A model generated the notes under the pieces. That model had not been told where the DNA came from and ran no database searches. It saw only the letters and a program-made list of their open reading frames with translations. A DNA stretch of 64,000 nt from Lichtheimia corymbifera B2541 (lineage: Eukaryota > Mucoromycota > Mucoromycetes > Mucorales > Lichtheimiaceae), in the NCBI GenBank assembly GCA_000697475.1, contig JNEU01001007.1, positions 1 to 64,000 on the forward strand, in the 5' to 3' direction. Positions 1 through 64,000 of this stretch are shown one piece after another. The position numbers and the translations under genes are program-made. The first letter of the stretch is position 1. Each line of letters begins with the position of its first letter.

Positions 1-262
1 CGCGGGGTCTTCAATCGAACAAAGTTGCGCGGCGGGGTGAAGCGCACCTTGGGTGCAAGTTTCACGATCGTGGTGGCCGATCCTAGATTTCGCAATGTCA
101 CCACCAGCCAAAGTCGAAAAAAAAATTCAAGAGGTCGACCCAAGATCCAGGTTGGCTAGTGGTGACATTGCGAAATCTAGGATCGGCCACCACGATCGTG
201 AAACTTGCACCCAAGGTGCGCTTCACCCCGCCGCGCAACTTTGTTCGATTGAAGACCCCGCG
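1..262. repeat. Near-perfect 108-nt inverted repeat with 46-nt spacer
   Basis: Bases 1-108 are the reverse complement of about 155-262, with a single mismatch seen near the inner end (accacc versus accact). The spacer contains a run of nine A and a gtcgac site. Extruded, it would form a very long hairpin. The match is much closer than that of the module B palindromes beside it, so it is recent or maintained by gene conversion. Confidence 0.9.
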
Positions 263-1169
263 CTTCATTGTAAAGTTTGGAGATACAGGCACCTTTTTGT
301 TTTACATATACTGAAAGCATGACGCTATATGGAGAGTGGTGTTTGTTCATTGTCAAGTAAGTAGACCCTGATAGAACGGAAGATGCGCGAGGGCGTGCTT
401 GTATAACACAGCTCATTTGCATGATACTTCGCAATGAACAAACACCACTTGTTATATAGTATCATGCTTTCAACATATGTAATAACGTAAAAGTGCCTGT
501 GTCTATGATTGACAAGCTTGATGGTGAAACATGATTGGAAAGGTGCGCACAACCACGAGGAGCAACATTGTTCTATGAAAGATCCCATGTTTCATTGAAA
601 AGTTTTGAGATAAATGCACTTTCTCGTTTTTACATATGCTGTAAGCATGATGCTATATGAAAGGTGGCCTTTGTTCATTGTCAGGTAGCTTGGCCCTAAT
701 AGAATGGAAGGTGCGCATGGGCGTGCTTGTATACCACAGCTCATTTGCATGATAATTCACAATGAACAAGCATCACTTATCATATAGCATCATGCTTTTC
801 AGCGTATGTAAAAATGAGAAAGTGCATTTATCTCAAAACTTTTCAATTAAACATGGGATCTTTTATAGAACAATATTGCTCGTCGTGGTGGAGCGCACCT
901 TGTCAATCATGTTTCCCCGATCAGGCTTGCCAATCCTAGATACAGGCACGTTTACGTTTTTACATATGCTGTAAGTGTGACGCTATATGACAAGTGGTGT
1001 TTGTTCATTGTGAAGTATCATGCAAATGAACTGTGTTACACAAGCACGCCCATGCTCATCTTCCGCTCTATCAGGGTCAAGCGACTTCACAATGAACAAA
1101 CACCACTTGTCATATAGCAGCACGCTTACAGCATATGTAAAACATAAAGGTGCCTGTATCTCTAAACTT

Positions 1170-1455
1170 TACAATGAAACGAGGGGTCTTCAATCGAACA
1201 ATATTGCTCGGCTGGGTGGAGCGCACCTTGGGTGCAAGTTTCACGATCTAGCTCGCCAATCCTAGATTTCGCAATGTCACCACCAGCCAAAGTGGATCGT
1301 GGGTCGACCTCGAATTTTTTTTCGACGAGGCTGGTGGTGACATTGGGTGAATCTGAGATCGGCGAGCTGGATCGTGAAAGTTGCACCCAAGGTGCGCTTC
1401 ACCCCGACGAGCAACTTTGTTCGATTGAAGACCCCTCGTTTCATTGTAAAGTTTA
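1170..1455. repeat. Second module A palindrome with inverted spacer
   Basis: Arms of about 110 nt match each other with several substitutions, and match the palindrome at 1-262. The central spacer (cgtgggtcgacctcgaattt...) is the reverse complement of the spacer in the first palindrome. The same loop therefore sits in opposite orientation between equivalent arms. Confidence 0.85.
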
Positions 1456-2330
1456 GAGATACAGCTATCTTTATGTTTTACATATGCTGTAAGCGTGATC
1501 CTATATGATAGGTGGTGTTTGTTCATTGTCAAGTAGGTAGACCCCGATAGAGTCGAAGATGCAGACGGACTTCTTTGTGCAACACAGCTCATTTGCATGA
1601 TACTTCCCAATGAACAAACACCACTCTCCATATAGCATTACGCGTACAGCATATGTAAAAACATAAAGGTGCCTGTTTCTCCAAATTTCCATGATGATGT
1701 GTAGAGGCTTTATGGGAACGATGTTGATCAGCATGATCGAGAGCACCTCCTGACCAAGTTTCGACGTCGCCATGGGCAATATCGGCGCGCACGGCCGCAC
1801 GCCCTATTTATGTTACCATCCATTCATCGTCTCTCCCACATTCAAGGTTTTCACAATGAACTCTGGGGTCTTTATGGGAACGAAATTGCTCGGCGTGGTC
1901 GGAAGGGTGTTGTGTGAAAGTTTCAGGTTCGAGGTGGGCAATCTCGGGGAACAGGAGCGCCGACCTTACTTTTCCCTAAATTTGGGCTGGCCGGCATTCA
2001 AAATGTTCATAATAAACCATGCGATTTTTAAATGAATGGAAGTAATCAGCATGTCCCAGAGAACCTTCTGACCAAGTTTCAAGTGCGAAATGGGGAGTCC
2101 CAAGATACTACATACTAAATGACTTTTTCATAAATCCTGCGCTTTCCCAATTTCCGCCCATCATAGTAAACCCCACATTATGCGCTCCCTTTCGAAATTT
2201 TTAAATGAAGTGTGGGTTCGTTATTAAGACAAAGTTGATCAGCATGTCCTAGAGCATCTTATGTGCAAGTTTCAGGTTTGAGAGAGGCAATCAAGGTCAT
2301 GGAGTAATTTATAGTGTGCACGCATCTGTC

Positions 2331-4542
2331 GCACGGTGCCTCATCTATTTAATTTCCACTTCTTCCACTCTCGGCTTCTTGCCTCTTCCTCCTCCCATTC
2401 TCAACTGTTGCCCCCATTCAAGTACAACTACAACCTGCGAACGATTGCCTTGCTTCCAATCCACCATGTCAATTCTACGAATATCTTGATCCGATTGTCT
2501 TGAGCTGAAGGGCAAGCTCATGGCGTGTGCACCCCACTTCAACACACGCCTTTCTTGAAAGCACACACTGTCTTGCACACTCCAATGCCACAATCAAAGG
2601 AAACAGCATTCATTCCAGCAATTGCTATTAGCGAAGTCTTCATTGTCTCAAGCAGCGTTCACAATCTTGTCATTCTACTACTACAGCACGCTCCTCTGCC
2701 ACAACCATCCCGTAACAGCAGCTGCCATTAGCAAGGTCTCCATTGTCTCAAGTTACCTGCGGCCTCTTCACGTGGACAGCTGATAGCCATTGTATAAAAG
2801 CAGCTTTATTTACGTGTGGCAACTTGCAATGATGCATACGACTTCTAATGGATGGCCCCATATCAGCTATCAAGTATCTCGCAATACAAGCACTCTTCGC
2901 CTTATTGAGCTGCACTGAAAATGACCAAGAAAAAGAGAGACCAACACTCGGATGGAAAAGGAAGCATATCAGCAGCGACCACAGAGGCTCTTTCTTATTG
3001 GACTCGCAACGATTATGGATGAATGGATGGATGCAATCAAGTGCAGTAATGTGGAATCCTGGAATGTTGCTTTGGCTACTTGGCTCGTCGTCAGCAGTAA
3101 CAAACACGTGGATACGGCTGAGGATGATGATGGATTGGATGAATTGGATGGCATGGAAACGAGGGCTTATATCTTTGACAAGAGAGGATTTACCACCATG
3201 GACGATATTACAACATTCAAGTCAATGCATGCAACAGCTACTTTTACAATCATGGATGAAGATGCTTGACGGCAGCAACCAAGAATACAATGACACAACG
3301 ACACCTGCTGATTCTTTGTGATCCATTGGTTGGCATCTGGAAGGAAAGGAAGGATAGAAATTTGAAGGCCGGAAGAGGGGATTAGATTATACCCACATCA
3401 TTGTATCGAGACGCTCTTGTTCCTTCTGTCATATTACATTCATTAAAGCTTCATTGTTCATATGCTGATTAGACGATGGGTAATACCAATAACTGATTGT
3501 ATACATGTTTAAATAGACGCTTGTCTTTTCAATGTTAACAAATCTATAGTAATAGTATCCAACAACCTGCTTGTTACGGAAACTTGATCCATTGTAAGCT
3601 TAAATCATTACTGCTAAGAAAGACGATGAGCTCTGCGGCACAAGTACATACACCATAATGCTTACCTATGACAGCGGCCCTATCAGCATGATCCACCTAG
3701 TATGTATAGCCTTATATAAGAACGAACCCTGGAGGCAAATAATACCATTACCGCTCATAGTCTTGGATGCACTGATCATTTATGCTTGTTTACCACACCA
3801 TCATAGGCAGACCTTACTATTTAGGGATTGTCTGTCATGCATTCTCCACCAATAAGAATCCTTCAAACCTTGCCCCTATTAGTTTTATTACACGAGTCCC
3901 TCTGCATCTTTTGTGCTATCAGGGTGGAAGCCGTTACATCACCACCATGGGAGGGCTTACTATTTGCACCATGTCTCTTGCACCATCCTTGATTCAAACC
4001 GCCATACCAGGGGAGGCTTGATTGCTGATATCAAATGTGACCTGATCATCCGCACTGCTTACACCGAACCCGCATACCAACGCCAAGAGTAGGTTGACAA
4101 CATGGTAAGTCACCTTTATGATAACAGGGATGTGCATTAGGCGTCCAAGTGATTAACTCCCTTGATAGGTCTTTTATCACCTGCCCTAATTTAGCCGATG
4201 TGCATGCATAGACAACATGGCGCCCCATCACTTTATCAGCTCTGAAATCAATTTATCAATTCATCATCCCCAACAGACAGAAATACCCACGCCCACAATT
4301 CACAATAAAAGATGTTGTTGCCGTTCATCATAATCCCACACCTCTCTTTCCTCTGTCTGTCTTCTTTGTGGTTGCTTACAAGGTCAAATCTCCAAGGTTT
4401 GTGTGTATATCACTTCTTGTAACCCTGTGAATAAGCGCTGATCCTTGGGGTCATTGATAGGGTTTCTTTGTTTTCCTGCTCTCATGGTTGTTGTCGTCGT
4501 CCTCATGGTGATTGGATTCTTATAAAAAGGTAAACCTCGATC
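2331..4542. other. No confident gene; possible decayed ORF at 2921-3269 (+)
   Basis: A plus-strand reading starts at ATG 2921 (MTKKKRDQHSDGK...) and stops at TGA after about 33 codons. A second frame overlapping it (2952-3269) continues with plausible protein texture (WMDAIKCSNVESWNVALATW) and an acidic tail. The two could be one frameshifted gene, but I recognise no family. From 3330 to 4540 the sequence is AT-rich with no supported coding signal. Confidence 0.3.
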
Positions 4543-6268
4543 ATGTCGCTTGATGAGTTACTACTAATAACGCCACCTTGTTACTTTCGATATAGCGATC
4601 ACTCCGTGAAGCATCTGCAAAAGTTGGTTTCGGTACCATGGTCTAAGTCTGGTGCTGAAGTTGACATGGTGCAACCTCCCGTTCAATCTTTTCAGTTTTC
4701 GATGGCGACAGAAGGGGAATGCCCCCCAACTTCCATGGTGCTGATTTAACGGCTTCCCTTACTTTGACCATCCTTCCTACAACTGTAAACAACCAACTCT
4801 TCAGTATTGCCTTGCAGACCTACCGCGAGCATAACATTCCATATACATGACCAGAAGCTATAGCTACTTGAATCACTCTTATCTGGTCAAGAGGTACTAG
4901 TTGGCGACGTGTTGAACCAGCGTAGCTTCTTTGAGTTTCTTGGTGAAGATAACATGCTCAATGCGTTCGCAAGAGTCATTGCCCAGTAAGTATCTCTTTT
5001 GTTGTTTGATGAATATGATTTTGACACATATTACCTTACCTTGCAAAGATTTTTATTATTTGCGCTTGCATGGAATCAATGCCATCCTTGAAAATGCTGG
5101 TTTACCTTTATTACGACACACAAGTGATTTCCGTATGGATCGGTTTTTGACGCAAGTGGAACATATCAGAGCACTCAATCCCAAATCTCCATCACAATTG
5201 ATGTTCATGCGATATACTGATTCCTGTACCCAAAGACGCGTGCAAACTCCACCAGTCAACCATGTGCCACGACCAGTATGTATATCATTATTTCAATATC
5301 AAGATTGTTGACGCATGTATCATTGTATAGGCACACTTCAATGCCCTTTTTGTGAAAGAGAATACGTACGACGAAGCTCACTGAATATTCATATAAGAGG
5401 TGTCCACGAGGTAAGTTGAATGTTGTAAAAGTTGCCAGCTTGCTTACACGCTTTTTTACACTTGTATAGCAACAAGAAGGACACCAATGTCCTTTTGACG
5501 GCTGTGGTCGAGCGTTTGTCCATCATGCACAACTATGGCGACACGTGCAACTGCGACATGCTGATCAAGTGTCTTGCATACAGTGCAGATTGTCAGTGAA
5601 CCAAAGGGTTTTGGATGCACTGTCGTGTCCATGAATAATCACGTGTACCCATCATCCACACTCAGCTCGTGTATGGTTATATCCTAGGTTACTATCCAAT
5701 CTTAGTTTCCTGGTTCTTTTCTCTTGAATAAACACCTTATACCGAGTATCACTTACTCTCACCACGTCTCTTACTACAACAATCCATACACGACACCTCA
5801 TGCACATATAAGAAGTCATCACAATCCAGTAAGTATGGATATATATAAGGATATCATTGGTTATTACAAAAGTCTGTACTAAATACCCATCGGCAGAACA
5901 ATCGGTTCTTGTGTGATATTGAAGGGTGCAGACGTCGGTTGAGCTCACAGTCATCATTGGATCGTCACAGAAAAACCTTACATGCAGACTTGTTTCGAGT
6001 AAGTGCTAGATGTCTGGTATTATATGTCAATCATGCTCAAGTCTAGTATAGCCTTGTACGCTTTGTGGAACGTTGCTATGGACGAGAGGAGATTCGATTG
6101 AACAACATGACCAAACAAGACACAATCCCGATGTAAGGTTTTATGCTCTTTGGATGATTGTTTCACTAACACTGCAATTAGAACCCATTTCCTCGTGATG
6201 TATGTCATAAAAGATACCCAAACAGGGATAATCTAGTTAGGCATATGAGGTATGTGCATGGGTGGTAG
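4543..6268 (+). pseudogene. Degenerate C2H2 zinc-finger paralogue of the 7056-9836 gene
   Basis: From about 4740 the translation parallels the minus-strand gene at 7056-9836. Both share the YREHNIP motif, a LLSG-x-EVL...FFEFLG/FYDFLG block, AFARVIAQ at a conserved exon end, a MDRFLxQVE block, and then C2H2 fingers. Five fingers can be read in separate short exons at about 5332-5408, 5468-5580, 5895-5998, 6045-6134 and 6183-6268, ending VHGW-stop. A frame change near the C6 run at 4720-4725 and another just after YREHNIP (near 4850) disrupt the reading. The endonuclease-like N-terminal half was not found. I take it as a 5'-truncated or decayed copy in inverted orientation. The segment 4543-4690 is assigned only weakly. 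Confidence 0.65.
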
Positions 6269-6419
6269 CTCTGACAGCTTGCACCCTTCTCATCGTATCA
6301 TACTCTGGCTACAATAAAGCTTTCATGACGCTACATGTCTGGATGGTGGACCGATCTTTTATACATCATGCAAAATGGAAAAGGTACACATTTATCATTG
6401 AGAAGAAAGGTATTAAAAG

Positions 6420-6915
6420 TTGGTAGTATCATATATACATGCTAAGGTGATGAGCTAGTGTTTGACCTTGGGAGGAATTGATGAGTACTATAGCGAAGCC
6501 TTCTCCCGGATATGGCTTTGGTGTAGTGAATCAACATCCGTTTGCCCTTCTGAAATGCTGTTGTTGTCGTTTACAACCACACCCGGATGGTCGTTTTCAT
6601 CGTCGGATCCAAAGTCATAGTCGTCTTCGTGCCATGGAATCGGTTTGCCTTAACACAAGCAATCACATATCGCATCCAATAAGATGTAAATGAACGGCTG
6701 AAAGCTGCGCTCCACCAATTCTCTCGTAGCGTGTAATCAGGTTGGATTCTTCCAAATGAGATCTTGTCAATGATGAAGATAATGCCGTTGATGATAACGT
6801 AGCCGATAACACCAGCGATCATGCCGTCTAGCACATATCGATATCAGTAAAATGCGCTTCTCGTTCCTCATTCCAACTTACACGCAATACTGTAAGCACA
6901 AAGGTAAACACTAGA
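6420..6915 (-). pseudogene. Displaced duplicate of the purine-permease 3' end
   Basis: This segment is highly similar to 11160-11650. It covers the whole last coding exon (DGMIAGVIGYVIINGIIF...) plus the preceding intron and a few bases of the penultimate exon, near the TYSIA codons. Similarity then stops. Relative to the intact copy, one base is missing near 6645 (ttgccttaac versus ttgcccttag). The reading frame therefore shifts after WMRYVIA and the acidic C-tail is lost. There is no upstream permease sequence beside it, so it cannot encode a transporter. It lies just downstream of the zinc-finger/endonuclease-like gene, which is therefore bracketed by two copies of the permease 3' end. Confidence 0.85.
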
Positions 6916-7055
6916 CTACTCGACTACATGGCAAGTATACGGACTTTGTCGTAAATGACAATAGAACATCTTTTATTTGTAAGAAAAAAGCCACGAGTGA
7001 AATATGATGAGGAAAATAAACGGCTCCACTTTGGACCTTGCTATGAGGAACTTGA

Positions 7056-9836
7056 TCAGCCAATGCTTTGCTTCTGACGTTTTGCATGAACGTTTCGCTT
7101 GTGTCTGGTGATGGTATCCTGCCTAGAATATCTCTTGTAACATATGTCGCAATGATATGGAGCCTTGGTCAAGAATTAGTCATATAGTCCAAAAGAAAGG
7201 AGGGGGATAAAAGCAGAGGATTGTGTACATACCGCTGGGTTATGCCAACGATCAAGATGGTGCTTCATTTCCATCTCGCTACCCCAAACATTGTCTCCAC
7301 ATAAAGAGCAATTCTACATAGAGAGGATGATATTGTGAGAAAGCCCATTCATATGATCAATCAAATCCATCCACTAGCTTACCGTAAACGAATCTTTATG
7401 GAATGCCTTTCGATGACGAGTCAAGGATCCTTGTGTTGTAAACCGCTTCTTGCATGTAACAATGTCACACCCAAATTCATTGTCCTACGAGCATTGTTCG
7501 CATTAAAAACTGCCCCTGGTAAACTCATTCCACCGTAGTACACTCACCGGATTGTGCTCATGCAACATATGGCTTTCTAACGCCGATTCGTGAAATTGTT
7601 GGCCGCATTCAGGGCAGTTCACTTGATCAGTGTGTGCTTCCTTTTCATGTCGCAAACGGCCTCTGTAATTGTTGTATACTTTATCACAACCAGCGTGACG
7701 ACAACGGAATTCCAGTCCCTAATGTTTATGGAAAATGGATTAACATCTGCATTGTTGACCATGAAGATATAAACGCACTTACCATATGCTGATCTCGAAT
7801 GCGATTGTTTAAAGTGTTGGTTCGCACGAAGCATGCTCCACATTGGTCACATCGAATGATTGGCTACCCATGATGACATATCAGTAATCCCTCCAGCCAA
7901 AAATGAGACTATAACCATACCTTACGAGGAGTGTGATCGGCTGGAGCTTGGTCTATTCGGCGTTCGAAACACGAGCGAATGTAACTGAGGAACATTGCTT
8001 GTTCTGAGAATTCGATCCCTTGCCCCATGAATTCGTGTGCTGACGCCCAGAGAGTCTCCACTTGCGCTAAAAAGCGATCCATGTCGAAATCATCCATGTG
8101 CTCAACCATAGGGAGACCAGCAGCCTTGAGGATGTCGTTCAGACCTTGTATGCGTAAAGAATATAAATCCCTACAACCGATAGAATGATGAGTAAAATGG
8201 ACTACTACATAAAAAGATATCCTGTATACTTACTGGGCAATCACCCTCGCAAACGCATTCTCCAAGTTTTCGTATCCCAAGAAATCATAAAAGGTCATTT
8301 GGTTCATGACATCCTTCAACAAGACCTCTTTTCCAGATAACAGCGTGTCAAGTAAGGAGAGCTTCTGATCGAAAGGGATATTGTGCTCGCGATAAATGCT
8401 GATTGCGTTAGTAAGAAGCTTGTTGTTGGTTGGTGTCGAATAAATAGTAAGGTGAATTCGAGCCAATTGAACTCGGTCAAAGCCAATACTACGCAAGGCA
8501 TCTGCCAGGAATTCCAGAAATGGTATGTCACGCCGCGTGAACGTAATGCCTGAATATCGTATTGTCAATCCTTCTCTTCCTCGCAACCAGGTAACATGTC
8601 CGCTGGCCATAAAAAAAACCCAAGAAGAACGCAAGGATTGCGTACTGCCTGTCAGGGTCTGCTTCCGGAAACAAGGACGCCAAAAGATCAAGGTCTGTGT
8701 TCTTGGCTTTGCTGCTAGAGAGGCCGTGAAGTCGCTCGTATAATATTGGATTGCAAGTTCGAAATAAAACATTGCCATTCATTGCGGCTCTCAGTTTGGT
8801 GTTGAACCCAGTGGATACAAATCTACATATCGATGAATTAGCTTGCTATGAATATCCAGTTGTTGAACAAGAGGAAATAAAGATTACCTCAGGTTAGGAG
8901 TCTGGATGCCACAGCGACGTAGAAATGATGCCAGCCATACGAAGCTAGTACTTCGCAACTTGAATCCCGCCGTAATCGAATTCTGATCAGTATATCCTTT
9001 TCCGCGAAAGAAGCCTAGAAATGCAAATTTCATCGTAGCGCCTTTCTCGCCATGTAATACGCCAATAAGTGCTCCTGAGGGGTGATCGGTACGCGAATCA
9101 ATCTCGTCAAATGCAGGTACAGGCTCGATGTCTTCGAACTGTTCAATGTCGCTATCAGATAGCTCGTCTTCGAAATCTACGGAATTCCAAATGTTAAGAT
9201 CGATAGCTTTTAAAAAGACAGCTATATGCTTACCATCTTCCTCGCAACTTGCATCGGACATAGATCCATCGCCATAATCATCGTCTGTATCAAGTAGCAT
9301 TACATCCTCTTGCTCTACATTATGATAAATGAATAGATCAGAAATGGGTTGTGATAAAGAGACATGTCGGGCAATGCATACCAGAAATACACTCAGTATC
9401 CGATAGAGTTGGTTCTTCTTCAGCACTCGTAGTGGATTCGATATCACCTGTAGAGGAGCAAAAGTAGTAGTAAGCACAGTAGGTTAGTAGATGAAAAGCC
9501 ATCGTTTCCAAGAGCAAGTTACATACTCAGGTCACTTTCTTCATAGTTTGATGTGCTTGGTGAGGCCAATCCGTGACGACGTTTCATGTGGGATGATACT
9601 ACAGTATATGCAGGAAAAAGAATCGGCATATGAGTTCTCTCTCTTTTATAAGCGCCAGATCGCTCAAGTACCATAGAAACAATGAGCACTGTAGGTGTGT
9701 GATTATCTTGTAGCGCTTCATTCTTTGATTGGAATACTGAACAATGGGCATCAAATGCCGATAAAGCCATGCGTCTTTGACTGCTCCTAGAAGTAGTATG
9801 AAGCCTTTTAGAGAGGCAATACCCATGATGGCGCAC
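7056..9836 (-). pseudogene. LAGLIDADG-like endonuclease fused to C2H2 zinc fingers (frameshifted)
   Basis: Read on the minus strand with short introns, the product has an N-terminal finger remnant (SSHMKRRHG near 9580), an acidic linker, and two motifs typical of LAGLIDADG helices: FAFLGFFRGKGYT (near 9020) and ILAFFLGFFYG...GHVT (near 8600). Each is followed by a beta-rich segment and a closing helix (FLRRCGI; FLADALRSIGF), as in the intein-derived VDE/HO endonucleases. A central domain (YREHNIP...AFARVIAQ) follows, then about six C2H2 fingers: 7860-7780, 7715-7560 (two), 7490-7385, 7310-7230 and 7170-7056. The catalytic acid positions read Lys (RGK) and Ser/Gln instead of Asp. A frame change is needed at the 8-T run near 8607. 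A likely mutated splice donor (gata) lies near 9715. It could be a dead homing gene, a domesticated DNA-binding protein, or an assembly error. The zinc fingers are secure; the endonuclease fold is inference. Confidence 0.6.
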
Positions 9837-11158
9837 AAAGAAGACATACCTTGTGTGGGTTGTGAATAGTATGTTGTCGCTAGAGAACTAGGCAAATAAA
9901 CGCAGAAACCAGGCACCACAATGGGAGATCATGCAAAGGTATTTACTGGATAAAAGACGAATGCTGGATTTGAATGATAATTTCAAAGAGCATTGTCGTA
10001 CAAGACCTAGTGGACATCCTTGCATTCAATGCTGTGTAACGTATACAATGAACAACAATGATCCAAGCCTTCAAAGAGATAAACATCATATGTAGTTGAT
10101 GTATCGAATGTTCCAATTGGACGACTGGTTGCGGTTGAAGGATGACAAAGAGCCACTTTATGACACCATAAAATTTCCCGTGCTCTTGGTAATGAAACTT
10201 TGATCTTCGTCTTGTATATAACTGAAGGCATCACAAGACCTCCAATGCTGGACATTGTACAAGTCTCTCCTTTTTGCGGCACAGTCGGGACAAAGATGTA
10301 TGAAGGATCGCATGGTGCTGAAGTTGCCCTGAGAAAGCTGATGTTGATGCTGCAAAAAAAAAAAGGAAACGGCGATGTGTGCGTTGGTGCGACGACGAAT
10401 TGCATGCGTTGTTTTGATCTGCCACTCATCATTAGAATAAAACATGTCTTCCATGTAAATTGGTTTATAAACCTACCTCTGCTCTTGTGGATGAAAATCT
10501 TATTAATTGGTACGATTAAGATGATGGCCTGCCATGTTGGTTGAATAGTGTCGCTGATGACTGGGATGCCACAGTGTCGAATGGTTCGATCACAAATAGC
10601 TATATACTAGGTACCGTAAGGATTAGAATACTGTAAACCGTGAAGACCAATACCTGTGACGCTGTGCTTACAATAGTCTCCATATGTGATTACGGTATCG
10701 CGTCGTTCATTACGATACTGCAGGGATAAGGTAGGTGCGTAACTTGTTGGAGTACGTCTTCTCTAGATTTACTACTGCGTTTGTAGTCAAGACCTTCTGG
10801 TCAAACGTAACGCTCTTGGGACGCGTAATTGGGCGATTGAATGCTGCTGGATGTTGCAATTGCACTCGGAACGAGCCACGTCAATCGACAATGAGAAGAA
10901 GGAGGTCAAAGTGTAAGAGAACGACTGAAAGGGAAAGTGCGGGAACCATAGTAATTGATAGCTCAACCCAATGTAAACCTTCCCCGCATTCTCCTCCAAG
11001 ACACGAATACCGTAGATACCATACAAATCTTGATAAATAAAACCGCACCCCAATTGTCCAATGCAATCCAGCTCTTAAATCAAGTGATTACACAGTCTTT
11101 TATGATGAAAGAAAAACCATTTACAATGATGTTACTGGAAAACGAGGTATTATAATTG
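9837..11158 (-). other. Mobile-element relics, including a possible GIY-YIG remnant
   Basis: No intact gene is seen. On the minus strand at about 11050-10960 the reading YGIYGIRVLEENAGKVYIG matches the paired GIY and YIG signature of GIY-YIG nucleases in spacing and context. Farther on, one frame gives a plausible exon (KSVTFDQKVLTTNAVVNLEK) that ends at a stop. Another frame (YRNERRDTVITYGDYCKHSVT) splices through a 54-nt intron (gtattgg...tatatag) to AICDRTIRHCGIPVISDT. Cysteine/histidine motifs (CPDCAAKRRD...) occur on the minus strand near 10290. A degenerate finger (HPCIQCCVTY...) is on the plus strand near 10010-10095. These may be upstream exons of the neighbouring zinc-finger gene or an older, separate element. 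Confidence 0.35.
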
Positions 11159-11159
11159 C

Positions 11160-11650
11160 TGCGAGTATCGTATATAAATGCTGAGATGATAGATTTCAGA
11201 ATGATGTAGTAGTTTGTGATTGAGCTTGGGAGGCACTAATATATTGATGCTTTCTCGCGGATATGACTTTGATGTAGTGAATCAACATCCGTTTGCCCTT
11301 CTGAAATGCTGTTGTTGTCGTTTACAACCACATCCGGATGGTCGTTTTCGTCATCGGATCCAAAGTCATAATCGTCTTCGTGCCATGGAATTGGTTTGCC
11401 CTTAGCACGTGCAATCACATATCGCATCCAGTAAGGCGTAAACGAACGGCTGAAAGCTGCGGACCACCAGTTTTCACGTAGCGTGTAATCAGGCTGAATT
11501 CTTCCGAATGAGATCTTGTCAATGATGAAGATAATGCCGTTGATGATAACGTAGCCGATAACGCCAGCGATCATACCGTCTAATACATATCGATATCAGT
11601 ATCATGCGTTTTCTCTTTCCTCACTTTAACTTACACGCAATTGAGTAAGT
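11160..11650. repeat. Permease 3' segment, partner copy of 6420-6915
   Basis: This is the in-place copy of the duplicated segment, containing the final exon of the intact permease. Similarity to the displaced copy starts in the 3' flank near 11160 and ends in the penultimate exon near 11650. The duplication therefore has a clean boundary inside coding sequence. Confidence 0.85.
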
Positions 11651-13469
11651 AAAAGGCATGACTGTAAGGGTTAAGAAGGCCGGTATAGCATCTACCAAAA
11701 AATGACGTCAGTTCAAGCGTGGATCAAGGTGTTATACTAAAGTACCTCCAGGATAATCCCAATTGATGTTTCGCACACTAGTAGCCATCATAGAGCCTAC
11801 GACGATAAGGGCGGGACCAGTAGCCCATGGTGGGAAGCTTGCAAAGATTGGGGAGAAGAAAATAGAGATAAAGAAGCCGAAAGCGATAGTGATGGCAGTG
11901 ATACCGGTACGACCTATCATACAAGATATGAGCATCGAATGTGATAAGAGCACGTGTTCCTATGATATACAAACCTCCTTCAGAGATACCAGTGCCTGAC
12001 TCGACGAATGCTGTGCATGGTGAGCTACCAAAGCAAGAACCAACAATAACAGCAATGGCATCGGCAATGAAAGCATATGTGGAATGTTCAAAGTCGCCGG
12101 TCTTATCTGTGAATCCACCATAGCGAGCCATCGAATACATGGTACCAGTAGTGTCAAGAATATCCACATACTGAATAAAAATGAGTACCTTTGGTGTACG
12201 AATATATATATTGATGAATGCTTACCAAGAAGGTGATCAAAGCAATCCAGATTTCACGAGATCCCAAATCAAAGTGGAATTTGGCTAGGACACTATATAA
12301 AGAGTCAATACCTTAATCAAACTATTTTATCAATCACACTTACTGGTCCAATGGATGCACCGTTACGACCTTTTTGAAATAATCGAACATGGCGTTACCG
12401 GTTTCGGTGTATGGGAAATAGGTGACATAGCTGACACGGGGCCAAGATGTGATAGCGATAAAGACGATACCGATCAAGATGGCGCCACGTACACGATACA
12501 TGGTCAAGACTACCATGATAATAAGACCAAGGATACCCATCCAAGTAGTAGGACTCTCCATAGTATGGCCTGTACAAATGCCATCGGCATCCTTGTATTG
12601 ATCCGGACATGCAGCTATAATACAACGATCGATGAGTTATGCTTGACAAGTCAAATGCTGAGCAATGCATACCAAGAGCAACAAGCGTGGATTTGTCGAG
12701 ACCAACAATACCGATACCAGCCGAGGATTGCAAGCCAATGAAGCAAAGATAGAGACCGATACCGCATCCCATGGCAACCTTGATACTCATAGGAATGACA
12801 CGTGCGAGCCACTGGCGGATACCAAAAATGGAAAGAATCAAAAAGATACATCCTTCAATCAACACAGCGGCGACAGCTGTTTGATAAGAGACTTTTCCTG
12901 ACCCATGATAGCCAACAACGTTGTATGTGAAATAAGCGTTAAGACCCATACTATAATAAATTATCATCAGTAATCGATTCGTCTTCATTTTGAATATTTG
13001 TGCTTACCCAGGGGCCAAACCAAGAGGCAAGTTGGCAAGTACACCGATCAAAACAGAAGCAATCATGGACATGATAGCAGTGGCCATAATCATATCGAGC
13101 TTCACTTGGAAAACACACTGCATGTATTCTTCATTGTTGTCACAAACAGGATCGTCTTCGGTTCTTGGACATTCACAGGTGCCACCACTTTCACTAATGA
13201 TTGATGCGTTGACTGAAATGATATATGCCTTTTAATAACAAAAGTCAGTCAATGACATGGCCATAGCGTTGTCGAAAATGGATGGTGATAGAGGTCGAGT
13301 TATTATTTACCATGGCAAAAAATGTCGTAACACCAGCACGCAACTCTGTCAAGAATCGGGTGCCCTTGCGTTCTCGATATGCTCCCGATCCCTCGAGTTG
13401 AAAGTATCGACCCACTCGAGAGCCTGCGACGGCATTGTTGATCTTATTGGCGTATTCAGCCCAGGTCAT
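11236..13469 (-). CDS. AzgA-type purine nucleobase permease (NCS2/xanthine-uracil-like family)
   Basis: The gene has about nine exons. The start (MTWAEYANKINNAVAGSRVG) and N-terminal RYF...G motif are typical of AzgA-like hypoxanthine/adenine/guanine-proton symporters of the plasma membrane. Later exons give the conserved GTRFLTELRAGVTTFFAMV segment, LPLGLAPGMGLNAYFTY, GIGLYLCFIGLQ, the DTTGT motif in YVDILDTTGTMYSMA, the GSSPCTAFVESGTGISEGGRTG substrate-binding loop, and the FTYSIADG segment. Up to a dozen hydrophobic segments and an acidic cytosolic tail follow. All key motifs are present and the frame is intact with splicing, so it should be functional. Purine scavenging is the expected role. 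Its last exon and adjacent intron are duplicated at 6420-6915. Confidence 0.9.
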
Positions 13470-15241
13470 TTTTTAAAAGAAAAACCCTTTGAGCGTTTTT
13501 CGTAGAGTTGAGAGAAAAGATAGAAAGAGAGGTGAATCCTCTTTCCAGATAAAGATCTGTAGATGGAAGAGAGAGAGAGAGAGAGAGTAAAGACGTAAAA
13601 GACCGCCTTTCCCGCTAGAAAATAAAAAGTTTTACTCCTCTCAATAGGTGAAAGGATGTGTGTGGTGTGGTGTCTGGTGGGACCTGTCTCAGACATTACG
13701 ACCTTATACGTTCATGGCAGCTCCGCTTAGCCAATTGCAACGGAAGGTTACACGCACACCACCCGATTCCTTCTCATTTTGCATGGGTCATTCGGTAAAT
13801 ATGAAGATGGATTCATCCGTGTAGAAAATACCATTCAGGTCCCCCCTTGTTATGCAGGTCCCTTTTTTGTTTATTATTAAAGAGAACGTTCATGACACAC
13901 AGTGCGCATATTTTCCTGTGAGTCTAAATGATCGTGTGACAAATTACCACGCAAGGAGAATCCGAACATATTCCTTTTACGGCTGCGATCTACCCCAATT
14001 ATTGCAAATCTTGCGTTTGACTGCTTTGCGATATAAAAGAATGTTGATACTAATCAATGGATATCACAAGTGACAAACCTTTTGATAGCATAGTGACAAG
14101 ATATCAATGCCAAGATATAGCCACATACGTCTTTCCAGGTTATACCCTGATTCACGGCCAGCTTCCCCGATCATATAAAGAAGATGCTTATCTTGTCATT
14201 CGTTACAAACTCTAAAATGCAAAAAGATGGCGCAACGTTACTCTATGTGATGGATCGTCGGGCAATGTATAATTACCACCAATGCAACTCAAAAGCATAT
14301 ACCATCCACCACCCATCTATTGGTATAAACATGAAGAAAAACAAAGATCGGGTTGACCGGGAAGCTGTCGGAGAGGGGGTATTCATCGCCACCGTGTCAA
14401 ATGCGGGTTGAGCAGTAGCAAAACGATTGGTCAATTCATTTCTTGATTAAAAATGCTTATCAGGGATATCCAGGACTGCTGTTATCTATACAGTCATCAA
14501 TATTCTTGTTATCAGCACAGCAACCTAGAGCTCAAAGGCATCCTCTTATCAATTTCCATGCTTATCAGCACATTTTAGATATGCTTTCGTTATTGTGTCT
14601 GGTTATCACATGCTCGTCATCAGTATAGTAAGGGCTTTTAAATGGCAATGCTGACAATTTTACATGGTATATGCTATCAAAGCTCATCATTGCTGGCTCA
14701 AAAAAGCTCTCCGTTGATGGCGGATAGAGTCTGGGTGCACAGGACAGCGGTATACCTTGGTGCATTGTTGTTGCACGCATAGCTGACCACGTGATTACTA
14801 CCATGTACTCCAACTCAAAATCACCTCTTGTATCAAAATCCAACAGCATCACGGTTCTCAAAAACCCTGTTCCCAGTAACATGGTGCAAATTTCTCATGC
14901 CATGTGCTTTTACATGTTGTGAAAGCCTTCTTTTCATGCTGATGGTAAATAGACAACTTGGAGGAAAGCGTTCAATGAGCGCTCAGTTTAAGCTTTATTG
15001 TGGTGGATTTGGACTAGGGTAACCCAGGGTCAAGCTGAAAAGCATAATGAGGACATAGTGAGAGAACGTGTCAACGTCGCTGAGTGAGTAATGCATAAAA
15101 TTGCCGGGGAGATGGAGCCGATGTTCCAAATGAGAAGGTTACACAAACAACCACTACGTACCCACCCCCGCTATCCATACTGCTTGTGCCGATCCGGTTT
15201 TCTCTTTTGCCTTTTCTCTTTTCCCTCCTTCACATTTCGGT
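13470..15241. other. Intergenic, no gene seen
   Basis: The interval holds the permease promoter side and the 5' region of the next plus-strand gene. A short purine-rich microsatellite (gagagagagagagagag) lies near 13570. The ORFs here are short, lack protein texture and have no recognisable motifs. A pyrimidine-rich tract just before 15242 probably belongs to the core promoter or 5' UTR of the downstream gene. Confidence 0.6.
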
Positions 15242-15769
15242 ATGGCTCCGATTGCCGATAACGTGATACTTGATGAACAACAAAGCATCGATACCTTGGA
15301 TGAATTGACTTTACAAATCCTTCGCAAATATCGTAAACGGTTTGTCTACACCCACCATCACCATGGACACGACACGCATCACCATGACTAAGACGCTGAT
15401 AAATGTCTCAGCATGGATCCCTCAGGTTACCAAACGCTCCCTGACTTATGGCAAGATTTTGCTCCTGTAATGGATGCCGCTATTAAGCTCCCGCCACCCC
15501 AAGCTATGCAGAGGATGCTTAGTCTCACCAGCTACTTTTACGAGTTTTGTCATGGATACCGAGCCGACACAGAAAAGTACGAATATGAAGAATATTTTGA
15601 GGCAATGAACAAGGCGTGGGAGACATTATTCCAACAGCAACATGGCATGACGGATCGAATCCGAGCATTGAATGTATTGCGAGATGGACACACGTTGGCC
15701 CAGGAAGAGTTTGAGTTACCACATGCCATGAATGGAGCTCTAGAAGCTGCATTGAAAACAGCGCAATAA
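15242..15769 (+). CDS. Small conserved-looking protein of unknown function
   Basis: Two exons: MAPIADNVILDEQQSIDTL... (15242 to about 15338) and MDPSGYQTLPDLWQDFAPV... to the stop. They are joined by a GT-AG intron (gtttgtc...tctcag), giving about 150 residues. The first exon ends in a basic patch (ILRKYRKR). The second is mostly helical, with aromatic residues around FYEFCHGYRADTEKYEYEEYF. There is no signal peptide or membrane segment. The stop overlaps an aataaa motif. I do not recognise the family. The start fits because a pyrimidine-rich tract precedes it and the reading frame opens there. Confidence 0.6.
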
Positions 15770-15925
15770 AGATGGTAAAATGGGATTCGGTTTCACAAAC
15801 CAATGCAAAGAGTAGTCGTCGTTGTAGTAGAGACCATATTCTATCTTTTCATTCTTTTCTCTTTCTCTTTCTTTCTCTTTCATTCTTTCTTGGTGCTACT
15901 CAAAAAGTCCTTTTTCTTTTTCACC

Positions 15926-16670
15926 ATGGGTTCCATTACGCGTGTGACATTGGCTGCCATGACCATCATGTCGCTCATTGTACAACAAACGATGGGTGCT
16001 CCTCAGCAACAACAAGGGTGTCAAGGTGAGTTTATTTTAGATGGAGAGGGAGATCAAAGCGTTAATGGATGATGATGGTAGGGATCGATGTCTTATATCC
16101 CAAGGATGGTAGTTCCTTCAGCCGTTCAGAGCAAGAGACGATCTATCTTATTCTCGGTAAATACCAATTGAATATATAGAGGAATATAGTGCTAAATCTA
16201 ATATGGATGGGTGCGAAAAGGAAACAAGCTAGAGGATGCCAAACTTGACAAAATATCCGTGACACGACACGAGGATGGAAAGACGCTTGTCAAGGACATG
16301 TGGACTGCGATCGACAAGGATGAAACGTTGAGCAATATCGTGGTTTTACAGCAAGATCTCCAGCAATTGAATACCGTATTGCCTGATCAATTTACCTTCC
16401 GGTGAGTCAATAGGTTGGTTAGAGACTAAAAGAGGCATGGTTTGGGATCACCAAGGGCCACTGCGGTTCCTGAATTCTTTTTTTATCCGCACAAAAGGAG
16501 GAAAGTGAAGGAGGGAAAAAGGGATGGATTGATCGGTTCTCGTTGGATGCAAACAACTGAAACCACAGCATCGTTTTGCTTACCGCTTTGTTTATTTTAC
16601 TAGGATCCATATTCAACAAGATGACAAGCAATGTGTATACCAGTCGCCTTCTTTCCAAGTGACAGAATAG
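15926..16670 (+). CDS. Secreted Kre9/Knh1-like (Ser-Thr-rich GPI-type) domain protein
   Basis: Exon 1 encodes a clear signal peptide (MGSITRVTLAAMTIMSLIVQQTMGA). Exon 2 (GIDVLYPKDGSSFSRSEQETIYL) has the VxxPxxGssf opening of the Kre9/Knh1 N-terminal Ig-like domain. Exon 3 (KLEDAKLDKISVTRHEDGK...) and a short last exon (IHIQQDDKQCVYQSPSFQVTE) close the fold. At about 120 residues it is one domain, with no GPI signal visible. Members of the family act at the cell wall in beta-1,6-glucan-related processes, but the role of single-domain zygomycete versions is not established. The next gene, in the same orientation, is a related longer protein. Confidence 0.65.
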
Positions 16671-16953
16671 ATATATAGTAGAAAAAAGAGAGAATGAATG
16701 TATATAAGGCCAAGAATAAAAATTGTGCTATTCCTTCTTGTGCTGTTTTCATTTACGAGGTGCGCCCATCCTTCACTAGTTTGTGCGACATTGCTTTTAT
16801 CCCCTCTTTATTCTTGCTTTGACCTTTTTTCGCTTTCATATCCTTTTCTCTTTTTACTTTCTTTTTCCTCTCTCTTTCATTCTTTTCGTCCCTTCCTTTC
16901 CAAACCCTCACACTTTTTATTGTTGTTGTACGCGTACATTATAATCCTCGACG

Positions 16954-18181
16954 ATGAAATTCTCTCTTGCTGCAACCTCCGCCCTCCTTTTGACTACTCT
17001 TGCAACTCTTGCTCGTGGTGACGAGTACGCTAAAGCCATCAAAGAATGGTGCCATGGTGCGTTTCTACTCTTCCATCGTCCCATCATTACAACCCATTAA
17101 CACCCTCAATCTGTATAGACTTGGAAGTCGTCGCTCCTAACGAAGAGTCCGTTGTCGTTGCCGGTGGTCTCGCCAAGGTCACTGTCAGTAAGTAATATTT
17201 TAAGGGGGGGTTTTGATCGTTAGATGCATATTACTGACATTGTTACTATCTTTATAGCTCGTCAGCCTGATGAGCGTAAAAAGACTATTACTGGCCTCGA
17301 CGTAAGTAATCATTTATGCTCGTCATTGCTATTCGTACTAATAATGATGCCATATTACGCTTTACGTTGACAGCTCTACTCTGTGTCCGAAGGCGGTGAA
17401 GCAAAGTATATCCAAAACGTCTGGGAAGGCAAGTTCCCCTTGAACAAGCAAGCTAGTATCAGCGACACTGTTCCTGCCAACGCTACTGCTGGTCTCTATT
17501 ACTACCGGTAAGTTGGATCTTGCCATATAAAGCACATGATCCGGGAACATCCCTATGTAGCCAACTCATTATGGTTACTAATTGGCTCTCTCTTATCCAT
17601 CCAGTGTTTGGGTCACCAACGATCTTAATGGCATGCATGGTCCCGACTGTCTTGAAACCTCGCATACTTTCCGTGTCACCTCTGGTGTCCACAAGGATGC
17701 TGCTGGCATGAGCTACTACACCGAATCTTTGGATGACATTCAGTTTTATCGCCCCGAGTACTTTAAGGGCTGCTTCGGTCTCAAGGTCACTACTCCCGCC
17801 AAGGGTGCTACTGTCAAGCTTAACAAGCACGTCTCCATCTCTGCCTCCCGTGACAAGACTTCGCAAGCTGCCACCCTCAAGAAGGTCGATCTCTACAAGT
17901 CTGTCTCTGACAACGAGGCCAAATTCATTGAAACCGTTTGGGAGGGCGAAGAGGATTTCACCGATGAAATCAATGTCAAGGATCACTTTGTGTTGGATGA
18001 TGAGCATATCGACCATGATGCCACTTATTACTACACGTAAGCTTTTATACCTTATCAGCATAAACCAAAGACTAACATGGATCGATTCAATAGTTTGTCG
18101 ATCTCCTCGAACAAGGCCAAGGAGGGTGATGAAGATTGTACTTTCCACTCTGAAGGCTTCAAGATTGAAAAGTCTGATTAA
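16954..18181 (+). CDS. Secreted protein with two Kre9-like Ig-fold domains
   Basis: A signal peptide (MKFSLAATSALLLTTLATLARG) is followed by several short exons: DLEVVAPNEESVVVAGG, TRQPDERKKTITGLD and LYSVSEGGEAKYIQNVWEG. A long exon then repeats the fold, with the opening GLKVTTPAKGATVKLNKHVSI, a lysine-rich middle, and a closing exon LSISSNKAKEGDEDC... to the stop. The two domains share the VWEG...F pattern and each ends YYYR/YYYT before a splice site, which suggests internal duplication. The product is about 270 residues with no GPI anchor signal. It lies just downstream of a single-domain relative, consistent with tandem duplication. An extracellular or wall role is likely; the substrate is unknown. 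Confidence 0.7.
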
Positions 18182-19062
18182 ACGTGCAATTAGCTTGATA
18201 TCTCTTACACGCATACACACAACTATCCCCTCGCTATCCTCAAACACTCCTTCGATCATCCCTCCAATTGTCTCTTGTAGTATTTCCTCCTTCCTCAGTC
18301 TTGTGACAATGTACCATCTTTTAAAAAGATCTTGTTGCTTATCAATGCTTTAGCGTGGTGGATCTTGTATTGTGTCATATGAAGGTGGATTATACCCACT
18401 TGCTTTATTCATAAGAAAGGCACATGATTTGATACTGCTCATGTGCCATTTTGACAGGTCTTCTTTTCCCTTACATGAATGAATGACACTTTTCATTTAC
18501 AACCCTTACTATATCATCTGCAACCATACACTTTACTTGAACCTTGATTTTGACTACATGATCACAAGAATACTTTGTAGTAGCTGTCATATCATGCTGC
18601 AACTCGCGGTCACCATAGTAGTAAATGCAGTAGGATTCATTGTTGTTGAAGATTTTCCATTTTCATCATCCAATTGGCTAAAACCATCAGCAAAGAATAC
18701 TATATATAGTCAAAAAGAGAAAATGTGGCTGTTGAGTACATACAAGCCTCACTAAAAGCATAGCCGTACAAGATAGCTCAGCAAAATTCGGGATCATGTG
18801 CTTATTGTTGTGCTACATCAGGTATACCAGCAGCATAAGTAGTGTATCCAGGCAATTACAGAATCCCATTTGTCTTCTTTGTTTTTCTCTTTTCCTCTGT
18901 AAATGCTTAGTTCAAACCCCTTTTCATCCATTAAAGCTTCTTTTTTTCCCTTCATGTGGGTCATCACAACCACGCTCAAATGATATCGCAATCCAGCAAC
19001 AACAACAGCTACTACTGTCAACATCAAGAAAAGAGAATACTGACGAAGACAATGCTGAGGTT
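18182..19062. other. Intergenic, no gene seen
   Basis: This covers the 3' flank of the secreted-protein gene and the 5' flank of the F-box gene. An open frame runs into the F-box gene from 18796, but it is rich in hydrophobic and cysteine codons unlike the downstream protein. I read it as 5' UTR or promoter. Confidence 0.5.
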
Positions 19063-20799
19063 ATGGCTTTGAGCATGATCAAGCTAAAACCAATTGACGT
19101 GGATGGGTACTTGTTGGCTGGGCAATTCTATGAAAAGCGGAATCGTCTTTCAGCTGCACGTGCCATATATGCAGAATCCCTGTTAAAGGTCCCATCGACT
19201 GATCCACGTTATGGTGAACTTGACCTCGCTCTCAAAAAGTTCGATATGCGATGGGGGTCTTTCGTTTCCTTGTTTCCTTATGGTGTTCCAGAAATCATTT
19301 TCAGACACCTGACATGCGACGACCTTATCGAATGCGCTGGCGTTTGTCCAGTATGGAACCATTTTATATTACATTGGCCCGAGTTTTGGGATTTACTGGA
19401 TGGTGTCATGCGTACAACTGTTGATTCGCTATTCCGTGGCGAGGGTGATCGATTTTATATATTTGGAGAAGCCAAAAATGTACTTGTCAGCCATATGCTC
19501 GGCTATCTTGTAGCTGCTGGTGCACGCAACATTAAAAGCATAGGTATGTTTCTGCCATTCTGATTACCGTGATGCATACATTTACATCATTTTTATATGC
19601 ATAGACCTCGAGGATATGCTTTTGAAAGAAAAAGACATTGACTTGGCTGTGAAATCATGCACCTCCGCTGTGGAACAATTGACCTTCAAGGAGATCCATC
19701 TCGGTGATCCAGCACATGTACTGCTCGAGGTTGTTGGACAATGTCCTCAGCTGAAACATTTTACATATCGCGTGGGGATAAGGGGATTTGATCATGAGCA
19801 AACGTTCCCCATCTCGTACCCTGCCAAAGACCCACTTTTGAAGCATATCCCACATGATGTTTATATGCTTACGACTCTTGATCTTTCCATGGGTCGTAGT
19901 CTCACTGAACGTGTACAGCTACAGCCGTTGAGCTTGCTTCCCAGATTTTTAAAGAGGTGTCCCCATCTTGAAAGGCTCAAGGTAGATTCGGACGATATTA
20001 TCTCGCATGAGAAACCCGAACGTTTCAGTATCAAACGCTCCAGTCGCATGAAAGATTTGATGTCTACTGTTGCCAAGTAGTGCCATCGCTTGAAGGATTT
20101 GGTATCAGCCCACCCTGCGTGGAGAATGCCACACATCGAGGAACATTTGTGAGTACTCTATTCAAGAATGGATTTGCATCCTTATCTAATAATGGTGGTG
20201 GATATCATCATTTTGCTTATAGACAAGAAGACGACATGGCTGATACGGATGCGGAAACAACGGGTCTTCAGCGTTTCGTCTTTTCGTATTATATGGAGAA
20301 CACGTTGATCTGGGCTTCCGACCGTGTGCCGGTGATCAAGAAGCATCACAAGACGCTGTCAGTACTATACCTCCACTTTGACAATAAGCTGCTTGATACT
20401 CGCTTTCTTCTTCTATTGGCTCACTATGGAATGCCGCAGCTACGCGAATTATACTTATATTCAGAGGGCACCCGTAGAGAACCTATATATATACAATACT
20501 TCATTTACCCTAAGGAGATGGTTTTAAGCCTTGGTGGTGCCCTTAGTGCTAAGAATCCATTACTCAGCCAAGCCATTGGTACCCTTCGTTGTAAGAAGCC
20601 ATCATTCAGCCAAGCCATTGTTACCCTTGCCAGTCGCTGTCCCTTGTTGCGGATATTCCATCTTGTCCAGAAGAATAAGTATCGACCAAACCTATACGAA
20701 ATCAACTATCAAGCAATGTCGTCTATCCTCCTGGATTGTCCTTTTCTTAATCAACTAAAAAACGAGAGCCATTCCCGCACATTCGATGTACGTGGATGA
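19063..20799 (+). pseudogene. F-box/leucine-rich-repeat protein, interrupted
   Basis: The N-terminus (MALSMIKLKPIDVDGYLLAG...AARAIYAESLLKVP) looks like a TPR-like helical pair. An F-box follows (LFPYGVPEIIFRHLTCDDLIECAGVCPVW). After a GT-AG intron (gtatgtttctg...tgcatag), LRR-like segments continue (CPQLKHFTYRV; LTTLDLSMG; RCPHLERLKVDSDD) up to TAG at 20078-20080. The codons directly after that stop still read plausibly (CHRLKDL). The LRR part then resumes in another frame from about 20095 (PQLRELYLYSEG; ASRCPLLRIFHLV; LLDCPFLNQL) to 20799. One stop and one frameshift are therefore needed to join the halves. F-box proteins are SCF ubiquitin-ligase adaptors and are expanded in zygomycete fungi. 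Alternatively a shortened 5' protein is made. The start codon is uncertain. Confidence 0.6.
20520..20640 (+). repeat. Short tandem duplication in the LRR region
   Basis: The segment around ccattactcagccaagccattg recurs about 48 nt later as ccatcattcagccaagccattg, giving two similar peptides (LLSQAIGTL and SFSQAIVTL). It looks like a local in-frame repeat within the LRR part. Confidence 0.6.
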
Positions 20800-21279
20800 T
20801 AATACGGCAAGCAAATGACTGTCGAAAAATTTAATAGCAAATGGGATCAATTTGTAGATAGTTTATTCCAAGTGTGATTGTCATCATGAAAATAAAAGTA
20901 GTTACGTGCTATTACAAAGAGGAGGCTGTCGTTACAAAATCATTTGGCATGATCGCAGGTTGACGAGAATGATTGCTGATCCTTAGATTGCAAGTAAACC
21001 TTTCACCGTGCCATTCTTTGAACCTCATTTCATCCTCTCCTTTTCCATCACATGATATCGACCACTCATTCATTACACGACATAAGATAAAAACCGACAT
21101 AGTGATTGATGTTGATAAGCTTTTTTCATTTTTCGGCTCTAACGACTATGATACAATGAAGTTGGGGGTTGGGGGGTGATGGATTGTTGCTGTTGTTGCT
21201 GTTGTTGTCTTTCGAGAGATACGAGAGGTGTTTTGTGTGCGTGTGTGTGCGTGTGTGTGAGGGTGATATGAAATTCTCT
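20800..21279. other. Convergent 3' flank with simple repeats
   Basis: No gene is seen. Simple-sequence DNA lies at about 21185-21262: repeated gttgctgttgttg followed by a (gtgtgtgc)n tract, just downstream of the Mrp10 stop codon. These tracts account for the low-complexity ORFs in the area. Confidence 0.6.
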
Positions 21280-21568
21280 CTACAATTGCTTGCTGAGTCG
21301 TGCCAAGTGGTAGTTGATGGTATTCTTTGCCTTTGTTTTCTTGACCTATCAATACGCGATATACTAGTTAATACGAGCACAACAGCTATTGAAACCTTGA
21401 ACTTACAGGCTTGGACATGCACTCCTGAAGAGATTGAGCAGCAGCTGTACATTTCTTGGCATCGATACCGTCGGTAGCCCAGCATTCGAACAATGCACCC
21501 ATCTCTACGACGCAAGGGCTTGATTCCAAAAGCTTCCGTGGCCTGACCTTGAGTTGCTTCAACTTCAT
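21280..21568 (-). CDS. MRP10: Mitochondrial small-subunit ribosomal protein Mrp10 (mS37, CHCHD1-like)
   Basis: Two exons (21407-21568 and 21280-21345) encode 75 residues starting MKLKQLKVRPRKLLESSPC. The twin CX9C signature is exact: CVVEMGALFEC and CTAAAQSLQEC. Such proteins are imported and oxidised by the Mia40 pathway and adopt a CHCH helical hairpin. The second exon gives KKTKAKNTINYHLARLSKQL, the conserved basic tail of fungal Mrp10 that contacts mitoribosomal RNA. Length is close to the yeast protein (95 residues). The intron is GT-AG and in phase 0. Confidence 0.88.
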
Positions 21569-22874
21569 TGTGTATTAAGCAAGTGCTGAGAAAACAAAAG
21601 ATCAGTGGCCCTGTCAAGTTGGGCTTGACATCCGACCCAACCAAGCCACGCATTCATTCAGCTACTACATTCACCCGACTACACCCTACAATGATACCAT
21701 CATCAACAATAAAAACTGATACACTATATATTTAGCGTAAGGTGCCATAGAGTCATTTACTATGCCATGTTACTATAGCAAAATTTTAGTTCCTTGCTAT
21801 GTACCAGTAGTGGGTTGCCTTTCTTCCTTGTATCGTATGTAATTGAGTTTGAGCTGCATATGCTAGTTGCTTGCAAATGCACCATCATGGCCTTAAGATT
21901 GGCCGTATCATAATATAATCAATAATGCACTTTTCTTCTTCTCCAAATTGCCATCCTTTACAAACTCGTTATTGGGGAACTCGTAATGCATATCCCCACT
22001 CGAAACCATCAACTTCATAGATGATACCTTTGTTCTGAGTTTCGGTGTTAGATAACGAGGAAGCCTCTTCCCATCTCGAAATTCGAGCGAGGTTAAGGAC
22101 ACCTTGCCACCAAGTCCACCTTTGAAGAGGCATCATAGGAGGTAGCTACATCGAAAAATGTATATGGATTATGAGGATGTGGCTCATTTAATGATATGAT
22201 TAATTGTTACCTTATAACAAGAATGGACAAACATCACAGTGACAATCACCACGACAATGAAATCAGGATAACAATGAGCTAATAATACACAGGGTGGCAA
22301 GAGATGAGATACATGCAAAAAGCTTGGATATTTGATGTCATTGTGAAGCAATGAAAAGGTCCATGTGATGATGATAGCGGAAAGAGATGTTACTACTAAA
22401 TAAATGTAGATTGGTGCCCCATAGTCCTATATTTTCTTATACTATGAGTATTGCATTCACCCATTGTCATGGCCTCTAAAGTACAGGAGCTCCCTCCAAA
22501 TGGTATACTAAGAATCAAGCACGTGGATCAACTAAATGTCAATGGCACTTGCTTGCATGATTGTCCCAAGATCTATTGTTATGCGAGATTCAAGCTACAA
22601 AGCCTATTATGGTACAGAAAGAAGAATGTGATCTCAAGGCACACATGTATGATTATGCATTTATTGCCATGGAAACGTTCATAGGCGAGTAAGGGGAAAT
22701 TGATGATAAATAAAAAATGTGGTACAAGTCGAGCTGAGATCAGTGGTAGTTGTGGTGGTGGTGGGATCACAAAAGTGTACATGTCTTTAACTTTTTTCAA
22801 GGACCGAGTTGTAGCAGCTATATCTTTTGTTTTCTTCTTCTCTTTCTCGCTTTTTCACCCCATTTGATTCCCAC
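21569..22874. other. Mostly non-coding; weak minus-strand ORF at 21908-22130
   Basis: On the minus strand, a stretch reading GGLGGKVSLTSLEFRDGK and onward to a stop at 21908 has ordinary protein composition. It has no convincing start or upstream exon and no family I recognise; it may be a terminal exon of a small or decayed gene. The rest is AT-rich. Just before 22875 lies a pyrimidine tract typical of the promoters in this window. Confidence 0.35.
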
Positions 22875-24174
22875 ATGCGAGGCATCGTTATCTTTTCTGG
22901 TTCTTCGCATCAGAACCTGACACAGCATATCTGTCAGCGACTCTCCTGTGAGCCCGGCAAATCCTTCTTGTCCAAATTCAGCAACAATGAGACGCGAGTG
23001 GAACTATACGAGAGTGTTCGCGAGCAAGAAGTCTACATTGTACAATCGGGTTGTGGCCATGTCAACAACAACTTAATGGAGCTCTTGATCATGATCCAAG
23101 CCTGCAAAACTGCTTCTGCCAGGAAGGTGACAGCCGTGATTCCTTGCTTTCCTTATTCTCGACAGCCCGATGTTCCATACAAACGAAGTGGTGCCCCTTT
23201 GACACGTGCTCCTCCAATGACAGTACCCTCTACACCCCATGACACAGTACCATCCACACCCAAAGAACAAGCAAGCAATGTGAACAACTATGAGAATACA
23301 TTGGCTGATGCCATTGAGCATATGCGACTCAAAGGACCATGGAATGAAGCACCTACACAACCTGATGCCAATGGATACCGTCAATGGGTTGCTCGATCAG
23401 GTACTCTGGTAGCAGAGCTTTTGATGTGTGCAGGTAAGTTGGGTTAAGGCAATGGATTACAGTCAATGTGATGGTTTGACATCTATCTCGTTTATAGGAG
23501 CGGATCACATTATTACCCTCGATTTGCATGACCCACAATTCCAAGGCTATTTCGACTGCCCCGTAGACAACATGTCATCACTCCCAATCATGATCAAATA
23601 TATACAACACAACATTCCTGATTTTGAAGAAGCAGTGATTGTTTCTCCCGATGCTGGTGGTGCAAAGAGGTATGTAAAAAAATTGGAGATTTGTACAACT
23701 ATGTTGCCATGACTCATCCTATGTAATTCATATAGAGCTACGGCTATCGCAGAAAAGCTACAAATGGATTTTGCTCTTATTCACAAGGAACGACGAAGAC
23801 CTGACAAGCCCCAGAAACATGATCTTATGCTCGTCGGTGATGTACGTGATCGTGTCTGCATTTTGATCGATGACATGTTGGATACCAGTTTCACCGTTAC
23901 CAAGGCTGCCAAATTACTGCATGAAAATGGAGCCACCAAGATTTATGCTTTGGTCACACATGGTGTCATGAGCGGTGACGCATTGGAACGAATTGAAAAA
24001 AGTTACCTGGACAAGGTCATTGTTAGCGACTCTGTACCACAAGAAGATCACACTCGCAAATGCTCAAAAATCTCTACATTTACTATTGCCCCCTTGTTTG
24101 CAGAAGCCATCCGACGTATCCACAACGGAGAAAGTGTTAGCATGCTTTTCGACCCCAATTATGAATTGTTTTAA
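22875..24174 (+). CDS. Ribose-phosphate pyrophosphokinase (PRPP synthetase)
   Basis: This enzyme makes PRPP from ribose 5-phosphate and ATP for purine, pyrimidine, histidine, tryptophan and NAD synthesis. Three exons encode [20 protein letters not shown], the [10 protein letters not shown] substrate segment, the ATP loop region [10 protein letters not shown] (canonical SRQDKK is altered), [21 protein letters not shown], and the PRPP-binding loop [14 protein letters not shown]. The C-terminus FDPNYELF is typical. An insertion of about 60 residues follows APLTRAPP, with two VPSTP repeats and a helical part ([19 protein letters not shown]). This recalls the non-homologous insertions of fungal Prs1/Prs5 subunits, so it is likely a regulatory subunit of a hetero-oligomer. 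Which paralogue it is cannot be decided here. Confidence 0.9.
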
Positions 24175-24234
24175 TAATAATAACCACTGTTTACAAACAC
24201 TATTTACGTTATGTACATGAGTGTTCTTTGTTTA

Positions 24235-26211
24235 TTATGACGATGCTTCAAGAGAGTACCATTCGGGTGTGCCTGGTACCTGCCAGATACTGAGAGAATT
24301 ATCAACCACTTGTTCCTGTCTATCATTGTCGTCGCCATCATCACTATCACTATCACTATCATCCAATTCGAATTTGCGTTGACCAGAGCACGTGGCAAGA
24401 AGCCAGGGGTACACTGGATTCCATGTTGCACACGATGTGATGTCTACATTAAAGATTTGATTGGTACACAATGCACTATAATCATCATGATACCTATTCT
24501 TCCTTACCTCGATGTCCTTCCATCCTGTACAAAAGTCGATCCTCAAGCTGATCTTCACCTTTTGAATTGCTGATATCATAAAATAAAATATTGCCGTACT
24601 ATACCAGTAATGAGTACACAGCATGAGAATTTCCGCATTGTGCATCCTTACCTGATCACCTGAGACCAATGTCTTGCCACTCGGATCGATATCAAAAGTG
24701 ATTCTTTGACTCGTTTTGCCTGGCCTGGGTAGCTCATACAACACATTGGCGGTGTCTCGGATATCCCAACATGAAATGACATTGGATGTACGCGATGCTG
24801 TATAGAGGAAATTGCCATCGGGTGTAAACCGCACCTAGAATCGTTCAACATGGATCAATAAACTGAATTTACACCTTCCCAGAATATATAATACCTGCGT
24901 AACTCCACCTTGAATGCCTGTTAATTTCAAGCAGAGTTCATTGTTCGTCTCGTCGTAAATGCCAACCGATTGACTATAGGATCCTGCAGCATAAAGGCCA
25001 TCCACACTGAAATCCAAGCACGAAATGATGCCTGTTTATCAGATTTAGTCTCCAGTTTCCCTCTTCCTCCCGATGCATATCCATACAAGCCTACCTTTCT
25101 GTCCTTGTTTGCTTTTACGGTTTGGGATCGTTGGTATCTTGGCTGATGCTTGGCCTGGACGTTGGACATCAAATATCTCAATCATGTTCTCGTATCCACA
25201 GTAAATGCTGTAGGCAAAGTGAAAGTAAGCAACTTGCAGAAAACGTCACTTGGTCAACTTACTGTGTTCCACTTGGGTTGAAAGAAATGACATTGGGACC
25301 CACAAAGCGTTCACGATGATCAATCACACTATAGCTGGCTCTAAGCTAACACACATATGCTTCAGCTTGATATTTCCTTCACTCTTTTGCAAGTATGCGC
25401 ATTTACCTGACCAGTACATCCATCCCACAAATGCATCGGGTGATCACGAACAGATGTCAAAAAGCAACACGTAGCAGGATCTGTTTTCGAGAGACATGGA
25501 TCAATATACTTGCGAGAGAATAGGGTCAATGTTGTAGGATACCTTGGCTATTCATGGATGGGAACCATGCAAAATCATTGATCGCTTCGCCTTCATGGAT
25601 GCCGAACCCAGTACGTAGATCAATTTGCTGCTGTGCTACAATGATATGAGTATGCTGTACGTAAATTCGTTGAGGATGATACATACGTTGTTGTGTATGG
25701 TCGAAAAGGTCATATGGACTATTGGGATGCATGAACTTCAATATATGCAATGCACTATGTACGCCTCCATCCAAGATGCTTCTTACGTATTGAAAAGACG
25801 TAATGTGTTGTCGTTCGAATTGGATAAAAGACACGTGCCATCAGGTGACCTGAGCCCAGAACGCGTCCATGTCAGACACCGAGTATCCCATCAAAGTTGA
25901 CTTTGTCGCACGTACCACTTTACGTTTTTAAAATAGTCGTTGTCGTTATACGGTCGCGTTTCTTTTAGTGGATGCTGAAGAATAGAAGCTTCGGTGGCCA
26001 ATATTATATGAACCGTTGTGTTGTAATGTGAACCCGTCGTAGCAACCAGTCGACACGATTCGTCTTTGACATTGTGGCTGTACACCATGTACGCTTGTTG
26101 CTGCTGCTGTTCTTGCTGTTCCCCTTCCTGATTCACTGCATTCGTGCATTCCTCCACCATAGTCACTTGTTGGTCATTCATTTGGGGATCTGATGGTATC
26201 GGGTCGTTCAT
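24235..26211 (-). CDS. WRAP53/TCAB1-like WD40 protein (telomerase/scaRNA Cajal-body factor family)
   Basis: Spliced exons give KNVKWSPDGTCLLSNSNDN (joined across a gtacgtg...ctcag intron), EGEAINDFAWFPSMNS, VRDHPMHLWDGCTGQ, a VGPNVISFNPSGTQ-type blade, IISCLDFSVDGLYAAGSYSQ, IQGGVTQV/RFTPDGNFLYTASR, CWDIRDTANVLYELPR and FDIDPSGKTLVSGDQ. The order and wording of the blades match human WRAP53 (TCAB1), which binds the CAB box of scaRNAs and telomerase RNA. The N-terminus has a Gln-rich tract (QQEQQQQQ). The start at 26211 (MNDPIPSDPQMNDQ) is preferred over an in-frame upstream ATG because of its composition. The C-terminus is acidic (DDSDSDSDDGDDND). The function in this fungus is inferred from family membership. 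Confidence 0.85.
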
Positions 26212-27063
26212 GGTTGTGTACGCGTTGAGTGAAGGAAAAGAAAGGAAAAAACAGTGCGGCGGGTAGTCTTCCAAAATATCTCCTCCCTCCATATGTCAAT
26301 AATTCCTGCATCTGAATACGTTCCCTGAGATCCATGATAACAGTGAAAAGAATACCACACTGCTGTCGACGGGTACCTCCTCATTCTTGATGATGATGAT
26401 GATGCTGGTTGATTACACACAAACACGACATGTAAAGGAAGTCTGCACCTGCATTAAGAGTGATGTATGCATCCACGTGCATAGACATCCAATATGGTAG
26501 ACCGTAGTTTATTCTTTTCGGATCGGAAAACAGGAGACGGTAAGGTTGAACACGAAGGGCAAAAGAAGGTTGCATGCATCAAAGGCCATGACGTAATAGT
26601 CTAGATGTGCTCAATACCTGGATACCGCTGTTGAATGCTTTTCATACATCTTTTCGCAACCCATACAATGACAACGACATGAATGAAGGATATTGTTACA
26701 TGCTTTAATATAGGCCTTATCATAGTTTAAGAAGCATGTTTGGGCGTAAAAGCGGTTGATTTCACGGAGCTTCATCCAAAAATGGAAGGAGGCGCCACTT
26801 GTGGCAGACATAGACATTAAGCTCCATTCTAAATGACATCAAGTAGGCATATTGGGGGAACGTTTTTAAACATAAAATCAAAGAATGTGCATAAGGCATA
26901 CAATGTCGCTTCTATTAAATAAATGAACAAGAAATACAATCAAGAAATTTTTGAAAAGGGCTTCCAAGCCATTGTGGAATAAGGGAGCGGAGTTGATTAG
27001 CCGCGTGGTTGTGGAGAATAAAAACGTGGCGGGGTGGATGGTCGTACCAGACGTCCATTGTTG
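26212..27063. other. Intergenic, possible tiny minus-strand gene
   Basis: A minus-strand ORF (26817-26611, MSMSATSGASFHFWMKLREI...) contains a Cys/His cluster (CNNILHSCRCHCMGCEKMYEKH). A second frame at 26575-26381 ends in a poly-His stretch encoded by a gat/atg repeat. They could be two exons of a small gene, but no family is recognised and no good promoter is evident. Confidence 0.3.
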
Positions 27064-27645
27064 TCATTGTTGAAGACCGCCGTTGTTGCATAATGTATCC
27101 TTAGATGATGATGATGATGATGTCGCTGCCTTGTATTGAGACATTTCTCTTGAAAGCCGGTTAAGCTGACGATAAAGTCTTCGTACTTGAGCCATCAGAT
27201 CATCGTAAGCTATGGATAACTCTCGGTCAACGTCATCCAGGTACTCGTCCTCAGTCAAGTCAGCGCACGTGCTTGGTTTGACAATAAATGCATCTTGCAG
27301 GGATCGGAATACAATGTCCACCGAAACCCAATCATCACGGAGTGAATCGAGCGTTTCTTGCATACTTCCCGGTGTACGAATGCGCGGAGCTGGGATCATA
27401 AATGCTGGAATACCCGCTTTGTTGACCATATAGTTGCCATGGCTATTCACCGTGAAATAAGTAGATGGTGCTGCTGCTGCTGGCTGCAACTCATCATAGG
27501 AATGTAAATCAGCAGTAGTCGTAATAGGTAGATGATCAGGGGTTTGCTTGTTGTCGGATGGGAATTGGGACATGAAGTTATACAATAAAGGCGATGCGTG
27601 GTTGGCAATCGATAAAAGACGCTCCAGCTGGTCGTAAGAATGCAT
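27064..27645 (-). CDS. Orphan protein with C-terminal coiled coil
   Basis: This single-exon ORF of 193 residues starts MHSYDQLERLLSIANHASPL. It has a disordered central part with an alanine run, a segment YFTVNSHGNYMVNKAGIPAF, then a helical region (ELSIAYDDLMAQVRRLYRQL) likely to form a coiled coil, and a serine-rich tail. Codon use and composition look genuine. The in-frame upstream ATG at 27753 adds a hydrophobic extension that I judge to be 5' UTR. No enzymatic motif or signal peptide. Function unknown. Confidence 0.6.
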   Translation of the reverse strand: MHSYDQLERLLSIANHASPLLYNFMSQFPSDNKQTPDHLPITTTADLHSYDELQPAAAAPSTYFTVNSHGNYMVNKAGIPAFMIPAPRIRTPGSMQETLDSLRDDWVSVDIVFRSLQDAFIVKPSTCADLTEDEYLDDVDRELSIAYDDLMAQVRRLYRQLNRLSREMSQYKAATSSSSSSKDTLCNNGGLQQ

Positions 27646-30190
27646 AGAAAAAACAATACTCGGCTTGATGCTTATATGTGACGGAAGATCCGTGGAAAAG
27701 GGGTATATATGTACAGCGATATGTAATAGAAAAAGGGGAATGAAGCTGCACAATTAAGTAGAATACTTGATGGGATAAAGAGAAAAAAGAAAGATACACG
27801 ACGTAAACGAGGGTCATCCATAAAGAGGCTTATATAGATCATTCATCCATTATCTCCTTTCCCTCCTTGACCGGGCCGTTGACATCGTTCCGATGCCCGT
27901 GAAACCATCAAATACACGCTTTATGGTTGCCTTAACCAGCTCTCTGGGTTAAGGAATATACCTTGTGCATGCAGCCATTATGCATATACGAAACTTGTGA
28001 TTCATGCTGCCCATTCCTTCACCTTTCCAAGAGCAATGATATACCAATATTACGGGTCCTTTATATTAATCTTGCCTCTATTACGAATTCCAATCTTCGA
28101 TGACTCGCATGGAATTCTCCATAACGGCTACATATTGAAGCATGCCAAACCATTGTCACATAAAAGGAAAGTGACAAAGAAGGTATGTAATTCGGTTTAT
28201 CATTGAGGCGTAAAATGGTAGTGCAAAGCTTGTGTTGCTTGCATTTCCATAACATATCTTGCGTTTTCCATATTCACTTGAACGGCCGTCAGAGGGAGAT
28301 GGTACGTCAGTTGTAGGAATAGAAAACATAGCACATGTGTCTAGACCTTAGGCTGCCCTGGATCGTGCTTTCGACCCTGTATGATCGCCTTCTAGAATAA
28401 GTAATTATGTAACACACGCGATCGGACTAACCAGACGAAAGCTTAAACGAGGCAAGGCAAATAATCTTCTGCCAAACACACAATAATGCATCATAGCTAC
28501 TACTCATATTATCAGATTGAGCTACCCACGTTCCTTCACCCCTCGCTATGCTTCACATTATATCACCATTGGTATCCCATATTTCTGTTTTCAAATGTGC
28601 GTTGCTTTAGAAATAGGCTTTGTATATGAAATATGGACGAGCTCTCTAGTAGCGCTGCTACTGCATAGTATCGAAGGAGAAGATGTAGATATGAACATAT
28701 AATGCTTGTAACGCCATGAGGAGTATTGAAGAAAAGAGAAGAAAGAAAGAGAGCATTGGCCGCACGTCCAAGCAGAAATGGGAATGCATTTTTTACATTT
28801 CTGGTTCATAATCCGGAAGGGTGCGACAAACAAGTATATTACTTGTGGGGCTTAAACGTGGTCAGTGCGTGCACGGATTTCCTTGTGGGCTGGGTCGAGA
28901 TCCTTTTTTCATGCAGTCTGACAAGGCGTTACGTATTTGCTGTCTAATGACATCATTACCCCTTACTCCGCAATTGGTCTCGCTCCTTCTTTTATCCCCT
29001 CTTACGTTTGCATCTGTCGATCAGTTATTCGGAATACCATATGCGGATATGAATGTCAAAGAATGGAGAGAACTGCCTTCCGACAAGGATTATCATTTCT
29101 CCTCTGCGTGGTAAACAATCATTGACATACATGAAAGCACACATGACATCTTGTATCTTGGAAAATGGCCTTTATTGAAGAAGGCTTTATTGGAATGATC
29201 GCAAGAACTACATACTCATACCAGAATTGAATGATCCTCAAGAGGCACCAGAGATTACATAATGATTGTTCCCAGGAAAAAACGTCGCGGCAAGTGGTAC
29301 AGGAACTTATTAGGCTGGTGCCACTAGAGAATGCATGTAACCACGAGCCTGAATACAAGCCGAAAGAATTGCGAGCGTTCCATTCCAATGTTTTTGCTAG
29401 GTGTTATCGTAATCGAAACTTGAAGTTGCCATGCCAACAAGTAGTTCTCCTCCTCTTGCTTCCATCAAAATGCAAGTGATACGCTTTGATCGCCTTTGCT
29501 TTTCCCCATCACCTGACGATGACAATAGTGATCACGTTACTGAAAACAACGACCAAAAATGTGAATGATCTACGACAACTGAAAAAGGTGCTGGCATGGG
29601 CGATCGATCGACATTAATGATACACAAGAAGGACGAGCTTACGGATTTGGATACCCTGATATCTAGATTAAGTCAAAAGGGGCATGCGACATGACGCAGC
29701 TCTAGATGCTAATTCCCCAGAATATGGATCGACCATCCACGATTGATACAATGGCAGCAGCATTCATCTCATTATTGTAGCCAGAAATCCCGCAAGATGC
29801 TTTCGGGTACACCAGCTGTAGCATACAAGGAAGTGCCAAAACGAGGTGATCATGTTGAGCACTCCAACGCCAGCGAACAATATATGCCGTTTATCCCATG
29901 TCGATGTCTTATCCGGTACAACAATGTGCCACCAAATCCAGAAGGAAGTTACGAAGGCCTGCATCATCTGCCGTTGCACATCTACCAAGCACAATGCATC
30001 AATTATCTCCTTTCAAGTCTTCTGCTTGTAAAATCAGTGATTTATTTCAAATCCCGTCATCATCTACTACACAGCAAAGAGGCATCAGTATCCTTGTTTG
30101 TATACACAGGTGGCATCCTTGTACTTACATTTATCCAAGCAGGTACCATAATGTACAACAAACTTCCACTCAGCTTCAAGTATATGTAGC
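27646..30190. other. Long gene-poor stretch; one possible small secreted peptide
   Basis: No confident gene in about 2.5 kb. At 28950-29114 (+) a 54-residue ORF has a signal-peptide-like start (MTSLPLTPQLVSLLLLSPLT) followed by a polar tail (FGIPYADMNVKEWRELPSD). It is short and unsupported otherwise. From 29160 to 30190 fragments in several frames suggest decayed sequence without a recognisable family. The AT-rich segment 28000-28500 shows nothing. Confidence 0.4.
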
Positions 30191-33100
30191 TTATAACTCC
30201 CGATTCAATTGCAATTGCGAAAGTAACCGTGCAAAGTCATGGCTCGTAAAAGCACTATCTGTTAATTCAAAACATGTGAGGTGTTAGTGTATGTATGCAT
30301 AGGTGATTGCCTTTTTTACCTTGGCATTGCGTAAGAATACTGGACCAGATATCGCTACCCATGAGTAGACCTTGCTTGCCAAGGATAAACAAATGACTAT
30401 CAGAAAGCGTTAGCCTAGAAACAATATGATGCATCGTAGAGGTACCTACCGTTTGGCTCTCGTTAATGCAACATTGACACGAGGAGGATTATCAATGAAT
30501 GCGCTATTCGTTGTTCGCACCGTGGACAAGATGATCACGTCCTTTTCACCTCCCTAATATAAAATCAATATCCCGTGTATCTTTCTCCTTTCTTTCTTGC
30601 AATCCGTACCTGAAACGCATCTACCGTGGATATCTATGATGATGATAGGTGATGATTAGTGCCACGTTTGAAGGGCAGAGAATCAGTTATTACCTGCACG
30701 TGCTGTTTCCGATCTTGTGCATTCGAGCCAACATGAGCAGCTAGTCGATCGGCTTGTTCTTTATCTAGAGGAAGAAGATCAGCTCAGTCAACCTTACAGG
30801 GGTAGCCCTCCAATGCATGAACTTACATAGTGAAACAATGCCAATGTCACTGGCTGGGACTCCAAGATTAGATAGTGCTTCGGTAATATGAGCAGCAATA
30901 GCGATTTCGGTCTCGTTCCAAAAGGATTGGTTCCGTGGATTTTTTTGTTCCTATGGATGGCCATGTTAAGGATCTCATTCAAGTTAAAAATAACACCCTA
31001 TTACCTGCCCAGGGATTTCCACGAACGCAAGATTTGGTAACCCGCTGATGATAGGTGAACGATCCCCTTCAGTAATGCCATTGCGAAGTCTACGTCCGTA
31101 AAACAAATGATTGCTGATTGCTGATATACTTGGGTGGCACTAGGAAGTAAGCCATATGTGGTTATCACTTGTCGAGTCGATCCTCCTTCCCACTTACTCG
31201 ATACTGTGTTCGTAGCATGATTGACTAGTAAGTTGACGTCAGCTTTTTGATAATTCATTGTAATATGAAACAAAGAAACTTACTTGATGACCCATCTAAC
31301 AACAAGATTATCCGAGAAAATAGTCAGCTTCCTGGCAACGACACATAGCTCTCCTCAAAAGTCAACTTACCTCCGTCAGCCGATCGAATAATGTTTTATC
31401 AATGCCTTCGCCAGTATTGTGTTCATCGCATCCCGTAGTGACAGTGGGAGGAAGCTAATAGCCAAACTAAGTACAAATTGTTACGTGACATGTAAACAAC
31501 GTACCTGCAATGGGTCACCTATCATAAGCAGCCTGCTGCATAAAAACCTTGATAACGGGACCATCGATAACGGCTCCATCAGCTGTGATGCTTCATCCAA
31601 GAGGGCCAAGGAGAACGTGACACCGTTAAATACTTCAAACGTCGAAGCGACACAAGTTGTACCTGGATCCATTGTTGGTTGATGGCTCCTCATAAAAAAT
31701 CACCATCCATATAACTTACCCACGACTTGAGCATATTGCACCTGGAATGAATTCTCGTTTTTCCTAAACCTTTGTAACGTAGATGCAATCAAATCGGCGT
31801 CTTCTTCTGAGTTGTGTGGATCCTCTAACATTTGCTCGAGTTCCTTAATTTCTAGCACAATAAAGCAAGAGCACAATCAGTAAACTTGTACAAGCTTGTC
31901 TCGTTTGTAGTAAACATACCATCATTTCCGGATGCTTTGGCTTTTGCTGTGTATGGAAGAACTGCCTTGGCTATCTTTTTCAGGCTGATTATATGAAATC
32001 GACGTTAGCTCAAGTCGTCATACGTCTAATGTGTAAGACCCTTACCTTCCAATGCGAACAAATTCATCGTAGCCTAGTTTGAGTAGCGACTAAAAGAGAA
32101 GGTGATAAGCAATTGGTCGTCATTATTTGGACAAATGATAGCATAATACTTACTGCCAAGATTCGATCAACGGCAACATTCTTTCAAAGGAGGCATGAGT
32201 CCATTGTTCTTTTGTGGGCTAAAAAGGTGCTGTGCTTACCGTATTAGAAGAGACCAGGATACGAAACGTTATCAAATCATCAGGTTCGCGGTGTAGGCAT
32301 GCTGTGTCGATGATATCCCGCAAGAATATAATAATGACGGCTGCCAGGTAACTATAGTAATCGCTAGTGAGTATGATACCAGCAAGGTTAGCTTGGTTAT
32401 GATTCCTGATATACCTCTTTCCTGAACCAAAAACACCTAAAGATGGAATGGTTACTATCAATCCATCATCCTTACCACGCCCTACTATACATACCATGCA
32501 CCAGCACGATTGGATTGGCTGTTTCATCATTCCAACCTGGAGCAATGATGATGGATTTGGCGACTTGACGAAGCACACTGGAAGCAAAAAAAAAATCAGA
32601 ACCCGAAATGGCACATGTGCACACTCACCATCACTTTACCTTTCTTGATCTTCATTGAGATGATAACGGTCAATCGTTTCTTTGATTTTTTTCTCCACAT
32701 CAATATTGTCCTCTCGACGTAATCGAATGAAATCGGGTTCGTTGGTCATATTCTGGTGTAGTGGATCCTTGTCTTTCTTTTTCTTCTTTCCTTTTCCATC
32801 TCCGAGCAAGAACGGCATCAATGGCAGTCTATCCAGCTTGTCATCCAGATGGTCTATTATATATCAGGGTGAGGACGTGTGTCAAAAATCGAGCCATAAT
32901 AGTTGAATTACCGAGCATCATGAATTCAGTGGTGGCAGATATTGATCGCAAAGCACATAGATTGCCGTTTTGAGTCACCAATTGCGAAGCAACACGGGAA
33001 TCACGTGGGGAAAGACATTCGACCTGAAGCAAATGTGAGTGATTATTGTGCAAGAGGGATGTGCAAAAGTCATTATATTACCTCGAGCATGCCATCTGAG

Positions 33101-35378
33101 AAAGGCCCATAAAATGTGCTTCTTGCAAGGAATGTGCCATGTGGTTCGAAATTGGATGACCGAGAAACAACCCAAATATCATCTACAGCAACGAAGCGTT
33201 ATTGTCAGATTGCTAGGTTTGCCGTATCCCCATCCATTACACCTACCTTTGTTGTATTTTGAATGATGCTCTCGGTTGCGGATCCTGATGCGAAATCTCA
33301 AAGACTCTTGATATCTTCCATCACTGCAAAGCCCAGTTATTCATCATGTATGAATGTAATAGCATCACAAACTTCATACCTGTGAAGCGTTGTTAAATAA
33401 AACCCGATTCCTTTGTGGCGGAATTGTCGCTCAATGTCACCACGCTGTTGGTTACCAAGGGTTGATTGCACCGAAAAGTAGTATACTGCATAGTTTGTCA
33501 ACATGATCTGAAATACGTGACATGTTAGTTCGGTCGATCTTGGGTGCATCATTCAAAGTACGGGGATCTTTACCTGTAAATGCTCATGGATCATCTTCCG
33601 GAAAACCTCCTTGTATTGATTAACATTTGGCTACAAGCTCACCCAATTAGATTGCGTGTGCCCTACCACCATCCAAAGAAACTTACAATGCGTGACGGGA
33701 CAACTCGAGTTCTTTTTTGGTATTTCTTGGTCTTCATGATTGTCATTGTCTTTTCACGAGTTGGGAATTGGAGAACTAGCGGAACAGGTCTATGCATAAA
33801 CCACTTGTTATTCACTCATCCTTCAGGTAAACATGTCAACTACTTACGCGCCTTCGGCGAGAGGTGATTTGAAAGGTTTTGCCGAGCCACTGCTGAATTC
33901 ATGTAAGATACAATCTGGAAAAAAAATCCAAATAGGGGATGAGACTCACGTTGAAGTTGGTATATTAGGAGCCTCAGGCTCTTGATCCATTGTTTCATCA
34001 GGAATGACGGTGGCTGCCGAAACAAACGACCCTCTAACAAAGAAAATGTGAATTAACCATTCATAATTCCCAAATCATCCCTGTTTTACCTTGCGTTATT
34101 GGAGGATGGATTATCATTCGAAGTAGTGATAGGTTGATGCTCTCCTGGTACATTGGGTAAGCTGCGTTTTGAAATTCCAACACGCATTCGACGAGGTGCT
34201 GCTGCTGTTGTTCTTGAATTGGTCATGGCAGGGGTAGGTGTTGTTGAAGCAGTATTAGAAGGTTGATTTGGAGGTTGAATTGAGGATGATTGCTTTGTAG
34301 CAGGTACTGAGTTGATCGATTCATCTATATCCGAATCCCAATCAAAGTCCAACGTCTCGATCGGATCCGGCTCTATTGGTCTCTTTCGAATGCTGTTGCT
34401 ACTGGATTCTCGCTGAATGTTTGCGACTGGTTGTGGCGGGTCAGGTGTATTAATCGATGGTTGAGTAGATGCAATTGATGGTGGAATATACTGTGTGTGA
34501 ACTCGGGTATTGGTTGTCGAGTTGGGTTGTTGATTATTATTATGCGATTGCTGATACTCGACACTAGTAGTTGGCATGTGTTGTGGAGGTGTTGGCTCTA
34601 TATATGCTATTCTCGACAAACGTATGCTCTGGTCATTTGTGTCGTGTGTGATGGATGAGGATGCTGGTGTGCTCGATGAATGTGATGCGGATAAAGATGG
34701 TTGCATACGTGGTGCCGATAGCCCGGGAGGGCGATTTCCGATAGCTCGAAGTCTCTTTCTGCCATTTTGATTGACATTCACCTTAAATAAGAGGTAAGAA
34801 ATATGCTGCTCCCAAGGTTATAAAATGAAGCAGAGATTACCTGTGAGATGGATGATGGTGGTAATGTTGGTGGTGTTGCAGTGACAGGATGCGTAATAGG
34901 ACGACGAGATGATGTTGCCATTCCACCAGTAGGTCGAGTAATCACTTCATTGACGTAGGGCTCTTGACTCTCGAAGGATTCCACTGTCACCAAATGCCCA
35001 TCAAACTCGATCTCATCGCCCACATCGGGAACACCTTTGCGGTTGAATTTTCTGCAAGGATATGCAAGTTAGTACTACCAATGACAACACCTGCTCATGC
35101 ATGATCTTACTTGTCGATATGATAGCCTTTCTCATCAGTCAACACAAGCTAGTTTGGGAGATAAACATAAGAATAAAACTTATTCCAATGCCACTTGTTG
35201 AATGCTACCTTTCTGTTGAAACTGTAATACTTCATTGTGCCTGAATTGTACCCAGTCAGCAATTGCTTTCTCATTGTTGAAGATAGAGCTTACCATCCTG
35301 CCAGGTCTTGAATTTCTTAAGCTTTTGAGCTGTAAAGAGAACGACGAAATGGGCGACAATGTGGCCATCGACGTCCAT
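30191..35378 (-). CDS. ZGRF1/Mte1-like SF1 DNA helicase with N-terminal DUF2439 domain
   Basis: The N-terminal exons (MDVDGHIVAHFVVLFTAQKLKKFKTWQDG, then a YYSFNRKLVLTDEKG... segment and GDEIEFDGHLVTVESF) form the DUF2439 domain shared by ZGRF1, yeast Mte1 and fission yeast Dbl2, which act with FANCM/Mph1-type helicases in D-loop and recombination control. A long disordered, Pro/Ser/Asn-rich region follows. The C-terminal half is an SF1B (UPF1-like) helicase: Walker A in VHGVFGSGKS-like sequence (near 32430), motif II LALLDEASQLMEP (near 31590), GDPLQ (near 31510), and motif VI-type VNVALTRAKR (near 30470). The gene has many short introns and ends LQLNREL. Helicase and DUF2439 lie in one polypeptide, as in human ZGRF1. 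A GRF zinc finger was not identified. Confidence 0.85.
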
Positions 35379-35968
35379 GAGTTGAATGGGGGAGTGAATG
35401 GGTTGCTGGTTGTGAGAGAGAGAGAGAGAGTGAGAGTGAGAGGGGAGTTGAGCGCGTCGCGAAGTTCATTGTTGCTGCGCTTCCAAAAATCGACGCGAGG
35501 AATCGTGTACTCCGAATAATGAACCACCACCACTTACTTGCTATAGAAAGTATGTTTCGCTTCCATGCCAGGGATCGGCATTATTGTAAGGTCATCAGCT
35601 GAAAGAAACAAAGAAACAATGCATTGGTCATTGTGTTGTCCTTACGATCACGTTCACCCAGGTGCATCAATGATTGTACAGCAAGTTAGCTTAGTGCCTC
35701 TTCTAAACAAGGATATCATGTGCTGTTTTATTGGGAATATGATGGCAATAATACATATAACATCTCCTTCTTCTATCACATGGTATTAAATAGAGTCTAT
35801 CCCTTTCAGTAAACGCATAAACTTGCTCTCTCTTGTAACCAGTGCTCCATGTGTTGACACAAAAAAGTGATTTCTCCTTCTGGTTTGACTTTTGACAAAA
35901 GGGAAGGCACCTGATCCTGCTCAATACCCTGAGATGTAATAATGTTGATAGTAGTCATTTTGTTTTCT
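35379..35968. other. Promoter-side and intergenic sequence with GA repeat
   Basis: A purine microsatellite (gagagagagagagagtgagagtgagag) at about 35419-35445 lies just upstream of the ZGRF1-like start codon, within 70 nt, so it may be in the 5' UTR or core promoter. No gene is seen in the remainder. Confidence 0.55.
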
Positions 35969-36745
35969 TTATCGTGCAATGGATATGGGTGTTGTGGATG
36001 AACTCGATCGGTGATGCCATCGTTTCCGTGGGAATGTGTCTATGCTATCATCGTCTTCTTCCCATGCCCAGTCATCATACATGTCGTCGTTTTCTTTCTG
36101 GTAGCGTTCTCGTAACTTATCAAGAGCTGCTGCCGGCATCTTGCCCTTGACATCCCAATCAAATGCAACGTTATCCGTACTTGTATCATCATCATATTCG
36201 TCGTCAACATCATCTTGGTAACCTCCGCCTTCCAGTCGCAGTCGTTCTTCAGCAGCTTGAATACGTTGTTGCTTTGATGAAATGGATGCTGCTGAACGTC
36301 CCCACGTTGCTGTGATGGAGAACCATGCAATAGCTTCTGCTGCAAACCCGGCACAGCCACCAATAATGGTACCACATAATACGGCTGCAAAGCAAAACAA
36401 TGCGACTGGGTAGATGACATGGATAAACGATACAAAGAGCTCCCAAGGTCGGACGATCAAGATACGCCACACCAATCCGAGTACGAAAAGCACGGGCCAT
36501 GTCATCCAAGATATTATCATGTACACCCCAATGCCTATGGCTCGAAACGTCATCCAAGCGAGTGATGCAGCTACGAATAATACTGCTGTTGTCTTTTCTC
36601 CAGTTGTGGTGGTGGTGGATGTCAACTCGTCTTCAGAAGCTGTTGTGTTGGATACGAGTGTTGCGTTGCTGTCGGTAGTGTCGTCAGCGTAACTGGAAAG
36701 AGCCAAAAGCAACAAAGATAGACCATGCCGTCGAATGTCGAGCAT
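35969..36745 (-). CDS. Predicted integral membrane protein
   Basis: Single-exon protein of 258 residues starting MLDIRRHGLSLLLLALSSYA, a probable signal sequence. A Thr-rich luminal or extracellular stretch with N-glycosylation sequons (SNATLVSNTT) follows. Two or three hydrophobic segments come next (AVLFVAASLAWMTFRAIGIG; ISWMTWPVLFVLGLVWRIL; PVALFCFAAVLCGTIIGGC), then a long charged cytosolic tail with acidic runs and WAWEEDDDS. An in-frame upstream ATG at 36832 would add a second hydrophobic stretch and is less likely. The family is not recognised. It is divergent from FYV7, with about 190 nt between start codons. Confidence 0.65.
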   Translation of the reverse strand: MLDIRRHGLSLLLLALSSYADDTTDSNATLVSNTTASEDELTSTTTTTGEKTTAVLFVAASLAWMTFRAIGIGVYMIISWMTWPVLFVLGLVWRILIVRPWELFVSFIHVIYPVALFCFAAVLCGTIIGGCAGFAAEAIAWFSITATWGRSAASISSKQQRIQAAEERLRLEGGGYQDDVDDEYDDDTSTDNVAFDWDVKGKMPAAALDKLRERYQKENDDMYDDWAWEEDDDSIDTFPRKRWHHRSSSSTTPISIAR

Positions 36746-36932
36746 TGTGAGTGGAAAAGCGAGCAAAAGGGAAAAGAGAGAAACGAGGGTGACAAAGTGA
36801 GTTTGGGAATGATTGGCATTCGTAGGTAGCACAATGCATGCCGCTATTAATGATCATTGAGTGAGTGACTTGTTACCTTTTACCACCACCAGACTCTTAC
36901 TCTCTCTTCCTTTTTCAACCTTCTCCCGATCG

Positions 36933-37688
36933 ATGCCGCCAAAACGTCCACTCAATCCACACGAACGCAAAGGTATCTCTTGCAGACCCCATAATTCTTC
37001 CCGTGAGTTAATACTCAATGCCTTCATTGCATAGTCAAGAAGCGAAAGAATGAGTTGATCCACAAAGCTCAGGTCAAGCGCAAATACCATAAGCAGATCG
37101 AGAAGGTGGACTTTGATCAAGACACACCCGACTATGTCAAAGAGGTAGATCTCGGATCGACCATGTTGAAATAAGCTGGGGCTAATAGGTTGAGTGATAT
37201 AGATCTTTGGGGAACGTACGATTGATGATGACGGGAATATTGTCGAATACACAAACGGTCAAAAGCCTGCTGCACCATCAAAAAAGGATCAAGAGGACCG
37301 AGTTTTCTATCTCGATGAAACAGACAGCGATGAAAGTGAAGATGAGGATAAGGAGAAAACAAAGAAAAAGAAGACTGAAAAGACGTAAGTGTAAAGGGAG
37401 AGAATCATGCATCATTCATTCATGTTGCTAATGTGTGTTTTACTTGTCAGACGTAAACCTAATCCTTTCAAGGCCCAAATACAGGAAAAAGAACAACGTC
37501 TCAAATCCATCCAAGATGAGCGGAAAAGGCGACAACGAGAACGCGATGACCGAGAGTATGAGAAAAGAAAATACTACAAACAACGAGAACGTGAACGGGG
37601 TCGTTTAATGTCCAAGACAAAGAAAGGCCAACCCAACATGGCAGCACAAGTCGATCATTTGCTTAGCAAGATTCAAAAGGGATTATAG
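36933..37688 (+). CDS. FYV7: rRNA-processing protein Fyv7 family (CCDC59/TAP26-like)
   Basis: Exon 1 is short (MPPKRPLNPHERK). It is followed by VKKRKNELIHKAQVKRKYHK...TPDYVKE, an acidic middle exon (IFGERTIDDDGNIVEYTNG...DETDSDESEDED), and a basic coiled-coil exon (RKPNPFKAQIQEKEQRLKSI...) ending AQVDHLLSKIQKGL. The KxNPF...E and C-terminal LLxKI motifs and the very basic composition match the Fyv7 family, small nucleolar proteins needed for 18S rRNA processing. All introns are GT-AG with matching phases. The length (about 180 residues) fits the family. Confidence 0.78.
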
Positions 37689-37749
37689 ATGTGAAAGTGG
37701 GAAAGGAAAGCTGGAATACATTATACTTGTACATATCCAATAAAAACAA

Positions 37750-40700
37750 CTATTGTCTAGGTGACATATGGGTAGTCTCATCATTATCATCATCATCATC
37801 ATCATCGTCGTCGTCATCGTCATCATCACTACTATTTGCGGATGATTTGCGGCTAGGACTACGACCCATGCTGGCATATCCGAATGGTAGCTTTTTAACT
37901 TCACGTTTGCCTTCAAAGTCACGACGACCATAGAATGATCCGACACGTGTAGGAACTGCAGGATTGATGGTATGGGCCCAGGTATACTGTCTTTGGAGCT
38001 GTTGATGCTGCATACGACGAGGGAGTCTTTGCGATGGCCATTCGATCGATCCTTCTTCCTCTGACACAGGTGATAGGGGTTGCTCTTCTCGTTGCTTGAT
38101 ATCCTCGGGTGGAGAAAATGGTAGTGGAATTTCATTGATCGCACGATAGTCTGCACAGTTGCTAAGATGCTATTATATTCAAAATGGTTAATAAATGAAC
38201 ATATCTTTTGTGAACTTGCTATGTATACCTCATTTTCTAAGCGGAAGAAATTCCACTGTAATCGTCGACATGCTTCCATCACAGCAGTGAGATAGCCGAG
38301 AATGTCACTGTGCAAGGTCAAACCCGCCGTATTTAAAGCCCATGCAAAACGCAAGGCTACATTAATAACGGCTGATACATAATAAATCTATAGTATCCAT
38401 CGTAAGCAACATGCCCCCTTATATACATAACATCCGGCACAGGCGACTTACAGGCACTGGAAATACCAAATCATCTCTAAGCAAAACATGCTTGCTTTGG
38501 GGTACTAGCAATCCCCAATCCATCTTGATATCCCATATCGAAGTATATGAGGAATTGACAATTGAGCAAAGAATCCACACGACATCCATACCAGGTGTGG
38601 CTAAATAGCGTATCAGTCAACATGTATAGTATAGACATGATGATAACTTACGTTTCATGCGACGAATGGCAGTGGCAAATGTAGCTGCAATAGAGGTTGT
38701 ATACTTGATCGCGTTAATAACATGGACACGTTCTCCAGAATCCTTATAACGGCGAATGCATTGAAGAAAACGCCACCAAGGAGGTAGAGCTGCCAGGAAG
38801 GGCGTTATCCACATATGGGTTACATAGCAATGCTCGTCTATGATAGCAAGATTTAAGCTTAAAACCCTCTGAAGAGATATCCATGTTCACATACCTAATC
38901 CTGTCCAATTACAGCTGTAAGCGCAGAAAAAGTACGTGATTGTCCAGAAGGTGTAGGCCAAGCTATTGAGTTCATCTGCGATGAAAAAGTCGGGGAATTC
39001 AACCGGGAACAAGTAACTCAAGATGATGCGACCCTAAAGAGAACCAAGCAGTGCTAGAATGAGCGATGTGATCATAGAGCATACCAAATTTCATCATCAC
39101 TTACCAAGGCAATAGCAAGCCATTTACGTGCTGAACGATAAAAGATGTTGAATGGGCAAAGGCAAATGCATAAAACAGCAACAAAGAAAATCATTGGGCA
39201 AGATTGTGAGGAAATAGCTGGCTCCAATAATTGAGAAAAGTCTGTATACATAGCCATTGACAACATCAGCAAAAATAAAGCGGGGAGCTATCAAATAGTA
39301 AGTGTGAATACCAGAGGATGATAATTTGAGTTTCCCAACACTTACTTCGGCAAATTGGTGGTAATCAAGATTGTTACTAGGATCCAATTCAAAGATGAAT
39401 TTGTAATTGATGCGACAACGTGTCCAAACCATCATGTTCACCGAGAAACCCAATGAAAAGAGAATAGGAAGCGAGAATGCGGCATAGATTTGCAAGTGAG
39501 TTGCCATGTGGGGTATGCGTTGGCTGGTTTCGGGATCCCAAGCTTATCATCTTTCATGTTAGCAAACACGCTCTTGCATTATTCAACAGTAAGCATCTTA
39601 CCCAAATACGCGGTATGAATGAGTAAAATAATGCATGCACCAAGGTAAAGGCCGACACGCCATGCGGCACTGGTATGGGGCTATACAGCATAATAGGGTA
39701 GTAGACTGATGAATAGGCTGCCGTTTTGCCGCAATTCGCATGAGACACAGGATACCATACCTCGGCTGTTTGGTAAATTTTGAGTGCCTGGATAGCCTTA
39801 CGACGATTACCATGTGCAAAAGTTCTCGTATATAATTCCTATGGACATGGCAGGCATGAGATTGGATGCAAAATCGAGAGACGGGGATTCTATTTTACCT
39901 CTGTTTTTTCAATCATCTGCTCAACGTCATTGCACGTTGACCAATGATGCTGTTTGACCTTTTTCATGTATACGGACCCGGCTTTCCAGCCAGCAGCCTA
40001 ATAAAGAATAACAGGGTGAGGATTGCGTATTATGATATTGCTGCATGCCAGTAACATACCCTATCAAACTTTTTGAGAATCTTTTGGAATGCTTGCATAT
40101 TCAAATCCTTTTGTTGTGACCAGTAAGTATGCAAGTACAATGTACATTGGCTTTTGTTATTCACCTTGAAAGACTGCAGATACTGCAAGCTGTGGTAAAA
40201 CTCGGTCATTGCCTTTTTCAAACGACCACGTGCAACCTATGTTTATCCTCAAGCACTTAGTGGTAGGGGAACAAGACCATCATCAACCTCTGTAGCTGTA
40301 CCTGATAGTCGAGTTGATGATGTTTTTTATCAAGGAAAGGTGACCAGGTGGTGTCATTGTCATGCAGGTTGTCGGGATGATGTTGTCGTAGCAATGGGCT
40401 TGTCTCACTCACGTTGGTTTCCTTTTTAGGTTGATTGCATTTGTTAAAGTTTGTTTGTTTTTGGCTCGGCCCTTTCCACTTTTTTCAACACTGACACACA
40501 CACGCACATACACACAGCCCCCATTGTATCTCTGTGTATGTAATTATAGATACCTCGTCATCTTTTAGCAGTTGACCATAGTCTGAAACTAGCTTCATCT
40601 GGATTTGCAACGCCGTAAATTTAGATCGTGCATCATGCTCACGTTCTAGTAGCAGTCAATGTATGAGCGGACACATGGTAGTTGACAGCGTCTGTGGTGA

Positions 40701-41149
40701 TGATGTACCATTGAAAAATTTGGAAACCTTATCCAATTGTTGATCCAGCAAGTCGAAAAACAATTTCTCTTGTGCTGTACCATGCGTCAGCAGGTTATAT
40801 AAAAAGCCAAGGTCATCTTGTGAAAGCTGTTCCTCTCTAGTGGATGCATTGGATAGTTGGGTACGCTCGCTTTCAATATCGCGTGCTACGACATCCGATA
40901 GCTGCGTTGGTGGTGAGTTGACGTATGATGTAGCAGAATCAGGTCTTGTTGCTATGCTGTTACGAAGGATGCTGTTTGTCTGTTGCTATGAAACGAGATC
41001 AATGTCGTTGCTAGAGACACAACATGCATGTGTATAGCCAGCCCTACCTTTTCAATGGTGTAAACAAGAGCCCTTAGGCTCTTGTAATCCATGTAAGCCT
41101 TTCGCCACTCTGGGATGCATTCCGCATCAAAGCGCTTCGTGAAAGGCAT
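37750..41149 (-). CDS. SPX-EXS phosphate exporter (SYG1/XPR1 family)
   Basis: The N-terminus MPFTKRFDAECIPEWRKAYMDYKSLRALV is a classic SPX domain start, the inositol-pyrophosphate sensor. The SPX helices continue over several exons. The C-terminal EXS domain is seen in exons such as CIRRYKDSGERVHVINAIKY and RCRINYKFIFELDPSNNLDY, with about eight hydrophobic segments before it. The protein ends in a soluble tail with a run of about 14 aspartates (near 37785-37830, encoded by tca/tcg-type repeats on the plus strand). The family exports inorganic phosphate across the plasma or Golgi membrane. One intron near 40500 contains a CA-rich microsatellite. Exon number is high and boundaries are not all resolved. 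Confidence 0.85.
37785..37830. repeat. Trinucleotide repeat encoding poly-Asp
   Basis: A plus-strand (atc/gtc)n tract encodes consecutive Asp on the minus strand near the C-terminus of the SYG1/XPR1-like protein. Mixed GAT and GAC codons suggest selection for acidity rather than pure slippage. Confidence 0.8.
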
Positions 41150-41511
41150 TCAAGGCAAGAATGAATGTAAAAAGAATGGGAAAAAGAGACACCGGATTGT
41201 AAAATTTCATGTCAGAAAATAGAAAAATGTTGCGCGGGGCATTGATCTAATTAGCCTCCTCCTGTCACTGCTGCCACTACCATACTATACACCCAGCCCA
41301 AATTCGAGAGAGAGGTTGCTGTGGCTCATTACATGCAGCTGGATATCATTTTTCAATAAGCGGTCAATTGGATGCGGAAAGAAAAAGGAGGTGTAGGTTC
41401 TATTATATACAGAGGAGCATGGTGATAGTAAGACTACATAGATACAGCATTGGTAAATCTTGGCTAGGAAAAGCTACAATGGGTATAGGGGTAGGAAGAG
41501 CGAGATGTCAT

Positions 41512-42230
41512 TCAAGGACATGAAGCAGCAGCATGGCGGGATTTGGATGGTAATATGAGAGCAATGTCGAAATCCAGGTGACACAAGAACGACTCCATTT
41601 CATCCATCTCAATATGCAAGTCCCATTGGAGAAATCGTAGAAACGCTAGTTCCATCCGCGTCATTTCTTTGGCAGACCACACATCACCTGTGGCACGCAC
41701 AAGTTGCCTTGTTGACAAATGATCATCCTCATAGTATTTGCTGGCAAGCAATACACTAGCTGCAAAGATACGATGGGCTGCTTGTGGTTCTGCCTTGTAT
41801 CCTAATGCCATTTTGCCGTCATGACAACAATGAGTCATTGGTGCATTGATATATACCCCACAAATGCAACTTACCAGCAGGTAACGCTTTGCGAAAGCGT
41901 TGTACGTATAAAAGTGCCATGACCAGCAACACGGGTTGTACCTTGCATTTCTCTGTTACGAGCTTTATAAATGGAAGCAAATCAGGCAAGTGAGATGCCC
42001 GTTTACGAGACGGAGGAGGTTTTTCGCCTGGTCTGGCATTTTCCTCAGGGAGACGTTCATAAAAGATGGCATCGAATGATGAAGAAGCAAAATCTAAGGC
42101 AAGGCACAAGGTGTGTGGTGAGCTACTACCCAATGAGAATCATGGATGTCACCCTAAACCGTTCCTCTCCGCACCACAACCCACGCATATATCCCGCTAC
42201 TACACACGTACCTAAAAATCCTGGGGGCAT
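41512..42230 (-). CDS. PCL/Pho80-type cyclin
   Basis: Exon 1 is only 19 nt (MPPGFL, 42230-42212), spliced by gtacgtg...gccttag to DFASSSFDAIFYERLPEEN. The cyclin box follows: LLPFIKLVTEKCKVQPVLLVMALLYVQRF, then after another intron HRIFAASVLLASKYYEDDHLSTRQL and LELAFLRFLQWDL-like sequence (MELAFLRFLQWDLHIEMDEM). The KYYED and FLxxLxWDL motifs are typical of Pho85-cyclin (PCL) family members, which direct Pho85/CDK5-like kinases in phosphate, polarity and cell-cycle control. Total about 190 residues, a minimal cyclin. It neighbours the SPX-EXS phosphate exporter in the same orientation; a functional link is possible but is only positional. The tiny first exon is the least certain part. Confidence 0.75.
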
Positions 42231-43464
42231 TCCCCTGGAAGTTGATGTTGTGGATGACGCTGGGCCAAGTAACATTGGGTTGCTATGTGACCGCAGGGGG
42301 CTATTTTCGCCAAAGAGAAAGAGAAAAAGAAAAAAAAGAAAAAGAAAAAAGAAGAGGCAGGCGTGAAACGCTTTTTGGGTTTTATAGGCTCAACAATGAG
42401 TAATCGCCGACATAGACCCTTTCCTCTTATGCAATCTTGTATTTTCGATAAGGAGACAAAAAATATCAAAAGTGATGCTATCATGTGCTGTGCCGTAAAC
42501 ATATCGCCACCATGCATAAGCTCTACCGATATCGTTATCATCCATGTAAGCCTTCCTTGGAATTTTGGCTACCGCTTTCTTTCCCACGTCATTTGTCACG
42601 TTGTTTATTCTTCTTGTCAGCTTTATCCACTCACCAAACATCGTCATTCAATTCATACTCACATTGTGCAACCCCAGATGATTGTCGTCATTGAGGAGCC
42701 TGGTGCGTCGTTCCTGAACGGGGTCTTGAGACGGGTGATGGTAGTGGTGATGTAGCACATGGCTCTTACTAACCATCGTGCTCGGTGCTCTGTCACACCA
42801 TGAGTCGTAAAGCATTTGAGCGCCCGTGCTGATAAATGTCGCATGCTGCATGCTTATTACAACTTTTCCACCCAATCCATTTCACGCTCTTCATGATCTG
42901 CTACATGAATAAGGATAGATCATTTATTATACATACACTTATGATTGGTAAAACTTTCTTTATAGCCTTGGATACATCACCTTTTGCATCTACAACAATC
43001 CCCAACAGTGATTATAGTGTGGCTGCATATGAAAGGTTTCTCCGACAACCTGCTTCGACCCATTCTTCATCTTATTCAAAAGACTTTTTCATCTTTGAAT
43101 CCATCTTGCCAAAAGGGGATTGCCGTCTGTAACTTGTGACAGTGTGTATGCTATATGCATTGCATCCCTATCGGTCACAGCTATAGCCATACTCAAATAG
43201 TAGGGGAGGGGAAAGAATCGATTGTCGTTCTTTTGGTATCGATGGTCTTTTTATTACTCCATCCACGTTGGCATGGAAACCTGTAAAGAGCCCCTGATCA
43301 TCCCAATCACTCAATTTGTCGTCATTCACGTATTCTCTTAATATGATTTTCATGAGTGTATTGAAGAAAGAATATACAGTGCAATGGGTAATAAAGATAT
43401 GATGAGATGGGGAGGATGTAATAGGGTCAAAAGCTGGATACTGTTGTCATGCTGTTGAAAGTGT
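42231..43464. other. Intergenic, no gene seen
   Basis: An A/G-rich tract (aaagagaaagagaaaaagaaaa) at about 42310-42355 lies upstream of the cyclin start. Several short ORFs without family motifs overlap each other. The 3' flank of COQ7 ends the interval. Confidence 0.55.
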
Positions 43465-44211
43465 CTATACGCGCTCGGCGACATAAATAGCAGCCTTACA
43501 GCCTTGCATGATGACTGATTTGAGTACGCCATGGAAGGGAGCTTGGTGAGCATCATGTTCGATAGCAATATCATGGTGTTCCAATTCCTCATCTCTAAAC
43601 TGGGCCACTGTCTATAAACATATATAATTGAGTGATTAGCAAGAGAAGAGCATAATGAGTTCTTTTGTTACCTTGCCGAGTTCTTCCAAGTCAGGATTGG
43701 CGTCTATCATCTTGACAATGGTACGCAGCTGATCATCATAGTGGTTTCCAATAACGGTCTCGACAGCTTCTGTGCACGCCATGGCTGCTTCTTTGCCCAT
43801 CAATGCTGTACCAGCGCCAACTGCGAATCCTGCCACTTCCCACAATGGACGTAATAGACTTGGACGTACACGCATATCACCCACAAGCTGGTCAAAACGC
43901 TCCAAATGATGCTTTTCTTGGTCCCACATTTCTTGCAAGATAGGACGTAGCTTCTTGTCGCGTCCCAATACAGCCATTTGTCCCATGTAAATATAATAGG
44001 CACCCACTTCGCCAGACTGGTCGACACGAATCATTGGATCCAATACCTCCTTTTCTTTAGGTGTCAAGGGTCCCAGTCGTCGTTGCTGTTGTTGTTGTTG
44101 TTCACCTTGTTGGCCTTGTGTTGCACCTGTTTGTCCGGCACCATTGGTAGCTGTTGCCATGGCACGTGTCAATGTAGGGCGTAGTGAAGTAATGCGTCGA
44201 CTAGCAAGCAT
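43465..44211 (-). CDS. COQ7: 5-demethoxyubiquinone hydroxylase Coq7
   Basis: This mitochondrial di-iron hydroxylase acts at the penultimate step of ubiquinone synthesis. The start MLASRRITSLRPTLTRAMATA is a basic, amphipathic mitochondrial presequence, followed by a Gln-rich linker. The catalytic region shows all ligand motifs: Glu in DQSGEVGAYYIYMGQ, ExxH in WDQEKHHLERF, the Glu in ACTEAVETVIGNHY, and ExxH in FRDEELEHHDIAIEH after the single 3' intron. The C-terminus CKAAIYVAERV is the usual membrane-facing end. Length (about 225 residues) fits. Start codons of COQ7 and CFAP20 are 157 nt apart, so they share a bidirectional promoter. Confidence 0.93.
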
Positions 44212-44368
44212 CTTTGACAATGCGCGGAAATGCGGAGAGAAGGTATGGAGAGTGAAAGAGCGTGGTGGTAGTGGTGGCAGTTCATTATCGGCAGATAAAC
44301 ACAAAATCAGCTGTTTGGATTCTTTGTCCTCCTCCTCACTCCACCCTATTTACCCGCAGGAACTTGAC
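44212..44368. promoter_or_regulatory. Bidirectional promoter of COQ7 and the CFAP20-like gene
   Basis: Only 157 nt separate the two divergent start codons. Pyrimidine-rich tracts lie on the coding strand of each gene. No clear TATA element is seen on either side. Confidence 0.6.
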
Positions 44369-45255
44369 ATGTTCAAAAACACCTTTCAGGCATGCGTCAC
44401 TCATTGAACAACCAGGCCACCAGAACTGCGTTCTCATGAATATAAATAGTCTGGTTTCCTTTCCATCTTATACAGCATTGGGCAAGTATTCACTCTCCAT
44501 GGACACACGACGATCGCCTTTGACTGACACACGTCTTTCAGTACTGAGCCGTTACAGCTATGGCATCAACAACTCCCTATATCCGACAATGACAATGACG
44601 ACAACGACAACAACAAACAACCTATAGCACATATCGATTTCGTAGAGGACGATCTTATCAGCTCCAAAGTGATCGAATTACTCTCTCCCAATCTTGCAGA
44701 GACATACATCACGTGTCCCTCCATCCCAGATCGCACACTTGGTATCAAGCTTCCATTCATTGTTCTCTTGGCAAAGAACCTCGGCAAATACTTTTCTTTT
44801 GAAGTTCAAGTACTGGATGATAAGGGGATTACTCGGCGATTTCGTGCATCCAATTACCAGGTCAGGTATTGAGAAAGCGTGTGTGTGTGTGTGTGTGTGT
44901 GTGTGGTTATGATTCAAGGCCCACATTGACAGGTAATCTTATAGATGGTAACACGGGTCAAACCTTACATCACGACCATGCCTATGCGCCTTGATCCAGG
45001 GTGGAATCAAATTGTCTTTGACTTGGCGGATTATGTGAAGCGTGCATATGGCACCAATTATGTCGAGACAACTCGTGTCACCATTCACGCCAACTGCCGG
45101 TTACGTCGCATCTACTTTACTGATAGGCTTTATGCCGAAGAAGAATTACCAGCAGAATTCAAGCTGTTTTTACCGGTAAGCATCGAAATGATATTATTGC
45201 TATCCGCATTTCTTTTTCTCATGCCATCCATCTGTAGATTCAAAGAGCGGCATAA
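44369..45255 (+). CDS. CFAP20/BUG22-like cilia- and flagella-associated protein
   Basis: Five exons encode [35 protein letters not shown]..., the conserved core ([80 protein letters not shown]) and IQRAA-stop. Agreement with metazoan CFAP20 (GTL3/BUG22) is very high. Introns 1 (44390-44449) and 2 (44482-44541) both start GC instead of GT, with strong gcaagt/gcatgc donors and AG ends. The reading frame and the known protein sequence only fit these GC-AG junctions. Intron 3 (44861-44944) carries a GT microsatellite. The family works in axonemes, but the protein is conserved in some lineages without cilia. An aspartate/asparagine-rich insert replaces part of the usual basic segment after exon 3's start. 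Confidence 0.92.
44881..44904. repeat. (GT)n microsatellite within intron 3 of the CFAP20-like gene
   Basis: About 12 GT units lie between donor (44861) and acceptor (44944). The tract may vary in length between strains without affecting coding sequence. Confidence 0.9.
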
Positions 45256-45455
45256 ACACGTTCCATACATACCACCAGCAATCACAAGACATGTAAACTA
45301 GAAAAGGATGGGTACTGTACGATAGAATGGGTTGAATGAAATATTAACACTTATATAAAAACGAATAACTTGAGAACAATGAGCAAATGAAGAAGGATGA
45401 AGGAGGAGATAAGAGGGAAATGGTATTCTTTGTATGAACAAGCACCTTAAACCAG

Positions 45456-46525
45456 TTATGGTGCAAGCTCAGATAGAACAACGACTTCTTGATGTTGCTT
45501 GATTTCAAGCTTCATGGGCTTTTCAGCAGAAGAAAGTTGCGATGCCTTGACAGTGCATTGCATTTCTGAAGGATGCATGGCCACTATAATATGTCCAGTG
45601 ATGATTAGCAACCGCCATGATACACATATAGTGGTTAAAGTAATGACTTACCCCAATGTACACCAACAACGACGAGCGAACCAGTCTACAATACCATACC
45701 CATTGTCAGTATTATGAATCAATGCGAAAGAAGAGAGAAAAGACACTTACAATCGAAATGACACTCGTTTCCAACAGACCACGTGTCTGACCATCCAATC
45801 CAATGAGAAGACAATAATTGACAGCGGAGGCGAGCAATGCCATGGTGGTGGCTACAATACTGCGTTGGGCAATGATACGAAGCGACACAGCTTGATGGGC
45901 AGTTTGTTGAGCAACGCTTGGATAAAAGGCGTATTTAACAAAGAATCCCGTGTACAATAGTGAAAGTAGGATATCATAAGCCAACGTAGTGACTGAAGCT
46001 GGTAGTTGGAAGCCGATGGTACAATGATATGGATACGAGTCGGCAACCATTTGAATACGATACACGATCTGCAACACAAACAGGGCAAGATAGGGCACTA
46101 AGAGACCCAAATGGATCAAGTACATGGGTGTTCGTAGACGACTGGTTTTGGGTACTGAGATGATATAGATCTGCATCATATATTATAAGTATTTGCTTCC
46201 GCCTCCGCTTATGCATCCTTTAGCTTTTTTTTACCTTTTCGATGAAATACAAATACAGCACAATCTTGACGATGGTATAAACAATGATGCAATTGAATAT
46301 GCTAACACCACAAGAGATGTAGTTGCCATTGTTGGTGCTGTTGGCCATGCATGTAATGATATCAAAAATCCACATGGTTGTGTAGAGTGTCAACAAGAGT
46401 CCTCGGATATAATAAAGGGGTCGCTCGATGCTGGCAATTTTACGTCCAAAGAGGAGCGATACGATGGTCACGCAAATGACACTGATCACCTCGGCAACGA
46501 TTTCATACGCGTCAGGCGTGTACAT
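45456..46525 (-). CDS. Seven-transmembrane protein of unknown function (GPCR-like topology)
   Basis: Exon 1 starts MYTPDAYEIVAEVISVICVT and includes three hydrophobic helices. Exon 2 (IYIISVPKTSRLRTPMYLIH...) adds three or four more, including LLVPYLALFVLQIVY and LPASVTTLAYDILLSLLYTG. Short exons TGSLVVVGVHW and VAMHPSEMQCTVKASQLSS... finish the protein with a soluble tail. Seven hydrophobic segments can be counted. No DRY, NPxxY or other receptor motif is evident, so the GPCR likeness rests on topology alone. Length is about 290 residues. Confidence 0.7.
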
Positions 46526-47780
46526 TTTTAGTGGTGGTGGTGGTAGGTTGGGCTGTGTGTGTAATGATGCAAATATTGATGGCTGTTTTCAATATACAAT
46601 TGGTTGGGTCGTTCGTTTACTGCAGGTACATATATCACGAATCTCGCTGGTTTTGTTGAGCAGTTCTTTTTTGACTCGCAAGAAAGAAAAAAGGAGATCC
46701 AAAAGATTTTATATGAAGCGCAGTAAAAAGGTGATGAAAGAAGGCGTGTATGTGTATAAGGGCGTATGTACAATAAGGCAAAGAAGAAGAAAAAGAAAAA
46801 GAAAAAAGAGACGCGTTTGGGGGCGGACAGGTTCTGGGTTATGGGATCCTCTCGCTTTTGCAACCCATATGGTAGATGAGAGCTGTGTGTTACAAGGTCA
46901 CCGCTTCGACAAAAAAGAGAGGGATCATCCTTTTCGTCTCCGACTGTGTACCTGCAAAAAAATCTTCTCATGTGTACTCATCCTCACGAGGTATTCGGTT
47001 CATTACTTACATCTACGTATCGTGGAGCTAGACATCAACAATAATCAAACATCATACCACAGGCACACAAAAGGGAGCTTCTTTGTATTGCTTTTCGAGT
47101 ACAAAGGGGTTCGATCAGGCTGCGGTGTAGCGTGATACAGGTTGCGTGAAATCACAAATACAAATACCACCAGTACACAGACACACGCGGCCCATTCCTT
47201 TGGCAGGGTTGACCCGAGTTCTCGTTTCTCCTCGTCCTCCTCTTCCGTCAGGAAAAATTGTGCTGTGGTTGGGCAACTTTCATTTTATTTGCTGATGTGC
47301 CAAACCCAAAAAAGAAGTACGCTTTGACGATCGCTCGTGAAAAAGCAGCGTTTGTCGTGCTTGTAACTTTTCCAAAGCCACGTTCAATGGCATATCCTTT
47401 GTTACAACATTGGATGCATTAGTATAGTATGCACAGGAAAGGATAGGTTCAAGCAGTAATATATGATCAATCTGCCAATCTCTCCATTTTTGCCTCATCG
47501 GTTAAACTAACGACGACTACAGCCAAATGATTGAAACAATAAACGTACATCTTTATTGGAACTCCCCTTCTTATTTTTACACTGGATCTTCCGTAATGTT
47601 TGGATCATGATATTATAGATGATGAACAGCAGATGGCGATGATAAAACAAGGAGTACTATTATTTATCAAGGGACGTCAAGCCAATTATGGTAGTGTTAT
47701 ATAGGATTGTCAATTATTGCCTATTATGTGGAATTGGATATATGAAAAGTAGGGGAATGTTTTGGCAAAGGCGTTCTCCT
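46526..47780. other. Intergenic, no gene seen
   Basis: A purine-rich tract (aagaagaagaaaaagaaaaagaaaaaagag) near 46780-46810 accounts for the long basic plus-strand ORF at 46428-47135. No motif or splice-consistent coding was found. The right end is the 3' flank of TSC10. Confidence 0.55.
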
Positions 47781-49192
47781 TCATTTAGTATGTTTGACGA
47801 CGTAATCCATGTAAAGAGCGTAGATAGATCCTGCAGGCTATTAAACGTCTTGTTAATCAAGTTGAATCTAACGCTCAATATGGCTGACTACAAACCTGTC
47901 CAACAATGGCCATCAGTGAATCAAGAATAAAGCTATTTGATGGATTGACACCTGTCAACAAGAATTAGCATTTGCAAAATGATTATCCATTCCTCTCGGT
48001 CCACATACCTCGAGTGGCGCTACGAAGAACTTCTGCGATGAATTCATTGGTGATCATATAATGGCCAGCTTCCAGACCTAAACATGTACTTGAGTTAACC
48101 ATTTCTCTGGTTGTTGCATGACCAACGTTCTTTGGACCTACCCTTGATCAAGGACTTTGCACAATCCGCAGGTGGTACAGGAATGCTGACACCCTCGATA
48201 ATCCTGGTAACCTTGGGCTTGGTCAAGTTCTAGAATGTATAAAAGTCATTATGCATCGCAAGGTACTTTTTGATACCGTTACATACCTCGGTGACAAAAC
48301 CGGGAGTGTCAAGGTTGCCAGGCATATAAATGTGAACGTCGATACCGTACATTTTGAGTTCATTGCGAAGACTATCGGCTAAACCACGCAAAGCAAACTT
48401 TGTAGGGGAGTAGGCAGCGTAACCAGCAACACCGATAAGACCAGCCATGGAAGAAACAAATACAATCTTGCCATCCTTGATACCAGTATCTCGCATACGC
48501 AGCGTTGCTTGCTATGATACGAAAGCCTGTCAATTCTTTTCCCTCTTATTTGATCCCCCAATCTCTTGATGGATACTTACATGTGCTACGTATACTTGTC
48601 CAAGGTAGTTGAGCTTTGACAAATATTCGAAATCCTCCACAGTATGATCGACGAACAACTTGGGATAAGCGGCACCTATGGTTGGATGTCAATGACATGC
48701 GTGCAATGATATCTTTTTGATTGATTTACCTGCACAAGCACAGACAATCTCGGGATCACCATCCATCTTGACTTTGGCTTCATCAAAAGCTCGGATGACA
48801 TCGGCATTGGAAGTCATATCAGCACTCACAGTAACCACGCGCTGATCGTCGTTCACCTTGTGGGCCTAACGAACGAACACGATATGTTTTAGATACGGCT
48901 GTTTGACATCATCGATACAATATCCTCACGAACAACATACCTCAAGCTCTTTGGCAGCCTTGTCCAATTCAGATTGACGTCTTGCCACAATGGTAACATT
49001 GGCGCCCTTCTTAATGAGTTCGATAGCGAGTGCTTTGCCGAGACCTGTGCTGCCACCGGTAATGAAGCAATGTTTTCCAGCTGGTTTGAAAGGTTTGCGT
49101 GTGAGTCGGTTGTAAATGACATCTGCCGAGACAGCAACAAGCAATGCAGCTGCTAAGGCGATAACAACGGATGCCCAAGTTGGAAGAGCCAT
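47781..49192 (-). CDS. TSC10: 3-ketodihydrosphingosine reductase (Tsc10/KDSR)
   Basis: This short-chain dehydrogenase makes dihydrosphingosine with NADPH at the ER, the second step of sphingolipid synthesis. The N-terminus MALPTWASVVIALAAALLVAV is a membrane anchor. The nucleotide motif GGSTGLGKALA, the NADPH-selecting ARRQSELDKA, CACAG (NAG equivalent), SSMAGLIGVAGYAAYSPTK (catalytic S...YxxxK) and FALRGLADSLRNEL are all typical. The C-terminal exon PAGSIYALYMDYVVKHTK matches the family's end and supports the distal exons. At least eight exons; introns are GT-AG and short. Confidence 0.9.
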
Positions 49193-49573
49193 TATGCCTT
49201 TCCCCCCAACCAACCCCCGTTCCCCTGAATTCCCAGTTCGGTGTCAAAGAAACTCCCCCTTTGGATCATCCATTGCTCTCCCCTTCTTTCATATGCACAA
49301 TTGTATGCTTTGACGCGTGCATGAAATAAAGCGAACAACAGATGACAACTCACGGTTAATGTTCAATCAAGTATGTCTCGTATATCACATATTCGACGTT
49401 ATCAAAGATAAGGCATGTAGGCATGAACACTCTCCCTCACTCATATTCTTGCCATCATTGTCAGATTCCTCATCTTCCTCCTCTGCCTCTCTCCCCCGTT
49501 TTCACATTCCAATAATCACATCATCTCTTGTCTTTATAGGGGTGTGTTGGTTAATGTCATGATAATAAAAAGG

Positions 49574-49580
49574 TATAAAA
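49574..49580 (+). promoter_or_regulatory. TATA box of the secreted repeat-protein gene
   Basis: tataaaa lies 55 nt upstream of the ATG at 49629, a good position for a TATA element with a short 5' UTR. Such clear TATA boxes are uncommon at the housekeeping genes in this window, which suggests regulated or high expression. Confidence 0.6.
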
Positions 49581-49628
49581 ATATGGGCCACCACAGCCTT
49601 TACATTTTATTCATCATCTTGTTGAAAT

Positions 49629-50354
49629 ATGGCACGAGGCACTTTAGTTTTCATTTCTACTGCGATTGCATTGTTCCTGACAGCAGCCGTAACCAACGCA
49701 GCACCAGCTGTGGATTCTCGTCTTGAAAACACTGATACCAAGTTTACCAAAGCTTCCCATGATATCTTTAATGCCCACAAATTGGCACGACGCGAAGATC
49801 GTAGCGACCAACAACATCGTGATGTAAATGCTGATATCGTTGAGGATGAACGTGACCATCAGGAGACTGACGAAGAAGAACCTGAGGAATACGGACCTAA
49901 AGAACAACACAAAAAGCGCGAAGACCGTAGCGATCAACATCATCGTGATAAAGACGCTGATATTGACGAAAAAGAACCCGAGGAATACGAGCCTAAAGAA
50001 CACCACAAAAAGCGTGAGGACCGTAGTGATCAACAACATCGAGATGTAAACGCTGATATCGTTGAAGATGAACGTAATCATCAAGAGGTTGACGAAGAAG
50101 AACCCGAGGAATATGGACCTAAAGAACATCACAAAAAGCGTGAAGATCGCAGTGATCAACAACACCGTGATGTAAACGCTGATGTTGACGAAAAAGAACC
50201 TGAGGAATACGAGCCTAAAGAACATCACAAAAAGCGTGAAGACCGTAGTGATCAGCACGATCGTGATCGACACAAGAAAACTGAAAAAGAAGAGCACGAA
50301 GAGGAGGAGGAAGAAGAAGAGGAAGAGGAAGAGGAAGAGGAAAACGAAGCATAA
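49629..50354 (+). CDS. Secreted Kex2-site repeat protein (putative multi-peptide precursor)
   Basis: A 241-residue single-exon protein. Residues 1-24 (MARGTLVFISTAIALFLTAAVTNA) are a signal peptide. After a short pro-segment ending LARR come five repeats, each beginning EDRSDQ(Q/H)(H/D) and four of them ending in HKKR, a dibasic Kex2-type site. Repeat units alternate between a long form (with ADIVEDERDHQE...EEYGPKE) and a short form (with ADIDEKEPEEYEPKE). A final truncated unit runs into a poly-Glu tail. The layout of signal peptide, KR-bounded near-identical repeats and absence of other domains is that of fungal KEP (Kex2-processed repeat) proteins and pheromone-like precursors. The predicted products would be highly acidic peptides of about 30-45 residues. 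Receptor and function are unknown. An alternative is a hydrophilic wall or metal-binding protein. Confidence 0.78.
   Translation: MARGTLVFISTAIALFLTAAVTNAAPAVDSRLENTDTKFTKASHDIFNAHKLARREDRSDQQHRDVNADIVEDERDHQETDEEEPEEYGPKEQHKKREDRSDQHHRDKDADIDEKEPEEYEPKEHHKKREDRSDQQHRDVNADIVEDERNHQEVDEEEPEEYGPKEHHKKREDRSDQQHRDVNADVDEKEPEEYEPKEHHKKREDRSDQHDRDRHKKTEKEEHEEEEEEEEEEEEEEENEA
49785..50285 (+). repeat. Five tandem coding repeats
   Basis: Units begin at about 49793, 49919, 50015, 50141 and 50237 (gaagaccgtagtgatcaa-type start). Long units are 126 nt and short units 96 nt, in the order long, short, long, short, partial. The alternation suggests duplication of a two-unit block. Confidence 0.85.
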
Positions 50355-50680
50355 ACGATTAAAGCACGTGTAGTAATCAAGACATTTTTTGCATATGTGA
50401 CAGCACCCATAATAAACATCTACATACATTTTAAAGCACAAGAGCACTACTCTGGATGATTCCTTGCGCCTTACAAGAAGCAGACAGATTAGCCTTATTT
50501 GCCGAGTTAGCATAGCCGATCCTGATCTACATGTTAAACACGTGATGAGCTTGGTGCTGTTTAATTGTGATTCCAATTTTATTTCTTTCATGTATGAACA
50601 AAATAGATAATGGTATGTAGAGGGGAAAAATGTCATATACATATAAGAAAAGGCAGGTTGTGTATATTTGTGAGTGATCT

Positions 50681-53219
50681 CTAACGATGCCTTGGGCTTA
50701 CACGCGAATAAGCAAATACGCCAAGAATGACCACACCAAGGAAAGCAATGGCTGCTGGTAGCATAAGTTCTTGTGGGAAACCAGTAGCTGATCCATCATT
50801 GGAATAATACCCCAAGTCACTATCATCACTGTCATACCTCCTGGAGCTACGCTTGGAACGACGTTTACTACGGCGATGACCGCTGCTGCTATGGCTGCGC
50901 TCCATGTGCCCTTTTTCAAGGTGTGGCATATACTTTGCTGCTGGTTCATCAGGCACGGGTGACATGGTACTGGCAGCCGTTGTTGATCCATTTGGAAACA
51001 TTTGTACAGGAGAATCTACACGCACAGGTGTATCGGGTTGGGATGCAAGACCCATGACAGGCGTTGTTGTAGTAGTTGTGGTACCAGCAGCTGTGGTTGT
51101 ACGTGATGCTTCGGGTCGACTGGAATCATGCACAAAAAGCTTCACTCGATCCTGTCCAAGTTTACGTGCCAATTGTACCGAGTCTTGCAGGTCGGCATCC
51201 GACGTGATCAATACCTCGTCATTCTCATCATCCAAGTATGATACGGTTAACCAATCTTCATTGCCGTTATCAGCATCCGAGGGAATATGTTCGCCAATCA
51301 CTTTACGTCGAATGGTTTCAAGAAGCTGATTATAATTGTTGATAGGTGATGTAAACCGATGGGTCTTGCCACATGCAGAAGTAAACTTGAATGCAAATGT
51401 GCCATCGCCAGTCATACCACGGCTGCTATGCTGTCTCGACATGTACTGAGACGATGAATGTGCAGAAAGGCTGTCCTCGTTGTTGGCTACCATGCTAGCT
51501 GACTCGTTGGGAGTAATCTCAGGGAATCCTTGCAGTTGTGAAAAGGATGCAGAAGGTTCAGGTGAAATAGCATTCAAGGCTGAAGGAGCATGATGACCAG
51601 GATGATGAAGTGAAGAAAGAGGGTCCGAAGATTGAGATTCGCTCTCTCCAGCATCAGCACCAAAGCTATCCCAAAATCGTGACCACATTGGACCCTCTCC
51701 ATCATTGCCTTGTATACTATGGATCTAAATATAAAAGCATTTAATATCCCCTTTATATTTTTGCACCGTGTTTTACCACTCATACCTGCTCCAATGTTGC
51801 ATATGTAAGTCTAAGAACATCAACCATTCCAACAATTTCTTCATCCTCCAACACAGGTAGGTTCAAAAAATGGCCATCTACATGATTACGATGAGTATTG
51901 GTTGACCAGTAGTGGGTTCCCTATGTACTTACCATACATGCGATGCAGCGCATCCATGATTGTGGTACGAGGCGAAGCTGTTTCTGGGTGAGGAGTCATG
52001 ACACGTGATATGGAGCATGTGGCAGGGTTTAATCCAGTAGCAATCACTCTCAAAACAACGTCTTTGCTATATGGATATAGTATTAGCAGTCGTTGATGTG
52101 AATCGATTCAAGCAAACTTACGTGGTGAAAATGCCAGTCAAACCCTCACGATCAGTAACAAGGACCGCTGTGGTATGTTGTTCCTTCATCAAACGAGCTG
52201 CATCATGCACTGTGGTCTTCATGAAAGCTTCAACGGGTGGAGAATCAGCCAACACGGTGCTTAGATCGGGACATGACATGCGGTCACGTAGGGCTTCCAT
52301 GTATTGCACAAGCTGGACTGGGCTGTTATTCCATTCTCGCTCAACACCTTCAAGAGCGTCGTATAATTTGCGTGAAGATCCATATGCTCGTTCCATCTTG
52401 TCCACTGCTTCGTATAAGCACTTTGTAATGTCCAACAAGCCGAAAATGTCTCCTTCTTCGTTACACACAGGCTGTTAATTTTTAGGTTCCGTATGTTAGA
52501 TTATTGAACCTTAACACCACAGTAAAAACCGCGCCACTCTTGTTGCCAGATACTTGCCAAATGTCGGAAACCTCGAGACACCATCAAGTTGAGTGCATCA
52601 GTTGCAGATGTATCGGATGTCACGCACATGGGTCCTTGTGTCATGATTTGGGCTACAGTAGTCGCTCTATTATTCATTGACACTTAATATGCTACGAAAT
52701 CATGATATGTGTTTTTAACTCGATTTACCTTACATCCAGTGATTCGGCGACCACGCGATATGCTAAATCTTTTGCCTAAATCAAAGTAAGTCCTCCCATT
52801 ACCATACACCCTGTCCAAACCACCCCTTTTTGAGCTATTATTACCGTAAAAATACCACTGAGATGATCCTCTTCATCCACAACAAGGACACAATCGCTTC
52901 TTTTGGCTGCCATCAACTGAGCTGCTTCAATAACAAGTAGGTTTTCTTTCACCGTCAAGGCTTGAGAAGGTCGAAGAGCTGATACGGTGCCTGGGATTTT
53001 GCGCGTTTGTCTAGCACGTGTGGATCCATGACGCTTTTTAGATAACTCTTGTTCAAGCTTTCTACGAATGGCCTATAGGAACAGGACACCAATGTCAATG
53101 AACAGAGCCCTGGCCGCATTGTGAAAAGACGTTACCTCATCTCTTTTTGACTGACGCTGACGACTGATAACAGTGCTCTGATCTGAGTAATCGACACGGG
53201 ACCCGGAATGTTTGGTCAT
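50681..53219 (-). CDS. CBS-domain and PB1-domain membrane protein
   Basis: After a basic N-terminus (MTKHSGSRVDYSDQSTVISRQ), exons encode two pairs of CBS domains: PSQALTVKENLLVIEAAQLM...GIFT, VAQIMTQGPMCVTSDTSATD, PPVEAFMKTTVHDAARLMKE...GIFTT and ISRVMTPHPETASPRTTIMD. The last exon has a Ser-rich linker and a PB1-type domain (FKFTSACGKTHRFTSPINNY...YLDDENDEVLITSDADLQDS with the acidic OPCA-like stretch). A basic region (RRSKRRSKRSSRR) and one C-terminal transmembrane helix (LMLPAAIAFLGVVILGVFAY) follow. The same architecture is widespread in fungi (Schizosaccharomyces Meu/Mug70-type proteins). It is likely a tail-anchored, adenosine-nucleotide-sensing scaffold; precise role unknown. Confidence 0.88.
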
Positions 53220-53678
53220 GTTAAACAAAGAATATGAGAGGAGAGAAAGAGGACAACTAACAACGACGACGGCAGCAGCAGGCCAGGTGGACCTCTCTTA
53301 ACGCGGAGATCCAATAGCGACGGACAAGACCCCACAACCTTCCGAGGTGTGCAACGTGCGACATCAACCATCCAAATAGAGATGCTCATTTGTTCAACAT
53401 TAAAAGCTTCACTCTTTGAAATATATTGCTCTTCATTTTCATGTGGATTGCCTATTCGCATTTGCTTCTAGGTGCCCTGAATAATGCTATATGTCATCGG
53501 ATAACCAGGCACCGGTCAACATTAGCTCCGATGAGTGCGTGCATAAAATGAGTTTTTGTTTGCAGACCTCTTTATTCTGAAGCATGAAACATTCCAATGC
53601 ATCCCAATAACCAATCATCCTTGTTTTGTATATCAACATGATGTTTACAATCCAAATGCTTGTTTTATTATACAGATT
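53220..53678. other. Short intergenic segment
   Basis: It contains the CBS-PB1 promoter and the 3' flank of the tryptophanyl-tRNA synthetase gene. Nothing else was identified. Confidence 0.55.
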
Positions 53679-55253
53679 CTAGGGCTCTATCTTGCGGTTG
53701 CTATCCATAAAGTACTTGACCGTTTCATCGGTAACCTCAGATCTCCGTTTCTGGAAATCACCAACAATCTTTTGCAGAACCTCAATACAGATCTTCTTAA
53801 TCTCGCCAGTCATCATTTCACCCGACTTGTATGCCTATATAACATTGGGTCAGATACTCAGTCTACACATTTGCACATATATAACATAACATACATCATG
53901 GATCCGCTTAAGCTCGTCGTCATCTTCAAGGAAGAAGCTCAAGTATTGGTATGCGACATCAACTTCAGGATTACCGCCATTGGCACGGTGTTCCTCAACA
54001 GTAGCTCCACCACCAGAGAAAGCATAACGATTGATCTTGTTCTTGATCTTGTTAGCGGTATCAGTCATGAAGATGGCAGAAGAGTCAATGGAAGCGCTCA
54101 TCTTAGTTTGAGGACCTTGAAGAGCAGGGAAGAAACGAGCGTGGATCAAGGATGGCTTGGGATACTTGAGACGTTGAGCAACATCACGAGTGAGACGGAA
54201 ATAAGGATCTTGATCAATAGCACAGGGGATCAAACAGGGAATATCCTTTTTGCCACCAAAGATGTTAGGGAACGAATTGGAGAAGGAAGGTGCAGCCTGA
54301 ACAGCAACAAAGTGGAACTTGCCAACAGCATCACTGAAAAAGAAAACGTCCCCCTTGTTAGATCAATGCATCTTTCCTTTGTCCAATATACTTACGTGTC
54401 CTTGAATCCAAAGGTAGCTCTTGACTGATTCGCGGTAATACAACGAGAGATACGCACAATGTTGTGATAGAATGGACCACTATATAATGTTTAAGAATAA
54501 TGCCACTTTTGCAGCCTTCTCCCTTGACTTACCCGACAAAGTCCAAATCGGAAAAGATAAATGTCTTTTCAGGCTTGAATCCGCAAGCAATGATATCCTT
54601 TGCGTTTTGGTAGGCATACTCGTTGGCTTTTTCAATGGTAAGATTCTGCTTGAACAAGAACTTTTCATCATCAGTCAACTGAATCACAATGGGTACATCA
54701 AAGACGTCTTGCAACCATCTATTCCGATGTCATTATGAGTAATCCCATGTCAATTTTTTTTTCAATGAGATACTTACTGGCAAAAGATGAAAGGAACCAA
54801 ATGGCCAAGATGCATGGAATCACTTGAAGGACCACGACCAGTGTAAAGGTAAAATGGCTTCTTCTGTTCATATCGATCCAAGATACGGTTCAATTCTCTA
54901 TACAAGGAAGGGAATGCATTTCTTTGTTAGTACCTGGACCCCTCCTCCTCCTGTACTATTGTAGCTGATCGGAGCCCATCGACATACCTGTGAGAGAAAA
55001 AGGTACCACGACGCAACAAGACATGGGGTTTACGACCGGTCAATGACTCAAAACGTTGGAGGAGTGCTTCATCAATGGCGCGTGTGCCGAATTGCTCAAT
55101 CAACTTGTTGTAGTCAATGGCTTGCTGGACACCGTCGACAACAGCTCCTTCGACTTCCCAAGGGGTGACGTTTTGTTCAGCAGTGCTAGCAGGAGGTGCC
55201 TCGTTTTCCTTGATGCTAATGTCGGCCACTTTGGCGGATAGGTCTTCAGACAT
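53679..55253 (-). CDS. WRS1: Tryptophanyl-tRNA synthetase, cytosolic
   Basis: Class I synthetase charging tRNA-Trp. The N-terminus [20 protein letters not shown] has no mitochondrial presequence. Motifs in order: [31 protein letters not shown], the HIGH-type signature in [32 protein letters not shown], the KMSKS-type signature in GPQTKMSAS, and a C-terminal anticodon-binding part ending [11 protein letters not shown]. Six exons; introns 50-70 nt. The signature order and length (about 430 residues) fit eukaryotic cytosolic WRS. Confidence 0.93.
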
Positions 55254-55861
55254 GGTAAAGAGGGGGAGAGAGAAAAGAGGTTGTGCTATTTACACCATCC
55301 CATCTGCACCATCCCTGATTGAAACTCAGTTGTTGCACACCTTTAGTTTGCACTTTCACGCCTATGCACCATCCCTAGCCACGTGCCACCTCTCCCGCAT
55401 CACCCTGCTATACACCACCCATATCCTTGCTCGTTGCTATGCGCCATCATAACTCCAACTACAATTCCAATGTATTTTATCAGTTGTCATGCAATGGGAC
55501 CTTAGTTAAAGCTTCATCAAATCCTCTAGTTGAGTGACTCAAAGTCTATTATAAACCTCATGAATAAAATTATTGGAATAAGGCATGTAATAACAAGTCT
55601 TTTCTCAATAGCCATTTATGTATCTTTTTGTAGGGTTATGATGCTAATGTATTATCGGTGGGCGTGCCTTGACTGGGTATGCGCTGTTTAACCGGGGGAC
55701 CATCAATATCACGTGGTTTCGTGTAAGGCTCATAGATGACAGCTGACCCGGTATGCATAATTGATGGTTCCCGTCAAAGTTGTCACCACAGACTCTTCTT
55801 CCCTCGTACACGTAAGTGCATGTTGTCACACCACAAAGTGTATACTAAACACGTTCATCAG
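55254..55861. other. Intergenic left flank of the Fanzor gene
   Basis: Low-complexity pyrimidine tract at the synthetase start, then AT-rich sequence. A frame open from 55736 joins the Fanzor first exon, but the ATG at 55862 gives a better protein start. I found no terminal inverted repeat or target-site duplication by eye. Confidence 0.5.
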
Positions 55862-58800
55862 ATGTCTGCACTCATTCAACCTATCCATAACGTTCTCGTA
55901 TACAGCTGGGCCGAGTACCCTGATACTTTGAAGGTGTTCCCAAGGAATGTGGACGATCTCTGGACAAGATGTGGCAATGCAATGCTCGCTCTCCAAAACA
56001 TGACTGGCACCAATGAAGTTCTCAAGGAACAGGAGAGACGACTAAGAAGGATGGGATTACGCGTGGAGAAGGCAGCTACCCAAGATTGTGCGTCGACAAT
56101 CATATCCATGCTCAACGGAAGCACACCGAGTGCGATCAATCTTGCAGTAGGGAAAACAATACTCCCTGTTCATGGTGACCAGCTTGTTTTCGCCTGCAGC
56201 AACCTATTGCAAATGAATACCTTCTTCTTCTCGACTCGTTCGCAGCCGCGATTGATCACCCCGCGACATCCATTTGTTTCCTCCGATAAACGCCCATGCA
56301 TTGCTCTACTTCACCATGTCGATTCTTATGCTGGTACTTCCCAATGGTTCAATATCTGTGTTGATGAAAGCAAAACAAATGTACCATCGGTAAGACTTTC
56401 CTTTTATTTCGTCGTTTGACATACCCAAATACTCATATCAAATCACCCGTGTTATTAGATATCACAAGGAGCGCCATCTGTAAGCAAGTCGTATCCAACT
56501 CCACCAGCATTTCCATGAGCGGGTTCATCAAAATCCCACAAGGAACCTGTTCGTACCAACATAAGCGATGATGCGCTTACTGCTGCTATGAACAAGCACC
56601 TTGAAATTCACATCACCAGCTTGTATAAAGCAAAAGTGCTGAAAGGACGCGAGACTTTTGATGCTTTCTTTGAGAAGGAGTTGAAGCTGAAGAATTTTCC
56701 AAAAGTCAGGCCAGCTGTCATGAACGATTTATTTGGAGAGGACACAGAAAACCATCCTTCAGCAGCTTGGCTGTCAACGAATCTCAAGAAGATTGGATAC
56801 ACCATTGAGCGATATCAACAAATCGTGACCACATTTAAAGATCAGCAAATGCAAGTAGAGCGATCATCTAAGAGTTCCGCAAGTGACACCAGTGGCAGCA
56901 GCAGCAGTGGGAGTAGTTCTGGTGACGATGATGACAGTAGACAGCAAAAAGGCAACACAAAGACAATCCAGGAAACCAGAATTGAAACAGCAACCATGTC
57001 GTTGAAGGCATTGTTAAGAGAAGATGTCTCTTATCCTGAGATTAAGCAGCGACTTGAAGAGGAAAAGTCTCGATTGGCAACGGATTTTCAATCTCTGAGC
57101 ACGTGTGTCGACAAGTTAGTTGACATGTTATCGAAGGGAGAGCTCAATCAGTCATGTGGATATGCTCAGCCTGTTTCAAGGGAGATCGACATGAAAGACG
57201 TGGCAAATGATTTCGATTTTGGTGATGGCGCCATTACAACTGTTCTTGTCACCCCTCCTCAACACAATCTGACACATTTTCACGACAACAAGCTATTCGA
57301 ATATGAACATTTTTCGAATTTACTGTCCGGATGCGTTGCCAATTCAGTGAACGAAGGAAAAGAGAGATCGGTTTACAAGGAGATTCGAAGACACTTGCTT
57401 CCAAAGCTTGATCAATCTGACAAGAATCATCAGCAATTTTGGTTCAATCAAGCCGTGACTGATATGCTGACTGAATTCACAACATCATTCAAGAACATGT
57501 GGAGCAGGGGTCGATTAGAGAGGGATCTTCGTGTTTCCATCTTGGGCTTGTTACGTGTACGCTTGGCACCACAACGATTACGGCGTTTCATTGAGTATCG
57601 CCGTAACGCTGGAAGGAAAAAGACAGAGGCAAAGGAGGTATCACCAAGCAGCATTTCATTATCAGAAAGTCAGCAAAAGAAGCAACAAAGGTCCCTTATG
57701 CGCCGCATTGGTACTGCTGTGATCAAAGGGAAGCCATCTAAAGTCATCCAAAAGCTGTATCGAAGGCTTGAGCAACTCTCTGAAGCTTCAACTTCAACTT
57801 CTACACAATCGGATAGTCAAAGTGAACAAGGTATGTATAACCATTATCTACATGGAATCATTAGATCCACATTCTAACCTCAGTGATAATAGAAGCAGAT
57901 GACGACTATGATCCCCTTAGTTTGCCACATGCAGAAGAAGAGTTCGAAGAGGATGTTGATGAGGACAAGGATGAAAAAAGAAAAGAATCGACAGCAAAGA
58001 CTCTTCGCGCGTTGGTGGCGATATTGAAACGACTTCTTCAATCTGGTTCAACAGACAAGGTGTTTACCAAGGAAGATGTTATCAAAACAGCATTCAAAGG
58101 AACTACGCTCTCCGATTCAGAAGCAACCGTTGCAGCAGAGATCGCGAATTTTCTGAACCCTTTTGTGCCCAAAGGAGATGCATTGAATGATATATCGGTG
58201 CTTAATGGAGTTTCTATCGCAAAGATTGCCAATGCTATTGTTTCTCTCATCCAGCCACAGCAAAACATATGGAAATTGAGCCCCTCGTCATCGAACTCAA
58301 GGGGATTGCCTCTTGGGGCTGTGGCACTATACCAGATATTGAGAAAAGAATACGAGATTCCATGCAGCAGCACCCAATCTGGATACATCACCAACGTCGA
58401 TCAAGCAAGAGAGGCAAAGAAGGAACTCTTCCGATCTTTCTTTGATGTGGTCAAGATGAAGCAGTTTCTTCAATCACGTGGCCTGGACCCATATTGGAGG
58501 ATAACGTATGTCGACAAGTGGAGAATCAGAATTTTGGGGAAGAAGACTATCTATCGTACGGTGGAAAGGAAATCTAAGAAGCCACCAAAGACAAGAAAGC
58601 AGCACCGGGGCCGTAAGAAGAGAAAAAAGAAGCAAGATGTCGTAAGAGAGAAGCTGATGAAGAGCATAATACCAAGAAGAGGCACAAGAAGGCTGAACAT
58701 GATGAAGACCAAGAGGTGGAAAAGGTGGCAAAGGAGCTCAAGGAAGTTCGATCACAGTTGTCCAAGGAAAGGAAGGAGCATACCAAGCTTGAACGTGCTC

Positions 58801-60376
58801 GAGCAGAAAAGGGACGAGCTTTTAGAAAAGGAAGGAAGACCGGGAACTGGGATGCATCATTATACGCGGAGCTGAAGAAAGCAAGAGATAATGTCAATAA
58901 CCATTATCTGAAGATGGATTCACTGAAGGAGAAGAGTAGTCGCCTATCCCAGAAGCTATTTGAATTGCAAAGGGGAGTGTCTTTGAAGGACGTAAAACGT
59001 GAAACAAAGCAAGACGAGTCAAGACATGTATGTACCATTAAATTTATTGTATTGTTCATATCAATGCCTGACATTGGATATATAGAAGGCATCAAATATT
59101 ATTCAAGAGCATATACAAGGGGAGCTGGGGTTGGGTATCACCGGCACGGACCCTGGCATTGTCACCACTGCCACTATCGCAATAGTATCTGCTGACGAGC
59201 ACATCAAACATATTCAAGATTTCGCTTCGCTTAAGACTTCGGATGATGAAGAGGTGCAATCATCCTCAGCACAACATGAGGCACAATCATTGTCATCAGC
59301 AAGTGTGGAACCACCATTGTCATCACAGCATGAGGCACAATCATCGTCACTACAGCATATGGAGCCATCATCGTCTTCGCAACATGTTGTCGAGCTATTA
59401 ACTACCTCATTTACACCATCACATTCATCTACACAACCACAGCAACCATCCCACCAATCCGATGAGCCTTCAACAACCAAGCCAACCCAACAGAAATCGC
59501 CATCCCAGCCAAAGAAGACAACTACAATCAACCTCACAGCCAAACTTGTATCAGACCGTACATTTACCACCATCCATCGGCGACAGCGTGAATGGAGAGA
59601 GAAGCATAAAAAGGATACGACATCCACCAAGCGAGCGAAGCAGGCCAGGACACGTGAAATTCGACGCAATCGGTTTTATTGCAAATTTGGATCCAATGTT
59701 CGACACAAAGCTGCTGCAACTGGTGAGAAGAAGGCTTGGAGCGTGATGAATTTCTATGGATCATGGACAGGAAGAAACAGCAGGGTCAAAGGGCATTCGC
59801 GTGTAGGAAGTCAACAGAAGATCCAAGAAAGAATGAATTGTCCTGAGAATGATCACGTGCTTGTGGTGGACGAGTACAATACTACAAAGACTTGTGGGAG
59901 TTGTTTACACCCGGTGGAATTGCAATGGCAGCGACAAGAAGATGGCACCTATAGGCGTTGTAAAGGGGCGGGTCAACTGCTCAAATCCTCGTTGTCCACG
60001 TCGACTTGCCAGTAATCAAACTACCAAGGGTCGAGATGCATCTGGAGCTGAGAATATTGCCCTTTCTGGATTATCAACGTTGATGTCTACAGATTCCAAG
60101 CCCTTACCAGCATTTCAGCGTGGGGGTCATACCACAGCGTATCATCTCGCTGCACCATATCAATCCAAAACCATCATCGGGGCCAGTTCTGGCCACTAAT
60201 GGTGACCACACTTTGTATCATACTTTGTATGTGGATAAAATTATGGGTAAGCCATTCTGTCTAGCTCTACGATTTAGTGACTAACATGGATGGTGTAAAT
60301 AGCTCAAGCCACAATTCTGTGGAGATATAGTAACGAAAACATCCATGGCTGGTTCCTTTTTAATTACACACCATAG
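55862..60376 (+). pseudogene. Fanzor (eukaryotic TnpB-like RNA-guided endonuclease), interrupted
   Basis: Exons: 55862-56389, 56459-57830, 57893-59028, 59086-60246, 60303-60376. All introns are GT-AG with consistent phases. The C-terminal RuvC domain shows GTDPG (Asp codon 59149-59151), then a long Ser/Gln-rich insertion, basic helices, GSWTGRNSRVKG, and VVDEYNTTKTCGSC. Its Glu (59872-59874) fits the relocated catalytic Glu described for Fanzors. The zinc-ribbon cysteines (59893, 59902, 59959 and NCSNPRC) and RDASGAENIA with the third Asp (60035-60037) follow. The N-terminal part has an acidic/Ser-rich linker and helical wedge-like regions. Lesions: in-frame TGA at 56516, frame change near 58600-58640, and frame changes at G runs 59965-59968 and 60122-60126. 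Intact splicing and conserved active site suggest recent decay or assembly errors. No captured cargo is seen. Confidence 0.85.
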
Positions 60377-61077
60377 TAGAATGATCCATTTCAACAATAA
60401 ACACAATCACCGGACGCAATTCCTCATTTAAATGTGTGGTCCCATTATGCTTTACTACCACCAAACTATTGTCTTTATGTCCTTTTATTGCAAAACAACA
60501 AGGTGGTTGCTATGGCTACGCCTTATAATTGCTGATTCAATCATAACCTATCATGTATTGCTTTGCTAGCATTAGCTGAGTGTATTAATTCGTATGAACA
60601 ACTTGAATGGATCTTCTCCTTGCAGATAAGCAATAACAACAAGAAGGGATCCTCTGGTCGATAATAGTTGAAGGCTCACCACCACCCGAAGGATTGATGA
60701 TATTATTCGTTAGCACTTTGAATAATGCAATGCATAGTTCGAGGATATCGCGGAGTGAAATATGATCACACACAACATACACACAAGCAGTTTACGCCCA
60801 AACACTGGGAGGCATGACAATGTGCATACACTTTCATCTCGGGTGGAGTGAACAATTCCCTTTCTTTCTTTCTCTCTCTCTCTTCAATCAACCATAGAAA
60901 AAAGCCCATTCTTTTTATTATCAAAGAGACACCAGCACACAAAGAGGATTCGATTTCACTTTTCCTTTCTTGTACCACAATCAAGTCAACTCTCTCACGC
61001 ATACTCACGCAACCCATATACGTCCTTGATCACCTCTTCACCATTTTGTTCTATATACGCGTCCAACTATTCAACTC
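60377..61077. other. Right flank of the Fanzor gene; candidate guide-RNA region
   Basis: No gene is supported. A minus-strand ORF (60782-60585, HISLRDILELCIALFKV...) has protein-like texture but no start context or family. In Fanzor loci the guide (omega) RNA is usually encoded at an element end overlapping or adjacent to the ORF, so this AT-rich stretch and the last exon are the natural place to search. I could not define an RNA fold by eye. Confidence 0.35.
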
Positions 61078-62387
61078 ATGAGCACTGCCACCGAATGGTA
61101 CAAACGTTTTGCGTAAGGGAACCAAATCAGGGCACACCTTTCCACCGAACCAGCACTCGATACTCATGCCCTTCTCCTCCCACCGTCTCTTTTGCATTGT
61201 AGACAACGCCATGAAAACATTCAGCATTCACTTGCTGGCGCAGGAGCTGGCGTAGTATCCTCAGTGGTCACTTGTCCTCTCGACGTTGTCAAGACACGGC
61301 TTCAAAACCAAGGGAAGGCTGAGGCCGGTGTCATCCTTTACAGAGGAACCTTAGGTATGTGCATGGATACGTACATATACAACAGAGCGTGTCATGATTG
61401 ATATGTACATATGATATATATGTAGGCACACTCTCTAGAATTTGGAAAGAAGAAGGCATACGTGGATTATATCGTGGACTAGGTCCCACGGTCCTCGGAT
61501 ACTTGCCGTAAGTTAAAACATATGATTATAAGTTAACATTTTATTTATTTGATTCAAGTACATGGGCGATCTATTTTACAGCATACGATTATTGTAAAGC
61601 ACGCTATGGCAGGAACATGGGTAATCGATTTGGCAGTGTGTATGTATACATGGCAACTGAGAAACCTTTTTCCATTTGGGATAGATGCCGACAAGGCTTG
61701 GTTGGTCCATATTGCATCCGCCATGTCAGCAGGAGCAACGTCCAGCTGCATGACTAACCCTTTGTGGTTGATCAAGACACGATTAATGGTATGATGGGAT
61801 ATGTAGAGCATGGGTTGAAAGGAAATAGTAACTAAATACCAGTATTTAGACTCAAAATGAAAGGACCGCGTATCGTTACAAGAACACATTGGATGCATTC
61901 ATCAGCATTGGGCGTCGGGAAGGCATCCGCGGTTACTACAAGGGATTAGGTTCATCACTTTTGGGCGTGACACACGTAGCAGTTCAATTCCCACTCTATG
62001 AAAAGCTTAAAACTTATCTACGTAAGTATGGGTCATAGCGATGATGATGATGGCCTGCGTACTGACATTGATGTTTAAACAGATGTTGATGCTGGGTCTC
62101 CTGGATCAATAGCCATTCTTCTCGCTTCTTCCTTATCCAAAATGTCGGCTAGTATGGCAACCTATCCACATGAAGTAATACGGACACGGTTACAGAACCA
62201 ATCAGTCAAGCCTTACAAATACAAGGGGATTTTCCATGCAATCAAGGTTATCATGGCGGAAGAAAGCATTCGTGGATTCTACAAAGGCCTTCCCACCAAC
62301 TTATTGCGTACAGTACCATCATCAGCGATGACCATATTGACATATGAGATGCTTGTGCGAGAGTTAAACGCATTGAAAGATCGGTGA
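61078..62387 (+). CDS. Mitochondrial carrier (SLC25A32/33/36- or NAD-carrier-like)
   Basis: Exon 1 MSTATEWYKRF(A) is followed by QHSLAGAGAGVVSSVVTCPLDVVKTRL, TLSRIWKEEGIRGLYRGL, TWAIYFTAYDYCK, SAGATSSCMTNPLWLIKTRLM, RREGIRGYYKGLGSSLLGVTH and SASMATYPHEVIRTRLQNQ, and the end is TILTYEMLVRELNALKDR. Three Px[D/E/W]xx[K/R]x[R] signatures are present (PLDVVKTR, PLWLIKTR, PHEVIRTR), so the three-fold repeat is complete. The Trp in PLWLIKTR and the TWAIYF segment are features of the FAD/folate, NAD (Yia6/Ndt1) and pyrimidine nucleotide (Rim2) subgroup. The exact substrate cannot be fixed by reading. Confidence 0.88.
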
Positions 62388-62881
62388 CTTGTCATCCAGC
62401 CTATTTACCCACAAACTCATCAACAAACCTCTCTCTCCAATCATCATCACCGTCATTCATCCTCCAACTTTATATCAACTCGTTATTCTCCACTCTCACC
62501 CAACCCATGTTGTACATTCACGCACGAGACTATTTATCATTTTCCTGAATACAATGCCAACATTCGCATCTTCAATTATCCAATCCATGTGGTGGAGTTA
62601 GCCTTATAGTACAAGTGTATCATCTTTTTATCAATTGAAAAGAAAACATAAAGGTACAAGAGGGAAATGGGGAATCTACAATGGCAAAGTATACTCAGGG
62701 GGGAGAACGACAAAAACAAAAACAACAATGAAGGGTACAGATCCTGCTGTTTGGAAGGAAAAAGAAAGATACAATACAACAACTTTCGGTTACAAGCGGG
62801 AAAAGTGTGTGCGTGTGTGATGTGTGTGCGGTGGGAGAAAGGGAAGAACTAGTAAAACAATGTGGTGAAAGGTTGCGCTTT
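62388..62881. other. Convergent 3' flanks
   Basis: This is the shared 3' region of the plus-strand carrier and the minus-strand peptide transporter. An A-rich stretch lies at 62635-62770 and a gt-rich stretch at 62806-62830. No gene is seen. Confidence 0.6.
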
Positions 62882-64000
62882 TTAAGCTTCTTCCTTGGGT
62901 TCAGGATTAGTAGTGTTCTGGGCATGTTGATACTCTTGACGTTGCTCCTCGTTACGACCAATCATATCATCTCGCACATCATTATCATCGAGCTTGTGAT
63001 GACAAATATAGACGAGCACCATACAAACAGCTGCTGCTGCTGAAATACCGGTGTACATCCATGTGAGCTTGGGGTCCACAGCAACCGATACAAGGGCAAA
63101 AGCCAAAATGGAAGCAAAGCAGTTGGTGAGCAAGAACAAAGCCATAACAATGGATTTCATCGACTCGGGTGCCTTCTTGAAAGCATATTCGTAACCAGTA
63201 ATGACGGCAAAGATCTCGGACAATGCAATGAAAAAGTAAGATGGAATCTGATATGCAGCTGAAATCCAGTTGGGGCCATCAGGATGATCATAGTTAGGAG
63301 CGGTCTGATAAATCTTGGCCTGGATACCAGCAGTGTAGCCCATAGCCACAGAAGCAAATAAGAAACCAAGAACGATACGCTTGATGGGGCGAAGTGGGAT
63401 ACCAATGCGACGAAGACCGGGGAACAATAGCTTGTCGGCAAGGGGCACCATAATAACAAGGGCAATTGGGTCGATATTTTGCATGATATCGTTTGGCACG
63501 CTACCAGTCAACATGGTACTGGCTTTCGAAATAAGGGTGTTTGTCATTTGGGAATAGCACAACCAATAGATGGGATACCAGCAGAATACAAGACATGCAC
63601 GCATGGTACGCTTGAGCTCGTCAACAAAGACATCATCATATGTGACCGTGATATGGGGATGTGTCTCGGCAAGGTTAGATGGCTTTGCAGCATCAAGACC
63701 TTTCGTCTTGCACTTGAACCACGAGATCCAAAAGACTTTGAAGGCTTCCACGAATACAGAGCCACGAGGAGGTGTTTGCACATAACGTTTACGACCAAGA
63801 ATAATGACGCAGATACCAGGAATAAACATCAATGCAGGAAGCAAAAAGGCAGGCCAGAAGCCAACGTTCTTTTCCAATTCAGTGGTGGCAATGGCAGACA
63901 AAGAACCAATGTTGATACCCTATCATCGTGAAGCAGAGTTGTTAGCATATGGCTTAAATAAATAGGGGGAATTGATCTTACCCAGTAAAAGTAGTTAAAG
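62882..64000 (-). CDS. Proton-dependent oligopeptide transporter (POT/PTR2 family), 3' part
   Basis: The long last exon (62882 to about 63918) carries NVGFWPAFLLPALMFIPGIC, a cytosolic loop with TYDDVFVDELKRTMRACLVF, CWYPIYWLCYSQMTNTLISKAS, the substrate-site region IDPIALVIMVPLADKLLFPGLRR, then several helices including SYFFIALSEIFAVITGYEYAF and APESMKSIVMALFLLTN (conserved POT motif EFAY...AP..MK), and a polar tail ending EPKEEA. The upstream exon ends at about 63983-64000 (GINIG...NYFYW), so the 5' half with the PTR2 signature lies beyond the window. It takes up di- and tripeptides at the plasma membrane. Confidence 0.9.

Follow-up and report, generated by a model that had tools for sequence, protein, structure and literature searches.

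How did an endonuclease-like gene come to lie between a complete permease gene and a second copy of that gene's 3' end? The question was raised by a locus in a window of 64,000 nt from Lichtheimia corymbifera B2541 (contig JNEU01001007.1), in which a complete purine-permease-type gene is followed on the minus strand by a gene with LAGLIDADG-type and C2H2-finger parts, and then by a second copy of the permease 3' end only. A sequence-only reading had likened this arrangement (intact host gene, endonuclease gene, displaced 3' end, decayed copy) to that of the yeast WHO elements. The layout is real, and it recurs with divergent intact relatives of the endonuclease at two further, unrelated host genes of the same genome, encoding an aldo-keto reductase (AKR, contig C202) and P5C dehydrogenase (P5CDH, contig C174). 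Of 598 residues compared, 597 are the same in this genome and in an L. corymbifera protein. The window locus is probably a worn-out member of a WHO-type homing element family in Lichtheimia.

The permease locus

Table 1. Features of the permease locus and its surroundings, in window positions.
Feature	Position	Strand	Basis
Host gene, purine/xanthine-uracil-type permease, complete	11236-13469	-	sequence and Pfam
Permease 3' end, part matching the displaced copy	11216-11656	-	87% to 6458-6904
Endonuclease-like gene, 11 exons	7056-9587	-	read as two spliced pieces, consistent with P0001 and P0002
Exons 1-5 (exon 5 with frame break)	9587-9527, 9447-9382, 9314-9234, 9176-8888, 8822-8234	-	
Exons 6-11	8170-7921, 7863-7783, 7718-7548, 7484-7383, 7313-7233, 7163-7056	-	
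First LAGLIDADG motif, FLGFFRGKG, with Lys in place of the catalytic Asp	8995-9021	-	sequence and motif comparison
Second LAGLIDADG motif region, with frame break	8550-8640	-	motif is FLGFFMASG, with Ser, in both P0001 and P0002
Zinc-finger exons, five canonical C2H2 fingers and a first one without a His	7056-7863	-	sequence
Displaced permease 3' end copy, one frame break	6458-6904	-	sequence comparison
Decayed second endonuclease gene (LAGLIDADG region end, linker, finger)	4752-6262	+	tblastn
Dispersed repeat within the decayed second gene	5620-5801	+	many copies in own genome
Dispersed repeats adjoining the decayed second gene, outside the element	1-4760		genome-wide copies

Pfam Xan_ur_permease was matched on the spliced first part of the permease at 53.4 bits (cut-off 27). 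The duplication of its 3' end, previously proposed from inspection, was borne out by alignment (87% over 449 aligned positions, E 2e-154), with ungapped pieces of 212 nt at 90% and 164 nt at 92%, and within the window no other repeat pair on the same strand with a spacing of 2-9 kb reached E ≤ 1e-20. Positions 6400-6920, searched against the whole 35-Mb genome of the strain, matched three places, namely themselves, 11216-11656 and, at 71%, a permease paralog on contig C140, so the displaced permease end is not a dispersed repeat. It is out of frame in the window and in frame in protein P0001 of L. corymbifera FSU:9682, in which the permease-linked endonuclease gene and the displaced permease tail are annotated as one protein, a merger that should serve as a warning on annotation. 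The permease-linked endonuclease gene is also present in L. ornata (protein P0002).

The endonuclease-like gene had been placed at 9836-7056. The end at 7056 was kept, the start was moved to the ATG at 9587, which corresponds to the start of P0002, and one frame break that had been missed was located near the second LAGLIDADG motif (about 8620-8550). An intron spanning the break was considered and dropped, as P0001 and P0002 read through there; because both are open across the site, the break may have arisen in this strain only, or it may be a sequencing error by a homopolymer run. The second zinc-finger copy reported beyond the displaced permease end is present, although it lies on the plus strand, is decayed and includes the end of a LAGLIDADG region; it was matched piecewise by P0002 at 30-67% identity. 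Repeats to its left were considered as part of the element and dropped, being dispersed genome-wide. Elsewhere in the window, the ORF at 59086-60015 was considered as Fanzor/TnpB on account of a zinc-ribbon pattern, a reading that received no Pfam support and was rejected.

An acidic catalytic residue in both motifs was not found in the permease-linked proteins, P0001 and P0002 having Lys and Ser and the window having Lys in motif 1. Because both catalytic Asp positions are changed and the frame is broken once, the element in the window has probably lost its nuclease activity. It is possible, though unlikely, that the permease-linked gene is a former homing enzyme kept as a DNA-binding protein, perhaps as a regulator of the permease (cf. 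WhiA, PMC7282813). Both catalytic Asp residues have changed alike in L. corymbifera and L. ornata, P0001 and P0002 are both intact and 83% identical over their alignment, and the finger Cys and His residues are mostly kept, with six canonical C2H2 fingers in P0002; the window copy, however, carries the frame break and a first finger without a His, and slow decay in the absence of function could give the same picture.

LAGLIDADG identity and relatives in the same genome

The LAGLIDADG-like identity given to the gene by the sequence-only reading found no echo in a Pfam scan of the window gene's own exons, in which LAGLIDADG was not recognised, and drew its support from the family. The C202 relative in the same genome was matched by PF14528 (LAGLIDADG_3) at 25.6 bits (cut-off 22.5), Pfam LAGLIDADG was listed at E ≤ 10 for four of six family members, and a six-member family profile searched against PDB returned five sequences at E ≤ 10, all of them I-DmoI (best E 0.02, range 0.02-0.03). 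In the predicted model of P0002 (with P0001; mean pLDDT 34), the order of elements at 224-313 fits alpha-beta-beta-alpha-beta-beta-alpha at low confidence. A phmmer search of PDB with the C202 nuclease region returned only four filamin matches (E 0.57-0.95), which were taken as chance.

Scans for an intein (Hint) domain covered whole P0002, C202 residues 1-428 and six nuclease regions; no Pfam match was obtained at E ≤ 0.1 in P0002 or the C202 residues, nor at E ≤ 10 in the six nuclease regions. Alignment A1, searched against proteins (scoring was limited to the 7993 candidates with the most words in common), returned P0001, P0002, P0003 and P0004, of which the last two were dropped as family members since they cover 27 and 39% of the query and were judged finger-driven. 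With the C202 nuclease region, no annotated protein was matched at E ≤ 0.01 among 3163 candidates, a comparison that unannotated genes would escape.

Few members of the nuclease family occur in this genome, in which ten contigs gave matches. Intact spliced models without internal stops were obtained on C309 (935 aa), C202 (932 aa) and C174 (1021 aa); the catalytic residues are Asp/Asp in C202, C174A and C309 and Asp/Asn in C174B, and two relatives have C-terminal BRCT regions. In the window, on C202 and on C174, an endonuclease gene follows a host gene that is complete and uninterrupted, and at three host genes a displaced fragment of the host 3' end was found beyond the endonuclease gene. Clusters with older decayed copies were found on C174 (three endonuclease genes with one C-terminal fragment, and three 3' ends of P5CDH) and in the window (gene plus relic).

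Divergence of the duplicated 3' ends and its explanation

Between the two 3' ends, dN/dS was 0.066 for the permease, 0.059 for AKR and 0.212 for P5CDH, with 4/3/23, 16/5/61 and 22/18/57 differences at codon positions 1/2/3 (third-position excess, p = 1e-6, 3e-14 and 3e-7, respectively). Since the ends differ mainly at silent sites, most of the divergence would have arisen while both were translated. The displaced P5CDH end is open over 240 codons and the displaced AKR end is fully open, with frame and splice sites kept; the expectation that a displaced copy loses its frame thus held in the window and failed as a general rule, in view of these two ends and of the in-frame copy in FSU:9682. Divergence dominated by silent sites fits replacement of the 3' end by a divergent allele, and low dN/dS alone would equally fit a complete tandem duplicate that was truncated later.

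The observations to be explained are the anatomy at three host genes, the intact Asp/Asp endonuclease genes at three loci and the silent-site-dominated divergence. As judged from sequence comparison, they are fitted better by 3'-end replacement through homing, the mechanism proposed for yeast WHO, than by ordinary duplication. The element would consist of an endonuclease gene and a host-gene 3' end resistant to the enzyme. Where a sensitive allele is present in the cell, the host gene would be cut by the enzyme close to where its duplicated 3' part begins, and repair would copy the element, so that the host gene would gain the element's 3' end and stay whole, the endonuclease gene would land directly behind it and the old 3' end would be displaced beyond. 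Repeated rounds would build clusters in which older copies decay. In this scheme we infer cutting, specificity, homing and resistance. At the window the process is probably over, as the permease-linked protein keeps most fingers and has lost both catalytic Asp residues.

Ordinary tandem duplication of each host gene, with one copy losing its 5' part and a C2H2 gene lying between by chance, is improbable. Low dN/dS would also be expected if both copies were complete genes for a time, derived residues are more numerous in the displaced copies of the permease (3 against 0 in the full-length gene) and AKR (7 against 4), and gene expansions are reported to be abundant in L. corymbifera (PMC4133162). 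Against this stand the occurrence of the same nuclease family, itself so small, between the copies at three unrelated genes, the duplication always of the 3' end only, and the reversed polarity at P5CDH, where derived residues number 20 in the full-length 3' end and 3 in the displaced end, with 9 unassigned. Family-model scores do not separate the P5CDH ends (349.1 vs 348.4 bits, no difference), so this polarity rests on the paralog C70 used as outgroup; read in this way, it is the opposite of what pseudogene decay would leave. On these counts polarity backs the homing model at P5CDH only. The full-length AKR gene matches its paralog on C414 at 89-98% up to near C202:102640 and at about 70-84% thereafter, the drop lying about where the displaced homology starts; a second edge lies upstream, and the step may reflect a tract of ordinary gene conversion.

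No likelier is an origin of the layout in elements that mostly transpose, as has been described of yeast WHO10, and duplicate host 3' ends by imprecise repair instead of homing to a fixed target. Several host genes are involved, and no displaced host fragment was recognised at the relics on C330, C356 and C398, as transposition would allow; integration was, however, repeated at the permease and at a single C174 gene, and a C309-like match was also found behind a second glutamate-synthase copy on C122, which suggests fixed targets per subfamily. Against the homing model stand those same relics and the C309 gene, which has a glutamate-synthase fragment for a neighbour and is not flanked by a full-length gene on one side and a fragment on the other. 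Least probable is that the displaced 3' ends are kept donor cassettes from which the end of a cut full-length gene is rewritten, cf. mating-type switching: the readable displaced P5CDH and AKR ends and patches of near-identity between the two ends (dS 0.18 in the AKR middle exon vs 2.5-2.8 in neighbouring exons; 92-100% identity at the P5CDH 3' border) speak for it, but the window's displaced end is out of frame and such patches are also explained by homing or chance conversion.

Comparison with known systems

No description of nuclear homing elements in Mucoromycota was found in the literature searched (titles and abstract starts). The HO endonuclease of Saccharomyces, an intein-zinc finger fusion acting at MAT (PMC7282813), resembles the Lichtheimia family as a free-standing LAGLIDADG nuclease with zinc fingers. 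Kinship with HO was not detected by Pfam scans or by the six-member profile against PDB. The intron-encoded I-DmoI and other LAGLIDADG homing endonucleases share two LAGLIDADG repeats per chain with the Lichtheimia family; unlike the latter, I-DmoI is without fingers or BRCT. WhiA-type regulators are bacterial and have other DNA-binding parts. They are described as LAGLIDADG-derived proteins in which cutting was lost (PMC7282813), and so resemble the window protein as proposed here, a LAGLIDADG protein without cutting.

The closest parallel in layout is with the WHO elements of Torulaspora and Lachancea yeasts (Coughlan et al. 2020, PMC7282813). They share with the Lichtheimia family a LAGLIDADG-type endonuclease with C-terminal zinc fingers and a position behind an uninterrupted host gene, 3' fragments of which are displaced. 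In both, clusters include decayed copies, identity among members is very low and some members run opposite to the host gene. By the same source, WHO has an intein-like (Hint) region, Cys-X-X-Cys fingers (GATA/Ash1-like) and FBA1 as its main host, whereas in the Lichtheimia family no intein domain was found in the scanned sequences, the fingers are C2H2, the hosts are permease, P5CDH and AKR, two relatives have C-terminal BRCT regions, and the fungus belongs to another phylum. Membership of HO/WHO, to which the sequence-only reading had likened the locus, therefore fails, and the only PDB matches of the family profile were to I-DmoI. From these comparisons, the Lichtheimia family appears to work like WHO and yet to be a separate kind.

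A fuller scenario is very doubtful. In it, an element that replaces and displaces the 3' end of its host gene would have had an independent origin in Mucoromycota, by fusion of C2H2 fingers and BRCT domains to a LAGLIDADG enzyme of non-intein type; it would then have reached several metabolic genes, and its displaced, readable 3' ends would serve as donor cassettes that keep rewriting host ends. A family of the WHO type on ordinary metabolic genes would make 3'-end replacement, clusters and chimeric host genes testable by comparison, and BRCT domains, if borne by a homing nuclease, would suggest a direct tie to the repair machinery. The same genomic logic, with another protein architecture and in another fungal phylum than that of WHO, would demonstrate more than one origin of this lifestyle.

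The permease-linked locus

The sequence-only reading had placed an endonuclease-like gene between a permease gene and a displaced permease 3' end, and this layout was borne out by alignment and genome search. The two 3' ends were 87% identical overall (main pieces 90 and 92%), with homology starting abruptly at the last-intron border, and in the whole 35-Mb genome the duplicated stretch matched only both window copies and a paralogous permease on C140 (71%). The second zinc-finger copy noted beyond the displaced end proved to be an endonuclease relic, decayed and on the plus strand.

Features of the permease, AKR (aldo-keto reductase) and P5CDH (P5C dehydrogenase) loci
Feature	Location	Position	Strand or orientation	Remarks
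Permease gene, complete	window	13469-11236	minus	Pfam Xan_ur_permease
Spacer, permease to endonuclease-like gene	window			1.6 kb
Endonuclease-like gene, 11 exons	window	9587-7056	minus	spliced model
Displaced second copy of permease 3' end	window	6458-6904	minus	87% to 11216-11656
Decayed endonuclease relic	window	4752-6262	plus	last feature of locus (13469 to about 4540)
AKR 3' end, full-length	C202	102058-102655
AKR 3' end, displaced	C202	96733-97282
P5CDH gene (TIGR01236)	C174	end at about 16737
Endonuclease gene A	C174	20885-17020	opposite to P5CDH	after P5CDH
Displaced P5CDH 3' end	C174	21265-21984		240 open codons; between genes A and B
Endonuclease gene B	C174			after displaced P5CDH 3' end
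Endonuclease gene C	C174	upstream		with short inverted third 3'-end copy, 10063-10302
BRCT-like C-terminal region, LAGLIDADG + C2H2 protein	L034 (sequence from C202)	1979-2707
BRCT-like C-terminal region, LAGLIDADG + C2H2 protein	L033 (sequence from C174)	1121-1801

The window gene product opens with an acidic N-terminus; two LAGLIDADG-type repeats come next, and a linker joins them to the part encoded by the finger exons, with five canonical C2H2 fingers and a first finger lacking a His. In a protein search (E<=0.001, 7723 candidates) its relatives were confined to L. corymbifera FSU:9682 (P0001) and L. ornata (P0002, six canonical C2H2 fingers, starting where the window model starts). The window product was compared with P0001 over 598 residues flanking a single frame break (around 8620-8550) and differed at one, which places the genome in L. 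corymbifera or very near it. The break is absent from P0001 and P0002 and could be genuine or a sequencing slip at a homopolymer. The public annotation of P0001 is a single protein continuing into the displaced permease end, so FSU:9682 has the same layout with that end in frame; the loss of frame that the earlier reading noted and expected in the displaced copy is not general. The P0001 tail differed from the window's full-length permease at four positions, three of which match the window's displaced copy; the public entry fuses endonuclease gene and displaced permease tail. At the other end of P0001 the opening 94 residues are probably a misprediction too, since P0002 begins at the inner Met.

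Elsewhere in the window, positions 1-4760 held dispersed repeats with many inverted arms, two families meeting near 3925 (40 scored of hundreds of candidates per search). Two plus-strand ORFs gave no match in a Pfam scan: 59086-60015, with a zinc-ribbon-like Cys-X-X-Cys pattern reminiscent of TnpB/Fanzor, and 49626-50354, whose N-terminus is hydrophobic and which contains a repeated charged unit (REDRSDQ-like).

The endonuclease family and its host genes

Genome searches that began from the window gene and continued from its relatives gave matches on ten contigs: C326 (the gene and the relic of the window), C174 (a C-terminal fragment besides three genes), C309 (one gene and a fragment), C202, C330, C356, C398, C122, C216 and, weakly, C416. 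Complete spliced models without internal stop were obtained for C309 (935 aa), C202 (932 aa) and C174 gene A (1021 aa), with nine, eight and seven C2H2-like fingers by pattern, respectively. LAGLIDADG_3 matched the C202 nuclease region above cut-off and was listed at E<=10 for four of six members; the other nuclease regions were 30-35% identical to that of C202, and a six-member profile, run against PDB up to E 10, retrieved five sequences, every one of them I-DmoI (E 0.02-0.03). Two BRCT models exceeded cut-off at the C202 C-terminus (28.6 vs 27; 25.2 vs 21.3), and the same two fell below it in C174 gene A (best E 3.6e-5); we know of no description of a LAGLIDADG, C2H2 and BRCT-like architecture.

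The catalytic positions of motifs 1 and 2 were D/D in C202, C174 gene A and C309, D/N in C174 gene B and K/S in P0001 and P0002, with K at motif 1 of the window gene. From these residues, cutting has probably been lost in the permease-linked subfamily of both species, and the copy in the window has probably ceased to be active. That P0001 and P0002 are intact, 83% identical and retain most finger ligands despite the changed catalytic residues points to slow decay or co-option.

The layout recurred on C202, where a complete AKR gene, an endonuclease gene (101322-97478) and a second AKR 3' end lie in this order on one strand, and at P5CDH on C174. On C309 the intact gene adjoins a broken-frame fragment with a GXGXG domain, presumably glutamate synthase, a region found at three other places in the genome at 79-80%. 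At one of these places, on C122, a C309-like endonuclease match (5104-5550) lies about 3.2 kb downstream of the glutamate-synthase match (1330-1866), both on one strand, and the two may form another pair of host gene and element. Around the relics on C330, C356 and C398 the searches revealed no displaced piece of a host gene.

Divergence of the paired 3' ends

In a displaced copy functionless from birth, differences should be spread evenly over codon positions. At positions 1/2/3 they numbered 4/3/23 for permease (dN/dS 0.066, dS 0.41), 16/5/61 for AKR (0.059, 1.01) and 22/18/57 for P5CDH (0.212, 0.42); most divergence therefore arose with both ends translated, as expected where one allele's end replaces another's. 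A complete tandem duplicate shortened later would also fit the codon pattern taken alone.

With the C70 paralog as outgroup, derived P5CDH residues numbered 20 in the full-length and 3 in the displaced end (9 unassigned; binomial p 5e-4), so that here the displaced copy has changed less than its full-length counterpart. This polarity was absent from permease (0 vs 3, 2 unassigned) and AKR (4 vs 7, 3 unassigned). The AKR gene matched its C414 paralog (L065) at 89-98% over roughly 400 nt (102640-103030, intron included). High identity ended near C202:102640, about the start of displaced homology, with mostly 70-84% just beyond; the pattern reads as a conversion tract or as the border of a chimera, at a place where cutting would be expected, and ectopic repair of a break is possible. 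The AKR middle exon was nearly the same in both ends (dS 0.18; neighbouring exons near saturation, 2.8 and 2.5) and the P5CDH ends were 92-100% identical at their 3' border, so that paired ends seem to exchange sequence.

Proposed mechanism and relation to WHO elements

For yeast WHO elements, PMC7282813 proposes cutting, repair from the element-bearing allele, 3'-end replacement and displacement. In Lichtheimia the enzyme would likewise cut a sensitive host allele, repair would use the element-bearing allele as template, and the host 3' end would be replaced and the old one displaced. Anatomy and divergence were observed directly in the family; cutting, homing and resistance we infer. A WHO-type model is the best supported and carries reasonable confidence for the family.

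No relative of the C202 nuclease region was found by protein search (E<=0.01, 3163 candidates). None of the titles and abstract openings covered described such an element for Mucoromycota, and the words homing and LAGLIDADG were absent from the main text of the L. corymbifera genome paper (PMC4133162).

Of the HO/WHO-like homing locus initially proposed, the likeness in way of working stood and the features of kinship did not: of the protein features that define the WHO/HO family, no intein region was found in the Lichtheimia sequences scanned, and the fingers are C2H2, not Cys-X-X-Cys. Unlike WHO elements, it sits at other host genes, and it adds BRCT domains. Because protein features and host genes differ, the protein searches found relatives only in L. 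corymbifera and L. ornata, and the Mucoromycota literature covered yielded none, the element is probably of independent origin from WHO/HO.
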